Shown: positions 1 through 64,000 of the stretch, piece after piece
Position numbering within the stretch: position 1 is the stretch's first letter
How the letters are laid out: every line of letters starts with the position of its first letter
Source: a virus
Length of the DNA: 64,000 nt
Reading direction: 5' to 3' (one strand)
IMG/VR virus record: IMGVR_UViG_3300044613_003659
Coordinates: 43,597 to 107,596 of that record
Made by a program: the position numbers and the translations under genes
The notes under the pieces: generated by a model
Database searches by the model: none
What the model saw: the letters and a program-made list of their open reading frames with translations, nothing else
What the model was told of the DNA's origin: nothing

Positions 1-154
1 GTCTTTGTGTACTGATCTTTTGATCCACTAGAACAATACACTGGCTAGCAACTAGGCGCCCAAATTCAAGTATTTCCTCATCGGAGTTCAAATCAATATC
101 ATACACTTCTACACCTACACTGGCGCTATAATTCTTTAACGCACGAATTTTCAT
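1..154 (-). CDS. TauD/TfdA-like 2OG-Fe(II) dioxygenase, N-terminal part only
   Basis: Runs off the left edge of the window; 51 codons are visible. The start ATG has an AGAGG ribosome site just upstream. The opening residues match the N-terminal beta strand region of taurine/2,4-D dioxygenase-like enzymes: a GVEVYDIDLNS segment followed by a helix and CIVLVDQ, where the family typically has a G-A-E-I-x-G-x-D-L pattern. The iron ligands lie outside the window, so activity cannot be judged. Phage 2OG oxygenases are common in aquatic myoviruses. The family assignment is inference from about 50 residues. Confidence 0.6.
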   Translation of the reverse strand, partial: MKIRALKNYSASVGVEVYDIDLNSDEEILEFGRLVASQCIVLVDQKISTQR

Positions 155-331
155 AACATTATCCTCTTAAAATTTTTTTTGTAGGCTAGCAGCAATCTGC
201 ATACGGACGGCGTTCTACATGTAACACAGTAGTAAAAGGGTCGTACCCTAAGCGTCATAGTGATACCGACGTCAACTGTTGTTGGCGTTGCAAAATTATT
301 TATAATTAATTGTGTGTAATAAAAAAATACT

Positions 332-408
332 TGGTACCCACTCCTGGAATCGAACCAGGGACCCCAACCTTATCAAGATTGTGCTCTAACCGACTGAGCT
401 AAGTGGGC
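332..408 (-). tRNA. tRNA-Ile (GAU)
   Basis: Complete cloverleaf on the minus strand: 7-bp acceptor stem, D-arm with AGTCGGTTAGA, anticodon loop TTGATAA between CAATC and GGTTG, canonical TTCGATT T-loop, and an encoded CCA end. The anticodon GAU reads AUC/AUU. Confidence 0.95.
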
Positions 409-413
409 ATGGC

Positions 414-483
414 CGGTCCGGACAGATTCGAACTGCCGACAGCTGGTTTCGAAGACCAGAACTCTTCCGCTGAGCTACGGACC
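414..483 (-). tRNA. tRNA-Arg (UCG)
   Basis: Cloverleaf with D-loop AGCGGAAGA, anticodon stem CTGGT/ACCAG around loop CTTCGAA (anticodon UCG) and T-loop TTCGAAT. CCA is not encoded; the 3' end reads GCC. The last acceptor pair (7-66) is a mismatch. Confidence 0.88.
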
Positions 484-518
484 GTTAAATAAAAGTATGC
501 TTGGTAAATTAATATGTT

Positions 519-590
519 GGGTCTGGATGGATTTGAACCAACTACCTCCGTGTTGTTTGCACGGTGCTCTACCAGATTGAGCTACAGACC
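519..590 (-). tRNA. tRNA-like gene, aberrant anticodon loop (position reads AAC)
   Basis: D-arm and T-arm (GGTTCAAATCC) look like a normal tRNA, and the acceptor stem GGTCTG/CAGACC pairs. The anticodon stem CCGTG/CACGG encloses loop CAAACAA, so the universally conserved U33 is A. By position the anticodon would be AAC (Val), which bacteria rarely use. CCA is absent and pairs 7-66 and 50-64 are mismatched. It may be a decaying tRNA or a tRNA mimic; isotype is uncertain. Confidence 0.6.
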
Positions 591-668
591 TCCCCGGTCC
601 GGGAACTAATTCTCCTGCAACCGGTACAATATTTATAGGACAACAATTTACATAGTTCGAGAACTTAT

Positions 669-1370
669 ATGACATTACACATCATTGGACACAGTATGAC
701 AATCGGGCATCATTGTCATGAATCACAGTCAAATCGAAATTTACCTACAACATTCAGTGACATGTTGATAGAAAAATATCGTGATCAATTTGATGTTCAA
801 GTGCATTCCTACAGACAATGTTCTGAAGAACGAATTTTACAGATTGTAAGAACAATAAAGTCGCCCATCGATAAAGTGATTATTTTCCATTCCCACCCGT
901 CATTTGTTTATTTTCCTAGTTTTGATCGAGACATTGGATGCATAGATGATATAGAATATATACAAAGTTTAGATATTGTATGTTACTATAATTACTGTAA
1001 ACCCGGAAAACCATTTGACCCTAACGATAAGCTTTCTAGACCCATATCCGGCTCTGAGTTCGTGCAGATATATAAAACAGTTATGAACTACACGGTGTCA
1101 GCTGATGTTTCACAAAAACGTTTCAATGGAGCAATACTACAAATTGATCAACTGCTAACAGTTAGAAAAATTCCTGTGATACATTGTCCAATGGCCAAAA
1201 CATTACCAGTCTGGTTTAATTTTTCTTCTGGCATTACAGATAACGAGTTGAGTATCATCGACTCGGGTAAACATAATATAGGGTACCAAAGATCTTTAAA
1301 CGCTATTGATAATGAAGGGAATACAATTATCTTTAATAAATTATCAGAATATATTGACAATTTAACTTAA
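669..1370 (+). CDS. Hypothetical protein, possibly SGNH-hydrolase-like
   Basis: This is the only plus-strand gene inside the tRNA cluster. The 233-residue product opens with a hydrophobic strand followed by GHSMTIG, a layout reminiscent of the first block of SGNH/GDSL hydrolases, and it ends with a segment DSGKHNIGYQRSLNAID that could hold a distal catalytic Asp-x-x-His. The central part contains a VIIFHSHPSF strand. Neither Gly nor Asn blocks of the family are clear, so function is unproven. No strong ribosome site precedes the ATG. The gene ends directly against tRNA-Phe on the other strand. Confidence 0.7.
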   Translation: MTLHIIGHSMTIGHHCHESQSNRNLPTTFSDMLIEKYRDQFDVQVHSYRQCSEERILQIVRTIKSPIDKVIIFHSHPSFVYFPSFDRDIGCIDDIEYIQSLDIVCYYNYCKPGKPFDPNDKLSRPISGSEFVQIYKTVMNYTVSADVSQKRFNGAILQIDQLLTVRKIPVIHCPMAKTLPVWFNFSSGITDNELSIIDSGKHNIGYQRSLNAIDNEGNTIIFNKLSEYIDNLT

Positions 1371-1446
1371 TGGTGCCGGCTCCTGGTTACGCTCCAGGCC
1401 ATTATGCTCTTCAGGCATACGCTTCCACTAGGTTAGCTTAGACGGC
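1371..1446 (-). tRNA. tRNA-Phe (GAA), unusual T-loop
   Basis: Anticodon stem TATGC/GCATA is perfect around loop CTGAAGA (anticodon GAA). T-stem CCTGG/CCAGG is perfect but the loop is AGCGTAA instead of the TTCRA type. D-stem GCT/AGC has an 11-nt loop. The acceptor stem has one mismatch (5-68) and CCA is encoded. Confidence 0.75.
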
Positions 1447-1447
1447 A

Positions 1448-1522
1448 TGGGGTGTCCGACCGGTATCGATCCGGTACTACCAGTTTCACAGACTAGTGTG
1501 CAGGCCACTACACTACGGACAC
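1448..1522 (-). tRNA. tRNA-His (GUG)
   Basis: Acceptor GTGTCCG/CGGACAC is fully paired with C73 and encoded CCA, as expected for tRNA-His. Anticodon loop CTGTGAA gives GUG. T-loop is ATCGATA. It lies 1 nt from tRNA-Phe. Confidence 0.92.
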
Positions 1523-1525
1523 CAC

Positions 1526-1600
1526 TGGTAGGGGATGAGGGATTCGAACCCCCGCATGGCGGAATCAAAATCCGCTGTCTTACCGCTTGACGAATCCCCA
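1526..1600 (-). tRNA. tRNA-Gln (UUG)
   Basis: Anticodon stem GCGGA/TCCGC flanks loop TTTTGAT (anticodon UUG). The T-loop is TTCGAAT and CCA is encoded. Position 1 opposes 72 as U-U, consistent with the weak first pair preferred by glutaminyl-tRNA synthetase. Confidence 0.93.
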
Positions 1601-1601
1601 A

Positions 1602-1751
1602 TTAACTTGGTATGACTTTTGGAATGTAAGGAACATTCCTGGGCCCGTGACGTTGTTCAAACAACATTCTTGCTTCTTGCAAATCTTTTGCGTACACACG
1701 ATCTTTTTGATCACCTTGCGGTGTTCTTACTGTAGTTTCATACATTGGCAT
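1602..1751 (-). CDS. Small conserved-type phage protein (49 aa)
   Basis: Start ATG at 1751 follows GGAGACGGTA. The 49-residue product has a VRTPQGD strand, a KDLQEARMLFEQRHGP helix and a PYIP tail, a compact alpha/beta layout. It sits between tRNA-Gln and a tRNA-like gene and reads through their shared transcript. No function can be assigned. A longer upstream start would run back into the tRNA-like gene and lacks a ribosome site. Confidence 0.75.
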   Translation of the reverse strand: MPMYETTVRTPQGDQKDRVYAKDLQEARMLFEQRHGPRNVPYIPKVIPS

Positions 1752-1774
1752 TACCGTCTCCTTGTACCATATAG

Positions 1775-1854
1775 AAACACACTGTGGGATTCGAACCCTC
1801 ACTCTCGGCATCAGAGAGCATTACCACCCGTCGTGCCCTTCGGCTCAATGTGTT
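1775..1854 (-). tRNA. tRNA-like gene with 12-nt insertion before the D-arm
   Basis: Acceptor AACACAT/GTGTGTT pairs over seven positions and the T-arm GGGTTCGAATCCC is canonical. Between acceptor and D-arm lie about 12 extra bases (GAGCCGAAGG region). The anticodon stem CTCTC/GAGAG encloses TGATGCC, with G instead of U33, so the anticodon cannot be read with certainty. No CCA. Probably an aberrant or decaying tRNA. Confidence 0.55.
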
Positions 1855-1860
1855 TTTATA

Positions 1861-1937
1861 TGGTGGGTGCGGTGAGATTCGAACTCACGACTCTCTGATT
1901 AAAAGTCAGATACTCTAACCAACTGAGTTACGCACCC
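1861..1937 (-). tRNA. tRNA-Lys (UUU)
   Basis: Canonical cloverleaf: acceptor GGGTGCG/CGCACCC, D-loop AGTTGGTTAGA, anticodon loop CTTTTAA (UUU), T-loop TTCGAAT, encoded CCA. Confidence 0.95.
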
Positions 1938-1975
1938 TTACGTTTGGGACCGCCGTCCGTCTTGTCACTGTCCAT
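1928..1975 (-). CDS. Micro-ORF (15 aa) overlapping the tRNA-Lys 5' end
   Basis: A strong AAGGAGACAT ribosome site precedes an ATG that opens 15 codons (sequence MDSDKTDGGPKRKGA). The stop codon lies 10 nt inside tRNA-Lys. The peptide is charged and lacks hydrophobic residues. The strong ribosome site is the main argument for translation. Translation could interfere with tRNA folding or processing. It could also be a chance ORF. Confidence 0.45.
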   Translation of the reverse strand: MDSDKTDGGPKRKGA

Positions 1976-2090
1976 ATGTCTCCTTAAAAATATATTTTAC
2001 ATCTATTTTACATTACGGTCAACCATTACTAAAATTACTATTGTAAAAAATAATACTGTCAAAGCCCCATTTTGGTTTCCTCCTAAAAAA

Positions 2091-2267
2091 TTATTTAAAT
2101 GGAATACACCCTGCACTCGCTCTATAGTTTTCAATTTGAATAGTTTTTACTGCCTGATCTCGAGCCCTAATACAAGATTCGTAGTTTGGGAATTTCGCTT
2201 GAATACTACCGCTACTGGTTGGCAACTCAGATGTATTACTCCATAATGAAATTACCAGAATCCACAT
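2091..2267 (-). CDS. Small protein (58 aa), possible paralogue of the gene at 39219
   Basis: Start at 2267 follows a strong AAGGAGG site. The product begins with a hydrophobic MWILVISLW stretch, then a FPNYESCIRARDQAV helix. The protein at 39219-39428 has the same plan (hydrophobic start, then YPTHEECMAARAKWV), which suggests the two are distant paralogues. A YxSC/EC-x-x-A-R pattern is shared. Possibly membrane-associated or exported; function unknown. The stretch 1976-2090 downstream holds no gene I can support. Confidence 0.7.
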   Translation of the reverse strand: MWILVISLWSNTSELPTSSGSIQAKFPNYESCIRARDQAVKTIQIENYRASAGCIPFK

Positions 2268-2286
2268 ACAGCCTCCTTGTTGTATT

Positions 2287-2381
2287 TGGTAGTAGGCCAG
2301 GGATTCGAACCCTGTCGTTCCAGCCCATCTAGCCAGTCTCCACGGTTTATAAGTCCGCGCCGCATACCAATGCTGCCTACC
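2287..2381 (-). tRNA. Class II-sized tRNA, positional anticodon UAU
   Basis: 95-nt tRNA with acceptor GGTAGGC/GCCTACT, canonical T-arm (CAGGG-TTCGAAT-CCCTG) and encoded CCA. About 20 nt lie between anticodon arm and T-arm, as in Leu/Ser/Tyr tRNAs. The anticodon stem GCGG/CCGT encloses ACTTATAAA with an A-A opposition; the centred triplet is UAU, an Ile (AUA) anticodon. Isotype is therefore ambiguous. Confidence 0.7.
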
Positions 2382-2459
2382 ATTTCAGCACACTCTGGTT
2401 GTCCAAAAGACCTCCTTCTCATCGTCACGGGACAAGAACGATATTCGTCCAAAGTGTAT

Positions 2460-2552
2460 GATTGAGCAGACTAGTGGCTACGGTGATAGCACGACTGCTG
2501 TCCAAGCAGCTGGGATTACAAGGCCCCCGATACTCTTCTAATCTGTTCAATC
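2460..2552 (-). ncRNA. Structured tRNA-like RNA, Ser(GGA)-like loop
   Basis: The ends form a 15-bp stem with one mismatch (GATTGAACAG... against ...CTGCTCAATC). Inside, CTGC/GCAG encloses TTGGACA, which has U33 and a GGA triplet. A second hairpin GTGCTA/TAGCCAC stands where a T-arm would be, but there is no TTCRA loop. It is either a strongly diverged tRNA-Ser or another small structured RNA. Bases 2553-2653 beyond it show no feature I can support. Confidence 0.4.
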
Positions 2553-2653
2553 ATTCCCGTTTTACTAAGCCGTTACCGCCGGCAGGTTCATCAAGGGCTC
2601 CGCCCGTTTAGCAATTTATAGTGCTGCTGCGGCCTCGTTCCGCTTACACTTTG

Positions 2654-2821
2654 TTATCTATGTCGCTTAGTTAGACGACGTAATTCTTCATTTGTTTCCA
2701 ATTGCTCACGCAATCTTTTCATTTTACCTTTAACTAATTGTTCAAGTAACTTATCGTTAAAAACAAAATTACGTTCTTCTAACTTTTTTTGAAACGACAG
2801 TATATCTTGTTCGTTCGTCAT
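2654..2821 (-). CDS. Small charged helical protein (55 aa)
   Basis: Start ATG at 2821 has an AAGGAAG ribosome site. The 55-residue product is almost entirely charged amphipathic helix (QKKLEERN, then KGKMKRLREQLETNEELRRL), likely a short coiled coil or RNA/DNA-binding peptide. Terminator 2841-2870 separates it from the gene at 2890. Function unknown. Confidence 0.75.
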   Translation of the reverse strand: MTNEQDILSFQKKLEERNFVFNDKLLEQLVKGKMKRLREQLETNEELRRLTKRHR

Positions 2822-2840
2822 CGCTTCCTTTATAAAACAA

Positions 2841-2870
2841 AAACCCCAGGGTTTTGAGTCCTGGGGTTTT
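2841..2870 (-). terminator. Strong bidirectional hairpin terminator
   Basis: AAACCCCAGG and CCTGGGGTTT form a 10-bp stem with A- and T-runs on both flanks. It ends the transcript of the ORF at 2890-3009. Confidence 0.85.
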
Positions 2871-2889
2871 ATAGAATTTAATTACAACC

Positions 2890-3009
2890 TTAGATTCTAT
2901 GATCCCCCCAGGCACGATTACTATCACCGCGTGTAATCATAACCCAATAGGCTATTAGCCCAAATTCGGGTTGTGATTTAAATGAGCAATGTAATTGTAC
3001 TTGGTTCAT
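2890..3009 (-). CDS. Small hypothetical protein (39 aa)
   Basis: A 39-codon ORF lies neatly between a sigma70-like promoter (3020-3048) and a strong terminator (2841-2870), the main reason to believe it. The product begins MNQVQLHCSFKSQPEFG and ends WGDHRI, with a central hydrophobic LIAYWVMI stretch. The ribosome site is poor. No family recognised. Confidence 0.55.
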   Translation of the reverse strand: MNQVQLHCSFKSQPEFGLIAYWVMITRGDSNRAWGDHRI

Positions 3010-3019
3010 AATAGTTTCT

Positions 3020-3048
3020 ATACTACATTTATTTATCTTTGTAGTCAA
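3020..3048 (-). promoter_or_regulatory. Sigma70-type promoter
   Basis: TTGACT at 3043-3048 and TAGTAT at 3020-3025 with a 17-nt spacer. The spacer also contains ATAAATA. It reads toward the 39-aa ORF. Confidence 0.6.
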
Positions 3049-3059
3049 CCTGATTTGAT

Positions 3060-3086
3060 AAAAAAGCCCGATAGTTGGGCTTTTTT
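3060..3086 (-). terminator. Terminator of pqqA
   Basis: GCCC and GGGC with flanking A/T runs form a stem around GATAGTT. It lies just after the pqqA stop. Confidence 0.85.
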
Positions 3087-3109
3087 ATTTTTAAAAAGTT
3101 AACAATGAA

Positions 3110-3184
3110 TTAACGATTTGCAATATACATAGTGATTTCAAAACCAAAACGCATATCATTTGCTTGTGGTGTAGTCCATGCCAT
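3110..3184 (-). CDS. pqqA: Pyrroloquinoline quinone precursor peptide PqqA
   Basis: 24-residue peptide whose second half, RFGFEITMYIANR, matches PqqA. In this family Glu and Tyr, separated by three residues in an E-x-x-x-Y motif, are cross-linked by the radical SAM enzyme PqqE to start PQQ synthesis; here they fall at residues 16 and 20, the usual positions. A strong AAGGAG site 8 nt before ATG, a private promoter region and a private terminator point to high independent expression. No pqqB-E genes are in the window, so the peptide would feed host enzymes and raise cofactor supply for PQQ-dependent dehydrogenases. The gene is too short for most gene finders. The role in infection is inference. 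Confidence 0.88.
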   Translation of the reverse strand: MAWTTPQANDMRFGFEITMYIANR

Positions 3185-3209
3185 TTTATTTCTCCTTGAT
3201 TAAAATTAA

Positions 3210-3239
3210 CATACTGCACAAGTATGTATCACGATTATA
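3210..3239 (-). promoter_or_regulatory. pqqA promoter -10 and leader hairpin
   Basis: TATAAT at 3234-3239 has only a weak -35. Immediately downstream the leader can form the hairpin CATAC-TTGTGCA-GTATG (3210-3226), which would sit near the transcript 5' end and upstream of the ribosome site. Confidence 0.5.
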
Positions 3240-3284
3240 CCTTATGTTGCGGTGCATTTGCATCCATGGCATCATGATTTTGTA

Positions 3285-3476
3285 CTAGTGATTTTCTTTA
3301 GCACCAGTGCCCCATTTTAGTTTTAACCACAATCTTTCGTGTATATAGTGAGCTATAGTCATAAAAATATTAATTACTATAGCACCACTCAAACCTGTCC
3401 ATACTGCTGTAACTAATGTAGCTACTATACGCCATGTTATCGCTCTGATAATTGTTCTTTTATGTGTTTCTGTCAA
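3285..3476 (-). CDS. DUF2061-family membrane protein
   Basis: 63 residues with the DUF2061 signature: RAITWRIVAT near the N terminus, one or two membrane helices (residues 13-45) and a HYIHERLW segment near the C terminus. The start is TTG, chosen because AGGAG lies 6 nt upstream and no ATG fits. DUF2061 proteins are small inner-membrane proteins of unknown role, often beside sulfate or cysteine assimilation genes in bacteria. Confidence 0.8.
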   Translation of the reverse strand: MTETHKRTIIRAITWRIVATLVTAVWTGLSGAIVINIFMTIAHYIHERLWLKLKWGTGAKENH

Positions 3477-3487
3477 TTGTTTCTCCT

Positions 3488-3509
3488 AAAAAAAAGCCCC
3501 TTTCGGGGC
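3488..3509 (-). terminator. Terminator after the SGNH/rubrerythrin operon
   Basis: GCCCC-GAAA-GGGGC stem followed by a run of T on the minus strand, just past the SGNH gene stop. Confidence 0.85.
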
Positions 3510-3514
3510 AAATA

Positions 3515-3910
3515 TTATTTTGTTAGCTTACCTAACATTCGATATCCTTTTGCTGTTGGATGCACACCATCGGGTGATAGTTCAGGTATATTTATAAAAG
3601 TATCGCCATAACTTCGAGCAATCTTTTGTACTATTTCTTGTTTTTGTGGTTGATTGGCAGGCACAATCCAAAACACTCGATCAGATTTTACGCTATGCCT
3701 CAGTGCCACTAGCTCTATTTGTGTATTAAGTAATCTGTAGTCATTGCTGCCCAAACTGATAATTGTAGTCTGGGCAGGTTTGACTTTTCTTATATAGATG
3801 TTGTTCCAATCATGACTGTTAATACCACTTTGTGCATAGGTTACACATTCGGTTCTAACTTGACCAATACCTTTGGCGATACTGTCACCTACTATCAAAC
3901 ATTCTAACAT
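3515..3910 (-). CDS. SGNH/GDSL-type hydrolase
   Basis: 131 residues carrying all four blocks of the family: GDSIAKG at residues 8-14 (nucleophile Ser10), an N/Gly region around SGINSHDW, GSND (residues 54-57), and DGVHP near the C terminus (catalytic Asp and His). Such enzymes remove acyl or acetyl groups from lipids, polysaccharides or peptidoglycan. There is no signal peptide, so it acts in the cytoplasm or within the virion. It is the last gene of the rubrerythrin operon and has an AGGAG site. The short length is at the low end for the family. Confidence 0.85.
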   Translation of the reverse strand: MLECLIVGDSIAKGIGQVRTECVTYAQSGINSHDWNNIYIRKVKPAQTTIISLGSNDYRLLNTQIELVALRHSVKSDRVFWIVPANQPQKQEIVQKIARSYGDTFINIPELSPDGVHPTAKGYRMLGKLTK

Positions 3911-3920
3911 ACCACTCCTA

Positions 3921-4523
3921 TCAAGACAAAGTTAAACTAGGTTGACTATCAAAGTCTCGAATTAAACTTTGTACAGTATTGGCATATACCTGAGTACTGT
4001 GAGAGTAATCAGCATGATCCACACCAACAGTCAATGCAGTTTGGTTGTCGCGCAGTGTCTTGATCATGTCTGCAGTTAGTTCAAAACGTAAAAAATGCAC
4101 TGCTGCTGTTTTAACTTCGTTGCTACGATCAAGATCTTCGTCTGCAATTGCATACACAGGATCATGACCTTCTACTCGAACATACACACGGTCTTCAACT
4201 CCGCGTAGTCGAGCCAACTGTTGTTGTCTTACTGCAGGATCACCGTATTCAAGAGTGAGAGTAGCTTTTAGATTGGTACCTGTGGGAATCAATGGATTGT
4301 ATGCATCAAGTTCATCCTGGATTCCCTGCTTACTAAAAGTACGCTCAATCAACAGCATCTCTTGAATCTGATATTGAACTGTAACACGATCCTCAAAGTG
4401 CAAGGTCATGTTCATGCCCAATTTGATCTGCCTACGCTTACGGTGTTCTACAGCCAGACGCTTGTAGTCTGGACGTTTTGAACTGTACTGTTCAAGAGAA
4501 TGTAGGTCTTGATGTGTAAGCAT
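3921..4523 (-). CDS. DUF3501 family protein
   Basis: 200 residues matching DUF3501 along most of the length: SLEQYxxxR near the start, LGMNMTLHFEDRVTVQYQIQEM, then DAYNPLIPTGTNLKATLTLEY, EDRVYVRVEG and YAIADEDLDR. In proteobacteria this domain is encoded next to rubrerythrin and an Fe-S protein, as here next to rubrerythrin. Start taken at the ATG one base past the rubrerythrin stop. An earlier GTG start would overlap rubrerythrin. Molecular function is not known; the pairing suggests peroxide or redox defence. Confidence 0.88.
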   Translation of the reverse strand: MLTHQDLHSLEQYSSKRPDYKRLAVEHRKRRQIKLGMNMTLHFEDRVTVQYQIQEMLLIERTFSKQGIQDELDAYNPLIPTGTNLKATLTLEYGDPAVRQQQLARLRGVEDRVYVRVEGHDPVYAIADEDLDRSNEVKTAAVHFLRFELTADMIKTLRDNQTALTVGVDHADYSHSTQVYANTVQSLIRDFDSQPSLTLS

Positions 4524-4524
4524 A

Positions 4525-4959
4525 TTAGGCACTTTCAGCACGATAGGTGTCTAGAGTTTTCTTGAACTTGCCAGCATGGCTACGCTCGGCCTTGGCCAAT
4601 GTGTCAAACCAGTCAGCAATTTCGTCAAAGCCTTCGTCTCTGGCATCACGAGCCATACCCGGATACATATCGGTATATTCGTGTGTTTCGCCATGGATAG
4701 CACTTTCTAGAGCCTGTACGATATCACCAGCTGGCAAACCAGTTTCTGGATCGCCTGAACCGCCGGCAATTAGATATTCCATGTGACCATGTGCATGACC
4801 TGTTTCACCTTCTGCGGTATGACGGAAGATGTTGGCTACGTCAGTTGCACCAGCGATGTCGGCCATGTTTGCGAAATACAAATAGCGACGATTGGCCTTT
4901 GATTCACCTGCAAAAGCATCTTTCAAATGCTGTTCTGTTTTAGTTCCTGTAATTTTCAT
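4525..4959 (-). CDS. Rubrerythrin-like diiron protein (erythrin type)
   Basis: 144 residues forming a four-helix ferritin-like bundle. Likely iron ligands are Glu19, Glu53, His56, Glu91/94, Glu125 and His128 in the usual E...ExxH...E...ExxH spacing. The C-terminal rubredoxin-like CxxC domain is absent, as in short rubrerythrins. These proteins reduce hydrogen peroxide using a diiron site. Start chosen at the ATG after AAGGAG; the upstream in-frame ATG lacks such a site. It heads the operon rubrerythrin-DUF3501-SGNH under the promoter at 4998-5027. Confidence 0.92.
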
Positions 4960-4997
4960 TTTGATCTCCTTGTTGAAAAAGTGTTGCATTGCATTAT

Positions 4998-5027
4998 ATT
5001 ATATATGACTATTAGGCCTATTGTCAA
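4998..5027 (-). promoter_or_regulatory. Sigma70 promoter of the rubrerythrin operon
   Basis: Consensus TTGACA (5022-5027) and TATAAT (4998-5003), 18-nt spacer, followed about 40 nt later by the rubrerythrin start. Confidence 0.85.
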
Positions 5028-5140
5028 CTCGTTTTTAATAGTTTTTTTATGAATATTTTTTTATTGTTCTAATAGAAAAAATCTAAGTCCGTGTTGTCCA
5101 ATAAATATTTGTGCTTAAGGCTTTCAATTATGGGTGATAA

Positions 5141-6814
5141 ATGAATCGATATGATGAACTTGAATTACTGATCAAAAAATTTACCAGACCGATACCGGAC
5201 ACAGAAGAATACAATAACAGACTACAAGAAGAATTAGAAATTATTGCAAAGTTAGGTTTTGCCAAACACTTTCTTCGTGTTAGAGAAATATTAGATTTAA
5301 CAAAAGACATACCACACATTACCAGAGGTTCAGCAGGTTCAAGCTTGATATGCTACCTTATGGGTATTAGTGATGTAGATCCTATTCAGGAACGTATACC
5401 ACTAAGTCGTTTTATGAATCCACGTCGTGATGACTTGCCCGACATCGACTTAGACTTTCCACATTGGCAGCAAGAAACTGTAATGAACAGAATCTTCAAA
5501 CGGTGGTCCGGACAGAGTGCTAGAGTATCAAACTATGTGATGTATAAAGAAAAGAGTGCCGTACGTGAAGCAGCCAAACGTTATGGTGCCAAGGGTAGAC
5601 TCAAACGCAATTTCAAGCTTGAGGATGTAGTACCTGCTGAATATGTGGGCGAAGCAGAACGTCTGGCAGACAAGTTGTTAGGTAAGAAACGTTGCATAAG
5701 CAAACACTGCGGTGGCATATTGATATTTGATCGAGCTGTGCCAAAGAGTTTGATCAATGGTGAAAATCAAATCTTGCTTGACAAATACGAAATCGAAGAT
5801 CTCGAACACTTCAAGATTGATATCTTGGCCAATCGTGGACTGAGTCAACTGTGGGAAATAGATCAAAGAGATCTATTAGATTATCCAGAACACGACGAAG
5901 CAACTGCTGCATTGCTCAGCAGAGGTGATGTGCTAGGAGTAACACAGGCAGAATCACCAGCAATGAAACGACTGTTTAGAGCAATACGTCCTCAAAGTCG
6001 TGCAGACTGTGTGCTAGGTACAGCACTAATTCGTCCTGTGGCCACACAAGGTCGTCGGCGTGCATCAGCGTTTCAAGATTGGACCCGAGATAATTTGTCT
6101 GAAACTATTGTGTTTGAAGATGATGCTATAGAACTTATATCAGAAATACTAGGGTGTGACCAATATGAAGCAGACATGTGGCGTAGGGCATTTGCTAAGA
6201 AGAACGAAGAGAAGATGTTTGAGTTCATGCAAAAGGTTGGGGATCATCCTCGTAGAGATGATGTGTTGTTGGCCTTACGTGAATTGAGTCACTTTGGCTT
6301 GTGTCGTGCTCATGCCATCAACCTAGGCAGACTAATTTGGGCACTAGCGTATCAAAAAGCACATAATCCAACTCTATTCTGGCAAGCTGCTCTCAAACAC
6401 TGTCAAGGCAGTTATGCCAGATGGGTGTACTGGCAAGAAGCCAAACTGGCAGGAGCTGTTCCAGCTGTAGGTGAAGGCGGTGAAGTGGCAGACTTGTTAC
6501 AAGAAGGTCGCTGGCGTAGTGGTAGATTTATCCCGGTATGTCAAGAAATTCGTAAACCCGGGCAGGTAGAATTCTGTGGCCTAGTTGCCAACTATCGTGT
6601 GTTTAAAAGTGGTCCCAAAGAGTACATTACTTTTGCTACTCTAGGAACCGGTAACGGTAGATACCTAGATGTGATATTACCACATGCCACCAGTTTTCAT
6701 GAACAGCCTATCTTGTGGGGAACGGGCAAGTTGGGGTATAAAAATAATTCAGAATATGTTACAGTATATCGTAGCAAGAAAATGAAACTTGCAGATATCG
6801 CACATATAACATGA
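5141..6814 (+). CDS. C-family DNA polymerase III alpha-like protein without PHP domain
   Basis: 557 residues corresponding to the palm, fingers and OB-fold parts of DnaE. The palm nucleotidyltransferase motif PDIDLDF puts catalytic Asp at 101 and 103, and KIDILANRGL supplies the third Asp at 227. RGSAGSSLICY (62-72) and the HFGLCRAHAINLG fingers motif are also clear. C-terminal residues near 480-545 look like an OB fold. The PHP exonuclease domain and most of the N-terminal 280 residues of bacterial DnaE are missing, as are about 300 residues elsewhere. It could be the replicative polymerase core, one half of a split polymerase, or a translesion enzyme. An AATAAATA motif lies about 35 nt upstream. 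Confidence 0.88.
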   Translation: MNRYDELELLIKKFTRPIPDTEEYNNRLQEELEIIAKLGFAKHFLRVREILDLTKDIPHITRGSAGSSLICYLMGISDVDPIQERIPLSRFMNPRRDDLPDIDLDFPHWQQETVMNRIFKRWSGQSARVSNYVMYKEKSAVREAAKRYGAKGRLKRNFKLEDVVPAEYVGEAERLADKLLGKKRCISKHCGGILIFDRAVPKSLINGENQILLDKYEIEDLEHFKIDILANRGLSQLWEIDQRDLLDYPEHDEATAALLSRGDVLGVTQAESPAMKRLFRAIRPQSRADCVLGTALIRPVATQGRRRASAFQDWTRDNLSETIVFEDDAIELISEILGCDQYEADMWRRAFAKKNEEKMFEFMQKVGDHPRRDDVLLALRELSHFGLCRAHAINLGRLIWALAYQKAHNPTLFWQAALKHCQGSYARWVYWQEAKLAGAVPAVGEGGEVADLLQEGRWRSGRFIPVCQEIRKPGQVEFCGLVANYRVFKSGPKEYITFATLGTGNGRYLDVILPHATSFHEQPILWGTGKLGYKNNSEYVTVYRSKKMKLADIAHIT

Positions 6815-7107
6815 AATCAAGAATACACCTTTACCCACACACAGGACCCGGAACTCGCGGCTATATTGTGGCCGAACGATCTGCATTGAGATCATTAGCC
6901 AGGCATCTCGAAGACGCTGCTAGAGGCATTGTTGGATTTGAAACAGTTCGATGCTATGGATCAGATGGGCACGAATACGAACTAGTAATAGTGTGTGATG
7001 TATCAGAAGATGAATGGCAAAACTTGCCGGTACCCGATGATAAAAATTCTGATCCCAGCAAGTTAACAGTGGTCAAAACTTTTGATGAACTAAGAGGAAA
7101 TACCTAG
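6811..7107 (+). CDS. Hypothetical protein coupled to the DNA polymerase gene
   Basis: 98 residues; the start overlaps the polymerase stop as ATGA, so the two are translationally coupled. The protein looks like a small alpha/beta domain (HLEDAARGIVGFETVRCYGSD, then YELVIVCDVSEDEW). No known motif. Coupling suggests a role with the polymerase, such as a clamp or exonuclease partner, but this is only context. Confidence 0.75.
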   Translation: MKSRIHLYPHTGPGTRGYIVAERSALRSLARHLEDAARGIVGFETVRCYGSDGHEYELVIVCDVSEDEWQNLPVPDDKNSDPSKLTVVKTFDELRGNT

Positions 7108-7296
7108 CTATTTCTTCTTGTAACTACTACACATCATTTCAAATTCTGACTGTTTAGACTGTATTTGTCCGTAGCTGGCTTTTGGATTACGCTGTCTGTA
7201 TTCTTCTTTTTGTCTTTCAATACAGGCATCATATTCATTTGAACATCCTGCTAACGACATTAATACTAATAATACCACAACAATTGCTTGTAACAT
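7108..7296 (-). CDS. Small lipoprotein (62 aa)
   Basis: Hydrophobic signal sequence followed by lipobox LAGC, with the lipidated Cys at residue 18. The remainder is polar with QRQKEEYRQRNP-like charge and one further Cys pair-mate (MCSSY). Start has AGGAG upstream. Likely anchored in the inner or outer membrane; role unknown, possible superinfection exclusion. Confidence 0.75.
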   Translation of the reverse strand: MLQAIVVVLLVLMSLAGCSNEYDACIERQKEEYRQRNPKASYGQIQSKQSEFEMMCSSYKKK

Positions 7297-7307
7297 TTTT
7301 TTAGCTC

Positions 7308-7547
7308 CTAAACGTATTCACCAAAATTCATTGGAACAAATTCACTGGCGGGTTTGAACACAGGTTTATTAGATTCTGGGTCAAATTTTATACTAAACCC
7401 TACAAGTTGACCTTCGTCAATTATTACTTCCATATCTGTAACTTGTTTACCCGTTTCCCGCTCAACTGCGGCAACAATAATACTCTTAGCTACTTCGGCA
7501 TCTATGTTTGCTGTCATTGCAACATCAATTTTAAAGTTATATGGCAT
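7308..7547 (-). CDS. Hypothetical protein (79 aa)
   Basis: Start placed at the ATG 5 nt after AAGGAG, two codons inside the longest frame. The product is a single alpha/beta domain with FKIDVAMTANIDAEVAKSIIVAAVERETGKQV, a strand-helix pattern seen in small phage proteins that copy ferredoxin-like folds. No family assigned. Confidence 0.75.
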   Translation of the reverse strand: MPYNFKIDVAMTANIDAEVAKSIIVAAVERETGKQVTDMEVIIDEGQLVGFSIKFDPESNKPVFKPASEFVPMNFGEYV

Positions 7548-7568
7548 TCGCACTCCTTATACAATAAT

Positions 7569-8207
7569 TTATCTACTCATTAGATTATTAACAAAATCCA
7601 GCAAGTAACTGTGTTTTGGTGCTTGCCAACGTCGTCTCATCCATGAGTAATCTTGATACCAATGCTGTTCCGCTTCAGGATGACACCCAATCAGTCCTAT
7701 TCTATCTTGAATAATGGCCATTGGTGCTCCGTTTGGATATGATGCAATTGTTTCATATCCTGTGCCATAATAAGTACAACCATCATAAAAATACATACTT
7801 GTTTGCACACCTTGCCAATTTACTGCCATTTCTTTAGCGTGTGGCCTACGAGTGCAAGCGGTAGGATGTGTTATGTATTGTTGTACTCTAATACCATTCA
7901 TCAAACCAAAGTAATCTGTATCTGCCCAATATGCGCCCATACAAATGCCCAGATAATGACCGCCGGCTGCTACATAATTTCTGATGTCACGTTGATGTAT
8001 ACGCATTAGATAATCATAACTATCTGCTTCGCCCACTCCGCCTGGCACAGCGATCAGATCTACATCCGTGAAAAAATCCGTTTCAAGCTCGTGTCGTGTG
8101 AAGATTTTGAAGTTGTAATACTGCCCTAATGCTCTTATAATGCCGTTAGCCGACTGCACAGAGCATTTTGGTTGATGAATAAACAGAGCAATAGTGGCTC
8201 GGCGCAT
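7569..8207 (-). CDS. Class I glutamine amidotransferase-like protein (BPL_N type)
   Basis: 212 residues with the triad of class I amidotransferase-like domains: nucleophile elbow GICMGAYW (Cys89) and GCHPEAE (His176, Glu178), plus a PGGVGEADSYDYL oxyanion region near residue 55. The order and the PGG...GICMG spacing resemble the N-terminal domain of biotin-protein-ligase-like proteins. The substrate is unknown. A GCTAAATA late-type motif lies upstream. The gene stands alone between terminator 8241-8264 and the gene at 7308. Confidence 0.8.
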   Translation of the reverse strand: MRRATIALFIHQPKCSVQSANGIIRALGQYYNFKIFTRHELETDFFTDVDLIAVPGGVGEADSYDYLMRIHQRDIRNYVAAGGHYLGICMGAYWADTDYFGLMNGIRVQQYITHPTACTRRPHAKEMAVNWQGVQTSMYFYDGCTYYGTGYETIASYPNGAPMAIIQDRIGLIGCHPEAEQHWYQDYSWMRRRWQAPKHSYLLDFVNNLMSR

Positions 8208-8240
8208 GGTTGATATAATTTTACTTTGTATTTAGCGATA

Positions 8241-8264
8241 AAAAAAGCCCTTTCGGGCTATTTT
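8241..8264 (-). terminator. Terminator of the phosphate operon
   Basis: AGCCC-GAAA-GGGCT stem followed by T7 on the minus strand, 44 nt after the porin stop. Confidence 0.85.
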
Positions 8265-8307
8265 GTGCTGGTTACGAGTTCCAGCTGCACTCTATCATTG
8301 TGCTCGA

Positions 8308-9714
8308 TTAAAAGTTCAATTGGCTTCTAAACATAATTGCTTGGTCGCCATTTACACGGCTACCTGAACTACCAACTAATTGATCAAACTTGGTGTCAAC
8401 ATAATTGACGGTGAATCGTAGATTGTCAGTGGCAAACCAAGTTAGGCCGTATGTGATTGCTGTAGCACGGTTAGTTTTGCCAGCAACCACTGTGATCGGG
8501 CTAGCATCAAACTCACTGGCTCGTATACCCACTTGCCAAGCACCGCGTCCACCTTTGTCTACAGGATTAGCGGGTTTAACTGAACTAAACACCCCATCCC
8601 GATAGTTATAGCTTTCACCGGTTAAATTGTACACAGCTTGAACATAATAACCTTTAATTTCTTGATCTGAACCTGTAGCAGGATCGTATCGAAAGTTAAA
8701 TTGTTCTGCTTGTACCTTGAATGCATTGTAAGCAAATGCAGCTTCTAAGCCTTGACGAGTTCTATTAGTTACGCCACTCAGAGCAGGTCCAGTGAAGAAT
8801 GTATTAGCTGAACGCGATTCTGTTCTGCCACTGGATGGAGTAACACCGCCTTTGATTTCACCTGTACTGTATGCAGCTCCCAAATGTGCAACGTAAGTTT
8901 TTACACCTTGTATGTCGGCAATATTGGTAGTAACACGACCAATATAGTCAAAGCCATCACTTACAGCATCCTTGTTGGCACGACCTCGGCTGGCTGCTAG
9001 AGCATATGTAAAACCAGGTTTTGGTACACCATGTAACATGAAGCCAGTTTCCTTACCAGGAATGAACTCGCCTTCGACCTGGCCGATCAAACTACGCTCC
9101 ATAAAGTCTATGTTATTAGAACTAGTTAATTGTTCCAAGCTGAATGGCATTTTGAATAAACCAAATTGAAACTGAGCTTCTGGATTAGCAGCGTAGTTTA
9201 CCCAGGCCACATCCATGGTAGTAGTCGAACTTGATGCTCCAACATCGTTGCCTAAGTTGCCTACAATCTCATATTTGAAATCTTTTTGAAATTGACCACG
9301 TACACCAAACCTAGCTCTACGTACTTCTGCTAGGTTCTGGTACGAATCCGTGGTTTGACCTGCACCATAAGCGGGTGAGTACTGACGATAGTCCATGTGT
9401 AATCGACCTGTAAGTTGGATGGTACTGTTTCCATCCTTGCTTTTGAGTCCGATTCCATTTTCAGCGACCGATCCATCGTTTGCTCTGGCTTGTCTGTATT
9501 TGACTGATTCACTGACATCTTTGTCGATTCTTTGTTCGGCAAACTTTTTGTTTTCCGCTTTTTCTTCGTATGCTTTGACTTTAACATCATATTCTGTTTG
9601 TGTCAATACGCCTTTGTCTCTCAAGATGTTAAGTGTTTCTAAATACTCGTCTGCATATGCAGGTACACTGAATACCAAACTGATAGCCAATGCAATTTTT
9701 GTAAATGCTTTCAT
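8308..9714 (-). CDS. OprP/OprO-like phosphate-selective porin
   Basis: 468 residues: a signal peptide ending at VPAYA-D, a short coiled N-terminal segment (residues 25-65), then an alternating beta-barrel sequence with LTGRLHMDYRQY near residue 102 and a C-terminal aromatic residue (QLNF), the outer-membrane insertion signal. The overall plan is that of phosphate-selective porins O/P. It starts 9 nt after pstS and shares its PhoB-type promoter, so the pair would widen phosphate uptake across the outer membrane and periplasm during infection. Anion selectivity cannot be read from the sequence. Confidence 0.9.
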   Translation of the reverse strand: MKAFTKIALAISLVFSVPAYADEYLETLNILRDKGVLTQTEYDVKVKAYEEKAENKKFAEQRIDKDVSESVKYRQARANDGSVAENGIGLKSKDGNSTIQLTGRLHMDYRQYSPAYGAGQTTDSYQNLAEVRRARFGVRGQFQKDFKYEIVGNLGNDVGASSSTTTMDVAWVNYAANPEAQFQFGLFKMPFSLEQLTSSNNIDFMERSLIGQVEGEFIPGKETGFMLHGVPKPGFTYALAASRGRANKDAVSDGFDYIGRVTTNIADIQGVKTYVAHLGAAYSTGEIKGGVTPSSGRTESRSANTFFTGPALSGVTNRTRQGLEAAFAYNAFKVQAEQFNFRYDPATGSDQEIKGYYVQAVYNLTGESYNYRDGVFSSVKPANPVDKGGRGAWQVGIRASEFDASPITVVAGKTNRATAITYGLTWFATDNLRFTVNYVDTKFDQLVGSSGSRVNGDQAIMFRSQLNF

Positions 9715-9723
9715 TTCGGTTCC

Positions 9724-10749
9724 TTATTTCCAAATTGGGTTACCATCAGGACCACGGAAATCTCGCTTCCAGTTTTCCTGAACTAGTTTAATTACATCGG
9801 CTGGCATGTGAACATACTCTAACTCTGTTGACATCTGGCCACCGTTCTTGTAGCTCCAATCAAAGAACTTGAGAACTGCACGACCTGTCAGTGCATCTGC
9901 TTGCTGCTTGTGCATGAGAATAAAACTTGCACCTGTAGCTGGCCAAGCATCCTTACCTGTTTGCCATGTCAGTAATAAATACATACCTGGTGCATTCGCC
10001 CAATCAGCATTAGCGGCTGCTGCTTTGAATGTAGTGTCGTCGGGTAATACAAAGTTACCATCACGATTCTTTAGTGCTGCGTATGGAATCTTATTGCGTT
10101 TTGCATATGCATATTCAACATAACCAAATGCACCTTTCAGTCTTTGTACTTGTGCTGCAACACCTTCATTACCTTTACCACCTACACCAACTGGCCACTT
10201 GACTGCTGTACCTTCGCCGACTGTCTTTTGAAAGTCTGCGTTGGCTTTACCCAAAAAGTTTGTCCAGATAAATGTGGTGCCTGAACCATCAGCACGATGA
10301 ACTACAGTGATGTTCATTGCAGGCAAGTTTACACCAGGATTCAAATCAGTAATTGCTTTGTCATTCCATTTGGTAATTTTACCAAGATGAATGTTTGCAA
10401 TTACATCAGGTGTCAACTTTAGTTTACCTGCATCAACACCATCAAGATTGTAAACTGGTACAACACCACCAATGATTGCTGGAAACTGTACTAGACCTTC
10501 TTTGTCTAGTTCTTCTTTTTTGAGTGGCATATCACTTGCACCAAAGTCAACTGTCTTGGCTTTGATTTGACGAATACCGCCACCTGAACCAATTGACTGA
10601 TAATTTAAACCAATGCCAGTTTGTGCTTTGTAGGCTTCTGCCCATTTAGCGTAGATAGGAAAAGGAAATGTTGCTCCTGCTCCAGTGAATTCTGCGGCTG
10701 TTGCAGTAACAGCTAGGGTAGCAAATACAATTGCCAAAAGTTTTTTCAT
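9724..10749 (-). CDS. pstS: Phosphate ABC transporter substrate-binding protein PstS
   Basis: 341 residues with a Sec signal peptide (MKKLLAIVFATLAVTATAA) and mature protein starting with FTGAGATFPFPIYAKW, the PstS hallmark. SIGSGGGIRQ, DFGASDMPL and HRADGSGTTFIW are the conserved phosphate-contact loops. Length is normal for the family. The start is the ATG after GGAG rather than an upstream in-frame ATG, because only this one gives a signal peptide. The protein would hand phosphate to the host PstCAB transporter. First gene of the phosphate operon. Confidence 0.96.
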   Translation of the reverse strand: MKKLLAIVFATLAVTATAAEFTGAGATFPFPIYAKWAEAYKAQTGIGLNYQSIGSGGGIRQIKAKTVDFGASDMPLKKEELDKEGLVQFPAIIGGVVPVYNLDGVDAGKLKLTPDVIANIHLGKITKWNDKAITDLNPGVNLPAMNITVVHRADGSGTTFIWTNFLGKANADFQKTVGEGTAVKWPVGVGGKGNEGVAAQVQRLKGAFGYVEYAYAKRNKIPYAALKNRDGNFVLPDDTTFKAAAANADWANAPGMYLLLTWQTGKDAWPATGASFILMHKQQADALTGRAVLKFFDWSYKNGGQMSTELEYVHMPADVIKLVQENWKRDFRGPDGNPIWK

Positions 10750-10783
10750 TCTGTAATCTCCATTTAATGTGCGATGCACAATA

Positions 10784-10819
10784 ATATTTAAACACACTAA
10801 GATTACAATTCCGTTACAA
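10784..10819 (-). promoter_or_regulatory. PhoB-type box and -10 element upstream of pstS
   Basis: Two 7-nt direct repeats, TTGTAAC and TTGTAAT, separated by 4 nt (10802-10819) match the PhoB box layout. They are followed 11 nt later by TAAATAT (10784-10790), the spacing seen at PhoB-activated promoters that lack a normal -35. Host PhoB would thus switch on the operon under phosphate starvation. Confidence 0.7.
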
Positions 10820-10852
10820 AATCAGGTTTTTAACAAATTATTTTGCCATAAA

Positions 10853-10876
10853 AAAAGCTCGCCGAAGCGAGCTTTT
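10853..10876 (-). terminator. Terminator before the pstS promoter
   Basis: AAAAGCTCGC-TTCG-GCGAGCTTTT stem-loop with T-run, after the gene at 10893. Confidence 0.88.
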
Positions 10877-10892
10877 GCTTTGACTTCTACGC

Positions 10893-11162
10893 TTAGTCAA
10901 CTAGGCCCATTGCAATAGCTTTGTAACCAGCTGCAATAATCTTACGGCTGGCCTTACCATGACGGTATTCGGTTACACGAACGCCATTACCTGCTTTACG
11001 GGTATTAGCATATACAGGAAAACCTGCATAACGAATTTCGCTGATGGTAGCACGTGGATTCTTGATTGAGAATCGCTTTGTGATCTGGCTAGCAGTCAGG
11101 GACTCACCGTCAAGGACGAGAGCACGGAACAACTTTCCTTGTTTTGTGTTTAAATCAAACAT
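10893..11162 (-). CDS. Helix-turn-helix protein (HTH_39-like)
   Basis: 89 residues. SLTASQITKRFSIKNPRATISEIRYAGFPVYANT fits a winged-helix HTH in which the recognition helix carries ARxSELR-like residues, as in HTH_39 phage proteins. The C-terminal KASRKIIAAGYKA helix is basic. Probably a DNA-binding regulator. The ribosome site TAGGAG and promoter 11208-11236 serve it. Confidence 0.75.
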   Translation of the reverse strand: MFDLNTKQGKLFRALVLDGESLTASQITKRFSIKNPRATISEIRYAGFPVYANTRKAGNGVRVTEYRHGKASRKIIAAGYKAIAMGLVD

Positions 11163-11207
11163 CTAATATCTCCTAAATTAAGATATGCTGTACGACAGCA
11201 TTCAAGT

Positions 11208-11236
11208 ATTATATTAGATTGTTTTGGATTTTGCAA
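11208..11236 (-). promoter_or_regulatory. Sigma70-type promoter
   Basis: TTGCAA (11231-11236) and TATAAT (11208-11213), 17-nt spacer. The -35 lies inside the preceding gene. The leader carries hairpin TGCTG-TCGTA-CAGCA. Confidence 0.65.
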
Positions 11237-11423
11237 CGACTTTGTTCTTCTTTTTGTTTTTTTTCTTTACCAAACTCCAAGAGCCATCTTTGTTATCCAC
11301 CCATTCTAACACATCACCTTCTTGCCATCCTAGATCGGCTAGTATTTCGTCTGTGAATGGCAGTAAAAGATCACCAGTAACTGGGTCTTCTTCCAGTGTA
11401 ACAGTCCAACTCTTATTCGCCAT
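11214..11423 (-). CDS. Small AbrB/MazE-like protein (69 aa)
   Basis: Sequence pattern LPFTDEILADLGWQEGDVLEWVDNKDGSWSL resembles the swapped-hairpin (SpoVT-AbrB) fold, in which a G-x-x-x-GD-x-L/V turn is diagnostic. It ends in a lysine-rich KKKNKKKNK tail that could bind nucleic acid. Start codon overlaps the stop region of the preceding gene. Likely a small DNA-binding protein or antitoxin-like factor; not proven. Confidence 0.7.
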   Translation of the reverse strand: MANKSWTVTLEEDPVTGDLLLPFTDEILADLGWQEGDVLEWVDNKDGSWSLVKKKNKKKNKVVAKSKTI

Positions 11424-11583
11424 CTTTATCGCCGCGATTTCGAGCTGAACGGGTTTTAGCTGAACGTTCTTTAATTTTTACAAACTCACGAATTAAATGT
11501 CTTTCAACTTCTTTATTGAAGGACATAATTGCCATTGTTTTTTCAGACTTGTGAATTTTTACTGCTCTTGGATCGTATCCCAT
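11413..11583 (-). CDS. Small basic protein (56 aa)
   Basis: 56 codons starting at the ATG just downstream of the SWIM-protein gene, overlapping the next gene by 11 nt. Product is basic and helical: KSEKTMAIMSFNKEVERHLIREFVKIKERSAK followed by TRSARNRG. The tight overlap on both sides and uniform codon use support it as real. Function unknown. Confidence 0.75.
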   Translation of the reverse strand: MGYDPRAVKIHKSEKTMAIMSFNKEVERHLIREFVKIKERSAKTRSARNRGDKDGE

Positions 11584-11584
11584 T

Positions 11585-11992
11585 TTAGTTTCCTTTCAGT
11601 TCATTTATGTGTTTACAGCTCTGTCTAAATTGAAATCCCGGACATGTACATGACCAAGCATTGTTAGAATTAATTACAACGTATTTACTACCACGACTTC
11701 CGTCAACCGAATATATTTTTTCTTGATTTTTTGTTTGTGTTTTGCTTGCTATACGACCGTCTGCGTACACAATATCGATTACACGGTCAAGTGCAATTTC
11801 TCTAGTACGTACAGGACTGTCAAAATCTGTTACGATTCTAACAAAATTTGGGGGAGTAAATTTTGTTGCTTTTTCAACAATGCCAGTAATTGTTGTTTTG
11901 TTAACTTTTAATTGTCCTATAACGTAGCTAGGAAACTCAAAAGTAATAGCAACTTTGCAACCTGGATCCGGATTAGAGAATTGTGTATTCAT
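11585..11992 (-). CDS. SWIM-type zinc finger protein
   Basis: 135 residues. The C terminus has CTCPGFQFRQSCKH, the CxC-x(n)-CxH SWIM zinc-binding motif, usual in DNA- or protein-binding modules of SNF2 ATPases and transposases. The N-terminal 85 residues contain a SH3-like beta region (ITGIVEKATKF... VRIVTDFDSPVRTREIALDRVIDIVY). The ATG lies only 6 nt from the -10 box, so the mRNA may be leaderless. Confidence 0.8.
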   Translation of the reverse strand: MNTQFSNPDPGCKVAITFEFPSYVIGQLKVNKTTITGIVEKATKFTPPNFVRIVTDFDSPVRTREIALDRVIDIVYADGRIASKTQTKNQEKIYSVDGSRGSKYVVINSNNAWSCTCPGFQFRQSCKHINELKGN

Positions 11993-11998
11993 GCTCTT

Positions 11999-12027
11999 AT
12001 TATAGCAAAGAGCTGAATTCTAGTCAA
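11999..12027 (-). promoter_or_regulatory. Sigma70 promoter, almost no leader
   Basis: TTGACT (12022-12027), TATAAT (11999-12004), spacer 17. The ATG of the SWIM gene begins 6 nt after the -10, where transcription is expected to start. Confidence 0.8.
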
Positions 12028-12036
12028 TATGGAATA

Positions 12037-12399
12037 TTAAGGTAAAATTTCCCCGGTAAAACTTCCAGGTGTAGACCATTTTGGGTCTTGTAAAAATTCA
12101 TTGAATACCATGTCTAATCCTTCGAAGCTGAAATTTTCAGGAACCTCAATTATATAATCAGTTGATGTTGGTGAATAAGAAAGGCCTTCGGCTGTAAAAG
12201 TATTTAAATGAATTTCTCTTTGATACTTGATAATATTACCCCATTTTTCTACATCTTGGGGATATTTTTCTTTAATCCAGTCTAGCAACTCTTTTAGAAT
12301 ATAATTTAAGCTACCAAACTCCGAATCTATTGATGTGTATTTGTCTTGAAATTTAAACGACAATTCATCTGGTACACTAATGGTTATACGAGCTCGCAT
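12037..12399 (-). CDS. Hypothetical protein (120 aa), ribbon-helix-helix-like start
   Basis: The opening MRARITISVPDEL...YILKELLDWIKE looks like a short beta strand followed by helices, as in ribbon-helix-helix proteins, but the second half (VPENFSFEGLDMVFNEFLQDP) does not belong to that family. A perfect TATAAATA late-type motif lies 25 nt upstream. Function unknown. Confidence 0.7.
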   Translation of the reverse strand: MRARITISVPDELSFKFQDKYTSIDSEFGSLNYILKELLDWIKEKYPQDVEKWGNIIKYQREIHLNTFTAEGLSYSPTSTDYIIEVPENFSFEGLDMVFNEFLQDPKWSTPGSFTGEILP

Positions 12400-12423
12400 A
12401 CGATTTTTCCTATTATACAGTTA

Positions 12424-12431
12424 TATTTATA
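12424..12431 (-). promoter_or_regulatory. T4-type late promoter motif
   Basis: Exact TATAAATA, 25 nt upstream of the gene at 12037-12399 and overlapping the T-run of the tmRNA terminator. Confidence 0.55.
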
Positions 12432-12455
12432 AAAATAGGCACCTAAGTGCCTATT
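12432..12455 (-). terminator. Terminator of the tmRNA
   Basis: AATAGGCAC-TTAG-GTGCCTATT stem followed by TTTAT. Confidence 0.85.
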
Positions 12456-12776
<321 letters not shown>

Positions 12777-12911
12777 TTACTTACGTAAAAACCAAATCAT
12801 ATCTAAATATTTTTGAAGATGTTTTTCTTGAACGGATTTAGCCCAACTTGGTTGTGGTAAATTCCACCCAATAAATGCACCTACCATAATCCAAAAAATT
12901 GTTTCTAACAT
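12777..12911 (-). CDS. Small membrane protein (44 aa)
   Basis: AAAGGAG precedes the ATG at 12911. One N-terminal membrane helix (residues 3-18, ETIFWIMVGAFIGWNL), then a basic/amphipathic tail ending MIWFLRK. The stop abuts the tmRNA acceptor piece. First of three consecutive micro-membrane proteins. Function unknown. Confidence 0.75.
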   Translation of the reverse strand: MLETIFWIMVGAFIGWNLPQPSWAKSVQEKHLQKYLDMIWFLRK

Positions 12912-12930
12912 TGTACGCTCCTTTGTTTTT

Positions 12931-13047
12931 TTACATTAGAAAACCATACAAAGCACACCATAATTCAAGAAGAACATAATATCCAGCATATGCTAGTATG
13001 CATACCACTATTAAATCAACCACTGACCGAATATCATTTATTTTCAT
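12931..13047 (-). CDS. Small membrane protein (38 aa)
   Basis: Single membrane helix from about residue 9 to 28 (VDLIVVCILAYAGYYVLLEL) with a short polar N terminus. The start overlaps the end of the upstream gene in another frame. Two Cys residues. Unknown role. Confidence 0.7.
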   Translation of the reverse strand: MKINDIRSVVDLIVVCILAYAGYYVLLELWCALYGFLM

Positions 13048-13168
13048 CGTCTTTGTTTTCTTTGATCCATTCATAATAGATTAAGCCTAATGCAACGGAT
13101 ATACTACCAACTAGTAAAACTCCGAGCAAAAAGCCTACAATAAAATACAAACGGTTTACTTCATCCAC
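13034..13168 (-). CDS. Small membrane protein (44 aa), GTG start
   Basis: One membrane helix (residues 8-31, YFIVGFLLGVLLVGSISVAL) and a charged C terminus (EWIKENKDDENK). GTG is taken as start because the nearest ATG is out of frame. The gene overlaps the next one by 14 nt. Such sets often hold holin-like or exclusion proteins, but nothing here proves that. Confidence 0.65.
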   Translation of the reverse strand: MDEVNRLYFIVGFLLGVLLVGSISVALGLIYYEWIKENKDDENK

Positions 13169-13175
13169 CTAATAT

Positions 13176-13733
13176 TTATATCACTAAATGTTTGAAATAA
13201 CTGTAATGTTGTTCAAGTGTCCAATTTTCAGAATCAATTTCTGTGCCATCATATGTAATAAATTGACTAGCAAAAACATTGCTGTAGCGACGAAATGGCA
13301 ACCACATGTCAGGAGTATGAGCAGCCCATCCGGCATCTTTTAATAACTCATGTTTGGATCTACTTAATCTTACTGTTGGTGCATTTAAACCTTGTTCAAC
13401 TGTGATTACATTTGCCAATATCAAATCACGTATCCTAGCTGCCGGTATGAGATGTTCAAAATCACAATCTTCGTCGGCGCCCACTTCGTAATAATGAGCT
13501 TTCATACCATCACGTTGTTTAATACAGTATTCATGATATCTGCGTAGATAGTAATCAATATCGTTGCGTATTTCTCTTAGCAACTGTTGATCATTCTCAA
13601 CGTTGTGATATTCTTCTACTAGCCTAACAATGTGCTTAGTGCAGTGTCCTGCTACCGTTCGATAGGTAGCAGGAGATCGCTGAGTCTTACCATAGTTTGG
13701 TGCAGTAAAATTTTCTAGCGATTCTTTAAGCAT
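13176..13733 (-). CDS. HNH/His-Me-finger-like protein
   Basis: 185 residues. The core DFEHLIPAARIRDLIL (His94), then Asn117 in EQGLNAPT, then SRSKHELL (His128) has the His-Asn-His order of HNH nucleases, though CxxC zinc knuckles are absent. Start taken at the ATG that overlaps the stop of the MutH-like gene by 8 nt, not the longer frame. It is the third gene of the ParB-like/MutH-like cassette, which suggests a joint DNA-cleavage function. The nuclease call is inference. Confidence 0.65.
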   Translation of the reverse strand: MLKESLENFTAPNYGKTQRSPATYRTVAGHCTKHIVRLVEEYHNVENDQQLLREIRNDIDYYLRRYHEYCIKQRDGMKAHYYEVGADEDCDFEHLIPAARIRDLILANVITVEQGLNAPTVRLSRSKHELLKDAGWAAHTPDMWLPFRRYSNVFASQFITYDGTEIDSENWTLEQHYSYFKHLVI

Positions 13734-14352
13734 GTTTAATAATTTGTGTAATAAAACTACCTTTGAAACTCCAAGCAGGATAATTGTATCCACAATATCC
13801 GCTTCCTTTATAAGACAAAGTTAAATAATCACCCGAAATAGTTCCACACTGTCTGAGATGAGCAGTCAAATTATCTCTTGATGTAGAGTATCTTTTAATT
13901 TGTCTACATATAAAACGATAATCACCATCTAGTTCTTTTTTTACATAGTCAGAAAGTAAATCAAGTTTACACATAGCCCAACCAAGCACTACATATTCAG
14001 GCTGCGGGTAATCAGTCAACTTGTCATATACAACAAAAAGAGTATTCTTCATTTTTCTGTAAGGCTCGCTGTCAAAAAAAGAATAATCGTCGGAAGTAAC
14101 AATTTTACGATGTTCTGATTCGGGCATTGTACCTATGCTAATTTTTTTACCCGGCCTTGTGGTTTTTAATTCCCACGAACCAAGGTCAGGACTCCTGTCA
14201 TTGTTTGGTAGAATTCCAAAGTTTCGTTCAATAAAAAATCCTACTCTGCCGGTATTATCGTGCATGGTTTGCGAAGAACCATCTTGTTCAATAATAAAAG
14301 GCTTTCTCAAATGCCCAATTCGTTCTTCAATATACTCTTTTGAAGTTTTCAT
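13726..14352 (-). CDS. MutH/Sau3AI-like PD-(D/E)xK endonuclease
   Basis: 208 residues. The N-terminal half has the MutH/Sau3AI core: GRVGFFIERNFGILPNN (Glu42), SPDLGSWELKTT (Asp56, Glu61, Lys63) and a following KKISIGT strand. MutH nicks and Sau3AI cuts at GATC. The gene overlaps the ParB-like gene by one base and the HNH-like gene by 8 nt. No methyltransferase is nearby, so it could degrade unmodified host or rival DNA if the phage DNA is modified. Target site is not known. Confidence 0.8.
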   Translation of the reverse strand: MKTSKEYIEERIGHLRKPFIIEQDGSSQTMHDNTGRVGFFIERNFGILPNNDRSPDLGSWELKTTRPGKKISIGTMPESEHRKIVTSDDYSFFDSEPYRKMKNTLFVVYDKLTDYPQPEYVVLGWAMCKLDLLSDYVKKELDGDYRFICRQIKRYSTSRDNLTAHLRQCGTISGDYLTLSYKGSGYCGYNYPAWSFKGSFITQIIKHA

Positions 14353-15404
14353 TAATTTTCCTCCGGGAATAGGCCTGGTGCAATATTGTTTGACTCAATA
14401 CCTATTTTACTGCCTTCCCCGTGATAGGGCAACACAATTGTGCCACCGTTGCGAATATACAACTCTCGCAAAAAGTTACTCATGGCCAACGGAGCATTCC
14501 AACCCGCACCCGGATGACTGTATTCCCATTGGGTCTTTGCTTTACTATGGATCCATTGCGAACTCTTGAATGTCTGTTTGCACTTGGCCAGAACTTCTCG
14601 CATCCAACCCTTGGGCAGCTGGTCCCGCACATTGGTGCTGGACAATCTATACAATTCGTACAATCCAATATAAACACCTTGATCAATTTCTTCCTGCATT
14701 TGAAAAGTTTCTTTAATTGCAGCAAGAATATCGTACAACACTTTGCCCTTTTCGTCGAGTTCAATACCTTTTTGTGCGTATTTAAAATGGCTAAAGAAAT
14801 ACTCGTTGTCACCACGCAAGGCAGCACTTCTACGAGTGTTTTTATCTTCGAGATCAATACCTAGTGCATCAAATTGGTCCTGCATGACTCGGGCACGAAC
14901 ATTCTTAATCTCTTTACTACCATTCTTATATCGTACCAAAGCGTTACGATGTAGATCGCCCGGACCCAGTCTACGAACACCTGTGTCGTTGAGCATTTCA
15001 AAAGCCAACGAAGGAAAATTGGGATCATCAGTTTCTACAATGGCACAAGGAATTTCTTTAAAGCCAAGCAAAGTGGCTGCAATAGTACGATGTTGTGCGT
15101 CATACAAAAAAATACGTCCATCACCACCAATGATACGGCATGCAGAACCCGGCGAGCAAATTCGCGGATCCCACTTCTTCATAATGTTTTTTATGTGCTC
15201 GTGTATTACGTCCCGTTGTACTTCGTAGTCAATGTAAAGATTGCCAATGGCAACCATGCTACTGGTAGGGAACGTATAGGAGTTTGCATGAGCAGCATTG
15301 CACCATACATCTAGTTGTTCTTGTGTTACGTTGAAATGAGATTTAAGGGTCTGCTCAACTTCAGCAGCAACATCGGTGAGTTTTCGAACAAGGCGCTTGG
15401 CCAT
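14352..15404 (-). CDS. ParB/Srx-fold protein
   Basis: 350 residues. YDAQHRTIAATLLGFKEIPCAIVETDD (around residues 101-127) matches the DGQHR motif of ParB/sulfiredoxin-fold and DGQHR proteins. The C-terminal two thirds are helical, with a GVRRLGPGDLHRN loop after the core. No HTH is evident, so it is not a chromosomal partition ParB; ParB-fold proteins can be CTPases, nucleases or modification sensors. The start has TAGGAG, and the leader carries hairpin GATGTA/TACATC. Confidence 0.75.
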   Translation of the reverse strand: MAKRLVRKLTDVAAEVEQTLKSHFNVTQEQLDVWCNAAHANSYTFPTSSMVAIGNLYIDYEVQRDVIHEHIKNIMKKWDPRICSPGSACRIIGGDGRIFLYDAQHRTIAATLLGFKEIPCAIVETDDPNFPSLAFEMLNDTGVRRLGPGDLHRNALVRYKNGSKEIKNVRARVMQDQFDALGIDLEDKNTRRSAALRGDNEYFFSHFKYAQKGIELDEKGKVLYDILAAIKETFQMQEEIDQGVYIGLYELYRLSSTNVRDQLPKGWMREVLAKCKQTFKSSQWIHSKAKTQWEYSHPGAGWNAPLAMSNFLRELYIRNGGTIVLPYHGEGSKIGIESNNIAPGLFPEEN

Positions 15405-15483
15405 ATAATATTCTCCTAGTTAATGATGTACAATACATCCTGGAATTAACCGCTCTGTGTACGTGTGACAGAACTAGTTAAAT

Positions 15484-15504
15484 AAGGCGGGACGAGCCCG
15501 CCTT
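15484..15504 (-). terminator. Terminator
   Basis: AAGGCGGG-CTCGT-CCCGCCTT stem followed by ATTTA, just past the stop of the gene at 15524. Confidence 0.75.
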
Positions 15505-15523
15505 ATGCTACAGTTTACAACTA

Positions 15524-15853
15524 TTAGGCTGTGACAGCAGTTTTTGCACCAGCACGGGCTTTGATAGCATCCATGCTTGGCTTGGCACCTTTGACTTTAA
15601 CAGTAGGTGCAGCATTGTATTTTGCATCAGCTGCATCAATGGCAGCAGCAAACTCTGGATTCTTGTAAAGATCCGTAGTCTTTAGATGTGTCACCAACTC
15701 GCCCTTGGTCATTGCACGTGGCAATTCAACAAGATTGATATCAGTGTCTGTCTTGGACAAGATCTTGACACGAGTCATGTCGCCAGCAAAGCGAACCTTG
15801 TACTGGCCTTTAGTTTTAGAAACACCACCAACGTTAAAAGTTTTGTCAGTCAT
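15524..15853 (-). CDS. Hypothetical protein (109 aa)
   Basis: Starts at the ATG after GGAGAG; an upstream in-frame ATG at 15931 lies before the promoter and is rejected. The N-terminal part is beta rich (KTFNVGGVSKTKGQYKVRF), the middle helical with KGELVTHLKTTDLY, and the C terminus is low-complexity and basic (KVKGAKPSMDAIKARAGAKTA). Possibly a nucleic-acid-binding or virion-associated protein; no family recognised. Confidence 0.75.
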   Translation of the reverse strand: MTDKTFNVGGVSKTKGQYKVRFAGDMTRVKILSKTDTDINLVELPRAMTKGELVTHLKTTDLYKNPEFAAAIDAADAKYNAAPTVKVKGAKPSMDAIKARAGAKTAVTA

Positions 15854-15910
15854 TTTATACTCTCCACAAGTAAGTTGAAAATTTAGATTACTGTTTGTAA
15901 CCATACCACT

Positions 15911-15939
15911 ATTATATTGCCATTCGAACAACAGGTCAA
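15911..15939 (-). promoter_or_regulatory. Sigma70 promoter
   Basis: TTGACC (15934-15939) and TATAAT (15911-15916), 17-nt spacer, followed by GTGGTATGG, as in the promoter set at 17439, 17834 and 20692. Confidence 0.85.
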
Positions 15940-15968
15940 CCTGTTTTTGGTCGGCAATTTAACCAAAA

Positions 15969-16097
15969 TCATTTACTAAGTTCTACTGCTTGAGTTTTGG
16001 TAACATTTACAGCCTTATCCAGCATACGAGCAATACCCGCAAAGCCAATGGTAGCTACCACAATGCCAAAAATGGTTCCGTAAATAAAAGTCTTCAT
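15969..16097 (-). CDS. Small membrane protein (42 aa)
   Basis: MKTFIYG followed by hydrophobic TIFGIVVATIGFAGIA, then an amphipathic KAVNVTKTQAVELSK tail. Start overlaps the upstream stop as TAATG. One transmembrane helix; role unknown. Confidence 0.75.
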   Translation of the reverse strand: MKTFIYGTIFGIVVATIGFAGIARMLDKAVNVTKTQAVELSK

Positions 16098-16249
16098 TAC
16101 TTTTCTCCTACATCTACACTAATTAACATGGCCAATCTATCAGCACAATCACGCAGATCCAAACTCAGTTGACCTTGGCCAATTTCGCGTTCAACTGATC
16201 TGGCGATGTCATGTAATTCAATCACTGACTGTTTTAATTGTTCGTACAT
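16097..16249 (-). CDS. Small helical protein (50 aa)
   Basis: Start taken at the ATG after AAGG rather than 18 codons earlier, where the frame would overlap the zinc-ribbon gene more deeply. Product is a helical hairpin: YEQLKQSVIELHDIARSVEREI and SLDLRDCADRLAMLISV. Unknown function. Confidence 0.65.
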   Translation of the reverse strand: MYEQLKQSVIELHDIARSVEREIGQGQLSLDLRDCADRLAMLISVDVGEK

Positions 16250-16448
16250 TTTTTGCCTTTGGAAACTTAGAACACCAAATACACTTGGTTGAGCTTGTAC
16301 CATAAAAGTAAAGACCTAGATCAGCAAATCGACCACCGCAGCCTTTACACTCATATGTTAACATTTCTGGCTCGTTTTGGTCAATTGGTCCATTTGCTGC
16401 TTCGTGCTGCTTTGGACCAAGTTCGCCAGTGATAGCCTGAGACTCCAT
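16218..16448 (-). CDS. Zinc-ribbon protein (76 aa)
   Basis: Two CxxC knuckles, CKGC and CIWC, 21 residues apart make a zinc ribbon in the second half. The N-terminal 25 residues are acidic and disordered (ITGELGPKQHEAANGP). Start overlaps the upstream stop as TAATG. Confidence 0.8.
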   Translation of the reverse strand: MESQAITGELGPKQHEAANGPIDQNEPEMLTYECKGCGGRFADLGLYFYGTSSTKCIWCSKFPKAKNVRTIKTVSD

Positions 16449-16609
16449 TAGTTGTAACCAACTTCAAAATCAGGCTCTAACATGTCGGCTTCAAGTACGG
16501 CGTCCTGATAGTTAGTAGCATTAAGCAAAATTGTCTGTCCATGCAAGAAACAGGCCATATACACACCAGTAGACTCGTCGCGTTCTACACTGATCAAAAA
16601 ATTAGCCAT
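16448..16609 (-). CDS. Hypothetical protein (53 aa)
   Basis: NFLISVERDESTGVYMACFLHGQTILL followed by NYQDAVLEADM: a beta hairpin plus helix. Coupled to both neighbours through TAATG overlaps, which is the best support for it. Unknown role. Confidence 0.75.
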   Translation of the reverse strand: MANFLISVERDESTGVYMACFLHGQTILLNATNYQDAVLEADMLEPDFEVGYN

Positions 16610-16794
16610 TACCATTTACCTCCAGTTTGATTGACGTCTAGCAACATGTCATTGTCTTGAAATGCTGCACTCAGTTGTGTTTCTAATACATCTGCTCTAG
16701 TAGGATAATCAGTTACAAGAATCTGTGCAAGTTGTACGATGCTCTGATTAGACAAAAGAGCTAATTCATTAGCAAGAATTTCAAGTCTGTTCAT
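16609..16794 (-). CDS. Hypothetical helical protein (61 aa)
   Basis: Amphipathic helices RLEILANELALLSNQSIVQL and YPTRADVLETQLSAAF. Coupled to the next gene by TAATG and to the previous by ATGA. No family recognised. Confidence 0.75.
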   Translation of the reverse strand: MNRLEILANELALLSNQSIVQLAQILVTDYPTRADVLETQLSAAFQDNDMLLDVNQTGGKW

Positions 16795-16964
16795 AGTTCG
16801 TCCAAGTTGATATCACTCAGTTCTTTGGGTTTAGCCTGCGGCCTGCCCCATGCGCTTTGACCTACTTCAGGAGAGCTTTTACCCAACGGTATCTGTTGAA
16901 TCTCTCCTCCATTGGCCAAAAAATCTCGAATGGCCTGTTCATAAAGTTCTTTGTCTAATTTCAT
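16791..16964 (-). CDS. Hypothetical protein (57 aa)
   Basis: A helix (KELYEQAIRDFLANGG) followed by an extended proline-rich region IQQIPLGKSSPE. ATGA overlap with the next gene and TAATG with the previous one. Unknown role. Confidence 0.75.
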   Translation of the reverse strand: MKLDKELYEQAIRDFLANGGEIQQIPLGKSSPEVGQSAWGRPQAKPKELSDINLDEL

Positions 16965-17155
16965 TACATATTCCCATAATGTTCTGCATCCAGATCGGCT
17001 GCATGTTCAGCATAATACGTTGGATCTTCGATTTCGTCAAGTATGTCCAACACTTGGCGTACAGAAAGTCCCACGTGATCTGCAATAGCCTGTATTTGCA
17101 TACCAGCGAAATCCAACTCACGGATTTCTTGATCAATGTGTTTCCAATAAGTCAT
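16964..17155 (-). CDS. Small HTH-like protein (63 aa)
   Basis: Residues 17-45 (GMQIQAIADHVGLSVRQVLDIL) have helix-turn-helix spacing. Start set at the ATG after the upstream stop, not 12 codons earlier inside it. C-terminal part is acidic. Possibly a regulator; same fold pattern as genes at 47632 and 47738. Confidence 0.7.
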   Translation of the reverse strand: MTYWKHIDQEIRELDFAGMQIQAIADHVGLSVRQVLDILDEIEDPTYYAEHAADLDAEHYGNM

Positions 17156-17156
17156 A

Positions 17157-17408
17157 TTAACCCCAATCTTTCTTATCGCCGAAACGTTCATTCCATTCGT
17201 AACCGGCCATATACTCAGCTACACTGGCCTCATCCTTGACTTCTACTCGCGGACCTGAGTCGCCGCCTACGCCACCAAAGTGAGCCAACGGCGCACGATG
17301 GTAGTAGCTGTCAGCTGAACCACGATCATACAGACTGCCATGGTTGGCACGAACAAATTGCCATTGTTCCTTGAGGATTTTAAATACACGTTCTTTTTCT
17401 GCTTGCAC
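17157..17408 (-). CDS. Hypothetical protein (83 aa), GTG start
   Basis: GTG start lies 6 nt after AAGGAG; the TTG two codons upstream touches the ribosome site. N-terminal helix (KERVFKILKEQWQFV) followed by a Gly/Ser-rich loop (HFGGVGGDSGPRVEV) and an acidic helix. First gene of a long coupled run ending at 15969. Unknown function. Confidence 0.7.
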   Translation of the reverse strand: MQAEKERVFKILKEQWQFVRANHGSLYDRGSADSYYHRAPLAHFGGVGGDSGPRVEVKDEASVAEYMAGYEWNERFGDKKDWG

Positions 17409-17438
17409 AATCAACTCCTTATTAATTACTATACCACA

Positions 17439-17467
17439 ATTATAACAAAATGGGTCTTTATGGTCAA
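17439..17467 (-). promoter_or_regulatory. Sigma70 promoter, repeated family
   Basis: TTGACC (17462-17467), TATAAT (17439-17444), 17-nt spacer, followed by GGTATAGTAATTAATAAGGAG-type leader shared with 17834, 20692 and 63244. Confidence 0.9.
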
Positions 17468-17471
17468 CTCA

Positions 17472-17801
17472 TTAATTCTTAGGAATACGATACGTAATAC
17501 CTTGGGCTGTTACAACTTTTGCAATACCTTCAACCGCATAGTCCTCTTCCAACAATGCTAAATTGCGGCGGTCCTTGACCCGTGGATTTTCTACCTTGAT
17601 AGTAATAAATTTGGCACGTGGGTTAATATAAAAGTTCTTAGCGGAGTAGCAAAGTTCTAGAGCCAACTTCATACGCTCGGCTCTAACACGTTCGGCTTCT
17701 GTGTAATGACTCCACATTGCCGCAGCTCGCATACGAGCGTCGCGGGCAGCGGCATAAGCATAAAAACCAGCACTACGAGTTTCTAGTTCACGCTCTTGCA
17801 T
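17472..17801 (-). CDS. Hypothetical protein (109 aa)
   Basis: Strongly helical, Arg/Ala-rich N-terminal half (YAAARDARMRAAAMWSHYTEAERVRAERM), then a beta region FITIKVENPRVKDRRNLALLEEDYAV ending in ITYRIPKN. Its AAGGAGTAGC site and promoter 17834-17862 make it a single-gene unit. No family recognised. Confidence 0.75.
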   Translation of the reverse strand: MQERELETRSAGFYAYAAARDARMRAAAMWSHYTEAERVRAERMKLALELCYSAKNFYINPRAKFITIKVENPRVKDRRNLALLEEDYAVEGIAKVVTAQGITYRIPKN

Positions 17802-17833
17802 TTTTGCTACTCCTTATTAGTTACTATACCAAT

Positions 17834-17862
17834 ATTATAGCAAAACGGTGAATTATGGTCAA
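17834..17862 (-). promoter_or_regulatory. Sigma70 promoter, repeated family
   Basis: TTGACC (17857-17862) and TATAAT (17834-17839), 17-nt spacer. The -35 overlaps the stop of the 34-aa peptide gene. Confidence 0.9.
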
Positions 17863-17963
17863 CCCAAAAGATTCTGTGCTAAAATGTTGCCCAAAAGCAA
17901 CAAAATTGCCGAGGTTGCAAAGATAGCAACAAAAGTTGCAATTAATTTAACGGTAGAAATCAT
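17859..17963 (-). CDS. Membrane micro-peptide (34 aa) coupled to the Rieske oxygenase
   Basis: The ATG overlaps the oxygenase stop as ATGA. Nearly the whole peptide is one membrane helix (KLIATFVAIFATSAILLLL), followed by GNILAQNLLG. Coupling suggests equal production with the oxygenase, perhaps as a membrane tether. It ends inside the -35 of the next promoter. Confidence 0.7.
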   Translation of the reverse strand: MISTVKLIATFVAIFATSAILLLLGNILAQNLLG

Positions 17964-19006
17964 ACAAAAGTCATAACATAGTTGTCGTAGTATTTGTAGA
18001 AATAATTAAGACCTAATTCCATTGGATCGTGGACAGGTCCACTGTCGGTGGTGCCTCTACGGTCAAGTTGTCGTCTACCACGATCCATACGTTCGGCAAT
18101 TTCGTCATCTTCATCACAGGTCTCCATGTACGCAGCCTGATGTGCTGCTACAAAGTCTGCTTCAAAATGAGCTATTTCTTCCGGGTAGTAAAATTCAACA
18201 ATGTTTCTTGTTCGTTGCGGACCTTCGGGCCATAGTGTTGAAATAACAAGCACCTCTGGATACCACTCTACCATGACATTAGGATAGATGGTCAACCAAA
18301 TAGCACCAAAGTCAGGTAGTGCACCACGCCTGTAGTCTAACAAAGCTTTATGCCATGTTTTATAAACAGACGTGCCTGGTGTTTTTAATTGATTGCTGAT
18401 ACCCACACTTTGTACACTGTACCATTCGCCAAATTGCCAATCTAATTTATTGCAGTCAACAAAATTACCAAGTCCTGGATGAAATGGAACCACATGGTAA
18501 TCATCCATGTACACTTCAATGAACGTTTTCCAGTTGTAATTGCATACATGTTCTTTTCTAGAATGGAAAACATAACCGGTAAAATCAAAATACCGACCTA
18601 ATCGCATGGTATTCAAATCTGATTCTAAATCTGCTATACCGCGACCAAAGTATAATCCGTTCCATGTTTGAGTGCCAAATTTTGTCAAATGCCTTTCCGG
18701 ACAAGGATCAAAGTGCGGCGCACCAATTAACTTACCTTCCAAGTCATAAGTCCAACCGTGTAACGGACAAACAATGTTGGCTGTGGTACCGGACCGATTC
18801 AACATCACAGCCTGTCTATGCCTACAGGTATTTGATATACATTCAATGCCATTCTTGTTACGAATTAACATTCGTGCCGAATCTTCTTGTGGCAATGTAT
18901 GGTAATTGTCTACAAGAAGTTCGTGTGCAAAATACGGTGCGTGTTTGAACAAAATTTGCTCACGACGTAAAATATCGTCGTCAAAGTAAAAATGGCTGTA
19001 TTTCAT
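17960..19006 (-). CDS. Rieske non-heme iron oxygenase, alpha-subunit type
   Basis: 348 residues. The N-terminal Rieske domain binds a 2Fe-2S cluster through CRHR (Cys61, His63) and CPLHGW (Cys80, His83). The catalytic domain has DDYHVVPFH (His171, His176), with an Asp near residue 295 as the likely third mononuclear-iron ligand. Length and layout match ring-hydroxylating dioxygenases and choline-monooxygenase-like enzymes; substrate cannot be told. No reductase or ferredoxin gene is nearby, so it would borrow host electron carriers. It sits among small phage genes and is coupled to a membrane peptide. Confidence 0.9.
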   Translation of the reverse strand: MKYSHFYFDDDILRREQILFKHAPYFAHELLVDNYHTLPQEDSARMLIRNKNGIECISNTCRHRQAVMLNRSGTTANIVCPLHGWTYDLEGKLIGAPHFDPCPERHLTKFGTQTWNGLYFGRGIADLESDLNTMRLGRYFDFTGYVFHSRKEHVCNYNWKTFIEVYMDDYHVVPFHPGLGNFVDCNKLDWQFGEWYSVQSVGISNQLKTPGTSVYKTWHKALLDYRRGALPDFGAIWLTIYPNVMVEWYPEVLVISTLWPEGPQRTRNIVEFYYPEEIAHFEADFVAAHQAAYMETCDEDDEIAERMDRGRRQLDRRGTTDSGPVHDPMELGLNYFYKYYDNYVMTFV

Positions 19007-19012
19007 TTATTT

Positions 19013-19276
19013 TCATGTAATCTTTGTAGTGTTTAACTGTCTATCATATTGAGATTCAATGCTGTTACTTGGTTCTAGTCCTTTGTATTTAACCGAACTT
19101 TCTACTGGTAGTCCAAAACGCTGCCTGATGTTTTGGCGGTCGGCCTGACTCATACACATTCTGGCACATTCTTCTGCGATCATTTCGCCAAATCTGCGTC
19201 CGGTATTCGTCCATAAGGAACTGTGATAGATATTAAAATGTGCCCTATCGGCGATTTCTTTAAAAGGGTCGTCCAT
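19013..19276 (-). CDS. Hypothetical protein (87 aa), MIAEECA family
   Basis: Start at the ATG after GAGGT, one base beyond the upstream stop. Central helix RRFGEMIAEECARMC matches the FAELIVKECC helix of the protein at 19481, so the two are paralogues, a type common in T4-like phages. The C-terminal third is polar. Confidence 0.75.
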   Translation of the reverse strand: MDDPFKEIADRAHFNIYHSSLWTNTGRRFGEMIAEECARMCMSQADRQNIRQRFGLPVESSVKYKGLEPSNSIESQYDRQLNTTKIT

Positions 19277-19277
19277 A

Positions 19278-19481
19278 TTACCTCGATAGCATTCGTGTAA
19301 GTTCACAATGAAGTTCATTGACTTCGTCTTGTGGTACATAAAAATCTGTAGTAGGATCCCAATACTCTCCTACTTTGACATCATAATATAGCACACGACC
19401 TGTTGCAAAATAAAATGGACCTTCCAATCCTTTACGTGGTAGCCAACGTTCGTCACGCTTGCCGAGTACGGTGTATCCCAT
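19278..19481 (-). CDS. Hypothetical protein (67 aa)
   Basis: Beta-rich start (GYTVLGKRDERWLP), aromatic YFATGRVLYYDVKVGEYWDP, then an acidic helix. Coupled by TAATG to the previous gene. Unknown function. Confidence 0.75.
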   Translation of the reverse strand: MGYTVLGKRDERWLPRKGLEGPFYFATGRVLYYDVKVGEYWDPTTDFYVPQDEVNELHCELTRMLSR

Positions 19482-19690
19482 TATTCAACTCCAAAATGTT
19501 TTTTTATTTCCCGAACAGTCAAGTTCACAGGATATTTAACTTCAAAGTCAATCATCAATTGACAACATTCTTTGACAATCAATTCGGCGAACTTTTGATT
19601 GTATTGTTCAATCCACAGTTCCGGACTCAGTATGCCTTGCGGCACCTGTGTTTTTGCTTGCTCGGCCAACTGTTGAATCAGTTCAGACAT
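19481..19690 (-). CDS. Hypothetical protein (69 aa), paralogue of 19013
   Basis: ELIQQLAEQAKTQ then KFAELIVKECCQLMIDFE, the helix shared with the gene at 19013. C-terminal EVKYPVNLTVREIKKHFGVE. Start is the second ATG, overlapping the upstream stop as TGATG. Confidence 0.75.
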   Translation of the reverse strand: MSELIQQLAEQAKTQVPQGILSPELWIEQYNQKFAELIVKECCQLMIDFEVKYPVNLTVREIKKHFGVE

Positions 19691-20031
19691 CAATCCAACC
19701 TTGATCCTGCGTAGGCATCGAATCCATACTTGCGGAACACATCGGCCGCAGCTCTGGCACCTGTTTCCAGTGTATCAATGTTCTGCACTGGATAACCTGC
19801 CGGATTCCAAAGTTGGAATGCCTTGGTATAGTCTTGACGCACACCAGCGGCCTTGAGCATTTTGCCCAACTTGGTATTGCCTTTTACCTTATAAATATTG
19901 GTCCAAGCAAAACCACAAGCATACTGATCTACGCCGCCTAACTTGACACGAAAAAACTCATCCGCAGCCGCATAGGCAGCATCTCTAGCTTCGCGCACAA
20001 TTGAGTTAACTTGTTCTTGTGTAAAGTCCAT
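19690..20031 (-). CDS. Hypothetical protein (113 aa)
   Basis: Helical N terminus (QVNSIVREARDAAYAAADEFFR), a YACGFAWTNIYKVKGNTKLGKML core and a C-terminal AAADVFRKYGFDAYAGSRLD. The latter looks like a compact helix-strand module. TAATG/TGATG overlaps on both sides. No function assignable. Confidence 0.75.
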   Translation of the reverse strand: MDFTQEQVNSIVREARDAAYAAADEFFRVKLGGVDQYACGFAWTNIYKVKGNTKLGKMLKAAGVRQDYTKAFQLWNPAGYPVQNIDTLETGARAAADVFRKYGFDAYAGSRLD

Positions 20032-20204
20032 TACGCTGCCTCCCTCATAACATAACCTTCCGCCACATTAAAAAGATTACTACGCTGCCAGTCCCAAAGA
20101 TCATTTATACGATTATACACAGGACCAAATGGATATTCATTACCGTCGGCAGTATAAACTACAGTCTGCCAACCACCTGGTACATTTGCACAGGTAATTT
20201 TCAT
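20031..20204 (-). CDS. Hypothetical protein (57 aa)
   Basis: Start after AGGGGA, preferred over an ATG 11 codons upstream. Short beta protein: GWQTVVYTADGNEYPFG then a helix (LWDWQRSNLFNVAEGY). Coupled to the next gene. Confidence 0.7.
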   Translation of the reverse strand: MKITCANVPGGWQTVVYTADGNEYPFGPVYNRINDLWDWQRSNLFNVAEGYVMREAA

Positions 20205-20205
20205 T

Positions 20206-20349
20206 TTATTTCCCCTTGAATACTTTTCGGACATCACTTAGTGATACCTGCAACTCGAGTGCAATAAAGTCTATGGTTTCGTCCAATTTGCCTTTTGGGT
20301 CTTCTAGGATGTCTGCCAATTGTCTTACTTGTTTTTCAAATTTGCTCAT
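20206..20349 (-). CDS. Small helical protein (47 aa)
   Basis: KFEKQVRQLADILEDPKGKLDETIDFIALELQVSLSD: two helices resembling a minimal HTH, then a basic tail. AAGGAG-type site upstream; ends 1 nt before the next start. Unknown role. Confidence 0.7.
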   Translation of the reverse strand: MSKFEKQVRQLADILEDPKGKLDETIDFIALELQVSLSDVRKVFKGK

Positions 20350-20366
20350 TTTAATCTCCTTGACGA

Positions 20367-20660
20367 TTACATGCTGTAAAAAGATTCGCTGGACGGCGAG
20401 CAGTAGTACGGAGTATCGTAACGCTCTTGAAACTCCTTACCAGTCACCAAGTTCTTGCGGGTTACAAAAGTTTCGTACACATGAGCAACGAAACCTTCGG
20501 TACGGAAGCTTTCTGCTACATTCCAAACCGTGCTGTAATTACAATTTAAATCTACGACCTTGACAAAACGAAGTCCTGCCTTGTTGCGACCAAATCGCTC
20601 GTCTTTGCGGATACGCTTGTCGGATTTGTAAACTTCTACGGTATAAGCAACTTTGGACAT
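20367..20660 (-). CDS. Hypothetical protein (97 aa)
   Basis: Beta-rich and basic: KVAYTVEVYKSDKRIRKDERFGRNKAG, then FVKVVDLNCNYSTVWNVAESF. Probably a small nucleic-acid or protein-binding fold. AAGGAGCCGAAG site, under promoter 20692-20720. No family recognised. Confidence 0.75.
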   Translation of the reverse strand: MSKVAYTVEVYKSDKRIRKDERFGRNKAGLRFVKVVDLNCNYSTVWNVAESFRTEGFVAHVYETFVTRKNLVTGKEFQERYDTPYYCSPSSESFYSM

Positions 20661-20691
20661 CTTCGGCTCCTTGTTTATTTACTATACCTAA

Positions 20692-20720
20692 ATTATACAG
20701 AAATGGTGAATTATGGTCTA
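20692..20720 (-). promoter_or_regulatory. Sigma70 promoter, repeated family
   Basis: TAGACC (20715-20720) and TATAAT (20692-20697), 17-nt spacer, with the shared GGTATAGTAA leader. Confidence 0.85.
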
Positions 20721-20758
20721 CCAAAATAAATTGTTGCTAAAATCGCAATAAAAGTTGC

Positions 20759-21046
20759 TTATTCAGCAACAGTTAGCAAATTAGCAGGTACGTTCCAAGT
20801 AGTGTTATTCTCTCGAACCTTGATGTTTTTTATGTTGATTTTAACAACATTACCTTGGTGTGTACGCCCGGTGCGTGGATGTGTAAATTTAACAACATCG
20901 CCTACCATTAGCGATCGTTTTGTTTCTTTGTTAATTTGTGCTCTACGAAACTTGACAGCACCCAAGATGCTGTCAAGTTGCTCATTTGTTAACGAGCCAA
21001 ACATGATTTGGCTGTTAATTTGCTGGATAGTAGTAAGTTGCTCCAT
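20759..21046 (-). CDS. Hypothetical protein with KOW/SH3-like region (95 aa)
   Basis: Helical first half (QLTTIQQINSQIMFGSLTNEQL), then LMVGDVVKFTHPRTGRTHQGNVVKIN and WNVPANLLTV, the strand pattern of a small KOW/SH3 barrel often found in RNA- or ribosome-binding proteins. Has its own promoter at 21077-21105. Function unknown. Confidence 0.75.
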   Translation of the reverse strand: MEQLTTIQQINSQIMFGSLTNEQLDSILGAVKFRRAQINKETKRSLMVGDVVKFTHPRTGRTHQGNVVKINIKNIKVRENNTTWNVPANLLTVAE

Positions 21047-21076
21047 TAGCGACTCCTGGCTAGTTAATATGTGCAG

Positions 21077-21105
21077 AGTATAACGAAATAGATTATTTTT
21101 GTCAA
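21077..21105 (-). promoter_or_regulatory. Sigma70 promoter
   Basis: TTGACA (21100-21105) and TATACT (21077-21082), 17-nt spacer. Confidence 0.8.
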
Positions 21106-21145
21106 GTTATAAAATTGCTAACATTTTTGAGAGTAAATACTTCAA

Positions 21146-23155
21146 ATGAACAACAAAGTCATTGAAATAAAATTCCAAAAAAATAAAGACATTCAGGATA
21201 CACTTAGAAATCCAGTCGATTCTGGTATGGGCAAGTCTTTATTAGAAATGCATAAGGAATTTAACAATCCCGACATGCCCGAGGACAAATACCTGGCGTC
21301 GGCCAAAAGCATGTTAAAGTATGCAAGACCAGTTCCTCAAAAAAACTTGTCAACTGTTGAAATTAATAATATAACCAGAAAAACGCACATTGCATTTGTT
21401 CTTATGCCTAAATGGGCAGTTTTTTTTGCTCCTTACAATGTGGCCAGATTAGCCGCAGTAACTAGAGCAGCAGGTTATAAAACAAGCGTTTATGATTGGA
21501 ATGTCACCACTTGGCGAAAGTTACAAACTATTTTAGATGAAGATCCATATCAAGGACATGGCTCAAGAGATTATCTTTGGCTTGACGATATGTATGAGAA
21601 AAAACTTCAAAAATTTGTACAACCCATTCTTGAAGAGTACCTAGCAGAATTGTTGCAAGTAAAACCTGATGTGGTTGGTTTCAGCCTGTATTATACTAAC
21701 GTTTTACCTACATTATGGTTAGCAAGAGAAATTAGAAAAAACCTTCCGCACACAAAGATTATAGCAGGCGGCTCACATATTCAATGGAATCCAGATCCTT
21801 TTCCGGAATTTGATCATGTTGTTAAAGGTGAAGGCGAAGAAGTTATATTATGGATGCTTGATCAAATCGAACAAGATATTCCGCTTACAGAATATCTATA
21901 TAAAGCCGATACATCTAAAAGATTAGATCTAGATCAATTACCATTTCCTGATTATTCGGATTTAGATATTAATTTATACATGATGCCTAATGCTATTAGT
22001 TCCGAAGTAAGTAGAGGATGTGTAGCCAAATGTACTTTTTGTCAAGAAACCCATTACTGGAAATATCGTAGTAGACAAGCTCCAATGGTTCTCAAAGAAG
22101 TTATACATCAATACAACACCTATGGTACAAACTATTTTTGGTTTATTGACAGTTTAGTCAATGGTAATTTAAATGAACTACGTGCGTTTGCATTGGGCGT
22201 GATTGAAAACAATTTGAAAATACAATGGGAAGGTTATGCTAGATGCGACCGACGTATGGATTTAGAATACTACAAAGACTTATCAGCAAGTGGCTGTAAT
22301 GCACTGAATTATGGAATAGAAAGTGGCAGTCAACGAGTGTTGGATGCTATGCGTAAAAACATCACTGTTGACATTGTTGAACGAAATCTTAGAGATGGTG
22401 CTGCTGTTGGCATATCTGCTCAAACCAATTGGATGCTGTGTTACTTGAATGAACAAATGGTTGACTTTGCAAAAACAATGACATTGGCATGGAGGATACA
22501 GGATTATAATTTAACCTCTATAGCTAGAGGCACAATGAATATTGGACCAGGTCGAATAGGAGACAATCCTGATCAGTACGGAGTTCATGAAAAATATTTT
22601 TGCATGTCATGGGCAACTAAAGATCTTTCAAATACAAAGATTCATAGGTTAATAAGATTTAAAAGTTTTAATATTTTTGTGGCACAATTGCATGGTTTTA
22701 AATATGACGAAGATAATAGCCAACGATTAAAAAATGTGTATTTTGTCAAATACAAAAATGATGATCAAGCGAAACATTTTAGAAATATGCCATACGAAGA
22801 ATTTGATTATGAAATTATTAAAGATCCCAAGCTTGACTGTGTGTTTCAAAAAACTGTAGTTAATGAGATTTGGCCTCTAATTAGAACATTATGGAGATCA
22901 AGATGTAAAGGTGCTATGGAAATACAGGTGACTTTTGATCCTGAGTGGGACAAAAACGAATATGGTAACAGATTAGCAGATAATTTTACTGCTGAATATA
23001 ATTTTAAAATTGACGACTTTGGTAACTGGAATGCAGATTGCTTTGTCAAATTTGTTTGTCCTGAAAATCCTCACGCACCTTGGTGGCCAGAAGAAGGTGT
23101 GCGATCTGATTACAATATTGATTTACAGTGGACAGGTAGTGGTTATTGGGACTAA
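21146..23155 (+). CDS. B12-binding-domain radical SAM protein
   Basis: 669 residues. Residues 80-245 look like a cobalamin-binding Rossmann domain (KPDVVGFSLYYTNVLPTLWLA; KIIAGGSHIQWNP; KGEGEEVILWML) but without the DxHxxG base-off motif. The radical SAM domain has SRGCVAKCTFC with cluster ligands Cys292, Cys296 and Cys299. The C-terminal 200 residues are not recognised. Families with this plan include methyltransferases and ring-forming enzymes (BchE/MiaB-like superfamily, class B). The AGTAAATA motif 6 nt before the ATG and the lack of a ribosome site suggest a leaderless late mRNA. It faces the virion gene at 23152, overlapping by 4 nt at the stops. Confidence 0.9.
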   Translation: MNNKVIEIKFQKNKDIQDTLRNPVDSGMGKSLLEMHKEFNNPDMPEDKYLASAKSMLKYARPVPQKNLSTVEINNITRKTHIAFVLMPKWAVFFAPYNVARLAAVTRAAGYKTSVYDWNVTTWRKLQTILDEDPYQGHGSRDYLWLDDMYEKKLQKFVQPILEEYLAELLQVKPDVVGFSLYYTNVLPTLWLAREIRKNLPHTKIIAGGSHIQWNPDPFPEFDHVVKGEGEEVILWMLDQIEQDIPLTEYLYKADTSKRLDLDQLPFPDYSDLDINLYMMPNAISSEVSRGCVAKCTFCQETHYWKYRSRQAPMVLKEVIHQYNTYGTNYFWFIDSLVNGNLNELRAFALGVIENNLKIQWEGYARCDRRMDLEYYKDLSASGCNALNYGIESGSQRVLDAMRKNITVDIVERNLRDGAAVGISAQTNWMLCYLNEQMVDFAKTMTLAWRIQDYNLTSIARGTMNIGPGRIGDNPDQYGVHEKYFCMSWATKDLSNTKIHRLIRFKSFNIFVAQLHGFKYDEDNSQRLKNVYFVKYKNDDQAKHFRNMPYEEFDYEIIKDPKLDCVFQKTVVNEIWPLIRTLWRSRCKGAMEIQVTFDPEWDKNEYGNRLADNFTAEYNFKIDDFGNWNADCFVKFVCPENPHAPWWPEEGVRSDYNIDLQWTGSGYWD

Positions 23156-23520
23156 ATTGCAATTTTTCTTTGTGTACCTTGCCGCATTGATCCACGCATA
23201 ATCGTTGTAGCGATTATAACACCATCTGCTTTAATAAAAGGCACTGTTATATCAGTATCTAAATCAACTACTTGAATTGAACTACCATTTGGCATATCCT
23301 GCAAGAATTTTTTCCTTTTAATCAATAACTTAGAAAAAAAATCTGCTACTTCGCTGACCTTGATAGGTTCGCGATTTCTAGTATCAGGTAGTCTGTCAAT
23401 AAAATGCGTTGTAATTTTAATTGGAATATCATGTACTGCAAATCTTGAATTTAACACAGCAGTGTAATGCTTTGCTAACTCAGTGTTAGATTCTTCATTT
23501 AAAAATTCTCCAACACGCAT
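23152..23520 (-). CDS. Probable virion protein with capsid-targeting-like leader (122 aa)
   Basis: N terminus MRVGEFLNEE resembles the leader of the genes at 25612-31616. The body has LAKHYTAVLNSRFAVHDIPIKITTHFIDRL and VSEVADFFSKLL, an alpha/beta fold without a recognised motif. The C terminus is basic. Located next to the tail-fibre gene. Packaging in the head is inferred from the leader alone. Confidence 0.7.
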   Translation of the reverse strand: MRVGEFLNEESNTELAKHYTAVLNSRFAVHDIPIKITTHFIDRLPDTRNREPIKVSEVADFFSKLLIKRKKFLQDMPNGSSIQVVDLDTDITVPFIKADGVIIATTIMRGSMRQGTQRKIAI

Positions 23521-23524
23521 TTTT

Positions 23525-25558
23525 TTAAGTTTTGATAATAAAATTAATCGCTAGGTAAGGTGGCATGTTGGCATCTGTTCCACTAGATCCAGTTGAATTT
23601 ACTGTGGTGCTAGTGGACGTAGCCACAGATATACCAGTGTTTGCCAATGACGTGTTTGTGCCAGATCCACTTACTAAAGTACTTAATAAGCTACCAACCG
23701 AGTCACGATTACCTGTGCCAACTTGATGTCTGTGTCCGGGATCAGTTACTGTGGAAGTAGACGTTGATGTTGCAGTATGACTATGACTCACTACTACGGC
23801 ATCTTTTGAGCCGCCTGTGGTTCCTAGTGCGTACAAGCCTCCTGCTCCAAATGGAGCACGATTTTGGTAGTCTGGTAAATTAAATGTTGTAGATCCGTCT
23901 CCAGAACCAAAAGTTGTCCCTATTACACCAAACAGTGTAGAATAAGTAGTTCTTGAAACGGCAGCACCATCACATAGTAACCACCCCGACGGTACAGAAC
24001 CTGTTGACCACATAAGTAATGCACCAGTAGGTACAGAATTATTAATTACAAAAGCAGTTGTTGCAACTGCGGTGTTTGAAGTGCCCGCTGGCATAGTAGG
24101 GGTCACTATCTGTCCTGCTACATTGACATTTCCTGCAATTCCTGCTCCACCTGACACGATTAACGCTCCGGTAGCTGAAGATGTACTAGTCGTAGTAGCT
24201 TGTAATGTAACCGTACCGACTACATTTAAGTTTACACCCAACGATGCACTACCTGCAACACTTAAATTACCGCCAATTGTAGTAGCTAAACCTACATTTA
24301 ATGAACCAGTTAAACTTGCTGAGTTAGAGTTTAAGGTGTTAAACCTCATCCCGACACTGCCAAGATTTGAACTGATGTTGGCTGTTGGAACTATGTCGGA
24401 ACCTAAATAAATTTGTGAGATGTTTGCATTGATTATGGCAGACTGACTTGATATCAAATTATCAATGGATGCAGTTACTGAAAATATATTACTCCATTTG
24501 TTTGTTACATTACCTACCGTAAATATATTGTTTGAACTCGGAGTAATGTTACCAAAGAAATTCGCTGTTCCGTTTACTGATCCTGCTAAAATATCAACAT
24601 AATTTTTTGTTGCCAATGATAATGCTGGCGACGATCCTATAGGATTATCGTAAGCTTCTGGTAGTCCAGTTAAGTAATTTCCTCTGAAAAAAGGAGTTTG
24701 GTTGCCGCTGGATTTTAAACTCAGTATAAAATCTTTATTGTTTGTTCTATTTTGTAAAATTACGGTTCCACTAGAAACATTTCCTACAAAATCGTTAGCA
24801 GCACCAAAGGTGATACCATTATCGTTGGTCAATATTAACGAACCATTAATTGATCCTGACAGGTCATTTCTTACAAATAAATTACCAGAAGTTATTGCCC
24901 CGTTTACATATAAGCTATTAGCTACTTCAGAATTACCCCAGAAAGTATGACCCAAAGTTGAGTGTAGATTCAATCCTTTCTTGATTGTACTAAATCCTGG
25001 TACATCAGATAAGAACGGGCCATCTTTACTCCAAATTGCAACTAGAACGTCGTCTATTACGAATTTCAAAATGACGTAAGTGGTACTAGGCGGCGCATCG
25101 GTTACAGTATCAGGTATGACTCCACTGTTACCTGTGCTTAACTTGTTTGCAGGCCCAATTAAACGCCAGGCTGTGCCTGTATATATGTATAGTTGACCGT
25201 TTGTGCTATCATACCATAATTCGTTTTGATACGGATTGGTTGGTGTAGTAGCAGAAAGTGTCAATCCTGCAACTGTTTTCCAAATTGCACTAGCTGTGCC
25301 TTTGGTAGCTGAAATATTTAGATTTAATAATTTGGTTGTAGGATTGAACCAAATTTGCCCAGGTAGTGGAGCTGTAGGTGCAGAAGAATTTGCAAAGTTT
25401 TCCATTAACCTAACAAAATTTTGATTTACAAACAGTCCGTAGCTCTTGTAATTTTTACCAACAAGAGAAAGGCTAGAGTTACTAGTATCTAAAGTATTGT
25501 CTAGTAAACCACCTGTAATTAAATCTGATCCGTTAGATAATGTAATATTATATGGCAT
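23525..25558 (-). CDS. Tail fibre / tail-collar protein
   Basis: 677 residues. N-terminal 130 residues hold the GQIWFNPTTKLLNLN and NELWYDSTNGQLYIYTGTAWR repeats seen in aquatic T4-like fibre proteins. The long middle is low-complexity beta, rich in Ser/Asn/Val. Residues about 515-600 are a phage collar domain (PSGWLLCDGAAVSRTTYSTLF... FGSGDGSTTFNLPDYQNR). C terminus MPPYLAINFIIKT is typical. Likely forms part of the host-recognition fibre. CATAAATA lies at 25579-25586 upstream. Confidence 0.92.
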   Translation of the reverse strand: MPYNITLSNGSDLITGGLLDNTLDTSNSSLSLVGKNYKSYGLFVNQNFVRLMENFANSSAPTAPLPGQIWFNPTTKLLNLNISATKGTASAIWKTVAGLTLSATTPTNPYQNELWYDSTNGQLYIYTGTAWRLIGPANKLSTGNSGVIPDTVTDAPPSTTYVILKFVIDDVLVAIWSKDGPFLSDVPGFSTIKKGLNLHSTLGHTFWGNSEVANSLYVNGAITSGNLFVRNDLSGSINGSLILTNDNGITFGAANDFVGNVSSGTVILQNRTNNKDFILSLKSSGNQTPFFRGNYLTGLPEAYDNPIGSSPALSLATKNYVDILAGSVNGTANFFGNITPSSNNIFTVGNVTNKWSNIFSVTASIDNLISSQSAIINANISQIYLGSDIVPTANISSNLGSVGMRFNTLNSNSASLTGSLNVGLATTIGGNLSVAGSASLGVNLNVVGTVTLQATTTSTSSATGALIVSGGAGIAGNVNVAGQIVTPTMPAGTSNTAVATTAFVINNSVPTGALLMWSTGSVPSGWLLCDGAAVSRTTYSTLFGVIGTTFGSGDGSTTFNLPDYQNRAPFGAGGLYALGTTGGSKDAVVVSHSHTATSTSTSTVTDPGHRHQVGTGNRDSVGSLLSTLVSGSGTNTSLANTGISVATSTSTTVNSTGSSGTDANMPPYLAINFIIKT

Positions 25559-25611
25559 TTTTTAGTCTCACTACCCTTTATTTATGCTGTTTTTATTGGG
25601 CTACAGCTATG

Positions 25612-25950
25612 TTACTTTTTACGTCCACTCTTCATATTTGCACACCAGTGATACATACGACCACGTTCGCCACCCGACTTTTTAGCTCGAGCTCTTAGAT
25701 CAGTAACACTACCTGCACAACTAGCACCAGAACGTTTCACACGGCCTGGACGACTCTTGCCTTTAACCTTGCCATCTGCGAAGTTTTCGTCTACTGACTC
25801 ACCACCATCGCCTCCACCGCTGTCGCTGGACTCGCTGCCTGTACCACTACCATAGTAACCGTAGCCGGGATACCAGTAGCCGCCGAAGTATTTGTTGCTG
25901 CGTTTACGCTTTCTTTTTTTGCGTTCAGTTACAAACTCTTTAGCTCTCAT
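25612..25950 (-). CDS. Virion protein with leader and basic C terminus (112 aa)
   Basis: MRAKEFVTE leader, then a basic run, a Tyr/Gly-rich segment (YFGGYWYPGYGYYGSG) and an acidic Ser/Gly linker. The C-terminal 50 residues (ADGKVKGKSRPGRVKR... MYHWCANMKSGRKK) form a conserved basic module common in marine and freshwater myophages. Last gene of the leader-tagged operon; its ATG overlaps the previous stop as TAATG. Possibly DNA-condensing internal head protein. Confidence 0.8.
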   Translation of the reverse strand: MRAKEFVTERKKRKRKRSNKYFGGYWYPGYGYYGSGTGSESSDSGGGDGGESVDENFADGKVKGKSRPGRVKRSGASCAGSVTDLRARAKKSGGERGRMYHWCANMKSGRKK

Positions 25951-26510
25951 TATCGTGCCAATCTCTGCATCATTGCTTTTGGATCCATTTCTGCTCCTAG
26001 TGCCATATCTCTGGTATCTGGTACACCTACACCACCGGATCCGCCCCCTGTTTTTATACCTGCTGTTTTTGAGTCAACTGGTGTTTTAGCTACATCAGAG
26101 GATGAAGCAAAAACTACAGGTACTTTTGCTTTTTTCCATAACGGGTTATCTCTATCCATTCTTTTTTGTAATAAACCTAACGCAGAAATTCTATGAGCAC
26201 CATCATCAAGTTTTCCGTCTACAGCTACAATAGGTGGCAAAGTTTTTAATGACTCAGGATTGTCCTTTAAAAACTTTGCATATTCTACCGCTTTGGGAGT
26301 CACATTCCAACTAAAATCTTTTTTATCGTAATCTCTAATTACATCTTTGTGATATGGTATTCCCTGTATACTTTTATGAATTTGTTTTAAAGTTAAATTT
26401 TGTTGATTTAGATTAGCATCAGGATTTAATTGGGCAGCTTTACCAGAACTTGGCCCGGGTTGTGGTACTGATAAATCGTCAGCCTCTAGTATAAATTCGT
26501 ATGCTCTCAT
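25950..26510 (-). CDS. ParB/Srx-fold protein with capsid-targeting-like leader
   Basis: 186 residues from MRAYEFILEAD; the longer frame starting 5 codons earlier is rejected because ATGA overlap with the upstream gene fixes this start. The middle carries a TPKAVEYAKFLKDNPESL helix and KLDDGAHRISALGLL, the ParB/Srx DGxHR motif. C-terminal third is Gly-rich. Function may be nuclease or nucleotide binding. Delivery with phage DNA is inferred from the leader. Confidence 0.75.
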   Translation of the reverse strand: MRAYEFILEADDLSVPQPGPSSGKAAQLNPDANLNQQNLTLKQIHKSIQGIPYHKDVIRDYDKKDFSWNVTPKAVEYAKFLKDNPESLKTLPPIVAVDGKLDDGAHRISALGLLQKRMDRDNPLWKKAKVPVVFASSSDVAKTPVDSKTAGIKTGGGSGGVGVPDTRDMALGAEMDPKAMMQRLAR

Positions 26511-27508
26511 AGATTCCTTTCCCAAATCACAAAGGGATCATTTACTACTATTGTGCCGTCGGGTCTGGCCATATAATTGCCACGATGTAGATCTATGCTA
26601 TAGTTGTGTTTTCTAGCGAATTGTTGCACTGTTTTTACAGTCTTTAACAGATTCTTTGCTGCTTCTGGTCCACCCAAGAAGTTTATACTGTCTTTGATTT
26701 CATACCATAACGGTTGATCACCTTCGTAACTGCTGTCTTGTGCATAGCCAGTTAAAATTTCCATTGCACGGTCAAAATTGCCTCGGCCTACCTGCATAGT
26801 TACTTCTTCAATGTTGCCAACAAGATAACCCACTTCATCAGGTAATTCTCGTAATGCTTCCATTCTGGCTTGTATATAGTTTTTGCCTTGGTATTCAAAT
26901 GTTTCAAATCCTGAAAATCTTGGCAAGTGTGGATTGTCTCTGTTCTTGTTACAGTAGTTGATCCAATTGATAAACATACGCTGATCAGGACTGAATCCTT
27001 CTACACCTTTACGATAGCCAAACACAATATATACTTGTCCGTTGGGTTCAAGATATGCTTGTTTATCTATGCCACCACCAAGGTACTTGTAACCCTTATC
27101 CATCAAGGCTTTTCTAATACCGCCGTGTATTTCACCTGCCATTTCGTTGACCATTTCTTCTAGATGCGGAATCGCATCTTCGGCTCTTATGGCCTTGGCA
27201 TAGTCTTGGGGTGTATCTATATCATGTAAATTAAAGCCCAGTCGTTTAAGCAAGGGAATCATTTTGTGTTCTTCTTCTTCGCTGCCAAACGCAAACACTG
27301 TGTGCGGTACACCTTTGTTAAATGTTCTAGGATCAGCATCATCTAGGTCACTTACTGCCATACCCAGCTTGTACCAGTCGTACACATCACTGACATCTAC
27401 TAATGTAGTGCCTTTAGGAAAGTTTAATGGAACACCAGGATCACTTTTGAGATAACGATCTTCATCGTAATCGGGATTGTCTTCTAGTGTAAATTCTCTT
27501 GCTCTCAT
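26507..27508 (-). CDS. Protein-kinase-like protein with capsid-targeting-like leader
   Basis: 333 residues from MRAREFTLED. The kinase-like part is in the second half: GYKYLGGGIDKQAYLEP (glycine loop-like), YIVFGYRKG (possible Lys), and near the C terminus SIDLHRGNYMARPDGTIVVNDPF, which matches the catalytic H/D-L-H-x-G-N loop and D-F/P metal site of APH/ABC1-like kinases. A helical region of about 130 residues precedes it. A kinase ejected with the DNA would recall the T4 Alt strategy, but activity is not shown. ATGA overlaps on both sides. Confidence 0.7.
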   Translation of the reverse strand: MRAREFTLEDNPDYDEDRYLKSDPGVPLNFPKGTTLVDVSDVYDWYKLGMAVSDLDDADPRTFNKGVPHTVFAFGSEEEEHKMIPLLKRLGFNLHDIDTPQDYAKAIRAEDAIPHLEEMVNEMAGEIHGGIRKALMDKGYKYLGGGIDKQAYLEPNGQVYIVFGYRKGVEGFSPDQRMFINWINYCNKNRDNPHLPRFSGFETFEYQGKNYIQARMEALRELPDEVGYLVGNIEEVTMQVGRGNFDRAMEILTGYAQDSSYEGDQPLWYEIKDSINFLGGPEAAKNLLKTVKTVQQFARKHNYSIDLHRGNYMARPDGTIVVNDPFVIWERNL

Positions 27509-28089
27509 CTTCTGCGCCTTGGCATAAATCTTGGTTTTTTCTCAGTTGGTTGTGCAGTTGGCTTGGGACCTGGACGATCTATAGATACTCGGCGTGGATT
27601 TGTTAGACCGGCAGTATCAAACCATGCTGTACTTTCTACATCCCAACTGCTCATATACACATCATTTGATCTATTTGTACCATCATAATGAACAGCATCA
27701 TAATCTCGTGCAATAGCCTGCCATGGCATTTTTTGAAACAAGTCCATGATGTTTTTAATTTCAACACCGTATTGTGCGGCAGCAGACACAGCGTCTCGGT
27801 CTGAATTGATTGCTAAAATTTTAGTGCTAGGAGCCACATCAAATAGTATGCCCTCATTACCAATCCAGCCAGGCATATTTTCTAGTGCCCATTTGACCCA
27901 TGCACTGGTGATGCCATTGGCAGTTTGTTTAGCAGAACTGGTCCAACGACGAGCACGAGGTTTTAAAGCAAAAGTTTCTGCTACAATTGAAAAGTCTTTA
28001 TTGCCTAATTCCTTGGGATGTGGCGCAAACAGTTGCGGACCCAGCCTAACGGTAGACAATGCTTCTGTTATAAAGTCTACCGCTCTCAT
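27505..28089 (-). CDS. Leader-tagged protein, possible ADP-ribosyltransferase fold
   Basis: 194 residues from MRAVDFITEALS. Features: FSIVAETFALKPRARRWTSS, then DVAPSTKILAIN, an AIARDYDAVHYD segment and MSSWDVESTAWF. The order Arg..., then W-D-x-x-S-T resembles some ART-like proteins, but a clear H-Y-E or R-S-E triad is not seen. The C terminus is proline/arginine rich (EKKPRFMPRRRR). ART assignment is a weak guess. Coupled by ATGA to neighbours. Confidence 0.65.
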   Translation of the reverse strand: MRAVDFITEALSTVRLGPQLFAPHPKELGNKDFSIVAETFALKPRARRWTSSAKQTANGITSAWVKWALENMPGWIGNEGILFDVAPSTKILAINSDRDAVSAAAQYGVEIKNIMDLFQKMPWQAIARDYDAVHYDGTNRSNDVYMSSWDVESTAWFDTAGLTNPRRVSIDRPGPKPTAQPTEKKPRFMPRRRR

Positions 28090-30587
28090 CTTGCTGGTAT
28101 CACCATGAATTCACCGCTGCCTAGCAGACCGTTTTGTCTCAACCAGTTCACAGCATACTGATTAGCTTCACCTTGATTGTTACGATGTACAAAACTATAC
28201 ACTTCACGATCGTTTTGATCTAACACTCTCCATCGTGTATTACCTGGTGGTAGGCTTTCTGACCCACGGGCAGCAGAACTCGCAGGTTCCGCTTCTATCC
28301 TGTTAATTGTCCATCTGGCACGCTCCAGTCGATCTCTCACTGCGGCCATAGCAGCATCAGCATTTGCTGCTGGAACTGTCATGCTATTGTTTCTTACTTC
28401 ATCACGATAGGTCACCTTATAATCGACTCTATATTGTGTTTGCTCTGCTTGTTGAACTTCTCCTTGATTGCGTGACAGATTGTCTCTTGGTCGCATGAGT
28501 GGTCTGACATATACAGGATCATCAAATCCTGTCTGCTGTTGCCATCTTGCTGCGTGTCTTTCGGCATCTGCTACTGCGTTTCCGATACCGCTTATTATAG
28601 ATACAACCTCATCGGTGTTTCTACTAACCACTTCCCAATGCCCGGTAAATTCTTGATCGCGACTAGGTGTTTGCTGCGCAGGCGGTTCACGCCAAACGGG
28701 TTGTGGCTCTCCTAATCTGGCTCTCAGGTTAAATGGTGTTTCTGGACCTGAGTAGTTGGGGTCGTGGGCTGCAATAATATCACTGGCTGCGACATTGGCG
28801 AATATGTCAGGGAATCTTTGTCCGGCCATTGTTAGAGCTTGGAACATACTCATAGCTTTTACCCAAACACCTTGCGAACTGCCCTCTGGATACACACGAT
28901 AAAATTTATCTGACAAGGCATTCATGTCATCCGTGGTAGCAGCTCGTAATGGTTGTGCCCGCCAACCGTGTTCTTGCGCCCATTCTTCTATGCTATATGA
29001 ACCAATGTTTAATCGCCATTTTTTAATTGCTTCTACAAATGCATCTAGTTGAGTCTTGCCTATCACTTCCGTGCCTTGACTTTGATACGGACTTGAAGCA
29101 CTACCGGTTACTTTCCAAACCAACAAGATATCCTTGGCACCTTGCGTCAGTTTATCAACTCCACGCTTGCCCTGTATTTGTCTGACAAATGCTTTTAGGG
29201 CACTCTGCGGTAATTCGCCGGCTGCAAATTTTGCAAAGTATTGAATCACATCGTTGTCTTGGCCTTGCGATAGAGTTTTGTACAACTTCTTGTAGTATTC
29301 TTGTTTGAATTCTTCAGGCTTGGTAGCAACATCTAATGCCACTACTGCTCGTAACATGGTGTTCTTTACTGCAGAGAGATCATCGCCCAGCCAGTCGCCA
29401 CCGGGACCACGGAATTCAACCCAATCGCCTCTATTGTTGATACTGCTATACTTGCCGGTGCTGCCTGTGTGTAGAACTTTGCTGGCCAATTGATTCAATC
29501 CACCTTGAAACTGTCTCATCATTTCTTCTACACGGCCAGGCTCGCTTCTAGCTACACCAACGATCTGTTTTAATATACTTTTACAATAGCTATTACCCGC
29601 ACGACCAAATTGTTCTAAGATATAGTTGTCGCCCAAGAACATGGCCAGTTTAACAAAGTCTAGATTTTGTTGACCAGGCACACTCACATTCATGTGCAGG
29701 CCAGTGCTATCGTTGGTATAAGCACCCGCTCTACCAGCCCATGCCGCAACTTTGTCTATATCCTCTAACATTTCCGCCACTGTGAGTGGAGGGCTAACAA
29801 ACTCCAATCCGCCATCACCAGGTTCGTCGCCGTGTAGGCTTGAGTCTGGCTCTACCACATAGTGTCCAGGTTGTCTATAAGCACCGTGATAACTGGTACT
29901 AGCATTAACCGGGCGACCTATTGCTTGGCCGAAATCATCTGCTACAGCATTAATACTAAGACCGCTGCTGCCATAGAAATCATCTGGTTGTGTCCAGTAT
30001 GGCCATTCTAGGCCGTGTTCACTAGCAAAGTCCGACATCATACCAATACCGTTGTCGTCTAGCCATTCCTCAAACTTTAAATCAAGATCATCGCGAAATT
30101 CGTCTAGCAATTCATCTCTAATGCTATCTTCGTTGTCTGTCAGGTATTCGCGAACTGCGGTTTCATATTCTTCATCTGTTTCAAAATCGTCTCTGCTTAC
30201 ATTGCTGGTAGCAATTTCTATGGCTCTTTCTTGACCTTCGTTGGATGCTAAAAACTCTTCTTCTTGCTCGTCGGTCCACGCAAGGAAGTTCTCATTTAGT
30301 TCGTCGATGGCTCTTTGTATTGACCGAGTGCTGTTGCTTACCTCGCCGCCGCGGAAAAAGCTCATTATTTCATTGGTCCATCCTGGACCAGTAGGAAACC
30401 TTTCGTCGGCATCATAATCTGGCTCAGGATCAAATTCTTCATCTTCAACTTCTGTATTAGGAACAATTAGTTCAAATTCCATGCCCACTCTAGCGTCAAT
30501 GTTCTTGGCCATTTTTGCAAGATTGGTTGGGCTCATTTTGAGCTCAAACAATTCATCTTCGGTTAGTTCAAATTCACGGTATCTCAT
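28086..30587 (-). CDS. Amidoligase-domain protein, 833 aa, leader-tagged
   Basis: N terminus MRYREFELTED. VGMEFELIVPN (around residue 34) is the opening of a putative amidoligase (COOH-NH2 ligase) domain. The domain continues with EPDSSLHG...GDGGLEFVSPPLT, STGLHMNVSV and NRGDWVEFRGPGGDW, in family order. A very acidic insert of about 130 residues (many Glu/Asp) separates the first two blocks. The C-terminal 200 residues contain two copies of a short beta domain (RVDYKVTYRDEVRNN; WRVLDQNDREVYSF). Amidoligases join amino groups to carboxylates, e.g. peptide tagging or cell-wall editing. It is the largest gene in the operon. Confidence 0.8.
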   Translation of the reverse strand: MRYREFELTEDELFELKMSPTNLAKMAKNIDARVGMEFELIVPNTEVEDEEFDPEPDYDADERFPTGPGWTNEIMSFFRGGEVSNSTRSIQRAIDELNENFLAWTDEQEEEFLASNEGQERAIEIATSNVSRDDFETDEEYETAVREYLTDNEDSIRDELLDEFRDDLDLKFEEWLDDNGIGMMSDFASEHGLEWPYWTQPDDFYGSSGLSINAVADDFGQAIGRPVNASTSYHGAYRQPGHYVVEPDSSLHGDEPGDGGLEFVSPPLTVAEMLEDIDKVAAWAGRAGAYTNDSTGLHMNVSVPGQQNLDFVKLAMFLGDNYILEQFGRAGNSYCKSILKQIVGVARSEPGRVEEMMRQFQGGLNQLASKVLHTGSTGKYSSINNRGDWVEFRGPGGDWLGDDLSAVKNTMLRAVVALDVATKPEEFKQEYYKKLYKTLSQGQDNDVIQYFAKFAAGELPQSALKAFVRQIQGKRGVDKLTQGAKDILLVWKVTGSASSPYQSQGTEVIGKTQLDAFVEAIKKWRLNIGSYSIEEWAQEHGWRAQPLRAATTDDMNALSDKFYRVYPEGSSQGVWVKAMSMFQALTMAGQRFPDIFANVAASDIIAAHDPNYSGPETPFNLRARLGEPQPVWREPPAQQTPSRDQEFTGHWEVVSRNTDEVVSIISGIGNAVADAERHAARWQQQTGFDDPVYVRPLMRPRDNLSRNQGEVQQAEQTQYRVDYKVTYRDEVRNNSMTVPAANADAAMAAVRDRLERARWTINRIEAEPASSAARGSESLPPGNTRWRVLDQNDREVYSFVHRNNQGEANQYAVNWLRQNGLLGSGEFMVIPAR

Positions 30588-30973
30588 TCTATTATTTCCG
30601 GATGTTCTTTGCCATACAGTTTCATTAGGTAGCCGGCTACAGCATCGGCCTGTTGTTCAATTGGTGATCCTGGATAGCTTTGATCACCATGCACCATGTT
30701 GGCTTCATGTTGTTTGCGATGCGCTAGTTCGTGTGCTACAGTACGCATGATATCAATCAAATTTCTGTTGCCGGTATAGATCCACATGATATCATCGTTG
30801 TCGTCATAATAACCGGTTCTATGTTGATCTGGTCCTTCTTTGGCATCTTGGAAACGAATTTTAGGTAATGCTTGTTCAATGTTTAATTTACGCACACACC
30901 ATTGAATAAAATCACGCAATTGCTCTTCGTGTTCTTGAAATGTGCTTTCTACAACAAATTCTCTAGCTCGCAT
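30584..30973 (-). CDS. HExxH zinc metallopeptidase, leader-tagged (129 aa)
   Basis: Leader MRAREFVVES. Zinc motif HELAH (His81, Glu82, His85) and a downstream EQQADAVAG helix (Glu106) give a gluzincin/ImmA-like metallopeptidase layout. GNRNLIDIMRTVAHELAH is a typical active-site helix. Small size suits a one-domain protease. It may cut a host target on entry or process head proteins. ATGA overlap downstream and 11-nt overlap upstream. Confidence 0.85.
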   Translation of the reverse strand: MRAREFVVESTFQEHEEQLRDFIQWCVRKLNIEQALPKIRFQDAKEGPDQHRTGYYDDNDDIMWIYTGNRNLIDIMRTVAHELAHRKQHEANMVHGDQSYPGSPIEQQADAVAGYLMKLYGKEHPEIIE

Positions 30974-31616
30974 CTGCTTTATCCTGTGGACCAGCTATCA
31001 TCTTGCCATAGTCCTTGCTCTGTATGTTTTGCGGCGTATGCTCACGCCTACCTTTTACAATTTCAAATGCTCGGCGTAATCCACTGGCTACCGTATCTAG
31101 GCCATCTTCATCTGCTTGATACTTGATTCCGATACCGCCCGATTGTTCCCATTCGGTCAGTACGGTATTACGATCATCAACCAAGATATTCGGCGTGCCG
31201 TCGGGCTGCTTGGCATACTTGCCTTTACGACCAGTAATGCGTATTACTCTGGGTTGCGGATCTAAATTTTCCGCTATCCATGCTCGTTTCATTGCTTCAC
31301 TATTTTGGTTATCACCGCGTAATGGGCTTGAGCAGATATTGTAGTATCCAAACACTTGTACCACCATTGCTACCAATCTATCTGCTGACGGAAACTTAGG
31401 CAGTCTGTAAAAGAAATCAGTACCACGCATCTGTGCAATTACAGGTTCGCGTAGTTCTGCAGGAATGTTGCGATAGTCTGCTCGGCCGCTCTTTACATCT
31501 GCGGGCACTCCGGCTAATTTAGCATATTCTGAGAAGAAATCTGCCAGTACGCCATCCATGTCTAAGAATATTTCTGGGCGGCCGCGAGGTTGTTGTTCTA
31601 GTTCGTATAAGCGCAT
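30963..31616 (-). CDS. HAD-type 5'(3')-deoxyribonucleotidase (NT5C-like)
   Basis: 217 residues from MRLYELEQQ; the longer frame includes terminator sequence and is rejected. IFLDMDGVLADFF holds nucleophile Asp19 and Asp21; ICSSPLRG is motif II and NILVDDRNTVLTEWEQSGG is motif IV. These enzymes dephosphorylate (deoxy)nucleoside monophosphates. The leader is shorter and less clear than its neighbours, so packaging is uncertain. First gene of the operon. AATAAATA lies 4 nt before the ATG and there is no ribosome site. Confidence 0.85.
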   Translation of the reverse strand: MRLYELEQQPRGRPEIFLDMDGVLADFFSEYAKLAGVPADVKSGRADYRNIPAELREPVIAQMRGTDFFYRLPKFPSADRLVAMVVQVFGYYNICSSPLRGDNQNSEAMKRAWIAENLDPQPRVIRITGRKGKYAKQPDGTPNILVDDRNTVLTEWEQSGGIGIKYQADEDGLDTVASGLRRAFEIVKGRREHTPQNIQSKDYGKMIAGPQDKADAS

Positions 31617-31660
31617 TTTGTATTTATTGGCAATTACATTTAAGAAGTTTTTGTCAAAAA

Positions 31661-31680
31661 AAATGCCCCGAAGGGCATTT
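31661..31680. terminator. Bidirectional terminator between lipoprotein and leader-tagged operons
   Basis: AAATGCCC-CGAA-GGGCATTT stem with A- and T-runs on both sides. Confidence 0.9.
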
Positions 31681-31692
31681 TTTTTGTTGCAG

Positions 31693-32259
31693 TTATCGTC
31701 GGTTATTTGCATCAATTTCGCTAAATGCTCGATCGGACTTGGCCTTTGTATCAGCAGTTACACGGCGTCTATCATTGCGTATTGCCAGCTGATTGGCTTC
31801 ACCCATTGGTAGTGCTACTAGGGCATATGAACGATATCGATTACCTTCAGCAATACGTTTGATTTCTACAATTTCTGCGCCTGAAATATCAGTACCGCGG
31901 CACATTGCACGTATAGCCATTTCGCTACGCTCTACACTGACATCGTCAACGTCGCTCATAAACATCTTGCTTTGTTTATCAACTTCGCCGCCAGCTGCCA
32001 TACAGATTTTGCTAAATGCAATGAGTTTGGCTTTTTCGTCAGCCATGCTAAAATCTCGGCTCACTCCTGTGCCATTTGCATAAACTGCGTCCTTGCTTTC
32101 AGGAAGCTCAGTCATCCATTTAGGCGCTTTATCGATAGTACGCTCGACATATTTTTCTTGTCGTTTACTTTCGTATTCAGCACGTTTTTCAAATCGCTCA
32201 GTAGTACCGCAAGCAGTAACGAGAGCAGCTATTGGAACCAACATAAAAAGTTTATTCAT
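31693..32259 (-). CDS. LPP20-like lipoprotein (188 aa)
   Basis: Signal sequence with lipobox TACG (Cys at about residue 17). Mature part: KAPKWMTELPESKDAVYANGTGVSRDFSMADEKAKLIAFSKIC, the typical LPP20 opening where a trans-acting module follows a D-x-A-x-x-K-A helix. A C-terminal ALVALPMGEANQLA strand completes the domain. Start chosen at the second ATG, 5 nt from AAGGTG. Likely outer-membrane anchored. Last gene of the operon. Confidence 0.8.
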   Translation of the reverse strand: MNKLFMLVPIAALVTACGTTERFEKRAEYESKRQEKYVERTIDKAPKWMTELPESKDAVYANGTGVSRDFSMADEKAKLIAFSKICMAAGGEVDKQSKMFMSDVDDVSVERSEMAIRAMCRGTDISGAEIVEIKRIAEGNRYRSYALVALPMGEANQLAIRNDRRRVTADTKAKSDRAFSEIDANNRR

Positions 32260-32268
32260 CATTACACC

Positions 32269-32391
32269 TTATCTAGATTTAATCCACTCGCCAGCACGTT
32301 GTAAATCGTTACCGGCTCCACTTACTGCACCGCCTACTGTGCCACAGCCAGTAAGGGCTACTACAAACAAAAAAGTAATAAAAGTTTTCAT
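32269..32391 (-). CDS. Entericidin-like lipopeptide (40 aa)
   Basis: Short signal sequence, lipobox LTGC, then GTVGGAVSGAGNDLQRAGEWIKSR. Entericidins A/B are small lipoproteins with the same GC-N/GT-x-x-G-x-G-x-D-I-x-x-x-G plan; entericidin B promotes bacterial lysis. The gene is 40 codons and sits inside the lipoprotein operon. Lysis or membrane-stress role is inference. Confidence 0.75.
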   Translation of the reverse strand: MKTFITFLFVVALTGCGTVGGAVSGAGNDLQRAGEWIKSR

Positions 32392-32411
32392 AATCTATTG
32401 TAAATTAAAGA

Positions 32412-32987
32412 TTAAAATTTGTCAACCACAGTCCACTCATTTCTAATTACACAACCAACAATCTGCCATTGCATCAAATTATTGGTACGTGGATCTATGT
32501 CTGATTCTAAAAAATATCTGCATGTGGATCCTTTGTATTCAAAAGGATCTGAATTTGGCACGGGTTTAAGTTCACTAATTTTAAAGGTATCAAATTTTTT
32601 GAGTCCTTTCTTGAGTTGCGGAATTTCAAAATCATTACAATAAAGGGTCTGACTGGATTGTACTGAACTACCTGCCACTCGTTCAAGTATTTTGGTACGA
32701 CCTGCTTGCAAAGCCTGCGCACACACTTGATCAGTACTGTCTGTGATCGGACCTTGGCTTTCGCCTCGTGCATCGTGCCAACGGTTGTTTATACGAGCTT
32801 TAAAAACAACTGTGCATATTTGTTGATTGCCCGCAGTTTTAACAAATTTTTGAAAATCTGTAACTTCTTTGATTTCAGTATTTGTCTTGTTAGCGGTAAC
32901 TGACTCTTGATAGCAATCAGCCATGGCTACTGCGGGCAACAGACAAACTACTGTTGCGGTTTTTTGAAAGAATCTTCTAGTAAACAT
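32412..32987 (-). CDS. Exported protein (191 aa)
   Basis: N-terminal MFTRRFFQKTATVVCLLPAVAMA is a signal peptide; the RRFF pair could be Tat-like but lacks the full motif. Mature part has five to six Cys, suggesting disulfides in the periplasm, and a VCAQALQAGRTKILERVAGSSVQSSQ helix similar to the LPP20-type helix of 31693. Overlaps the next lipoprotein gene by 40 nt. Confidence 0.75.
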   Translation of the reverse strand: MFTRRFFQKTATVVCLLPAVAMADCYQESVTANKTNTEIKEVTDFQKFVKTAGNQQICTVVFKARINNRWHDARGESQGPITDSTDQVCAQALQAGRTKILERVAGSSVQSSQTLYCNDFEIPQLKKGLKKFDTFKISELKPVPNSDPFEYKGSTCRYFLESDIDPRTNNLMQWQIVGCVIRNEWTVVDKF

Positions 32988-33289
32988 CTTTGCCTCAGTT
33001 GTCTCTGTTGCGCCTTGATCATAGCTTCGTGTTCGCCGTCCATGCCGGCTGAACTATCCGCTGCTGTACCGTTCCAGACATTAGAAACTATGCCCAAAAT
33101 TGAAGTCATCTGTCCAGCAAGTATAAATCTTTGATTGTCACTGTACCTTTGACTTTCCAAAAATTGATACTGTTCATTGCGTTGATCACAGTTAATTTTG
33201 TAGTTAGACAAATCATTAGCACTCATTCTCACGGGTGTTGTACAGGCTGTTTGTGCTACAGCAGCGAGAATAATCAAGTAGTTTTTCAT
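32948..33289 (-). CDS. Lipoprotein (113 aa)
   Basis: MKNYLIILAAVAQTAC gives signal peptide plus lipobox QTAC. Mature part is helical and Gln/Arg-rich (DQRNEQYQFLESQRYSDNQRF; EAMIKAQQRQLRQRC). It has two more Cys. Start overlaps the previous stop as ATGA. Confidence 0.8.
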   Translation of the reverse strand: MKNYLIILAAVAQTACTTPVRMSANDLSNYKINCDQRNEQYQFLESQRYSDNQRFILAGQMTSILGIVSNVWNGTAADSSAGMDGEHEAMIKAQQRQLRQRCLLEDSFKKPQQ

Positions 33290-33498
33290 CTACACTCTTT
33301 TTGTAAGTCCCAAAATTTTTGTCTAATTTTACGACGTTCATTGAGATCATCGTTGGACAACTGTGATTCGGCTTGTGCCAAAAGTTGCTCCTGTCTTTGC
33401 TTGTTATAACAATCAGCGAACCAAGCTGTAGTGTCAGGAGCGTGTCTTGTGGCACAGGCACTGAGCAAAACTGAAACCGCGACTATAAATGATTTCAT
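33286..33498 (-). CDS. Small lipoprotein (70 aa)
   Basis: MKSFIVAVSVLLSAC signal and lipobox; mature part is a charged helix (EQLLAQAESQLSNDDLNERRKIRQKF). The Q/R-rich helix resembles that of the 32948 lipoprotein, suggesting duplicated coiled-coil partners. ATGA overlaps on both sides. Confidence 0.8.
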   Translation of the reverse strand: MKSFIVAVSVLLSACATRHAPDTTAWFADCYNKQRQEQLLAQAESQLSNDDLNERRKIRQKFWDLQKECR

Positions 33499-33650
33499 TG
33501 TGCTCGGTTGGGCAGTATAGCAGATTTAAAAATTTGCAATGCGGTATTTTCATCACAACCAGAATTGCGCTGGATATACCGTACAGCATCCTTAGAATTA
33601 AGTTGGAGAACAAAAATTGCTTCGTCTGCAAATCGTTGTGCCTGTGTCAT
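33495..33650 (-). CDS. Small protein (51 aa) leading the lipoprotein operon
   Basis: TQAQRFADEAIFVLQLNSKDAVRYIQRNSGCDENTAL: helical, three-helix HTH-like spacing, no signal peptide. Coupled by ATGA to the next lipoprotein gene. Unknown function. Confidence 0.7.
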   Translation of the reverse strand: MTQAQRFADEAIFVLQLNSKDAVRYIQRNSGCDENTALQIFKSAILPNRAQ

Positions 33651-33660
33651 ACTATTTCCT

Positions 33661-34077
33661 TTACCAAGATGAATTGTAAAAAACTTTGAGACCAGTAAAA
33701 AGTTCTGCGCGAGCCCGGCGTATAAAATCTAAATCTTGAAGCCGATAATAATCATCGCTATCACTACCAAAGAAAAAACCAGAAGTAGATGGGAGCCTAC
33801 CATTTTTAACGTCCTCCTCCAGAGTCTCTAGATCTTCCCAGGTCAGTTCTAGTTCTACACCGTTAAAGTTGCTACCCCACGAACTGTCCGAGTTGTTACC
33901 GCCTTTGTGTAACCACAGTTGTTCCATCCAACCATGTAAATTAGGATGCTTGCGCCAATAGGCTAATTCGATTGTTGGGTCTTGAAAATCTTCATTACCC
34001 TTTTCGTATCGCTGTTCGTAATACTCATTTTTTGCGCCGGCCTTTGCTGCGGCGTAGGCATACATATCTAAACCCAT
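33661..34077 (-). CDS. Conserved phage protein, MGLDMYAY family (138 aa)
   Basis: Start at the ATG after GAGGT; the first in-frame ATG lies upstream of it near the promoter. MGLDMYAYAAAK followed by ELAYWRKHPNLHGWMEQLW is a widespread phage/bacterial protein signature, sometimes annotated as phosphoglycerate-kinase-like without basis. A WEDLETLEEDVKNGRLP helix and a C-terminal SDSDDYYRLQDLDFIRRAR segment follow. Function unknown. Confidence 0.85.
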   Translation of the reverse strand: MGLDMYAYAAAKAGAKNEYYEQRYEKGNEDFQDPTIELAYWRKHPNLHGWMEQLWLHKGGNNSDSSWGSNFNGVELELTWEDLETLEEDVKNGRLPSTSGFFFGSDSDDYYRLQDLDFIRRARAELFTGLKVFYNSSW

Positions 34078-34105
34078 TTGAACCTCTTGTGATTTAACTG
34101 TTTCT

Positions 34106-34135
34106 ATTATAATCAAAATCTACAATTTTAGTCAA
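34106..34135 (-). promoter_or_regulatory. Sigma70 promoter
   Basis: TTGACT (34130-34135), TATAAT (34106-34111), 18-nt spacer. Confidence 0.8.
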
Positions 34136-34415
34136 CTCGTTCTTTTGACTTGAGTTTGACAACGGTAAGTTTGGTGTTTTTATTAGCCGGCGGCGGATCG
34201 TTAAGTTTGTCGCCAAACTCTCTTCCAACATAATATTCACACAATCTATGGCGGCACATCGTTGGAATATCTTCAAATCCGGGATCTAATAGAAATTGAT
34301 AAGAGCTCCGACCCCAAGTGGAATATTTGATAAAGACATAATAAGCTCGTCGATGATCTTTATTTGCCGGGTCAAAAACTGTAGCGGGTCTACAATTTAA
34401 CAATAATTTGTTCAC
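34128..34415 (-). CDS. Hypothetical protein (95 aa), GTG start
   Basis: The longest frame would start inside the terminator hairpin, so the GTG after AGGATG is chosen. The product has RPATVFDPANKDHRRAYYVFIKYSTWGRSSYQF and IPTMCRHRLCEYYVGREF, then a lysine-rich end. Fairly many aromatic residues; unknown function. Its stop overlaps the next gene's promoter. Confidence 0.65.
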   Translation of the reverse strand: MNKLLLNCRPATVFDPANKDHRRAYYVFIKYSTWGRSSYQFLLDPGFEDIPTMCRHRLCEYYVGREFGDKLNDPPPANKNTKLTVVKLKSKERVD

Positions 34416-34446
34416 TGTACATCCTAAAAAAGTTAATAGGATAGTT

Positions 34447-34487
34447 ATACTAACACATAAAAAAAGCCCTGTCAAGCAGGGCTTTTT
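34447..34487 (-). promoter_or_regulatory. Overlapping terminator and promoter
   Basis: AAAAAGCCCTG-CTTGA-CAGGGCTTTTT (34461-34487) ends the gene at 34514. Its loop and 3' arm contain TTGACA (34470-34475), with TAGTAT (34447-34452) 17 nt on, a promoter for the gene at 34128. Confidence 0.7.
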
Positions 34488-34513
34488 ACGGATCTTGCTA
34501 TTTTAGCAACTGT

Positions 34514-34732
34514 TTACTTTTTGCTAACAGGTTGCTTTGGTACAGTAGCTAGAATCGAATCATACACAATTTTAGCCATGTCAGTGGTAGTAGTAAATAC
34601 TGCCTTGGTAAAATTGGCATGTGCATCAATTAGTGATTCTACACCATTCTTAACATCTTGGTTTGGAATAAATGCAAATGCTTGCTTGGCGGTGTTGCTG
34701 CTGTGGTCTACAATAGTATCAATTGATAACAT
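34514..34732 (-). CDS. Small phasin-like protein (72 aa)
   Basis: Helical protein: NTAKQAFAFIPNQDVKNGVESLIDAHANFTKAVFTTTTDMAKIVYDS. The Phe-rich amphipathic repeat with short loops resembles PHA-granule phasins, but there is no firm motif. TAAGGAG ribosome site. No partner gene to suggest granules. Call is tentative. Confidence 0.7.
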   Translation of the reverse strand: MLSIDTIVDHSSNTAKQAFAFIPNQDVKNGVESLIDAHANFTKAVFTTTTDMAKIVYDSILATVPKQPVSKK

Positions 34733-34870
34733 TTGAGTTCTCCTTAAAAGTAATGTTCAAGTATTATACTATAATTTATGCTGCACCGCAATATAAAATG
34801 TGCTACTATTTGAATTTAATTTTTCCATTTTGTGCCGATAAATATTGCTATTATTCAAGGAGAAGTCAAA

Positions 34871-35278
34871 ATGGAATTACTTTTAATTGTTGTAGTGTTA
34901 ATAGCTGTAGGAGCCTGGTGGATCTGGTCAGAAAGCAAACATTCTAAGTCAGGGTCACATCCTTTAGATGGTCCAACCAAAACTCCAGAACCATGGCCAT
35001 TCCCAACTAGTCGTCCGCCCGAAGGCGAAAACAAACCAGTGCAGCCCGAGATACCAACTTTGACTGAAAAACTTGATGTCAACAAGGACGGAAAAGTTGA
35101 TGTAAAAGATGCTGTATCCGTATTAGATGTCAACAAAGATGGCAAAGTAGATCTTAAAGATGCGGTGGCAGCAGCAGATGTTGTTGCAAAGAAAACAAAA
35201 AAGGCAGCAACAAAAGTTAAGGCCAAAGCCACTGAAACGGTAGAAAAAGTCAAAAAATCCCGCAGTACAAAAAAATAA
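34871..35278 (+). CDS. Membrane-anchored protein with two dockerin/EF-hand repeats
   Basis: Start after AAGGAG at ATG 34871, not 13 codons earlier. One N-terminal membrane helix (ELLLIVVVLIAVGAWWIW), a Pro-rich linker (PEPWPFPTSRPPEG), two tandem repeats LDVNKDGKVDVKDAV and LDVNKDGKVDLKDAV with the DxNxDGxxDxxD calcium loop of dockerin/EF-hands, and a Lys/Ala-rich C terminus. Such calcium modules usually mediate protein-protein contact. The next gene starts 1 codon after the stop. In-phage role unknown. Confidence 0.8.
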   Translation: MELLLIVVVLIAVGAWWIWSESKHSKSGSHPLDGPTKTPEPWPFPTSRPPEGENKPVQPEIPTLTEKLDVNKDGKVDVKDAVSVLDVNKDGKVDLKDAVAAADVVAKKTKKAATKVKAKATETVEKVKKSRSTKK

Positions 35279-36409
35279 GTGAAGATAGTACCAATCAAAA
35301 ACGTCGGTGTTTATCATGACTCCGACGTTAATTTTTGGCATTTTGGTCGTATACAAGATTACTCTGGTTTAAGTTTTAGAGCTCCAGATTATTTTTTAAA
35401 ATCAGCCAACCTCCAAAGTTTTTTAAACAGTATTCACTCGGTAAAATTTGCAAACTATCATGTGGCATTTCCTGCTAACAATGGTTGGTTAGACCGATTT
35501 CATTTGACTTATCCTTATGTAAATCATTCTATAATTGTTTGCTCAGAATTACATCAAGAAACCATAGAACAATTATACACCCTAGATCTTCCAAATGTAA
35601 GTATTTTTGTATGCGGCTATATCTCAAAATCATTTGTACATGCCAAAATTTACCAGTGGATGGATTGGTTTATAACAGCAGGGGACTTTTACAGGCGCTG
35701 TAATACAACCTTACTGTCAAAAAAGATTACTAACACAGACAACAAAGAAAAATTTTTTGATGTGCTACTGGGTTGTCAACGCTATCATAGAGATTATATC
35801 AACGAATACATTGATAAAAATTTAGCCGATCAAGTCATTAAAACTTATTTTCGTCGATGGAATGTAGACCTCAGGCAAACAGATCATATTTTTGAATCAA
35901 CCGGCATAGAGTTTTTAGAAGAAAATAACTATTTTAACACAGTACACATTGTGAAATATTATGGGCACAAAATGAATTTGAGTGCTATTGTACCTATAGA
36001 CATTTACAATCGCACTCATTACAGTTTAGTAGCCGAAACCAATTACAGTAACGATTTTAATTTCTATACTGAAAAGATTGTCAAACCAATATTGGCTAAA
36101 AGATTATTCATTGTTGTAGCAGGTAAAAACTATCTAAAAAATCTACGTAGTTTAGGTTTTAGAACATTTTCTGACGTAATTGATGAATCCTACGACCAGG
36201 TGGAAGATAACCGGAAAAGATGGAACCAAGCTCTGGCCGAAGTCTCAAAATTGTGTAATACTCCGGCGCAGAGTATAAATGAACAGATAAAAACAATAAC
36301 AGAACACAATTACAATTTAATGATGGAAGATTGGAATGGAAAATTTATACAGAATCTTGTTGCTGTAGTTGAACCATATCTAACTGCTGATCATAAAGTT
36401 GTTGACTAG
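35279..36409 (+). CDS. Exostosin/GT-like glycosyltransferase
   Basis: 376 residues, GTG start touching the stop of the dockerin-like gene. The C-terminal half has TEKIVKPILAKRLFIVVAGKNYLKNLRSLGFRTFSDVIDESYD, a motif (EKI-x-KP-x(4)-R/P-F-I...LGF-x-TF-x-D-E-x-YD) shared with exostosin and fucosyltransferase-like enzymes and with the gene at 44905. Likely transfers a sugar onto host surface glycan or phage components. Overlaps the convergent UV-endonuclease gene by 65 nt. Confidence 0.7.
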   Translation: MKIVPIKNVGVYHDSDVNFWHFGRIQDYSGLSFRAPDYFLKSANLQSFLNSIHSVKFANYHVAFPANNGWLDRFHLTYPYVNHSIIVCSELHQETIEQLYTLDLPNVSIFVCGYISKSFVHAKIYQWMDWFITAGDFYRRCNTTLLSKKITNTDNKEKFFDVLLGCQRYHRDYINEYIDKNLADQVIKTYFRRWNVDLRQTDHIFESTGIEFLEENNYFNTVHIVKYYGHKMNLSAIVPIDIYNRTHYSLVAETNYSNDFNFYTEKIVKPILAKRLFIVVAGKNYLKNLRSLGFRTFSDVIDESYDQVEDNRKRWNQALAEVSKLCNTPAQSINEQIKTITEHNYNLMMEDWNGKFIQNLVAVVEPYLTADHKVVD

Positions 36410-37388
36410 CCAAATTCTTTCCTTTGGCCTCGACCATGATGTCGGCCCAGGCACCATGTTCTAATGCCCACTCATTGCAAGCCGTGTTCCAAGCAAAGTC
36501 TGAATGTGCTCGTAATTTTTGTTTTTTGTAGCCTTGAGCTAAAAGATTCGTAAGATCTGGGCGTGTATTAGAGTCATGCCCCACCAAAACATCTTCCCTG
36601 CTAGTGCTGTAATGAATAACAGGGCGAACACCGCGCCAGCTATCCTGAATCCTCTTAATACGATAGTCTCTATGGTCAATATATTCTCCGCTTGCAATCC
36701 AATGATGATGTAGATCTAGTACCAATGCACAATCGTTGACCAGTTCGAGGCTGGCCTCAAGTCCCCAAGACATTTCGTCGTTTTCGATCGTGATACAGTT
36801 TCTTGCTTCAGGGCTGAGGCGTTGTAGTGCTGCACGGATTCCATCCGGGCCGCGTTTGCCTGAGATGTGGACATTGATTTTAAAGTCCTGGAACGAACGG
36901 CCGTAGCCCATCCATCTAGCCATATCTGCATGATATTCAAACTCCTGAATTGATCGTTCTACAATGTTATCATTTTCACTAGCTAGTACACAAAACTGAC
37001 CAGGATGAAAACTAAGTCGCACATCCAATCGTCTTGCAGTTTCGCCAATGGGTGCAAATATTTTCTCTAGATGTCGCTGCACATCTGCCTGTTGCCACCA
37101 CGCAATCCAATTGGGTTCAGTGTAGCCTTGCAACATTTCCGAACCCAAGCGCACCATTCTACGCTCAAGGGGCAATGTGGCTACACGCTCAACCATCTTA
37201 ACTGCCGCAGCAGCGTTGTGATTCATTATGTCCCACTGACGCTGTTCGGCCTCTTCGGGGTGTTCGCGCAGCCAACGCATGGTGGTACTACGTCCGTTGA
37301 GATCACGATCTTTGGCATTGACCTTCATGCCACCGCATTCGCTAGGATCATTTAACCATTTGCATGCAAAACCAATTCTTCCAATCAT
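36345..37388 (-). CDS. uvsE: UV damage endonuclease UvsE/UVDE
   Basis: 347 residues with a TIM-barrel UVDE layout: start MIGRIGFACKWLN, LSFHPGQFCVLASEN, FKINVHISGKRG, ITIENDEMSWGLEASL, LVLDLHHHWIASGEY and PVIHYSTSRED. Conserved His, Glu and Asp residues that bind the metal cluster are in these blocks. The enzyme nicks DNA 5' to UV photoproducts. Suits a phage of sunlit water. Ends in the convergent glycosyltransferase gene; starts with ATGA after the next gene. Confidence 0.9.
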   Translation of the reverse strand: MIGRIGFACKWLNDPSECGGMKVNAKDRDLNGRSTTMRWLREHPEEAEQRQWDIMNHNAAAAVKMVERVATLPLERRMVRLGSEMLQGYTEPNWIAWWQQADVQRHLEKIFAPIGETARRLDVRLSFHPGQFCVLASENDNIVERSIQEFEYHADMARWMGYGRSFQDFKINVHISGKRGPDGIRAALQRLSPEARNCITIENDEMSWGLEASLELVNDCALVLDLHHHWIASGEYIDHRDYRIKRIQDSWRGVRPVIHYSTSREDVLVGHDSNTRPDLTNLLAQGYKKQKLRAHSDFAWNTACNEWALEHGAWADIMVEAKGKNLASQQLYDQQLDMVQLQQQDSV

Positions 37389-37633
37389 GAGTGCCTTATA
37401 ACATACATTGTAAGTTCTGCGTTTTTATCTACTAAAACACTGTCTTTGGGATATTTACGATATGTTTCTATGTATTCGCCTGTGCGACGATTGATTCGTT
37501 TTTTGATCACAGCTTCAATAATCAGCATCTTGTTGCTTAGTTTTGCAACTTTGCCGATCATGAGTCTATTGGCCTGAGGAAAGGCCACATAGTCATTTAC
37601 ACTAATTGATTTGCCAAGAGCGTCTGTGTGCAT
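37385..37633 (-). CDS. Hypothetical protein (82 aa)
   Basis: MHTDALGKSISVNDYVAFPQANRLMIGKVAKLSNKMLIIEAVIKKR: SH3-like beta protein seen in many phages, with a basic RINRRTGEYIETYRKYP hairpin. The ATG lies about 8 nt from the -10 box of promoter 37642-37670, so leader is nearly absent. Coupled to uvsE by ATGA, so may belong to the same DNA-repair unit. Confidence 0.75.
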   Translation of the reverse strand: MHTDALGKSISVNDYVAFPQANRLMIGKVAKLSNKMLIIEAVIKKRINRRTGEYIETYRKYPKDSVLVDKNAELTMYVIRHS

Positions 37634-37641
37634 AGCAAGTT

Positions 37642-37670
37642 ATTATAACAAGTCTTTAAGGGTAAGTCAA
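37642..37670 (-). promoter_or_regulatory. Sigma70 promoter, near-leaderless
   Basis: TTGACT (37665-37670), TATAAT (37642-37647), 17-nt spacer. ATG of the next gene follows after 8 nt. Confidence 0.8.
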
Positions 37671-37934
37671 TCATGCAAATCTTAATGCGAATTCGGTGGC
37701 AATGCGTTCATTTTTAAATATATAAACTGTAACACTTTCTTCAAGTGGCGCCTGATCGGCCATTGGATACTGCACATAGTAGAGCCAATCATCACCGTTT
37801 AACCAATGGCGAATTTCTCCTTCTCGACCACCGTATCGAATTGATCCTGTACCAGCATGAGTTTGCAACCATTCATTCACTTGATCGGTTTGCTTTTCCA
37901 TTTTTGGATATGGTATTCTTATTTCGCTTGGCAT
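37671..37934 (-). CDS. Member of the tandem DAxxFxLxW family (87 aa)
   Basis: C-terminal YIFKNERIATEFALRFA is the family tail in a diverged form (ATEFALRF). N-terminal part has IPYPKMEKQTDQVNEWLQTHAG and DDWLYYVQYPMAD. The start overlaps the previous gene by 16 nt. Unknown function. Confidence 0.7.
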   Translation of the reverse strand: MPSEIRIPYPKMEKQTDQVNEWLQTHAGTGSIRYGGREGEIRHWLNGDDWLYYVQYPMADQAPLEESVTVYIFKNERIATEFALRFA

Positions 37935-38227
37935 GTGTATTTTAGTGCAAATTCTACTATTTTTCTATGTGGAACTGTTTGGTGAAATCTAACAATTTTC
38001 CTTTGTTGATTTCCTTGAATTTCAAGATACCATTTGTCAGTAAAGCCACGAAATCTAGCAAACTGACTGATTGAACTAAAATGGTATGGTTTTGGTTTGC
38101 CAAAGTATTCACCCGCGGTGTGTCGATCTCTAACTTCTTCTATGTTGTTTACAAGCCAATCTATCATTTGCTTGTAATCGCCATCAACTATTTCAAATTC
38201 AATTGACCAATCTACAACATCAATCAT
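37919..38227 (-). CDS. Tandem family member, diverged (102 aa)
   Basis: VDWSIEFEIVDGDYKQMIDWLVNNIEEVRD, FKGFTDKWYLEIQGNQQRKIVRFHQ and KIVEFALKYTCQAK; the end resembles EFALKY of relatives. Beta-rich; starts 4 nt after the previous stop. Confidence 0.65.
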   Translation of the reverse strand: MIDVVDWSIEFEIVDGDYKQMIDWLVNNIEEVRDRHTAGEYFGKPKPYHFSSISQFARFRGFTDKWYLEIQGNQQRKIVRFHQTVPHRKIVEFALKYTCQAK

Positions 38228-38230
38228 TGA

Positions 38231-38428
38231 TCAACTACTCCATTTTAATAAAAAAAGTGTAGCATCTTCTTGATTCTTAAAGGCAAAATACAAGCCATTT
38301 GAACGCCAAGTATTGCGTTCAAATGTATCAATACAATATGCTTCCAATCTACAAGCCTGTTCCCAAGCATCCGGTTCAGGAGTCATACGAAATTGATGAG
38401 GCCAATGCCGTCTGTTATAAACTTGCAT
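38231..38428 (-). CDS. Tandem family member (65 aa)
   Basis: Tail YFAFKNQEDATLFLLKW is the clean family motif. The rest is WPHQFRMTPEPDAWEQACRLEAYCID. Coupled to the previous gene by TAATG. Confidence 0.75.
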   Translation of the reverse strand: MQVYNRRHWPHQFRMTPEPDAWEQACRLEAYCIDTFERNTWRSNGLYFAFKNQEDATLFLLKWSS

Positions 38429-38796
38429 TAAAGATAATCATCTTGGTAAGGAACTACAATCCAACCCAATTGTTTAAGATCCATTTGAACTTCATCTGTG
38501 ATATGAGATTCGTGAACAAACCCTTGTTTAAGGTGGCCTTCATCTCCAACAAATCCCATACCCGAACAGTACCAATCCATGTAGTCGCCTTGACAGCGAA
38601 TATCCGCTACCAATCCGCCGGCATAACGCCAGGTACAACTCCATGTCTGATCTGTCAACACAGGTATTACTTCTAGTTTTTGAAAAGAATTATTACATAA
38701 TGCAGCATACACATTTTGAGCGTAGCTTTCACTATCTCGCACTTTATCTACAAACCACTTGGTATCTTTCATATCACGTTCTAAACTAGGTTCCAT
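38428..38796 (-). CDS. Hypothetical protein (122 aa) inside the tandem family
   Basis: Start set at the ATG overlapping the previous stop (TAATG), not at the earlier TTG. SLERDMKDTKWFVDKVRDSESYAQNVYAALCNN is helical; WSCTWRYAGGLVADIRCQGDYMDWY is beta. Lacks the DAxxFxLxW tail. Widespread type in aquatic phages; function unknown. Confidence 0.75.
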   Translation of the reverse strand: MEPSLERDMKDTKWFVDKVRDSESYAQNVYAALCNNSFQKLEVIPVLTDQTWSCTWRYAGGLVADIRCQGDYMDWYCSGMGFVGDEGHLKQGFVHESHITDEVQMDLKQLGWIVVPYQDDYL

Positions 38797-39014
38797 TATT
38801 GTCCTTGCCAACGTAATTGAAATAACAAAGCATCCTGCTCGTTATAGAATTCAAACTCGTAACGAATGTGCCATTCGGGCTCCTCGCCTAGTACATCGAA
38901 GCTAAAAGCATTGCTATTTTCGTAGATCAACCAACTAACAAAACTAGGGCAATTTTCAACTGCCCATTCTCTTAGCTGATCTTCATCAATATCGTATAAG
39001 GTTACTATTGCCAT
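38796..39014 (-). CDS. Tandem family member (72 aa)
   Basis: Tail EFYNEQDALLFQLRWQGQ gives the motif exactly. The body is ITLYDIDEDQLREWAVENCPSFVSWLIYE. Overlaps the previous gene by 10 nt. Confidence 0.75.
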   Translation of the reverse strand: MAIVTLYDIDEDQLREWAVENCPSFVSWLIYENSNAFSFDVLGEEPEWHIRYEFEFYNEQDALLFQLRWQGQ

Positions 39015-39241
39015 CTTAATAAAAAATTACTAGCATCTGCTTGGTCTTCTATGACCACAACCATGCCTTGTTGATGATTACGCCCTCTAGGCAAACATTC
39101 GTCCATCCAAGTATATATCTCTTTTTCATTGTTGGTCCACCAACGATAATCACTTATAATGATATAATAGTGTGGCATTTCCTCGTCAAAAGGACCAGTG
39201 GCAATAAATCTACCTTTTTTATCTTCCCACAGTGTTGACAT
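39005..39241 (-). CDS. Tandem family member (78 aa)
   Basis: Tail VVVIEDQADASNFLLRWQ. Body has KGRFIATGPFDEEMPHYYIIISDYRWWTNNEKEIYTW. Overlaps the upstream gene by 23 nt. Weak ribosome site, so translation is probably coupled. Confidence 0.7.
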   Translation of the reverse strand: MSTLWEDKKGRFIATGPFDEEMPHYYIIISDYRWWTNNEKEIYTWMDECLPRGRNHQQGMVVVIEDQADASNFLLRWQ

Positions 39242-39428
39242 TTTTATTTTTTTGTAAACATAAAGATTGGTATTGATCTTGATTGGTTTTAATTGATTCT
39301 ACCCATTTTGCTCTTGCAGCCATACACTCTTCGTGAGTAGGATACTCTTTAGTATACACAAACTTCATTGACGGCGATGGGTCGTTCCAAAATTGTATGC
39401 TTAATAGCCAAACAGTGATCATTTCCAT
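39219..39428 (-). CDS. Small protein (69 aa), relative of 2091
   Basis: MEMITVWLLSIQFWNDPSP start is hydrophobic, then FVYTKEYPTHEECMAARAKWV and IKTNQDQYQSLCLQKN. Same plan as the 58-aa protein at 2091. GGGGATAAT ribosome site; lies within the tandem family without the tail motif. Confidence 0.7.
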   Translation of the reverse strand: MEMITVWLLSIQFWNDPSPSMKFVYTKEYPTHEECMAARAKWVESIKTNQDQYQSLCLQKNKNVNTVGR

Positions 39429-39429
39429 A

Positions 39430-39651
39430 TTATCCCCATTTAAGTAAAAACATAGTTACTTCTTCTTCGTTGCGAAATTTAAAGGTATCAAACGATGTTC
39501 TGCGTCCGCACCTATTGTACATACACCATTCTTGTATTGGCTCAAGATTACTTTCTCTCAATCCAGTTTGAGTTATTGGTCCGTGATCATATGCAATTCT
39601 GGCAATTAAAATTAAAGGATATGCTGCATCTCTTTCCCACACAATTTTCAT
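39430..39651 (-). CDS. Tandem family member (73 aa)
   Basis: Tail FKFRNEEEVTMFLLKWG. Body KIVWERDAAYPLILIARIAYDH. Coupled by ATGA. Confidence 0.75.
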   Translation of the reverse strand: MKIVWERDAAYPLILIARIAYDHGPITQTGLRESNLEPIQEWCMYNRCGRRTSFDTFKFRNEEEVTMFLLKWG

Positions 39652-39998
39652 GTAATCTTTACACGATTTTTTACAGCACGGTTACTATACATACTATGAC
39701 CACGCGATCTAAACAAATTGGCCGCCGACTGTGGATCAGTTTCAAACATCTGTTCAATATCTTGTTTGCTGATACTATGGTCACAGTCTATGGCATAAAG
39801 TTCATAATGGCGGTGTGCGTTAACTTGAGCACGAAGAATCATGCTTTGGACGAGAGTGTACACTGGATTACGGACTGGATCTTGATTATTTAACACACGA
39901 AATGTGTTATCTCGATCAATGTGCTCGTATTCAGTAATCGGAACTACACTTTCCAAGCCTTCTTCACACCAATAAACTAGATAAGCATTAGTAGTCAT
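39648..39998 (-). CDS. Conserved phage protein (116 aa)
   Basis: Start set at the ATG overlapping the previous stop as ATGA; the longer frame starts 29 codons earlier inside the previous gene. TTNAYLVYWCEEGLESVVPITEYE is a signature I associate with aquatic myophages, followed by ILRAQVNAHRHYELYAIDCDHSISKQDIEQMFE and a NLFRSRGH end. Function unknown. Confidence 0.75.
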   Translation of the reverse strand: MTTNAYLVYWCEEGLESVVPITEYEHIDRDNTFRVLNNQDPVRNPVYTLVQSMILRAQVNAHRHYELYAIDCDHSISKQDIEQMFETDPQSAANLFRSRGHSMYSNRAVKNRVKIT

Positions 39999-40222
39999 AG
40001 ATATTTCAATTGAAAGAAAGTTGCCCGAGCCGGATCCTTGAAATCCAATCTCATGTCCTCTTGCCACCCGGTTTCGTAATACCATTCTCTGTAATTGCGA
40101 CTGGTAAAACCCAATTCTCTTTCTACCCTTGACCGGATCAAGAAGAAAGTATCCCCGTATTCTTGAGTGATACGAGTTCTAATATCCGACCAATGTTTTT
40201 TATTTAGAACTAAGGTAGTCAT
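39995..40222 (-). CDS. Tandem family member (75 aa), first of the array
   Basis: Tail MRLDFKDPARATFFQLKYL is the family motif in diverged form. Body RTRITQEYGDTFFLIRSRVERELGFTSRNYREWYYETGW. The ATG lies 5 nt after the -10 of promoter 40228-40256. Confidence 0.75.
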   Translation of the reverse strand: MTTLVLNKKHWSDIRTRITQEYGDTFFLIRSRVERELGFTSRNYREWYYETGWQEDMRLDFKDPARATFFQLKYL

Positions 40223-40227
40223 ACTGC

Positions 40228-40256
40228 ATTATAGCAGTATATTTGAAATCAGTCAA
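40228..40256 (-). promoter_or_regulatory. Sigma70 promoter with palindrome around the -10
   Basis: TTGACT (40251-40256), TATAAT (40228-40233), 17-nt spacer. ATACTGC and GCAGTAT flank the -10 (40221-40240), a possible operator for a dimeric repressor. Confidence 0.75.
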
Positions 40257-41508
40257 TTATTCCGAAGTTGGCCCAATTGGCTCCACCTAGGCAAATCCAT
40301 CCTAACGGTCCGCCTGGATTTGGGTTAGTGTTCCAAACCACATGGCATCTTTCACTAACAAAATTTGGGGGAGTACTGGAAGTGGTGAATCTCATTTGAC
40401 CTACTCTAAGATCGTCAATTTGAGTAGACCCATCTTCGGAAAGTACAATGTTATCCTTGTTATTTGAAGTAATAACCAATTTCTGTTGTCTAGACGTACC
40501 AATTAAACCAACATCTCTAGATTTTTTCTTGGCAATTATTTCAATTTCATCGTCCCAGACGCTTAAAGCAGCAGATGGTTCAATTGTATTAATGCCCACT
40601 CTTTTTGGAGTAACGTAAAAAGTTTGAGCAATAATGCTTTCACCACTTACTCTAAGTTCCTTTAGTTCTCCTAGTGTTTGCAAATTACTATTAACTATTG
40701 TAGAACCTAATGCATTTGTAGTAGCTAGTTCAGATCCGTTTAAAGTTATTTTATTTAGATCTAGTCCATCTTTTTTAATTTTATCAAAAACAATATTACT
40801 AAAATTATCAAATAAACTTTGGTTAATTGTACTTAATGTGCTTGAAGTTGTACTTGAAACTATAGATCTAAAAAATTTAGAATCTTCGGGTATATTTCCA
40901 TTAACAGCAAAATCACCATTGATTGTCATAGTACCTTGTACTGTTAAATCTTGGGTGAGGAGATTATTTTCAACAACTACACTGTCGTCTAATATAGTAA
41001 GTGCTACTTGCGAAGCACGATCTTCTATACCTGTACTACCAAAGTTTTCAATTATGCCGCCATTGACATTATCGCCAGATATCCTAAGATTACTCAATTT
41101 AAGTGCAGCAGGATCAATACTACTTGGGGGAAAAACAAATTCTGAAATTCTATCTGCAATTAATACACTTACTGATGTGTTTAATGCTCGGTCCAAATCA
41201 ATTGTAGAAAACTTTTCGCTTACCTTTAGTTCTACTAATTGGTTTGTTTTCTCTTGAATTGTGTCAAGAGAAGTGCGTATTTTATCTACTATTCTGTTTT
41301 CTAATTTTCTGGGATCAATTGAATATTCACTGATTCTTTTTTCAATCGCGAGATTAGTAGCATCCTGAATGTGTGACGTATAGTCATATGAAACAAGTCT
41401 ATTGTTAATAGCAGCACTAATTGCACTGTCAACCTTTACAATTACATTAGATGTAATGTCTGCTATTAACTCTTCAACTATTTTTGTTAAATGTGTATTA
41501 ATTTCCAT
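40249..41508 (-). CDS. Virion structural protein, fibre/whisker-like
   Basis: 419 residues. N-terminal 130 residues are helical coiled coil (LTKIVEELIADITSNVIVKVDSAISAAINNR), then beta-rich repeats (MTINGDFAVNGNIPEDSKF; ITLNGSELATTNALG; VTPKRVGINTIEPSAALSVWDD). C terminus GWICLGGANWANFGIID is typical of fibre tips. Likely a trimeric fibre or neck/whisker protein. Overlaps the next gene by 11 nt. No catalytic motif. Confidence 0.75.
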   Translation of the reverse strand: MEINTHLTKIVEELIADITSNVIVKVDSAISAAINNRLVSYDYTSHIQDATNLAIEKRISEYSIDPRKLENRIVDKIRTSLDTIQEKTNQLVELKVSEKFSTIDLDRALNTSVSVLIADRISEFVFPPSSIDPAALKLSNLRISGDNVNGGIIENFGSTGIEDRASQVALTILDDSVVVENNLLTQDLTVQGTMTINGDFAVNGNIPEDSKFFRSIVSSTTSSTLSTINQSLFDNFSNIVFDKIKKDGLDLNKITLNGSELATTNALGSTIVNSNLQTLGELKELRVSGESIIAQTFYVTPKRVGINTIEPSAALSVWDDEIEIIAKKKSRDVGLIGTSRQQKLVITSNNKDNIVLSEDGSTQIDDLRVGQMRFTTSSTPPNFVSERCHVVWNTNPNPGGPLGWICLGGANWANFGIID

Positions 41509-42235
41509 TATTAAATCGAATACTAATTACGTGTTCGTAATTTTTTTTGATTAAACTTTTATACATTAAATTTTTGTGTACGTGAAAACTAGCTGCTCCA
41601 GCATCATGACTAAATTTTGCTAATTGTTTAAAAAACATAATTTTTTTTGCATACGGACCAAAATTTTCAAAATTATTACCGTTTATTTTATACAAACTAG
41701 TTTGCCATGAATTTCTATCTTGCGCATCGTAGTTATGAAATTCTAAAAATATATTGTTATCATTTCCGTTTTTAATTAAAGCAGGTAATGAAAATTCTTT
41801 GTCCTTAAATTCTTGATTTTTGTAGTCTCTACATGTAGTTATGATATAGTCGGTGGCCAGTCTACATATTTCTATAACTTTATTTTTTTGCTCAATTTCG
41901 TCTTTAGCAAAAGTAAAAAATTCATCTAAAGCTATAACTACGTCAAACTTTTTAGCATACATAGTTAAATCTTTGTATTCAATAAAATTAAATTTGACCC
42001 CAGCTTTATTAAGATAATTTTTTACATTATTAGAAACTTCAGTAACATAAATTGTTTTTGTATTATCAATTAATATTAAAGGGTTAAATCCAATATATAA
42101 TACATTAGATGGGCTATAGTTATGGAAATACGAAACTTCGTCTAGTATTTCTTTTTTTCTTTTAAGTATTTCGTTTTGCTTTGTATGCAGTAAAAATGCC
42201 TGCATTAGACAATCAGTATAACTTTCAAAACTCAT
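41498..42235 (-). CDS. SAM-methyltransferase-like protein
   Basis: 245 residues. NVLYIGFNPLILIDNTKTIYVTEVSNNVKNYLNKAGVKFNF resembles motifs I-II of class I methyltransferases with a degenerate G-x-G, and FDVVIALDEFFTFAKDEIEQKNKVIEIC is a motif IV-like stretch. Low G+C and high Lys/Asn mark it out from neighbours. CAATAAATA lies about 25 nt upstream. Target unknown. Confidence 0.65.
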   Translation of the reverse strand: MSFESYTDCLMQAFLLHTKQNEILKRKKEILDEVSYFHNYSPSNVLYIGFNPLILIDNTKTIYVTEVSNNVKNYLNKAGVKFNFIEYKDLTMYAKKFDVVIALDEFFTFAKDEIEQKNKVIEICRLATDYIITTCRDYKNQEFKDKEFSLPALIKNGNDNNIFLEFHNYDAQDRNSWQTSLYKINGNNFENFGPYAKKIMFFKQLAKFSHDAGAASFHVHKNLMYKSLIKKNYEHVISIRFNNGN

Positions 42236-42263
42236 GATAACCTTTTTTTTTATTGTTAGTTAT

Positions 42264-43190
42264 TTATTGAGTTTGACGTACTATGTCTAGCGTAACACAA
42301 TGAAAACCACCACCTAATGTCCTAGAATGCCGTAATTCTAGCGGTATTACAGTAAAATTATAAGATTCTAGTATCCTAATGAGTTTATGTTGATGTTTGT
42401 CTACTATTACAGTATTTGGATCAATCACTAACATGTTTAGTGCTATCCATTTACTGGCATAAGGATATTGATAAAATCCTTGTTCTATAATGTCATCATC
42501 AGTTATCCAAATTACATCCCACGTACTGAATACATTTGGTAAGTTATCTTCATTGCCTACACGACTAGCATTAACAAGGACTAGGCCTTCGCGCAAAGGA
42601 ACTATAGTGCTGTCAATATGTACTCCTGAATAAAATTTACAAATTTCAAATTTGACATTGTGAAACTTAGTCATTAACCAATGCGCGGCTTGATAATTAC
42701 CACTTACGCTTTCCAAATATAATATTTTGTCATTTAATCTAAGAGCATTAGCAGCATCCATTATGTACCTATCATTACGAGGCATACGATGAACAATATT
42801 GGCGCGATAGATAATGTCGTCGAGTGCTTCTATCTCCATATCTCTGCAAGGATACATCATAGCAGGATCCACTATTGTGTCACCATAGATAAACAATCTG
42901 TCTCTAGGACAATAACCGTACATACCGCCTAACTCTTGATAGTTAAGTGCTCGCGGTCTATGTACTATAACACCGTAATTTTCCAATGTTTGTGCCAAAA
43001 TGTCTAAGTCCTCGTTGGCTTCGTCAATGATCCAATCAGGTACCGGCCCACTGGGCACTGGGCTTGCTTGCCATGTTGTCTTTTCACTTTCTTTAGAAAA
43101 CACAGGATCATCCGAGGGCCAATTGGCAAAATCTGCTCGACCTACAACAACTTCTTTGAGAGAATCCCATTCGTTGTAACTATTAATCAT
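42264..43190 (-). CDS. Amidinotransferase (glycine/inosamine type)
   Basis: 308 residues. Opening YNEWDSLKEVVVGRAD is typical of glycine and inosamine-phosphate amidinotransferases. SGVHIDSTIVPL supplies His191 and Asp193; GGGFHC supplies the nucleophile Cys298. RYIMDAANALRLND and WITDDDIIEQGF are core blocks. These enzymes move an amidino group from arginine to an amine, for example in aminosugar or creatine pathways. In this sugar-modifying cluster it may guanidinylate a glycan. Overlaps the hydroxylase gene as ATGA. Confidence 0.88.
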   Translation of the reverse strand: MINSYNEWDSLKEVVVGRADFANWPSDDPVFSKESEKTTWQASPVPSGPVPDWIIDEANEDLDILAQTLENYGVIVHRPRALNYQELGGMYGYCPRDRLFIYGDTIVDPAMMYPCRDMEIEALDDIIYRANIVHRMPRNDRYIMDAANALRLNDKILYLESVSGNYQAAHWLMTKFHNVKFEICKFYSGVHIDSTIVPLREGLVLVNASRVGNEDNLPNVFSTWDVIWITDDDIIEQGFYQYPYASKWIALNMLVIDPNTVIVDKHQHKLIRILESYNFTVIPLELRHSRTLGGGFHCVTLDIVRQTQ

Positions 43191-43699
43191 ATGTGCCCTG
43201 TTACCTGAAGAGTATATCTTGGTGTAGTACCTAAGTTAGCTGCCATATGAGGAGCGTTCCAATCCCAGGTTAATGTAAAACCTTTTATGTAACCAGTGTA
43301 GGCTGTATTACAACATTCAACATAATGTCCTGATTGCCAATCTTCTAAGAAAATTACTGCACGTCTAATTGTATCTTCCTTGCCCTTGAGATTAAACAAT
43401 TCAATGTATCTTTTATATGTGTCAACATGCATCAGGAGCATTGTACCCGGATCCATTCTGTAATACGAAGTGCCTATATTTTTCCATTCTAAATGCTGAA
43501 AAAAGTCTATAATTTCTTTATTCCACAATGGTTGGCTATTACGCATATCGCACATGTAGCCGCCAAATGGTCCTCTGAATCCTGCATCTTCCCAGTCAAT
43601 CATAGTAGCAGGATCATTGAACTGTTCTTTCTTATAATTTAAATTTTTATATTCTTCATCCCAAAAAGGATCAAGATGAAAGTATTCGTGTGTTGCCAT
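43187..43699 (-). CDS. 2OG-Fe(II) oxygenase, Asp/Asn-hydroxylase-like
   Basis: 170 residues, a compact double-stranded beta helix. Iron ligands HVD (His91, Asp93) and His151; Arg161 is placed to bind 2-oxoglutarate (NAPHMAANLGTTPRYTLQV). Resembles aspartyl/asparaginyl beta-hydroxylases. Substrate may be a phage or host surface molecule. Overlaps its neighbours by 4 and 29 nt. Confidence 0.82.
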   Translation of the reverse strand: MATHEYFHLDPFWDEEYKNLNYKKEQFNDPATMIDWEDAGFRGPFGGYMCDMRNSQPLWNKEIIDFFQHLEWKNIGTSYYRMDPGTMLLMHVDTYKRYIELFNLKGKEDTIRRAVIFLEDWQSGHYVECCNTAYTGYIKGFTLTWDWNAPHMAANLGTTPRYTLQVTGHI

Positions 43700-44903
43700 A
43701 ATATATTACCTCATAATCTTTGTCTGAAACAAATTGTCGCCATGGATCAACAATTACACTACCTTCTGCAAGTTTCACGTACAATTCTTGTTCGTTATTT
43801 TCTCCGGTATACCCGTAAGTTATTTTTCTAGAATGTGCAAGAAACGCTATAACAGGTACGTCTTTAAATGGTGGTGCGTCACCGGTCAGCGGGTCTATGT
43901 AATAAAATTTAGTTTGCAGTTCTTCTAGGTAATATCCTAATAGTAGACTGTAACTTCCATCACAATATTCTACGTCTGGTTTATATGCCTTGCCTAGAAC
44001 AAAAATAGGCAAGTTTCTCTCAACTTGTATTTTTTTCAAAAACTTGGCTAAGTTTCTTGCTTGTATTTCTCTTGCATGAATAATTGTATCAAAAAAGTCA
44101 TATCCAAGACTTAAATTTTCTGCTAGCCAACGTAGTGCAATATTATCTCTAGGATGACAAGGTCCAGCATCTCCCATGCCTGCTTTCATATATTTTGGGC
44201 TCATAATACGAATAGTACTATGGGCTAAAGCATCGGTCACTACATCAACATTAATGTTACCATTTTTCATTGCTACATCTTGTATCATGTTAACTATACC
44301 CACTTTTGTACTAATAAAAGTGTTATAAAATATTTTTATAGATTCTGCTTCGTCCCATGTTCCTACAATATATCTAGGATCGTTTTGCATTACAGGTGTG
44401 TAAAAATCTATTAATTCTTGAGCGTCACCTGTCTGCGATCCATCTTCTGTACCAATTATAATCATCTCAGGATTTACCATATCCCATTCAACTGAACCCA
44501 TTGCTATAAGATATGGATTGTATATAAATCTTGCATTAGTTAAACATGGACGTAGTTCTCTTCTAACGGTGCCAGGTAAAACTGTAGATATTAACACAAC
44601 TAATTGATTTGGTGTTGCCCAGGCATCAATTTGATTTAGAACATCTTTTACAATTGTATAATCAAAATCTTTGTTTGGTAAATGTGTGATTGGCTTAGAA
44701 CCATCATAAGCAGGATCGTGCGGTGTCTGAACTGCAACAAATACGATATCTTTGCCAACAACAGCGCCACGTAAATTATCTGAAATTTTAATTTTGTCGC
44801 TTTGCTTTGGGTAAATATCATAACCAGTTACATCATACTGTGCAGACAAAACCTCTGCACAAGACATACCTAATTTACCTAAACCTATAAATCCAACTTT
44901 CAT
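43671..44903 (-). CDS. UDP-glucose/GDP-mannose dehydrogenase family protein
   Basis: 410 residues. NAD-binding GFIGLGKLGMSCAEVL at the start, TVLPGTVRRELRP, catalytic region GAGDAGPCHPRDNIAL with the Cys expected for these dehydrogenases (here in GPCHPRDN), and the C-terminal YKPDVEYCDGSYSLLL domain. Such enzymes oxidise UDP-hexose to UDP-hexuronic acid. With the amidinotransferase and glycosyltransferases it suggests synthesis of a charged sugar. Starts 1 nt from the divergent gene at 44905. Confidence 0.88.
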   Translation of the reverse strand: MKVGFIGLGKLGMSCAEVLSAQYDVTGYDIYPKQSDKIKISDNLRGAVVGKDIVFVAVQTPHDPAYDGSKPITHLPNKDFDYTIVKDVLNQIDAWATPNQLVVLISTVLPGTVRRELRPCLTNARFIYNPYLIAMGSVEWDMVNPEMIIIGTEDGSQTGDAQELIDFYTPVMQNDPRYIVGTWDEAESIKIFYNTFISTKVGIVNMIQDVAMKNGNINVDVVTDALAHSTIRIMSPKYMKAGMGDAGPCHPRDNIALRWLAENLSLGYDFFDTIIHAREIQARNLAKFLKKIQVERNLPIFVLGKAYKPDVEYCDGSYSLLLGYYLEELQTKFYYIDPLTGDAPPFKDVPVIAFLAHSRKITYGYTGENNEQELYVKLAEGSVIVDPWRQFVSDKDYEVIYYGNTRILSS

Positions 44904-44904
44904 T

Positions 44905-46125
44905 ATGATCTCCTACAATCGATTTTATGAGTTATTTCACGAAGTTTTTTGTTACCCTAATCATTTAACATCATATGGATTTATACCAAGCTATTCTACT
45001 AAAATTGAAAATTTTGTTCCTTTTAATTTTGGCAATAAGTTTGATTTAAATTTTGATATAAACGGTCAATTATTTTGGTGGTGCGAAGAACCTATTAATT
45101 ATGAAGATTTTGAAAATCTGCATTATTATCCATTAGGTACAGATGTAGTACCATTTGACTTTAGTAAAGGGACTGATAGTATGATTCCGCCTATAAGTTG
45201 TATGGAAGCCGATGTTCATATTTCAATTGTCGCCAATTCAGAAAAAAGTAAAATGAAAAATAATCTGTTAAAAAAATACAATTATAAAGATTGGTATTTT
45301 TTCTTTCACGGGTTTGCTGCACTTGACTGGTTTCGTGATTTTAAATATATGCAAAAAAGTGATATCAAAATAACAAAATTATTTATCTGTTTAAATCACA
45401 TATTGGATAAAAAAAGAAATTATAGGTTGAATTTACTTAATCAATTATTTCACCATAATTTAGATAAGGTAGGAAATATATCTGCTCCTAAATTAACCAC
45501 AAATCTAATAAAAGATGAAATTTTTGATCCGTATTCATTGTTAAGTGTTCAAACTAAAAAAGATATATATAAAAATCTTTATTCTAAAGCGCAACCAATT
45601 ATTTTGGATAACAAAAATAGTTTTAAAACAGTAAGTGCAGACATTATAGAAAATACGTTTGCATTAAGTTCTTTGTGGCATATTGTTCCAGAAACTATTT
45701 TTTATGATGAAAAGTTACATTTAACGGAGAAAATTTTTAAGCCAATAGTAATTAAAAGACCTTTTATTTTAATTGGCGCACCCGGTAATCTAGCATATCT
45801 CAAAGAATACGGTTTTCAAACGTTTGATCGCTGGATCAATGAAGATTACGATAACGAACCAGATCCTGATTTAAGAATTCAAAAAGCGATTGGGGAACTA
45901 AAGAAACTACAAAATAAAAATTTGACTGAGATGTATAATGAAATGTTACCTGTGCTTGAATTTAATCATGCTCATTTTTTTGGAAAATTTAGAGAAATAA
46001 TAGTAGATGAAGCTATAGAAAATTTTAAAAAAGCTATGTTTATGTATAACAAAGATTTATCTTTTAGATTCCGATTGCCTGAAGTTTTAGACTTTGACTT
46101 AATAAGAAGACATTTATTATTTTAA
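44905..46125 (+). CDS. Exostosin/GT-like glycosyltransferase
   Basis: 406 residues; C-terminal half has LTEKIFKPIVIKRPFILIGAPGNLAYLKEYGFQTFDRWINEDYD, the motif shared with the gene at 35279. N-terminal half is Asn/Lys rich and unfamiliar (YWFFHGFAALDWFRD, LNHILDKKRNYRL). Likely transfers a sugar in the same pathway as the dehydrogenase. Start codons of this and the dehydrogenase are divergent with 1 nt between. Confidence 0.75.
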   Translation: MISYNRFYELFHEVFCYPNHLTSYGFIPSYSTKIENFVPFNFGNKFDLNFDINGQLFWWCEEPINYEDFENLHYYPLGTDVVPFDFSKGTDSMIPPISCMEADVHISIVANSEKSKMKNNLLKKYNYKDWYFFFHGFAALDWFRDFKYMQKSDIKITKLFICLNHILDKKRNYRLNLLNQLFHHNLDKVGNISAPKLTTNLIKDEIFDPYSLLSVQTKKDIYKNLYSKAQPIILDNKNSFKTVSADIIENTFALSSLWHIVPETIFYDEKLHLTEKIFKPIVIKRPFILIGAPGNLAYLKEYGFQTFDRWINEDYDNEPDPDLRIQKAIGELKKLQNKNLTEMYNEMLPVLEFNHAHFFGKFREIIVDEAIENFKKAMFMYNKDLSFRFRLPEVLDFDLIRRHLLF

Positions 46126-46874
46126 ATTTTTCTTTCTATTGCACTAACAATCAACTGCTCCATATCATGTATCCTTGTTCTTGTTGTCTTTGAATTTAAT
46201 ACAACAAATAATTTTTTTTGATTGTTTATATAAAGACTCATTACTAAACAGCCTCCGGAAGCTCTTACGTAACCTGTTTTACTGACCAAAACGTCATATT
46301 TGCCTACCAGTGGATTGGTATTAGAGTATTTCCATTTTAATATTTTTTTCTTTTTGGATTTAATAATTTCTCCAACTAATTTATTACTAGCAGATACAAT
46401 TACAGGATATTTTTCCGCTGCCAACAATAATTTTATCAAATCTGTAGGGGTACTAACATTGCGATTATCTAAACCACTGCTGTCAAAAAATGATGTACGA
46501 GTCATTCCTAGTACATCTGCTTTGTGATTCATATCTTCAATACACTGCCGGTAACCTCTATGATAATTTTCGCATAACATTTTAGCAGCAACATTATCAG
46601 ATTTGATAATAGCCAAATTTAAAAGCTGTTCTCTAGTTATATATAATCCTTTAAATTTCTTTTTTAAAGGTGTATTTAGATTTTCATTAGCATCTAATAC
46701 TACCATAGCAGTCATTAGTTTTGTTATACTTGCTATTGGCTGTACTATTTCTATGTTTTCTGATTCTAAAACTTTTCCTTCTCCATCTGCAATCAGCCAA
46801 GATTTAGCTTGTATCTGAGCTGCATAGGAATAGTTTACCAAAGAGAATAAAACTACTGCGACAATATTTTTCAT
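46122..46874 (-). CDS. D-alanyl-D-alanine endopeptidase, PBP7-like (peptidase S11)
   Basis: 250 residues with signal sequence ending at SYAA. Active-site blocks: SITK (Ser49, Lys52), SDN (92-94) and KTG (199-201) in family order. Such enzymes cut peptidoglycan cross-links in the periplasm. In a phage this could help wall remodelling, lysis or protect against superinfection. Slightly shorter than bacterial PbpG. Sits convergent with the glycosyltransferase (4-nt overlap). Confidence 0.9.
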   Translation of the reverse strand: MKNIVAVVLFSLVNYSYAAQIQAKSWLIADGEGKVLESENIEIVQPIASITKLMTAMVVLDANENLNTPLKKKFKGLYITREQLLNLAIIKSDNVAAKMLCENYHRGYRQCIEDMNHKADVLGMTRTSFFDSSGLDNRNVSTPTDLIKLLLAAEKYPVIVSASNKLVGEIIKSKKKKILKWKYSNTNPLVGKYDVLVSKTGYVRASGGCLVMSLYINNQKKLFVVLNSKTTRTRIHDMEQLIVSAIERKI

Positions 46875-46898
46875 ATGTAAAAGTAAAGAACCTAAGAA

Positions 46899-47558
46899 TC
46901 AATTTTCTGGAAGACTTGTCCAAGCAATTAAGGCACGCTTGTTTTTAATATTATTAGCTATAAAATTGTCGCTTGTGTGAAATTTATATCTACTTGCTGC
47001 AAACAATGAACCTTTTTTCCATTGAAAAATATCTTCTATTGTCAACCAATAAAAATACGAAAGCGGAATATGGGAAAAGTATTTGTTATAATCATGAGTG
47101 CTAATTAACAAAGTGTCTGACCTTGGATTTTCTTTAAAATAAACCTCGGGATCTTTTATTTGGCTTTGTTCATTAAAAACAATAGTGTGGCTGTTAACAT
47201 CAAATAAGGGTATAATAAAGGTCCATGCCGGCACAGGTGCTTTGGCAACTACAGCACCTCCGCTGTCTACGTCGCTATGCACTGAATAGGGATCAAATGC
47301 ATCAAAAATGTGTATCTGTTGAATATTTAAATCAGGACCAAATTCTTTGGTGAATTTTGATTGTAAAATATCATACACACAATCATTATTTTTATCATAA
47401 TAATCAAAACAATAATAATGCCCTGACATTACGTTTTGTCCGTTTTGCGATTGGTTCCAATTTTCCCAAGGTTTGAAATTAGACATTACATAATTTTCAA
47501 TAAATTCTATTTCAGAGTCTGACAAAAAATTAGGAATAGTTCGAGTATCAATATTCAT
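46899..47558 (-). CDS. 2OG-Fe(II) oxygenase-like protein
   Basis: 219 residues. HSD (His94, Asp96), His194 (YKFHTSDNF) and Arg208 form the expected metal and 2OG sites of a prolyl-hydroxylase-like fold. Conserved WTFIIPLFDVNSHTIVF matches a core strand. Phages encode many such proteins with unknown substrates. Promoter 47579-47607. Confidence 0.8.
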   Translation of the reverse strand: MNIDTRTIPNFLSDSEIEFIENYVMSNFKPWENWNQSQNGQNVMSGHYYCFDYYDKNNDCVYDILQSKFTKEFGPDLNIQQIHIFDAFDPYSVHSDVDSGGAVVAKAPVPAWTFIIPLFDVNSHTIVFNEQSQIKDPEVYFKENPRSDTLLISTHDYNKYFSHIPLSYFYWLTIEDIFQWKKGSLFAASRYKFHTSDNFIANNIKNKRALIAWTSLPEN

Positions 47559-47578
47559 AATGTTGTAAGTAATTAAAT

Positions 47579-47607
47579 ATTTTAAAGCATAATCTATGGA
47601 TTGTCAA
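47579..47607 (-). promoter_or_regulatory. Sigma70 promoter
   Basis: TTGACA (47602-47607), TAAAAT (47579-47584), 17-nt spacer. Confidence 0.75.
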
Positions 47608-47631
47608 TCGCCTGCTATTTTTTATCGCAAG

Positions 47632-47763
47632 TTATTTATAGAAATTAATAATATCAGCAACTTCAATTATTGGTAGATTCAAAACACGAGCTATGGCCAC
47701 TACAGAATATCCTTGAAAATACAAGTTAAGAACAATTTTAATAACGCCAGGATTTTTTGCCAT
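47632..47763 (-). CDS. HTH-like micro-protein (43 aa)
   Basis: AKNPGVIKIVLNLYFQGYSVVAIARVLNLPIIEVADIINFY has the spacing of a helix-turn-helix (YSVVAIARVLNLPIIEVADII). Its start lies inside the next gene, overlapping 26 nt. Related in plan to 47738 and 16964. Confidence 0.65.
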   Translation of the reverse strand: MAKNPGVIKIVLNLYFQGYSVVAIARVLNLPIIEVADIINFYK

Positions 47764-47914
47764 GTTGTAAGTTATGTTTCTTTATTATTGTCTCTACAGC
47801 GTCTTGAGGATACCGTAATCGCAAACAAATTTCTTCTACTGTGTATCCATGATCACTGTACATACGACTAACAATATATGCATTGGCGGTAGCAGTAAAT
47901 TCATATTTACTCAT
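47738..47914 (-). CDS. HTH-like small protein (58 aa)
   Basis: Start after TCGG... placed at MSKYEF, 8 codons inside the longest frame. YTVEEICLRLRYPQDAVETIIKKHNL is an HTH. ATGA overlap with the virion gene upstream. Possible regulator pair with 47632. Confidence 0.7.
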   Translation of the reverse strand: MSKYEFTATANAYIVSRMYSDHGYTVEEICLRLRYPQDAVETIIKKHNLQHGKKSWRY

Positions 47915-48684
47915 TGTTGTACTTCGCAATCTATCCACTTTAAATTATTATACCAATCATAAACAACATTGCCTTTAGGCACAAGACAACGACCTAATTC
48001 GGGTTCTACTTCAATTCTCACTTGTACAACTGCCCATGTTAACCATATAAGGTATAAACTTACCACGGTTGCTATACCATATTTCCAGGCATGACATTTT
48101 AAATGTTCGATTCGTTTACGTCGTTTTTCTGCTGCAATTTTGTCTTCTTTTCTTTTTTTAGCCCAGGCCACTGCCTGTTCTTTTTTCATTTTCTCCATCA
48201 TGGCGTAAACACGAGTGTACAAGTCTCCCAGTTCAGGAGGACAATTATACACCATCAATTCACGCAATTCGGCTTCCATAGCAAGCAGCCTGCTTTGCAT
48301 AAGAACTCTTTGCAATGCTCTTTTGCCTAAGCTGGTTTCACCTGTATAAACTTCTTTGGCATGCTTTTCTTCTTCTTCAAATATAGCAGTACACTTTGCA
48401 AAGTTTTCAAAATACACCCCTAGCTCTTCACCAATTGTAGTGTAGATATCGTTGGGCTGTTTTTTGCTTAATTCTAATACACGGTTTTTTTCTTGGATGA
48501 ACTGATTTTTCTCAGCTACGCTTGGAGGATTATCTTTGTGTCGTAGGTTAAACTGTTCTTCTAGGTCTTTGAGAACACCTTTAACATCGCCTGCTGCACC
48601 GGCTATTTCTTTGTATAACTCGCAGCCTTTTTTAACAGCTTGTACAGCACCATTCGCTAGAGCAAATAGTGTTAATGGATCCAT
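47911..48684 (-). CDS. Probable virion or membrane protein (257 aa)
   Basis: N-terminal MDPLTLFALANGAVQAVKKGCELYKEIAGAAGDVKGVL, a common opening of phage structural proteins, followed by a long coiled coil (residues 40-180), a basic KKRKEDKIAAEKRRKR stretch and one membrane helix at about 205-228. Ends in a Cys-bearing extracytoplasmic tail. Could be an ejected channel or inner-membrane protein. Note the tiny leftover gap to the next gene (48685-48829) holds nothing I can support. Confidence 0.7.
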   Translation of the reverse strand: MDPLTLFALANGAVQAVKKGCELYKEIAGAAGDVKGVLKDLEEQFNLRHKDNPPSVAEKNQFIQEKNRVLELSKKQPNDIYTTIGEELGVYFENFAKCTAIFEEEEKHAKEVYTGETSLGKRALQRVLMQSRLLAMEAELRELMVYNCPPELGDLYTRVYAMMEKMKKEQAVAWAKKRKEDKIAAEKRRKRIEHLKCHAWKYGIATVVSLYLIWLTWAVVQVRIEVEPELGRCLVPKGNVVYDWYNNLKWIDCEVQQ

Positions 48685-48829
48685 AGCCCTGACCCATCAC
48701 TAGTACAGCTCGTTACTGCCAATTGGTTCAATTTTTAATTCCGTTGTTTTTTTTATTGAAGAACCAATACTAATCGAACTTAGTAGTACTTACCATACTA
48801 AGCAAGAAAAAACTACTACTAGATAACTG

Positions 48830-48904
48830 CTACATTCTATGTGGAGGGGTTACCGGAGTAGGATTAGGTGGATTACGTGGTGGACGATGTGCAAACCAAC
48901 TCAT
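48830..48904 (-). CDS. Proline-rich micro-protein (24 aa)
   Basis: MSWFAHRPPRNPPNPTPVTP and ending HRM. Small MSWF...proline-rich peptides recur in aquatic myophages. No good ribosome site (TTAAGGAAAAAATC before ATG is moderate). Function unknown. Confidence 0.6.
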   Translation of the reverse strand: MSWFAHRPPRNPPNPTPVTPPHRM

Positions 48905-48929
48905 GATTTTTTCCTTAAAAAGTCACAAA

Positions 48930-48951
48930 AAAACCTGGAATTTCCAGGTTA
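48930..48951 (-). terminator. Terminator
   Basis: AACCTGGAA-TTCCAGGTT stem followed by T6 on the minus strand, overlapping the stop of the gene at 48949. Confidence 0.85.
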
Positions 48952-49290
48952 TTTGTATATAATTCTTGTTCCGACACCAATACCTTTTTTAAGCACACTG
49001 TCATCGGGTATATAAATTCGTTTGCCTACACCAACCATACAATATTCATCAGTGTTTAAATCATGAATAAACCAGCTGGTAGTTTCTGTTTCAAAATTAG
49101 CATAGACTAAATTTACAGTTTGTTCATTTGGTGCCTGAGTAGCCATAATCAGTTTTTCGCCGTATCGTTCCATGGTCGCTTCAACATCTTCAAAACTACC
49201 GCACATCATTTGAATTTTTCTAGGTTTTGGTTCGGCTGTAGCTGCCGTGGCTAGAGTGGCCAGTAAGATGGCAGCTAAAAATTTATTCAT
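48949..49290 (-). CDS. Exported small protein (113 aa)
   Basis: Start at MNKFLAAILLATLATAATA, a signal peptide; the earlier in-frame ATG is rejected. Mature part: MMCGSFEDVEATMERYGEKL, VNLVYANFETETTSWFIHDLNTDEYCMVGVG. The two Cys (MCGSF, EYCMV) could form a disulfide. Widespread in aquatic phages; location periplasm. Function unknown. Confidence 0.75.
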   Translation of the reverse strand: MNKFLAAILLATLATAATAEPKPRKIQMMCGSFEDVEATMERYGEKLIMATQAPNEQTVNLVYANFETETTSWFIHDLNTDEYCMVGVGKRIYIPDDSVLKKGIGVGTRIIYK

Positions 49291-49332
49291 ATTGTATATA
49301 TCATTGTGTTGCACAATGATAAAATACCAATA

Positions 49333-49650
49333 TTATTGATCTTCTTTATAATCGAATCTACCGCAAACTATGTCGTAAAATTCGTCTAATTCGCCGCCCC
49401 ATTTACCTTTTAGGTAGGGTCGTAGATCATAACACAGTTTAGCATTTTTTTCTTTATTGGCCTGGACAAATTGATCATGTAATTTTTTCCAATGATCTAA
49501 TTTAGTAACTTCGTCCATTGTAATTTTATCACCAGGAACTACACAAAAAGTTTCTAATATGTCCTCGCCTACTAGATGTGTTTCTAGTTCCAGCACCACA
49601 TATTTTTCTGACAGTTCTTCTGCCACTTTTCTATTGAAAATTATGTCCAT
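49333..49650 (-). CDS. Hypothetical protein (105 aa)
   Basis: Start at MDIIFNRKVAEEL, 10 nt inside the exonuclease gene's end. Beta-helix layout: EKYVVLELETHLVGEDILETFCVVP, then LDHWKKLHDQFVQANKEKNAKLCYDLRPYL. No known motif. Coupled to the exonuclease gene, so may be its partner. Confidence 0.75.
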   Translation of the reverse strand: MDIIFNRKVAEELSEKYVVLELETHLVGEDILETFCVVPGDKITMDEVTKLDHWKKLHDQFVQANKEKNAKLCYDLRPYLKGKWGGELDEFYDIVCGRFDYKEDQ

Positions 49651-50186
49651 TCTTTTTTCTTTATCCCCACTGACTTGTATATATCTTGCACAGCACGGGC
49701 TTGATAATAACAATCAATTAATGCGTTATGAGCACCATGCCTATCTTTCTTTCTAGGATCTCCGTGAACAGCAAACAATGTACGGCTGTCTCTAATTTGC
49801 CAAAACTGCCATGGCGTAGGTCGACCTACTTGCCTGTAAAGATCTTCTAATATTACAATATCAAAAGCAGGACCTTGGCACCAAATGTTATCAACGCCAA
49901 CTAAAAATTTATTTAATTGGTCAAGCATTTGGTTAATGCTTATGCGACCCATCATTCCCATAGCTTCTTCACGAACTTCTTCAGTCTGTGTTCCCCACCA
50001 TGCTACAGTTTCGTCTTGTACATGTCTGTCCATGGCCAATTGTTCATCAACATCCGGGCGAATATACAATCCAGATTCAGTGTCAACATCAGAATCCCAA
50101 GGACTAAATTTGATTGCGCCTAGAGTGAGAATAACCGACCACGGACGAGTGCTAAGTGTTTCAATGTCGAGCATGACATCCATCAT
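49641..50186 (-). CDS. DEDD 3'-5' exonuclease (RNase T/Rv2179c-like)
   Basis: 181 residues. MLDIETLSTRPWSVILTLGAIKF is Exo I (Asp7, Glu9 in the longest frame), NIWCQGPAFDIVIL is Exo II (Asp), and KKDRHGAHNALIDC is Exo III (His, Asp). The W-W-x-x-Q and VWGNG-like context (here DETVAWWGTQTEEVRE) is typical of phage-type exoribonucleases. May degrade RNA or process DNA ends. Overlaps its neighbours by 4 and 10 nt. ATG of residue 1 or 2 both fit. Confidence 0.85.
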   Translation of the reverse strand: MMDVMLDIETLSTRPWSVILTLGAIKFSPWDSDVDTESGLYIRPDVDEQLAMDRHVQDETVAWWGTQTEEVREEAMGMMGRISINQMLDQLNKFLVGVDNIWCQGPAFDIVILEDLYRQVGRPTPWQFWQIRDSRTLFAVHGDPRKKDRHGAHNALIDCYYQARAVQDIYKSVGIKKKEWT

Positions 50187-50659
50187 TGACTCCTAAGTGC
50201 TCGATCTGCTTCAGCTGCTGCTACACGACGACGTAAACTACTTGAACTAAAAGAATGATCGCGACTGTTAAAGACTAACTGAATATTTCTAGCAAAACAT
50301 TCATTATCTCCAGTAAAAGGATTGTTGGCATATTCTACACCAAGTATACGAACATCCAATGGAAGAATAAGCAGTAAATCTACGAGATCTTGTTCAGTTT
50401 GATACACAACCACTTCATCCACGTAACGGCATGCCGCCAGTTGTATTTGTCTTTCAACAATGCTTTGTACCGGAGGGTTCTTGGTGCCCGGCCGGTCAAT
50501 CGTAGGGTCTGTTTGAAGTCCGGCAATAAGATAATCGCAGTGATTTTTAGCCTCTGCCAACATTGCCACATGCCCTGCATGAAATAAGTCAAAAGTGGAG
50601 AAGGTGATTCCAATCTTAAGTCCTTTGTCCTTAAGTTCACGAATTTTATTGAATATCAT
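50183..50659 (-). CDS. Cytidylyltransferase-like nucleotidyltransferase
   Basis: 158 residues. GITFSTFDLFHAGHVAMLAEAKN has the HxGH motif (His27, His30), and FSSSSLRRRVAAAE is the ISSTxxR-type C-terminal motif. Resembles RfaE/glycerol-3-phosphate cytidylyltransferase. Makes activated alcohol or sugar intermediates, possibly for the glycan cluster upstream. ATGA overlap with the exonuclease. Confidence 0.85.
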   Translation of the reverse strand: MIFNKIRELKDKGLKIGITFSTFDLFHAGHVAMLAEAKNHCDYLIAGLQTDPTIDRPGTKNPPVQSIVERQIQLAACRYVDEVVVYQTEQDLVDLLLILPLDVRILGVEYANNPFTGDNECFARNIQLVFNSRDHSFSSSSLRRRVAAAEADRALRSQ

Positions 50660-50971
50660 TTATGTAGCTGGTTCTAATTTAACGTTGAGTGGAAAACCAT
50701 TGTTGCGAGCAAGTAGAGTTGCTTCTACACCTTTTTGTTCAGCAATTTCGTAAGGTAAGGTACTTACAACACTAGATCCTTCTTCGTGAATTTTCATCGT
50801 GATTTGTGTAGCAGTTTCTTCAGTGTGATGAAAAATGTTTTTTAATGTTTCAATAACAAATTCCATAGTAGTCACACTATCATTTAAGTAAATTACATTA
50901 AACAAACTAGGTGGCTGTACGCTTGTTTTAACTTGAATTTTTGGTTTAACTACAATATCTGTTTTGCTCAT
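50660..50971 (-). CDS. clpS: ClpS, adaptor of ClpAP protease
   Basis: 103 residues. FNVIYLNDSVTTMEFVIETLKNIF and TATQITMKIHEEGSSVV match the ClpS fold; N-terminal 20 residues are an unstructured lysine-bearing arm. ClpS feeds N-degron substrates to ClpAP. N-end binding Asp (ND of YLND) and Met-Glu pocket residues are kept. Separated from Hsp20 by a G-C rich hairpin near 50985-51005. Could redirect host proteolysis in infection. Confidence 0.9.
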   Translation of the reverse strand: MSKTDIVVKPKIQVKTSVQPPSLFNVIYLNDSVTTMEFVIETLKNIFHHTEETATQITMKIHEEGSSVVSTLPYEIAEQKGVEATLLARNNGFPLNVKLEPAT

Positions 50972-51022
50972 AATTTTGTAGGTTTGAGCAGGGGGGTGGA
51001 TGCCCCCTACTTGTTTATTATA

Positions 51023-51460
51023 TTACTTAGCAAAAGTAATAGCAATCTTCTTGGCTTTTTGTTCTTCTGGAACAATATGTTCTAAACTTACAGCCAAAAT
51101 ACCATTAACAACTGTAGCACCTTTTACTTCGACATTATCTGCTAGAGTAAAATGGCGAGTGAAATTACGAGCACTTATACCCCGATGGAGATATTCATAT
51201 TCGTCTTTTTGTTTTTGTTCGCCTTTAATCGTTAATACATTTTCTTTGTATTCAATATCCAGTTCTTCTTGCGTAAACCCTGCTACCGCAAGTTGAATAG
51301 CATAATGATTTTCGTCAATACGAACAATGTTATGCGGAGGATAGTTTTCGGCCTTACTGTTTGCAAAAGTTCGACCCAGTTCATTAAAGAGTTTATCAAA
51401 TCCTACAGCATGACGATGTAGAGTAGGTAAATCAAAAGTACTAATTGTATATGTTGTCAT
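51023..51460 (-). CDS. Small heat-shock protein Hsp20/IbpA
   Basis: 145 residues from MTTYTISTFD after AAAGGAG; the longer frame is rejected. Alpha-crystallin core spans about residues 35-125 (YAIQLAVAGFTQEELDIEYKENVLTIKGEQ; FTRHFTLADNVEVKGATVVNGILAVSLE). The C-terminal KIAIT carries the I-x-I anchor. Prevents aggregation of unfolded proteins and works with DnaK and GroEL, which follow. Confidence 0.92.
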   Translation of the reverse strand: MTTYTISTFDLPTLHRHAVGFDKLFNELGRTFANSKAENYPPHNIVRIDENHYAIQLAVAGFTQEELDIEYKENVLTIKGEQKQKDEYEYLHRGISARNFTRHFTLADNVEVKGATVVNGILAVSLEHIVPEEQKAKKIAITFAK

Positions 51461-51503
51461 AATATTTTCTCCTTTCATTAAGCAAGTTATGACATATATG
51501 AAG

Positions 51504-51526
51504 GTAGACCCCGATGGCATCTACCC
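51504..51526 (-). promoter_or_regulatory. 5'-UTR hairpin element, hsp20 copy
   Basis: GGTAGA / TCTACC stem enclosing TGCCATCGGGG; about 45 nt before the hsp20 start. Followed by TAACTTGCTT and AAAGGAG. Same element as at dnaK and groES. Confidence 0.6.
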
Positions 51527-51536
51527 TGCATATTCT

Positions 51537-53420
51537 TTACTTCTTTTCTGTGAATTCAGCATCAACTACATTATCGTTTGATTCCGCGTTTACAGATTCT
51601 TCTGTTGTTTTTTGCTTTACTTCTTGTATTACACTTGAAGCTACAAACAGTTCACTTAACTTAGAAGTAATAGCTTCTTGATCTGTTCCGGCAACTACTT
51701 TTTCCAGTTCTGCAATGGTATCATTGATTTTATTAGTTTGATCCTCCGATAGCTTGCCTTCTACTTCTTTAAGATCAGTGCGGACCTGATGGATAACTGA
51801 ATCTGCTTGATTACGTGTTTCAATTAATTCACGCTGCTTTTTGTCTGCATCTGCGTTAGTTTCAGCATCGCGAATCATTTCCTCAATCTGTTCTTTACTT
51901 AAACCACTATCACTTTTAATTGTAATCTTGTTTTCTTTGCCAGTCTTTTTGTCTTTTGCACTTACCTTGAGAATACCGTTAGCGTCTACATCTAGCGTAA
52001 CTTCAATTTGTGGCATACCTCTTGGTGCAGGATCAATGCCTTCTAGATTAAATTCGCCTAACAATTTATTATGTTGAACTAGTTCACGCTCGCCTTGATA
52101 GACTTTGATTGTTACAGCTGGTTGATTATCTTCGGCTGTAGAGAACACCTGACTGTTCTTAGTAGGAATAGTTGTATTTTTTTGAATCAGTTTTGTCATT
52201 ACTCCGCCCATGGTTTCAATACCTAGGCTTAGTGGAGTGACATCAAGTAGTAGCACGTCTTTACGTTCGCCACCAAGTACAGCACCTTGTACTGCTGCGC
52301 CTACAGCCACAGCTTCATCAGGATTGACATCTCGACGAGGTGCCCGGCCAAACAATTGTTCAACTGCTTCTTGAACTTTTGGCATGCGTGTCTGTCCGCC
52401 AACTAGAATAACTTCATCAATATCTGCAGCAGTCACACCAGCATCACGCATGGCAACTCGGCACGGTTCTATTGAGCGTTGAATCAAATCTTCTACTAGG
52501 CTTTCAAATTTTGCACGAGTAATTTTTAGATTTAAATGTTTTGGGCCTGTGGCATCGGCTGTAATATAAGGCAAATTAACATCTGTTTGGGTGCTATTGG
52601 AAAGTTCTATTTTTGTTTTTTCAGCTGCTTCTTTTAGTCGCTGTAGTGCCATAACATCTTTGGCTAGATCTACACCGCTTTCTTTCTTGAATTCGGTAAT
52701 TAAGTAATCCATCAGTCTTTGATCAAAATCTTCGCCACCTAAAAAGGTATCGCCGTTGGTGCTAAGTACTTCGAATTGTTTATCACCATCCACATTAGCG
52801 ATGTCAATAATAGAAATATCAAAGGTACCACCACCAAGATCATAAACAGCAATTTTACGATCCGTCTTTTCATTTTTATCTACTCCATAAGCCAAAGCCG
52901 CTGCGGTCGGCTCATTGATAATGCGCAGAACTTCTAAGCCTGCGATAGCACCTGCGTCTTTGGTAGCTTGGCGCTGACTATCGTTAAAATATGCAGGTAC
53001 AGTGATTACTGCTCGTGTAACTTCGTGTCCTAGATAATCCTCAGCAGTTTTTTTCATTTTACGTAAGACTTCTGCCGAGATTTGTGGAGGCGCCAATTCT
53101 TTATCGTTAGCTTTTACCCATGCGTCGCCATTTTTACTTTCAAAAATGGTATAAGGCATGAGGTCAATATCTTTTTGAACTGCTTGTTCTTGGAATTTAC
53201 GACCAATTAGTCGTTTACTAGCATAGATAGTGTTTTTGGGATTAGTTACAGCCTGGCGTTTGGCACTAGCTCCAACTAGAATTTCGTCTGAGGTGTATGC
53301 GACAATAGAAGGAGTTGTTCTTGCACCTTCTGAATTTTCAATAACTTTTGGGGTTCCGTTTTCTACAATTGCAACACAACTGTTAGTTGTGCCAAGATCA
53401 ATACCAATAATTGTGCTCAT
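51537..53420 (-). CDS. dnaK: Chaperone DnaK (Hsp70)
   Basis: 627 residues, full length. ATPase domain starts [17 protein letters not shown] and holds [11 protein letters not shown] and the phosphate loops; the substrate domain and C-terminal lid follow, ending in DAEFTEKK. Binds exposed hydrophobic segments in an ATP cycle with host DnaJ and GrpE, which are not in this window. TATAAATA (53479-53486) and a 5'-UTR hairpin precede it. Length typical of bacterial DnaK (638 in E. coli). Confidence 0.97.
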
Positions 53421-53448
53421 TAATTGTTCTCCTTAAGTAAGCAAGCGA

Positions 53449-53486
53449 GTGTAGGACCCCTAAGGCGCCCTACACTTGTATTTATA
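53449..53486 (-). promoter_or_regulatory. Late promoter motif and 5'-UTR hairpin of dnaK
   Basis: TATAAATA at 53479-53486, then stem GTGTAGG / CCTACAC (53449-53475) around GCGCCTTAGGGGT. Hairpin would start 3 nt after the promoter motif, so it is at or near the transcript 5' end. Leader continues CTTGCTTACTTAAGGAG. Confidence 0.65.
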
Positions 53487-53512
53487 CTACAAAATGCCTA
53501 AATAATCAACGA

Positions 53513-55150
<1,638 letters not shown>

Positions 55151-55157
55151 TTAAAAA

Positions 55158-55445
55158 TTATTCAACAATTGCCAACACATCATCTTCTTTCATGACGATA
55201 TGTTCTTGGTTATCTAGTTTAACACCAGTACCTGCGTACTTTCCGTACAGAACAGTATCTCCGGCTTTAACAACTAATGGCACAACAGTACCATTGTCCA
55301 AAAGTCGGCCAGTACCAGCTGCCACCACAAAACCACGACTGGGTTTTTCTTGAGCATTGTCTGGGATTACGATTCCTGATTTTGTTCTTGTATCTTCTTC
55401 GATTGGACGGACCAAAATACGGTCGCGGATTGGATTTAGCTTCAT
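55158..55445 (-). CDS. groES: Co-chaperonin GroES
   Basis: 95 residues from MKLNPIRDRILVRPIEE after AAAGGAG; the longer frame includes the leader hairpin and is rejected. SGIVIPDNAQEKPSRGFVVAAG is the mobile loop region. VVKAGDTVLYGKYAGTGVKLD matches the family core. Caps GroEL. Heads the groES-groEL operon. Confidence 0.96.
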   Translation of the reverse strand: MKLNPIRDRILVRPIEEDTRTKSGIVIPDNAQEKPSRGFVVAAGTGRLLDNGTVVPLVVKAGDTVLYGKYAGTGVKLDNQEHIVMKEDDVLAIVE

Positions 55446-55477
55446 AGTTTCTCCTTTAAAAAGCAAGTTAAATAAAA

Positions 55478-55510
55478 ATGGACCCATTACGGCGTCCATG
55501 TTTATTTATA
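55478..55510 (-). promoter_or_regulatory. Late promoter motif and 5'-UTR hairpin of groES
   Basis: TATAAATA at 55503-55510, then stem ATGGAC / GTCCAT (55478-55499) enclosing GCCGTAATGG. Leader continues TAACTTGCTT then AAAGGAG. Same element as hsp20 and dnaK. Confidence 0.65.
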
Positions 55511-55557
55511 TTCTATTATAGCAATTATATTTGTATCTTTCTATTTTTTTGGTAAAA

Positions 55558-55791
55558 TTAGAAATATTTTTTTGGCAACTGTTCGTCAGATAATTTTTTA
55601 CGCCAACGACGGACAGCGGCGTTGTGAGCTTTCTTCCTACGTGTGGTAGGTTTTTCATAAGTTTCACGCTCGCGCAATTCTTGCAGTAAACCAGACTCTG
55701 CTACTTTCTTTTTAAATTTACGCAGAGCTTTTTCTACATTGTCGTTTGTAACTATGACTAGATTACCATTAAACTTAAGTTTTTCATTCAT
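55558..55791 (-). CDS. rpsU: Ribosomal protein bS21
   Basis: 77 residues. [54 protein letters not shown] is bS21 along its length (family usual 70 residues), with extra N-terminal strand and C-terminal tail. bS21 binds the 30S platform near the anti-Shine-Dalgarno and could bias initiation toward phage mRNAs. GATAAATA lies 5 nt before the ATG with no ribosome site, suggesting a leaderless transcript. Confidence 0.92.
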
Positions 55792-55795
55792 AGAA

Positions 55796-56146
55796 TTATT
55801 TATCGTATTCTAATTGTTGAGCAAAATAGTGTATAGGATCATCTAAACGTTTTTTATTTTCTACTAAAATTTTAGGTCCGTAGTAATATGTTTTATCTAA
55901 TAACCATAAATCTTTATAGTCATCCGATCTAGTATTGACAATTATTGCATCACTAGTATTAACAGATTTAGCTAACCAATCCAAATTGTTCATGATTGGT
56001 GTATACACATAAATGTTATATGCCTTATCACTATGTTGACAAAATTTAATAATTGTATCTAATTCATTTTGTTCAGGATCAACTAAGGTAACAGAATGCA
56101 ATCCGTTTTTAATAATGTCAGGAGGGGTGACTAGATTACTATCCAC
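55796..56146 (-). CDS. Hypothetical protein (116 aa)
   Basis: [36 protein letters not shown], then [31 protein letters not shown]: repeated strand-helix units of a flavodoxin-like or Rossmann-like fold, no binding motif. Coupled to the membrane-protein gene by 8-nt overlap. Present as a conserved pair in aquatic phages, as far as I recall. Confidence 0.7.
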
Positions 56147-57776
56147 GTTTGCCTTTTAAAATTTCTTCAATTTGTTGTTCAACTTGTGCCTGTTCTGCAT
56201 CACTTAAATCTTCGATTTCGTATTCTCCGGCTTCTAACTTTTCAATCAAATGCTGTATGTAAGCTTGGTTGTAAGTATAACTATCAGTGGAGTTTTTGTC
56301 TACTTCAATCCACTTTTGTCCATTCCATTTAAACAAACGATCCGGTAGATAATCTGTTCTTATAAACATGTCGCCTTTCATAGGATCGTCCGGAAAACGT
56401 TCACCAAAACCGCATTGACTAGCTGCTTGCAGTTTATCATTATCTGCTTGTATAGCCATTGAAGGATATAACTTGTTAAATGCATCTAAATTATACACTT
56501 TGCCTTTATAACGCACAGCGTAGTCGTTGCCGCGTCTTATAGGTGTGTTGAATTCATCTACAGGCGGTGGCGACTCTACTTTAGATTCCTCTGTCGCGGT
56601 GTTAATGGAATCTGTTTGTTCATCCTCTGCAGATTTTTTAATTTGTTCAATTTGTTCATGTGTAAGTGGACCATCATCGGCTTCATACTGGGCTTTTTGA
56701 TGTTCATCAATTACACGGCTGGCCCACATCTCTTCATTTTCCAAGATAGGTATATTTAAATCTGGTTCTGGTTGTTCGATCTTGGCCACCTCGTTATTTG
56801 CTTGTTCGGCACGTTGTTGTTCATCTAATATATCTGCTGCTTGTGCTGCAAACTTTGCTTGTTCAAAAAAATCATCGGCCTCACGGTCTGGATTTGTTGG
56901 TTTATCTGTGCTATTTAATGCTGCAATTTCTTCCTCGGTCCAAGGTCGTTGTTCTACGCCTGGCGGATCAGGATTGATATTTTGTGCAGCTTCATCTTCG
57001 TGTACCCAGCCACCCTTGCCCTGTCTAGCCCATTCAAATTGTTTGTTGGCAGCAAGAATCAATGTCAAGGCAAGCGGATCAAAAACAACAACAATAAGTA
57101 TAATAACCCAACGTACAGCACGCTCAAGAATATTTTGATCGGGATTGTCGCCGTATATAAGAGCAGCAATATATTTGATAGGTCCAACTTCAGCCTCCAC
57201 CTTTCTCGCCTCAGCGGCTAATGGCGCTCGCTCGGCTTGTAATTGTTGTATGATTTTTTGACTTCGTGCTATTTCTGTTTGTAATGCAGCTCGTTCTTTG
57301 GCCTGTTGTTTACGAATAACCACTGCTCGTTCAGTGCCACGCTCGGTATCTGTTCTACCAAGCATTTGATCCACTTGGGCATTCATTTGCTCAAGTGCTC
57401 GTTTGGCCTGCGCTATGTTTTCTCTTTCAGTGGCAATCTTTTCATCGTATATGGCCACTTTACTTACTGCATCACCAGTTACTAAACTTTGATCTGAATG
57501 TGCCTTACTCAAGAAACCAAAGATACCCATACTGGTTAACAGCATTAGGAATACAATAGCAGGAATAAGGTAGGTTTTAAATGCCCAACCGGCTCGCTTC
57601 CAATTATTGTGTAGCCAAACTGTGGCAACCAATTTGCCAGCCTCTAGTGCGCCTCCCATGATAATAACAGGGATGACTGCTGCGCTGAAAATAGCAGTAA
57701 GGCCGGCGACCGAATACCAAGCAGCAATTGCCGAAATGGTAATAGCCACTAACATGATTAGTGATCCAAATAACAT
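56139..57776 (-). CDS. Large membrane-associated protein (545 aa)
   Basis: Two to four membrane helices in residues 1-110 (LFGSLIMLVAITISAIAAWY; AIFSAAVIPVIIMGGALEAG; YLIPAIVFLMLLTSMGIFGF), a coiled coil (115-200), another helix (about 215-240), then a long acidic, disordered region and a C-terminal domain FPDDPMKGDMFIRTDYLPDRLFKWNGQKWIEVDK. The last part recurs in phage virion proteins. May be an ejected inner-membrane channel component or lysis-related. TATAAATA is 6 nt before ATG, and a sigma70 promoter is further upstream. Confidence 0.75.
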   Translation of the reverse strand: MLFGSLIMLVAITISAIAAWYSVAGLTAIFSAAVIPVIIMGGALEAGKLVATVWLHNNWKRAGWAFKTYLIPAIVFLMLLTSMGIFGFLSKAHSDQSLVTGDAVSKVAIYDEKIATERENIAQAKRALEQMNAQVDQMLGRTDTERGTERAVVIRKQQAKERAALQTEIARSQKIIQQLQAERAPLAAEARKVEAEVGPIKYIAALIYGDNPDQNILERAVRWVIILIVVVFDPLALTLILAANKQFEWARQGKGGWVHEDEAAQNINPDPPGVEQRPWTEEEIAALNSTDKPTNPDREADDFFEQAKFAAQAADILDEQQRAEQANNEVAKIEQPEPDLNIPILENEEMWASRVIDEHQKAQYEADDGPLTHEQIEQIKKSAEDEQTDSINTATEESKVESPPPVDEFNTPIRRGNDYAVRYKGKVYNLDAFNKLYPSMAIQADNDKLQAASQCGFGERFPDDPMKGDMFIRTDYLPDRLFKWNGQKWIEVDKNSTDSYTYNQAYIQHLIEKLEAGEYEIEDLSDAEQAQVEQQIEEILKGKRG

Positions 57777-57782
57777 AGAGTG

Positions 57783-57832
57783 TATTTATAGAATAGTAGA
57801 TTAAGAATACTAGAGTGTTATTGAGTTGTCAA
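57783..57832 (-). promoter_or_regulatory. Tandem sigma70 and T4-type late promoter
   Basis: TTGACA (57827-57832) with TATTCT (57804-57809), 17-nt spacer, and a perfect TATAAATA (57783-57790) downstream. Gene start 57776 is 6 nt from the late motif. Confidence 0.7.
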
Positions 57833-57842
57833 CTGTTTTGAT

Positions 57843-59492
57843 TTAATCTTCTGACCAAACCAATGCTACGGTACATTGCGTAATACCATTTGTGCTTCGT
57901 ACTGCTACGCTAACCTGACTGCCAGGAGGAATGGTTATTCTATAAGGACTCAAATCTATATTCACAGTTCCATTGATAGCATTCAATCCGTTATAAACTG
58001 GAGTATCTACAGCAAGATCCAATGTGCCTGTGGCTGAACTATACACTTCGTTGGCCGAAGGAATATTAAAATACAAGTGTGTGCCCGAAAAACTGGTAGG
58101 ATCAAAAAACAAAAACACTTGTGACGGATCGGTTGCCTGTACTGAAACACTTAAACTTTTCACAATGGCTTCTTTGACATTGATTATGTAATTGCCATTG
58201 TTGGCACCAGCAAGCCCATTTGTAACCACACTGTTCTTGATAGTCATCACATGGTGTGTGACATTTTGTGCCAAGCTGGCTTTTGAAACACTGTGACTGC
58301 GAGTAAGCTCGTTTTGGAATATGGTACCTTCTACTGCACCGTATATACTACCACCTGTGATGGCAAGATTGCTGGTATTGGTTGTGTTGTAGGCCGCATA
58401 AGTTATCTTGAAACTGGGGTTGGCAATGTGTGGCACTGTGTACTGATTGACATAATGTTCTCTATGCACATACACCAAGGATCCAGATGCTTGATCTTCC
58501 ACTGCATAACTGATAGCACCTGCTCCTAACCATCTTAATGCAATTTGATACACATTCAATTTGGTGGGATCCAAAAGCATGCCGCTGGGATTGGTAGTGA
58601 TAGTGTTGCTGCCGTCCAGTTTATCCACATTCCAATCTTCTTGGTAGGTCCAGTAATTGGTTTGTGCCACGCCCTGTTGTTTTAGCGTAAATGTTGCCTG
58701 AGCATTGCCTGTGCTGGTAAACGAGAATGTGCCGTTCATTGGACCTAATGTGGGTGCCAACCATAGCATGGCGCCATCTGTCTGTTGAAACAACCAGCCG
58801 CCATATCCACCCACACGATTAGTAATGGTTTGTACAGCTATGTCCGATGAAGTGTTTCCTAATACTACTGTATAAGATACGCCATCCAATGTAATTGTAG
58901 CAGTTTGTGTGGCATTTGGTGCTACTGTCATGGTCATTAGGTAAATTGTGGCTTTGCCGCCAGTGGCTCGAACAATACCAAACTTGTCGCCGTCGAAACC
59001 AAATGCCAAGCGATTTTCTTGATTGTTCAGTCCTACAAATTGCAGACTACCTGCTACACCTTGTGTGAAGGCTGCTGTGAATCTTGTGACTATACCTTGC
59101 CCGGGTCTGTAACGCATGAATCGTTTTGAACGCAGTACACCATATCCACCTTGCGTGGTACCGGTGGTGACTTTGAACATTTGATTCGACGAGCCTGCTG
59201 TTGACCCTGTACCGTTTGTATATGTTTGTATAACATCAGTGGTAGTGCCGTAGATACCATCCAGTTGTATAACTGCTGTGGGACTGATTGCAAGTGGCTC
59301 ACCAAATGCCGACACCTGACCGGCAATACTAGGAGCACTCAATTTAGCAGCCACACGAATCTGCGGCTTGCCAGCCAAGTCATATTCCATGGCACGGTGT
59401 AGATCTAGTAGATTGGTTTCTTGTGGATGTTCGTAGTTTGTGGTATTCTGGCGTTTATCGCCTCGTCCGGCGCTGGGTTTTACATAGGCCAT
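57843..59492 (-). CDS. Virion structural protein, fibre/adhesin-like (549 aa)
   Basis: Beta-rich, Thr/Gly/Asn-heavy protein: KLSAPSIAGQVSAFGEPLAISPTAVIQ, RFMRYRPGQGIVTRFTAAFTQGVAGSLQFVG, LNNQENRLAFGFDGDKFGI. Low charge and repeated jelly-roll-type strands suggest a tail spike or baseplate-distal fibre. No enzymatic motif. 3 nt upstream of it is the stop of the LamG protein gene. Confidence 0.75.
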   Translation of the reverse strand: MAYVKPSAGRGDKRQNTTNYEHPQETNLLDLHRAMEYDLAGKPQIRVAAKLSAPSIAGQVSAFGEPLAISPTAVIQLDGIYGTTTDVIQTYTNGTGSTAGSSNQMFKVTTGTTQGGYGVLRSKRFMRYRPGQGIVTRFTAAFTQGVAGSLQFVGLNNQENRLAFGFDGDKFGIVRATGGKATIYLMTMTVAPNATQTATITLDGVSYTVVLGNTSSDIAVQTITNRVGGYGGWLFQQTDGAMLWLAPTLGPMNGTFSFTSTGNAQATFTLKQQGVAQTNYWTYQEDWNVDKLDGSNTITTNPSGMLLDPTKLNVYQIALRWLGAGAISYAVEDQASGSLVYVHREHYVNQYTVPHIANPSFKITYAAYNTTNTSNLAITGGSIYGAVEGTIFQNELTRSHSVSKASLAQNVTHHVMTIKNSVVTNGLAGANNGNYIINVKEAIVKSLSVSVQATDPSQVFLFFDPTSFSGTHLYFNIPSANEVYSSATGTLDLAVDTPVYNGLNAINGTVNIDLSPYRITIPPGSQVSVAVRSTNGITQCTVALVWSED

Positions 59493-59495
59493 TGA

Positions 59496-60572
59496 TTATA
59501 ATCCGTATGTGGCTTTGGTAGCATTAAAATTTTGTAGCACTTGTGCAGCAGTAAGTTCTGCACCATAACACAACACTTGACCCACACGACCGTTTAATAA
59601 ATTACCTGTTACATAAGCTGCCACACTGGCTGTTCCGGTTCCTGGGTGTGCTGTTTTTTGAACTGTGTATGTGCTGTCCGGTGTGCCATTAATGTACAAG
59701 CTCATACCATTAGCAGTACTGAATGTCAGTGTTACATTATACCAGGTGTTTAAGTTTATAGTAGCAGTGGATGGGAAAGCAGTGAAACTGCCCCAATCAC
59801 TGTGTCCGCAATAGATTTTCTTGTCTACACTGGCCGCAGGACCCATATAGATAAAATGACCGTCGCCGCTGAATATGTTGTTGTCTTGATAGCCGTTTAG
59901 ATAGAACCAAGCTGACTTGGTGTATACAGTGTTAGGAACCACTCCGGTCGTGGCTCCATTGGCATATTGAGTAGTTCCGTTGAATGTAAAATAACTAGGA
60001 GTGCCAGAAGTATATGTTGGAGATCCTACCAAGGTCATGTTAGCTGCTGCACCGGCAAGGTCAGTCCAAGTGGTGCCTGTTCCTGGGTAGCTGTTGGAGT
60101 CATTTGGATCAAGATTTAATCTTAACCCGGAAACAACCACGCCTGAACCTGATATCCAGGGTCTGCCTAGTAGCAAGCCGTTTGGTTGCGGATTATCTAC
60201 AATGTTGTTTCCGCTGTATCTTGTAGGTAGTTCAGTAATGTCATATGTAGATCTTGGATTGCCGTCTGCTGCTCTATCTAGTTCGGATAAGTTCAGCTTG
60301 GCTCTTTGTTTTAATTCTTTTGTGGCCAACCTATCAATCACATTGGCTGTTCTTAGAGTTGCGTTTGAGTTAATACCATATGATGCTAGAGTAGCACCGC
60401 CGTTTGATAAAACACTATTATTATAAACCAATTCGTACCAAGTACTATCCCAATTGGCTATAGCATTAATGGCAGTCTTTACCTGTGTCACTGTGTTAGT
60501 GGTATCTACGCTGTAGTTATTATAAACCGCAGTGTTCAATAAACTTTGTACAGAAATAGTTATAGCTGCCAT
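59496..60572 (-). CDS. Tail protein with ubiquitin-like start and LamG domain (358 aa)
   Basis: Residues 1-78 (TISVQSLLNTAVYNNYSVDTTNTVTQVKTAINAIANW) have a beta-grasp/ubiquitin-like pattern ending ATLRTANV. A linker (LATKELKQRAKLNLSELDRAADGNPRSTYDI) follows, then a LamG/concanavalin A-like sandwich (from about residue 140; YTKSAWFYLNGYQDNNIFSG; WYNVTLTFSTANGMSLYINGT; GRVGQVLCYGAEL). LamG domains bind glycans, so this may be a receptor-binding tail component. Confidence 0.82.
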   Translation of the reverse strand: MAAITISVQSLLNTAVYNNYSVDTTNTVTQVKTAINAIANWDSTWYELVYNNSVLSNGGATLASYGINSNATLRTANVIDRLATKELKQRAKLNLSELDRAADGNPRSTYDITELPTRYSGNNIVDNPQPNGLLLGRPWISGSGVVVSGLRLNLDPNDSNSYPGTGTTWTDLAGAAANMTLVGSPTYTSGTPSYFTFNGTTQYANGATTGVVPNTVYTKSAWFYLNGYQDNNIFSGDGHFIYMGPAASVDKKIYCGHSDWGSFTAFPSTATINLNTWYNVTLTFSTANGMSLYINGTPDSTYTVQKTAHPGTGTASVAAYVTGNLLNGRVGQVLCYGAELTAAQVLQNFNATKATYGL

Positions 60573-60574
60573 GG

Positions 60575-60874
60575 TTACATCCTTGCTTGGTAACCAGGAA
60601 ACATACTGGGCGCATTGGTTCTAATATCTGCAGGGTTTTTGCTATGGTGTACATCATCGCCGGCTGGAAATGCTGCTGTGACAGGAGCAACAACTTCGGC
60701 GGGTGCGTTAGCGTACTCGCCATCGTCGCAGTCCAAGATACCAGCTAGACGCTGCATGTCTGCTATTTGTTCTTGGGGCTCGGCTTCAATCGCTACTGCT
60801 ACTACAGGTTCGGCGGGCTGATCGGCATGATCAATGATGTCCAATACGCTGCGGATAATGTCTGTGATCTTCAT
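60575..60874 (-). CDS. Hypothetical virion-region protein (99 aa)
   Basis: Start taken at MKITDIIRSVLDIIDHADQ, 5 codons into the longest frame. Middle is Ala/Glu/Val-rich (PAEPVVAVAIEAEPQEQIADMQRLAGILDC), and the end is ADIRTNAPSMFPGYQARM. CTAAATA 5 nt upstream, AGGT beside it. Tightly upstream of the LamG gene (2 nt), so likely a small tail or assembly protein. Confidence 0.7.
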   Translation of the reverse strand: MKITDIIRSVLDIIDHADQPAEPVVAVAIEAEPQEQIADMQRLAGILDCDDGEYANAPAEVVAPVTAAFPAGDDVHHSKNPADIRTNAPSMFPGYQARM

Positions 60875-60896
60875 ACCTGTATTTAGCAAAAAGAAA

Positions 60897-60911
60897 CCCG
60901 CCGAAGGCGGG
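60897..60911 (-). terminator. Terminator
   Basis: CCCGCC-TTC-GGCGGG with following TTTCTTTTT, after the gene at 60939. Confidence 0.8.
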
Positions 60912-60938
60912 CCAATGTGTTACAGGAGAAGAATGCAC

Positions 60939-61223
60939 CTACTGCATTACATAATTTTCAAGTTCAAAATAAGTATTACCACGAGACATACTTGCTTTAA
61001 TAATGTCTTCCCAATCGCCAGCCGCTTCGTTTCCAAATCTATTTTCGGCTGCTATTTCAATAGCGTCGACTAGAATTAACAATGCTTCACGGTACTCATT
61101 GTTTTCTATTGTGCTGATATTCTTACGCATGTAATCTACTAGAGCTTCCATTTGTTCTAAGTTTAAATCAGCTATTTGTATTTGATCCGATAAAATACTA
61201 TCAACTAGATTTTCTACATTCAT
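60939..61223 (-). CDS. Hypothetical protein (94 aa)
   Basis: Acidic and helical: VENLVDSILSDQIQIADLNLEQMEALVDYMRKNISTI and YREALLILVDAIEIAAENRF. ATGA overlap with the upstream gene. No motif. Confidence 0.75.
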   Translation of the reverse strand: MNVENLVDSILSDQIQIADLNLEQMEALVDYMRKNISTIENNEYREALLILVDAIEIAAENRFGNEAAGDWEDIIKASMSRGNTYFELENYVMQ

Positions 61224-61435
61224 TTTAGGCCTCTAACATAATTGATTAATTGAGTAGCTTCCGGAAAGCCTTCACGCTCTTTGATTTCTACCACTTTATC
61301 AATCATTTCCATGTTCATGGTATGTAGGGCGTCAAGTTGATGCTGGATGATCTGTCGCTTGCGACTCAGTCCTTGAGCATAGCGAATTTCTTGGCGTGCG
61401 CTGTTAAATGCATTGCTAAAGTCTTTGGGTTCCAT
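61220..61435 (-). CDS. Hypothetical protein (71 aa)
   Basis: Helical, charged: FSNAFNSARQEIRYAQGLSRKRQIIQHQLDALHTMNMEMIDKVVEIKER. Starts 1 nt after the desaturase stop. Could be a short coiled coil. Confidence 0.75.
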   Translation of the reverse strand: MEPKDFSNAFNSARQEIRYAQGLSRKRQIIQHQLDALHTMNMEMIDKVVEIKEREGFPEATQLINYVRGLK

Positions 61436-61436
61436 G

Positions 61437-62210
61437 TCATGCTCCTTTATAAACTACAGTTGTGTGATCAGTGGCCTTCATCAATCCTAGCAAAATAAAC
61501 AATCTAGCGTACCAGTATCCTAAATCAAATTCATACCATTTAATTGCAAAGTTTGATCTTCCTGGCCAATCATGATGATTAGCATGTAACTCTTCGCCAG
61601 TAAAAAATAATCCAATTGGAAATAAATTTTTTGAACGGTCGGCATTGTTAACTGCACTTCTCGATCTATAGCCAATTTTGTGAACAGCCCAATTTCCAAA
61701 TATTACGTACCCTTCGATTAATAAAAAATACAATACAGGAACGCTAACCAGACAAATAATCGGGCCAAACAAAAACAATATCAAAACATATTGCACAATG
61801 ATTCCATATTTTGGAAATTTTGCATAGATGTTTTTTTCAATCCAATCATCAAACAAAGGAACATTGGGAGCAAAATTTTTAACATCATCATCAGTTGTAT
61901 AATAAGGCCTACCAGGTTCATTATGATGATAATCAAACATCTGTAAAAAACTGTAATGGTATGGACTATGAGGGTCATCTGGTGTATCAGAATATTTGTG
62001 GTGTTTTCTATGTTGTGCTGCGTAGTGCCTATTCCACTGTGGCCACCAAAGTTTATTAGTCCATAACAAAAATCTGAATACATGATGCATAGTTTTTGAA
62101 AAGGTGAACATTTTATGAGCTATTCCTCTATGCAAGTACAGCGAATGCACCACTCCTCGGATATGCAATGCAACCAAACAATAAATTATAAAATAAATCC
62201 AATCATTCAT
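61437..62210 (-). CDS. Fatty acid desaturase (acyl-CoA/acyl-lipid delta-9 type)
   Basis: 257 residues. Three histidine boxes: HRGIAH (27-32), HRKHH (67-71) and ANHHDWPGRSNF near residue 210. Membrane helices flank them (FIIYCLVALHIRGVVHSLYL; VLILFLFGPIICLVSVPVLYFLLIEGYVIF). Matches stearoyl-CoA desaturase type 1. Would put a double bond in acyl chains and alter membrane fluidity, e.g. in cold water. No electron-donor gene nearby. Confidence 0.9.
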   Translation of the reverse strand: MNDWIYFIIYCLVALHIRGVVHSLYLHRGIAHKMFTFSKTMHHVFRFLLWTNKLWWPQWNRHYAAQHRKHHKYSDTPDDPHSPYHYSFLQMFDYHHNEPGRPYYTTDDDVKNFAPNVPLFDDWIEKNIYAKFPKYGIIVQYVLILFLFGPIICLVSVPVLYFLLIEGYVIFGNWAVHKIGYRSRSAVNNADRSKNLFPIGLFFTGEELHANHHDWPGRSNFAIKWYEFDLGYWYARLFILLGLMKATDHTTVVYKGA

Positions 62211-62216
62211 AATATT

Positions 62217-62366
62217 TTAATTATTAAAATTCTGCAAACAATGCTTGGGTCGACGACGAAATACTCGTTTGTTTTCTACTGTACGAGCCTTGAACGGACT
62301 ATCACGCTCAAATAGTACACGGTGTGCTCTTGTCTTTTGGTACAGTATTTTAACTATCTTTTTCAT
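62217..62366 (-). CDS. Small basic protein (49 aa)
   Basis: KKIVKILYQKTRAHRVLFERDSPFKARTVENKRVFRRRP: very basic, small, as in phage proteins of ribosomal-protein-like look. AGTAAATA 7 nt before ATG and no ribosome site. Role unknown; RNA or nucleoid binding is possible. Confidence 0.7.
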   Translation of the reverse strand: MKKIVKILYQKTRAHRVLFERDSPFKARTVENKRVFRRRPKHCLQNFNN

Positions 62367-62368
62367 AG

Positions 62369-62758
62369 TCAGATATTTACTGCTTCTTTGTGTACCGCAA
62401 AGCGATACAATGCACTACACTCTAAAATAAACTGCGGTCCTACATCCATGCTTACATAATTTTCACCCTGCATGCCTTGTTCGCTGTAACTCAAATCAAG
62501 AATTGCATCCGGGCTAAATCCAAAATAATTTTCCATGCAAGTAAGGAACGAGTGCTTCCAACCCATGTCCGAATAGATCAAGCCGTCGTTATCAATGTCC
62601 CAATCGCCGATGTTAAAATAAGCCCGCAGTTCACCAAAGTCACCTTCTTCATTCACATAGGCCAATTCAACACGGGTGATGCGTACAGTTTTGATCTGTA
62701 TAGACCAGTATCCGTCGCCAGAAGTGCGGGTAACAAAATTTACTGGACGATCAAACAT
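62369..62758 (-). CDS. Hypothetical protein (129 aa)
   Basis: Start at MFDRPVNF by TAATG overlap; longer frame rejected. Beta-rich: YWSIQIKTVRITRVELAYVNEEGDFGELRAYFNIGDWDIDNDGLIYSDMGW; C-terminal HKEAVNI. Conserved-type phage protein, function unknown. Confidence 0.75.
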   Translation of the reverse strand: MFDRPVNFVTRTSGDGYWSIQIKTVRITRVELAYVNEEGDFGELRAYFNIGDWDIDNDGLIYSDMGWKHSFLTCMENYFGFSPDAILDLSYSEQGMQGENYVSMDVGPQFILECSALYRFAVHKEAVNI

Positions 62759-62907
62759 TACTTTGCCTCCAATTCTTGGATTTGCTTCCACAGTTTTTGA
62801 CGCTGGTAGTCAATGGCATGGTTAGTCATTTCGTCGTACTCGCCTGCCATCTCATCCAGATGCACTAGTTCTTCGTACAACTCATTAATAAGGTTTTGGT
62901 CAGCCAT
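62758..62907 (-). CDS. Small helical protein (49 aa)
   Basis: Helical: NLINELYEELVHLDEMAGEYDEMTNHAIDYQRQKLWKQIQEL. Coiled-coil heptads are visible. TAATG coupling to the next gene. Confidence 0.75.
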   Translation of the reverse strand: MADQNLINELYEELVHLDEMAGEYDEMTNHAIDYQRQKLWKQIQELEAK

Positions 62908-62911
62908 TGTG

Positions 62912-63211
62912 TTACCCTTTCATAGGAGCGACTGCACTACCGTCGCGATCCATAATGTAAGTGAACAAAACCCACTTGGCACGGTTCAATTGCTGTCGTG
63001 CATCTTCAGCACGGTTAAAATCAACTTCACCGTATTCGGTGTTGGTCATTTCTTGTGCATCGCTCATCATGCCAGCAACAACCATAGCAGGACCCGACAG
63101 TCGAAAAGTGATGCTAGACTCTACCGCTTCGCGCATTTGCGCTTCGGTACAACCATACATGCCTACTTCACGAATCTCTTGGGTAGTCAAACCTTGAAAT
63201 GCTGTTCTCAT
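62912..63211 (-). CDS. Hypothetical protein (99 aa)
   Basis: Start after AAGGAGCGTAACAA. N-terminal QGLTTQEIREVGMYGCTEAQMREAVESSITFRLSGPAMVVAGMMSDAQEM, then NRAEDARQQLNRAKWVLF. Helical, two Cys-free halves apart from one Cys. Under promoter 63244-63272. Common small phage protein type. Confidence 0.8.
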   Translation of the reverse strand: MRTAFQGLTTQEIREVGMYGCTEAQMREAVESSITFRLSGPAMVVAGMMSDAQEMTNTEYGEVDFNRAEDARQQLNRAKWVLFTYIMDRDGSAVAPMKG

Positions 63212-63243
63212 TTGTTACGCTCCTTATTAATTACTATACAGTG

Positions 63244-63272
63244 ATTATAGCAAAATGGACCTTTTTGGTCTA
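63244..63272 (-). promoter_or_regulatory. Sigma70 promoter, repeated family
   Basis: TAGACC (63267-63272) and TATAAT (63244-63249), 17-nt spacer; leader GTATAGTAATTAATAAGGAG is nearly the same as at 17439 and 17834. Confidence 0.88.
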
Positions 63273-63291
63273 CCAAAATTGTGTTGCTATT

Positions 63292-63369
63292 TTAGCAATG
63301 ATCATTGTCATCGTTATGGGCTAGATAAGCCCAAAAAATTATTAACAAAATAACAACAAACCAAATCAT
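63292..63369 (-). CDS. Membrane micro-peptide (25 aa)
   Basis: IWFVVILLIIFWAYLA helix followed by HNDDNDHC. ATG overlaps the previous stop as ATGA. Possible small membrane or holin-associated peptide. Confidence 0.6.
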   Translation of the reverse strand: MIWFVVILLIIFWAYLAHNDDNDHC

Positions 63370-63593
63370 AGCAATTTAATAACAAGTCCTACTGTGTAGA
63401 TTAGCAACAATGTTGCATTAATTGTAATAAGACTCCACTCACGCCATTTAATTGCAACAATGAGCCACAGTAGGGCGCCAAAGTTAAGCAAAGCAGGGCC
63501 CAACGGGTAAATGTTAATACTAGTGCAAATGGCTCCCGCAATAGTTACGAAAGTTGCAAGCCACTTAAGATAAAATGTCATGTCCTTTTTCAT
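63366..63593 (-). CDS. Small membrane protein (75 aa)
   Basis: Three hydrophobic segments: YLKWLATFVTIAGAICTSINIYPLGPALLNFGALLWLIVAIKW and LITINATLLLIYTVGLVIKLL. Pattern resembles SemiSWEET-like or DUF6552 proteins. M1 or M5 could be the start (AAGG only before M5). Function unknown. Confidence 0.75.
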   Translation of the reverse strand: MKKDMTFYLKWLATFVTIAGAICTSINIYPLGPALLNFGALLWLIVAIKWREWSLITINATLLLIYTVGLVIKLL

Positions 63594-63631
63594 GCTCTTA
63601 GTGTAGCAAAAAGGACCTTTATGAGCAACCG

Positions 63632-63856
63632 TTAATGAATTGTTAAGTCTTCGTTAAACTGTGCTAAATCAATAACACCCAACATCTTCATTATTTTGGC
63701 GATATTTTTTGGTGGTCGATCAGGCGGAAATTCTGGGATAAACGCAAACTTTAAATTTCCTTCGGCATCAAAGATAAACCCATAATCTTCTTCACCAATT
63801 TCTTCATCATAGTCTTGAACAGGATCTTCTACTGTTAGTTCTAGGCGTTTGCTCAT
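63632..63856 (-). CDS. Small acidic protein (74 aa)
   Basis: Acidic start (VEDPVQDYDEEIGEEDYGFIFDAEGNL), then FIPEFPPDRPPKNIAKIMKML. AGGAGG site; AATAAATA upstream. Type frequent in aquatic phages. Unknown role. Confidence 0.75.
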   Translation of the reverse strand: MSKRLELTVEDPVQDYDEEIGEEDYGFIFDAEGNLKFAFIPEFPPDRPPKNIAKIMKMLGVIDLAQFNEDLTIH

Positions 63857-63886
63857 TACTGCCTCCTATTTGAAGTATTTATTGGA

Positions 63887-64000
63887 TTACTTAAACAGGA
63901 TTAGAGCCATTAAACTTGCTTGTATAACGAATCCTAGACCAATAGTAGAAATATTGAGTAAATCTTTTAGAATAATAGCTCGACCAAACAACAGCACTAA
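63887..64000 (-). CDS. Membrane protein, C-terminal part
   Basis: Runs off the right edge; 37 codons visible. AIILKDLLNISTIGLGFVIQASLMALILFK is two hydrophobic segments with a short loop. Possibly another three-helix small membrane protein like 63366. Confidence 0.6.
   Translation of the reverse strand, partial: LVLLFGRAIILKDLLNISTIGLGFVIQASLMALILFK

What the first reader, a model, noticed from the sequence alone, without database searches (positions are those of the whole stretch)
31693..33650. Operon of five lipo- or exported proteins
Three lipobox proteins (31693, 32948, 33286), an entericidin-like peptide (32269) and a Cys-rich exported protein (32412) follow in overlap. Such a set in a phage suggests envelope remodelling: surface exclusion, lysis control or outer-membrane stress. 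The helix VCAQALQAGRTK in 32412 resembles LPP20.
Basis: partly seen in the sequence, partly recalled or inferred. Interest (0 to 1): 0.55.

Follow-up and report, generated by a model that had tools for sequence, protein, structure and literature searches.

The report
Phage outer-membrane lipoprotein gene cassette
Many uncultivated phages share the same small cluster of genes for proteins sent to the bacterial outer envelope, with strong bacterial-type promoters, so it probably reworks or guards the infected cell's surface, though no experiment has tested this yet.

Summary
The five ORFs are real and belong to a conserved cassette. Among 84 non-redundant viral loci chosen because they hold the 189-aa gene, 82 hold at least one further cassette gene. 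The order is P70 family (one or two copies) > exported six-Cys protein (P191) > small TM protein (TM42) > 40-aa entericidin-like lipoprotein (P40) > 189-aa LPP20-like lipoprotein (P189); only TM42 ever departs from it. P40 accompanies P189 in 74 of 84 loci, P191 in 74. Median dN/dS is 0.09-0.23. The LPP20 resemblance sits in the 31693 gene, not 32412, and is weak. A sigma-70-type site (10 or more of 12) lies within 120 nt upstream of TM42/P40 in 64 of 73 loci against 4% of shuffles; 27 are perfect. I read this as early expression and favour an outer-membrane-anchored module that guards the envelope or excludes other phages (0.37) over a lysis module (0.24). Lysis stays open: in 7 of 84 loci an endolysin and a holin-like gene stand directly upstream. 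Absence of the T4 late motif proved uninformative (0 of 73, 0.65 expected). Window proteins score below Pfam cut-offs; there are no functional data.

The parts
31693..32262 (-). P189: LPP20-like lipoprotein (189 aa)
32269..32391 (-). P40: entericidin-like lipoprotein (40 aa)
32412..32987 (-). P191: exported protein, six invariant Cys; C domain like the 17 kDa surface antigen in some relatives
32948..33289 (-). P113: second P70-family gene; lipobox QTAC irregular
33286..33498 (-). P70: small lipoprotein; lipid Cys plus two Cys invariant in 31 chosen members
33495..33650 (-). P51: 51-aa ORF without signal; with the cassette in few loci
33661..34077 (-). P139: first gene of the apparent unit (138 aa from the ATG at 34077; an upstream TTG at 34116 is also open), no signal; weak phrog_7971 match; with the cassette in few loci
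34106..34135 (-). sigma-70-type site TTGACT-18-TATAAT (11 of 12), 28 nt before the ATG at 34077
32397..32425 (-). sigma-70-type site TTGACA-17-TACAAT (11 of 12), overlapping the 3' end of P191 and only 5 nt before the P40 ATG, so a transcript from it would have no or almost no leader
31656..31685. terminator-like hairpin (A8-TGCCC-CGAA-GGGCA-T8), 7 nt past the P189 stop; read by eye, not listed by the scan
34461..34487 (-). terminator-like hairpin upstream of the unit
15969..16097 (-). TM42 homologue (42 aa, one TM); just before P40 in 45 of 84 loci, here about 16 kb away
63887..64000 (-). C-terminal piece of the holin-like protein family, cut by the end of the record, about 31.5 kb from P40

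Best explanation
A phage cassette for an outer-membrane-anchored protein set made early in infection. Host RNA polymerase reads it from sigma-70 promoters; the lipoproteins (P70 family, P40, P189) are lipidated and mostly sorted to the outer membrane, P191 is exported and its cysteines oxidised in the periplasm, TM42 sits in the inner membrane; together they change or guard the infected cell's envelope, most likely keeping further phages out or keeping the envelope sound during infection. Shown: conserved gene order, signals and lipoboxes, invariant cysteines, purifying selection, enrichment of sigma-70-type sites. Inferred: the membrane each protein sits in, that they act together, early timing, and the guarding or exclusion phenotype.
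For: Gene order and co-occurrence in 84 loci. Promoter sites within 120 nt of TM42/P40: 64 of 73 loci with 10 or more of 12 matches, 51 with 11 or more, 27 perfect, against 4.2%, 0.3% and 0% of 1460 shuffles and 5.7%, 3.4% and 1.4% of 1460 random windows of the same loci; at the cassette head 34 of 73 with 10 or more against 3.3% of shuffles. G or S after the lipid Cys. dN/dS medians 0.09-0.23. In Melnitz P189 lies 3.8 kb before the tmRNA and 4.5 kb before the late-transcription coactivator gene. The T5 paper (passages) says many phages make exclusion proteins early and describes the lipoprotein Llp acting on an outer-membrane receptor.
Against: No experiment, receptor or target. Sigma-70-type sites do not prove timing, and the Melnitz authors place an endolysin under an early promoter too (passage). 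The T4 late motif TATAAATA is absent from 73 cassette heads and 73 TM42/P40 upstream regions, but only 0.65 and 1.3 would be expected by chance, so this says nothing; its strand bias in the window (9 against 1) was equalled on one strand by the highest of 30 shuffles. In the window the P40 site leaves room for no normal leader. No convincing match to Llp or Cor: phrog_1119 E 0.016, residues 1-24 of the 70-aa protein. No sign of an arms race in dN/dS. Endolysin neighbours in 8 of 84 loci.
Confidence: 0.37

Rival explanations
1. Lysis module: the lipoproteins do or time the outer-membrane step of lysis, in place of known spanins.
For: In 7 of 84 loci (L009, L037, L149, L151, L153, L154, L162) the order is SleB-type endolysin > holin-like protein with three hydrophobic segments > P40 > P189; three SleB proteins scanned (L149, L037, L002) match phrog_938 endolysin and two (L037, L002) PF07486. 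In Melnitz a SleB gene overlaps the end of P189 by 1 nt, and the homologue of the holin-like protein stands one gene after a GH108 gene. Some of 31 P70-family members hit Rz-like spanin PHROGs weakly (phrog_812 in 5, phrog_6073 in 3 with best E 0.0013, phrog_3198 and phrog_456 in 2 each). Entericidin B is known as bacteriolytic (recalled).
Against: No SleB within 2.5 kb in 76 of 84 loci (77 of 84 have that much sequence upstream, 71 downstream). Sigma-70 sites suggest early expression. In the window proteins no second TM and no C-terminal TM. In this phage the holin-like piece lies about 31.5 kb away.
Confidence: 0.24
2. Envelope upkeep: phage versions of ordinary bacterial lipoproteins that keep the outer membrane and periplasm working during infection, with no role in exclusion or lysis.
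For: The three recognisable likenesses (LPP20, 17 kDa antigen, entericidin) are bacterial envelope families (recalled). A bacterial MAG contig holds a relative of P40 of L009 (63% identity) between host-type genes. The record also encodes a D-Ala-D-Ala carboxypeptidase-like protein, a phosphate-binding-type protein, a fatty acid desaturase and chaperones.
Against: One bacterial locus was found for P40 and none for P189 (limited pattern scans), so the set is not plainly a copy of a host operon.
Confidence: 0.25
3. Assembly helper: the set assists particle maturation at the membrane, given the protease gene behind it.
For: A ClpP-like gene follows within 2.5 kb in 53 of 84 loci and an SPFH/Band 7 lipoprotein in 7; representatives match PF00574 and phrog_94 head maturation protease, and PF01145 and phrog_200.
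Against: Exported lipoproteins have no evident part in head assembly; the ClpP profile finds nothing in this window.
Confidence: 0.05

Closest known systems
LPP20 family (PF02169; HP1454, PDB 4kzs)
   Same: 10 of 48 P189 relatives at E<=0.1, best 8e-4; 4kzs is the top PDB profile hit at E 0.31 and first VIA-align row (Z 6.7, rmsd 2.2, 58 residues)
   Different: window protein has no LPP20 hit at E<=1; Asp_decarbox scores alike in relatives; dodecin and BP26 rows tie in Z, and Z under 8 may mean only a common arrangement
Entericidin EcnA/B (PF08085)
   Same: 40-aa lipoprotein matching 13 of the 20 model positions in the window protein; 10 of 15 chosen relatives; only hit in the record
   Different: all scores under the 23.3-bit cut-off (best 21.6); one gene, not an A/B pair; sits before P189
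17 kDa outer membrane surface antigen (PF16998)
   Same: 7 of 30 P191 relatives, best 3.2e-5; HTVC008M has a gene annotated as surface antigen five genes before its P189
   Different: window P191 itself has no hit; an extra N domain in most relatives (by eye)
T5 Llp / T1 Cor superinfection-exclusion lipoproteins
   Same: small phage lipoproteins of the outer membrane (passages)
   Different: single genes there, a set of genes here; only weak matches at the signal end
Two-component and unimolecular spanins
   Same: small lipoproteins; the T4 o-spanin has two conserved Cys (passages); weak Rz-like PHROG hits in the P70 family
   Different: no i-spanin-like partner and no C-terminal TM in the window proteins
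Curli pore genes CsgG/CsgF of pelagimyophages and Melnitz
   Same: outer-membrane genes carried by phages that also carry P189, with a proposed lysis role (passages)
   Different: no CsgG or CsgF match in this record, a fragment

Membership tests
LPP20 (PF02169) | score above the Pfam cut-off (25.9 bits) | tested here: not met
   window protein: no LPP20 match at E<=1; relatives 10 of 48 at E<=0.1, best 8e-4, scores not shown
LPP20 (PF02169) | LPP20 fold | tested here: inconclusive
   model pLDDT 76.8, pTM 0.61; 4kzs Foldseek E 0.12, third row; VIA Z 6.7, tied with dodecins
Entericidin (PF08085) | score above the Pfam cut-off (23.3 bits) | tested here: not met
   window 15.8 bits; best E among 15 relatives is that of L009, 21.6 bits
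Entericidin (PF08085) | short lipoprotein with lipobox | tested here: met
   40 aa, LTGC; lipobox pattern in 66 of 66 relatives, redundant loci included
Entericidin (PF08085) | bacteriolytic or antidote activity | not testable with these tools
   needs expression
17 kDa surface antigen (PF16998) | match of the C domain | tested here: inconclusive
   7 of 30 relatives at E<=0.1, best 3.2e-5; window protein none at E<=1
Two-component spanin | inner-membrane i-spanin with long periplasmic part beside the o-spanin | tested here: not met
   hydropathy of seven window proteins shows no second TM; TM42 has a tail of about 20 aa and lies 16 kb away here; spanins elsewhere in the genome not sought
Two-component spanin | sequence match to known spanins | tested here: inconclusive
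   P70-family members: Rz-like PHROGs, best E 0.0013; window proteins none at E<=1
Unimolecular spanin | lipobox plus C-terminal TM | tested here: not met
   highest 19-residue mean beyond the signal is 1.13, mid-P113
Cor/Llp exclusion lipoprotein | sequence match | tested here: inconclusive
   phrog_1119 E 0.016 for residues 1-24 of the 70-aa protein; 6 of 31 P70-family members at E<=0.1, best 0.0055
Cor/Llp exclusion lipoprotein | blocks superinfection | not testable with these tools
   needs an assay
Curli pore CsgG/CsgF | PF03783 and PF10614 in the genome | tested here: inconclusive
   no match at E<=1, but the record is a 107.6-kb fragment

The most novel reading that the evidence does not exclude
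Phages of several lineages share an undescribed outer-membrane machine: an entericidin-type lipoprotein coupled to a larger lipoprotein (LPP20/dodecin-like P189, or X236 with the exported X354), read by host polymerase as soon as infection starts, which seals or re-programs the outer membrane against further phages. The larger partner can be swapped while the entericidin-like gene stays.
Probability: 0.2. Interest if true: 0.8.

Novelty: new variant of a known kind. Interest (0 to 1): 0.5.

Why it matters
If right, it adds a multi-gene envelope module to the single-gene exclusion lipoproteins and the spanins of model phages, and gives a role to genes listed as hypothetical in Melnitz, HTVC008M and Mosig. 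Melnitz has a cultured host, so timing and phenotype can be tested directly. I found no account of a phage-borne entericidin- or LPP20-like gene in the listings (15 of 22 papers listed; 15 of 30); these are open-access listings, not readings of the papers.

Tried and rejected
Pfam and PHROGs on the five window proteins gave nothing convincing; relatives were needed. P191 had no tblastn match among phage records (with a relative) and no PDB profile hit or clear fold match (generic rows such as RAD52). LPP20 by sequence is no better supported in relatives than Asp_decarbox. A 91% profile match P189-X236 vanished when signal peptides were cut, so no homology is claimed; likewise P189-P191 (36%, at most 1.7% after cutting). 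X236 is a positional counterpart only: of 38 loci with P40 but no P189, P191 or P70, it starts right after P40 in 11 (10 after thinning), 7 hold it elsewhere by the script's rule (three of these, L177-L179, only because their ORF was taken from an earlier start), and 20 hold none. X354 and FlgT: looked alike by eye; one of five scanned X354-type proteins hit LPP20 at E 0.0072, below cut-off, so a lead only. Late promoters: the absence of TATAAATA, which I first took as evidence of early timing, turned out to be expected by chance; I lowered the best explanation from 0.40 to 0.37 and raised lysis from 0.22 to 0.24. Endolysin in this record: no peptidoglycan hydrolase among the 25 of 28 Pfam families shown, except Peptidase_S11; 79 of the 129 ORFs of 60-420 aa listed were scanned, so one may have been missed. 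Host: not assigned; GroEL against phages did not help.

Limits of the counts: the scans started from P189, P191 or P40 (70, 70 and 80 loci), so the starting gene's presence is given, and loci are oriented by it. The 84 loci are those with P189 of at least 150 aa, thinned at 90% likeness of the last 150 residues. Alignments A1, A2, A5 and A6 are chosen members (48, 30, 15, 31), A2 full-length ones only. dN/dS rests on 50 to 1413 non-independent pairs of 60-97% identity.

Full report
What is there. The five ORFs exist on the minus strand as stated, in a 107,596-base virus record of which the window is bases 43597-107596. Two of four junctions overlap (40 and 4 nt), two are gaps of 20 and 6 nt. 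Four carry a lipobox by eye, that of the 113-aa protein (QTAC) irregular; the 191-aa protein has an ordinary signal sequence. A terminator-like hairpin stands 7 nt past the 189-aa gene (31656-31685, read) and another upstream of the unit (34487-34461).

Conservation. Family scans of the five window proteins gave nothing convincing. Scans of viral contigs gave 70 loci for P189, 70 for the P191 family and 80 kept of 88 for P40. Iterated profile searches of the ORFs of these loci found no member of P189, P40, P191 or the P70 family on the opposite strand. Thinned to 84 loci with P189, the order P70 > P191 > TM42 > P40 > P189 is broken only by TM42, which follows P40 in one locus and lies beyond P189 in two, this window being one. 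Counts: P40 74, P191 74, P70 family 62, TM42 48 (45 before P40); 82 of 84 hold at least one cassette gene besides P189. In the collection of phage records, P189 was found in four Melnitz records, two HTVC008M records and Mosig (28-29% identity); those three phages lack a P40 match and have a 38-47-aa hydrophobic gene before P189, which the TM42 profile recognises only in Melnitz and only at E 0.57. Median dN/dS: P191 0.09 (60 pairs), P70 family 0.17 (50), P189 0.17 (685), TM42 0.18 (1413), P40 0.23 (938); no pair above 1.

What each protein is like. P189: 10 of 48 relatives match LPP20 (best 8e-4), but 11 of 48 match Asp_decarbox (best 0.001). The profile's top PDB hit is the LPP20 protein HP1454 at E 0.31. 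The AlphaFold model (pLDDT 76.8) has HP1454 third in Foldseek (E 0.12, none at 0.001 or better) and first in VIA-align (Z 6.7, rmsd 2.2, 58 residues), tied with dodecins. P40: entericidin-like in 10 of 15 chosen relatives, all below cut-off, and the only PF08085 hit of the record. P191: six Cys invariant in 30 chosen relatives, C domain like the 17 kDa surface antigen in 7 of 30, model pLDDT 82.3 with pTM 0.45 and no clear fold match; some relatives keep one domain only (by eye), and in L040 one ORF joins a P70 to a P191 part. P70 family: lipid Cys and two more Cys invariant in 31 chosen members; weak hits to Cor and to Rz-like spanin PHROGs (best 0.0055 and 0.0013).

Expression. In 42 of 66 loci with measurable P191 and P40 a gap of 120-260 nt separates them; the 14 gap sequences printed there hold the TM42 gene, usually behind a promoter-like site. 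Within 120 nt upstream of TM42 or P40, 64 of 73 loci have a sigma-70-type site with 10 or more of 12 matches and 27 a perfect one; 1460 shuffles gave 4.2% and 0%. In the window such sites (11 of 12) stand at 32425-32397 and 34135-34106; the first is only 5 nt from the P40 start, so its use would give a transcript almost without leader. The T4 late motif TATAAATA (recalled) was looked for as a contrast: 9 times on the cassette strand and once on the other in the window, four of the nine within 60 nt before a start codon, but none near the cassette heads or TM42/P40 starts, where only 0.65 and 1.3 were expected anyway, and one strand's shuffles reached 9 at most with a mean of 3. So the case for early expression rests on the sigma-70 sites alone.

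Neighbours. In 7 of 84 loci a SleB-type endolysin and a holin-like gene precede P40 and P189; in Melnitz a SleB gene follows P189. A ClpP-like gene follows within 2.5 kb in 53 of 84 and an SPFH lipoprotein in 7 (71 loci have that much sequence). In 11 of 38 loci with P40 but none of P189, P191, P70, the lipoprotein X236 starts right after P40, and each of these 11 has an X354-type gene next. The window's contig end cuts a holin-like gene about 31.5 kb from P40.

Reading. Sigma-70 promoter sites, outer-membrane signals and tight linkage speak for an envelope module acting during infection; by analogy with Llp (passages) keeping other phages out is the simplest output, though general envelope guarding can hardly be separated from it. 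Lysis is the main rival because of the seven cassettes, Melnitz, and the weak Rz-like hits; the promoters and the lack of spanin anatomy count against it, not decisively, since the Melnitz authors also put an endolysin under an early promoter (passage). Papers PMC9004378, PMC6139136, PMC9586334 and PMC7029224 were seen as passages only; all others as listings. The listings showed no account of this cassette.

Noticed in passing
window 12401-12801: Phage-encoded tmRNA with tag ANAANDEVFALAA; the Melnitz paper reports tmRNA in 402 of 18,146 phage genomes (passage).
   Followed up: no
window 51023-55499 and L077 7648-8070: Chaperone set: GroEL, HSP20, ClpS and two Cpn10 proteins (places by eye), DnaK-like by eye.
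   Followed up: partly
window 37671-39651: Run of small neighbouring genes several of which end in a like motif (roughly F-x-x-x-x-D-A-x-x-F-x-L-x-W), perhaps diverged tandem copies (by eye).
   Followed up: no
window 8308-10797: Phosphate-binding-type protein (PBP family hit, placed by eye) next to another exported protein.
   Followed up: no
window 46122-46874: D-alanyl-D-alanine carboxypeptidase-like protein (phrog_5304 peptidase; Peptidase_S11 hit placed by eye).
   Followed up: partly
L158 6120-7891 and like loci: Lipoprotein X236 and exported X354 right after P40: a possible second version of the module; in L158 a ClpP-like gene follows.
   Followed up: partly
L226 4001-4123: Gene 63% identical to P40 of L009 in an Oxalobacteraceae MAG contig among host-type genes.
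   Followed up: partly
L149 5614-5919, L002 5159-5422: Hydrophobic protein family next to SleB (L149) or near a GH108 gene (L002), a likely holin family; no PHROGs match at E<=0.1 for these two.
   Followed up: partly
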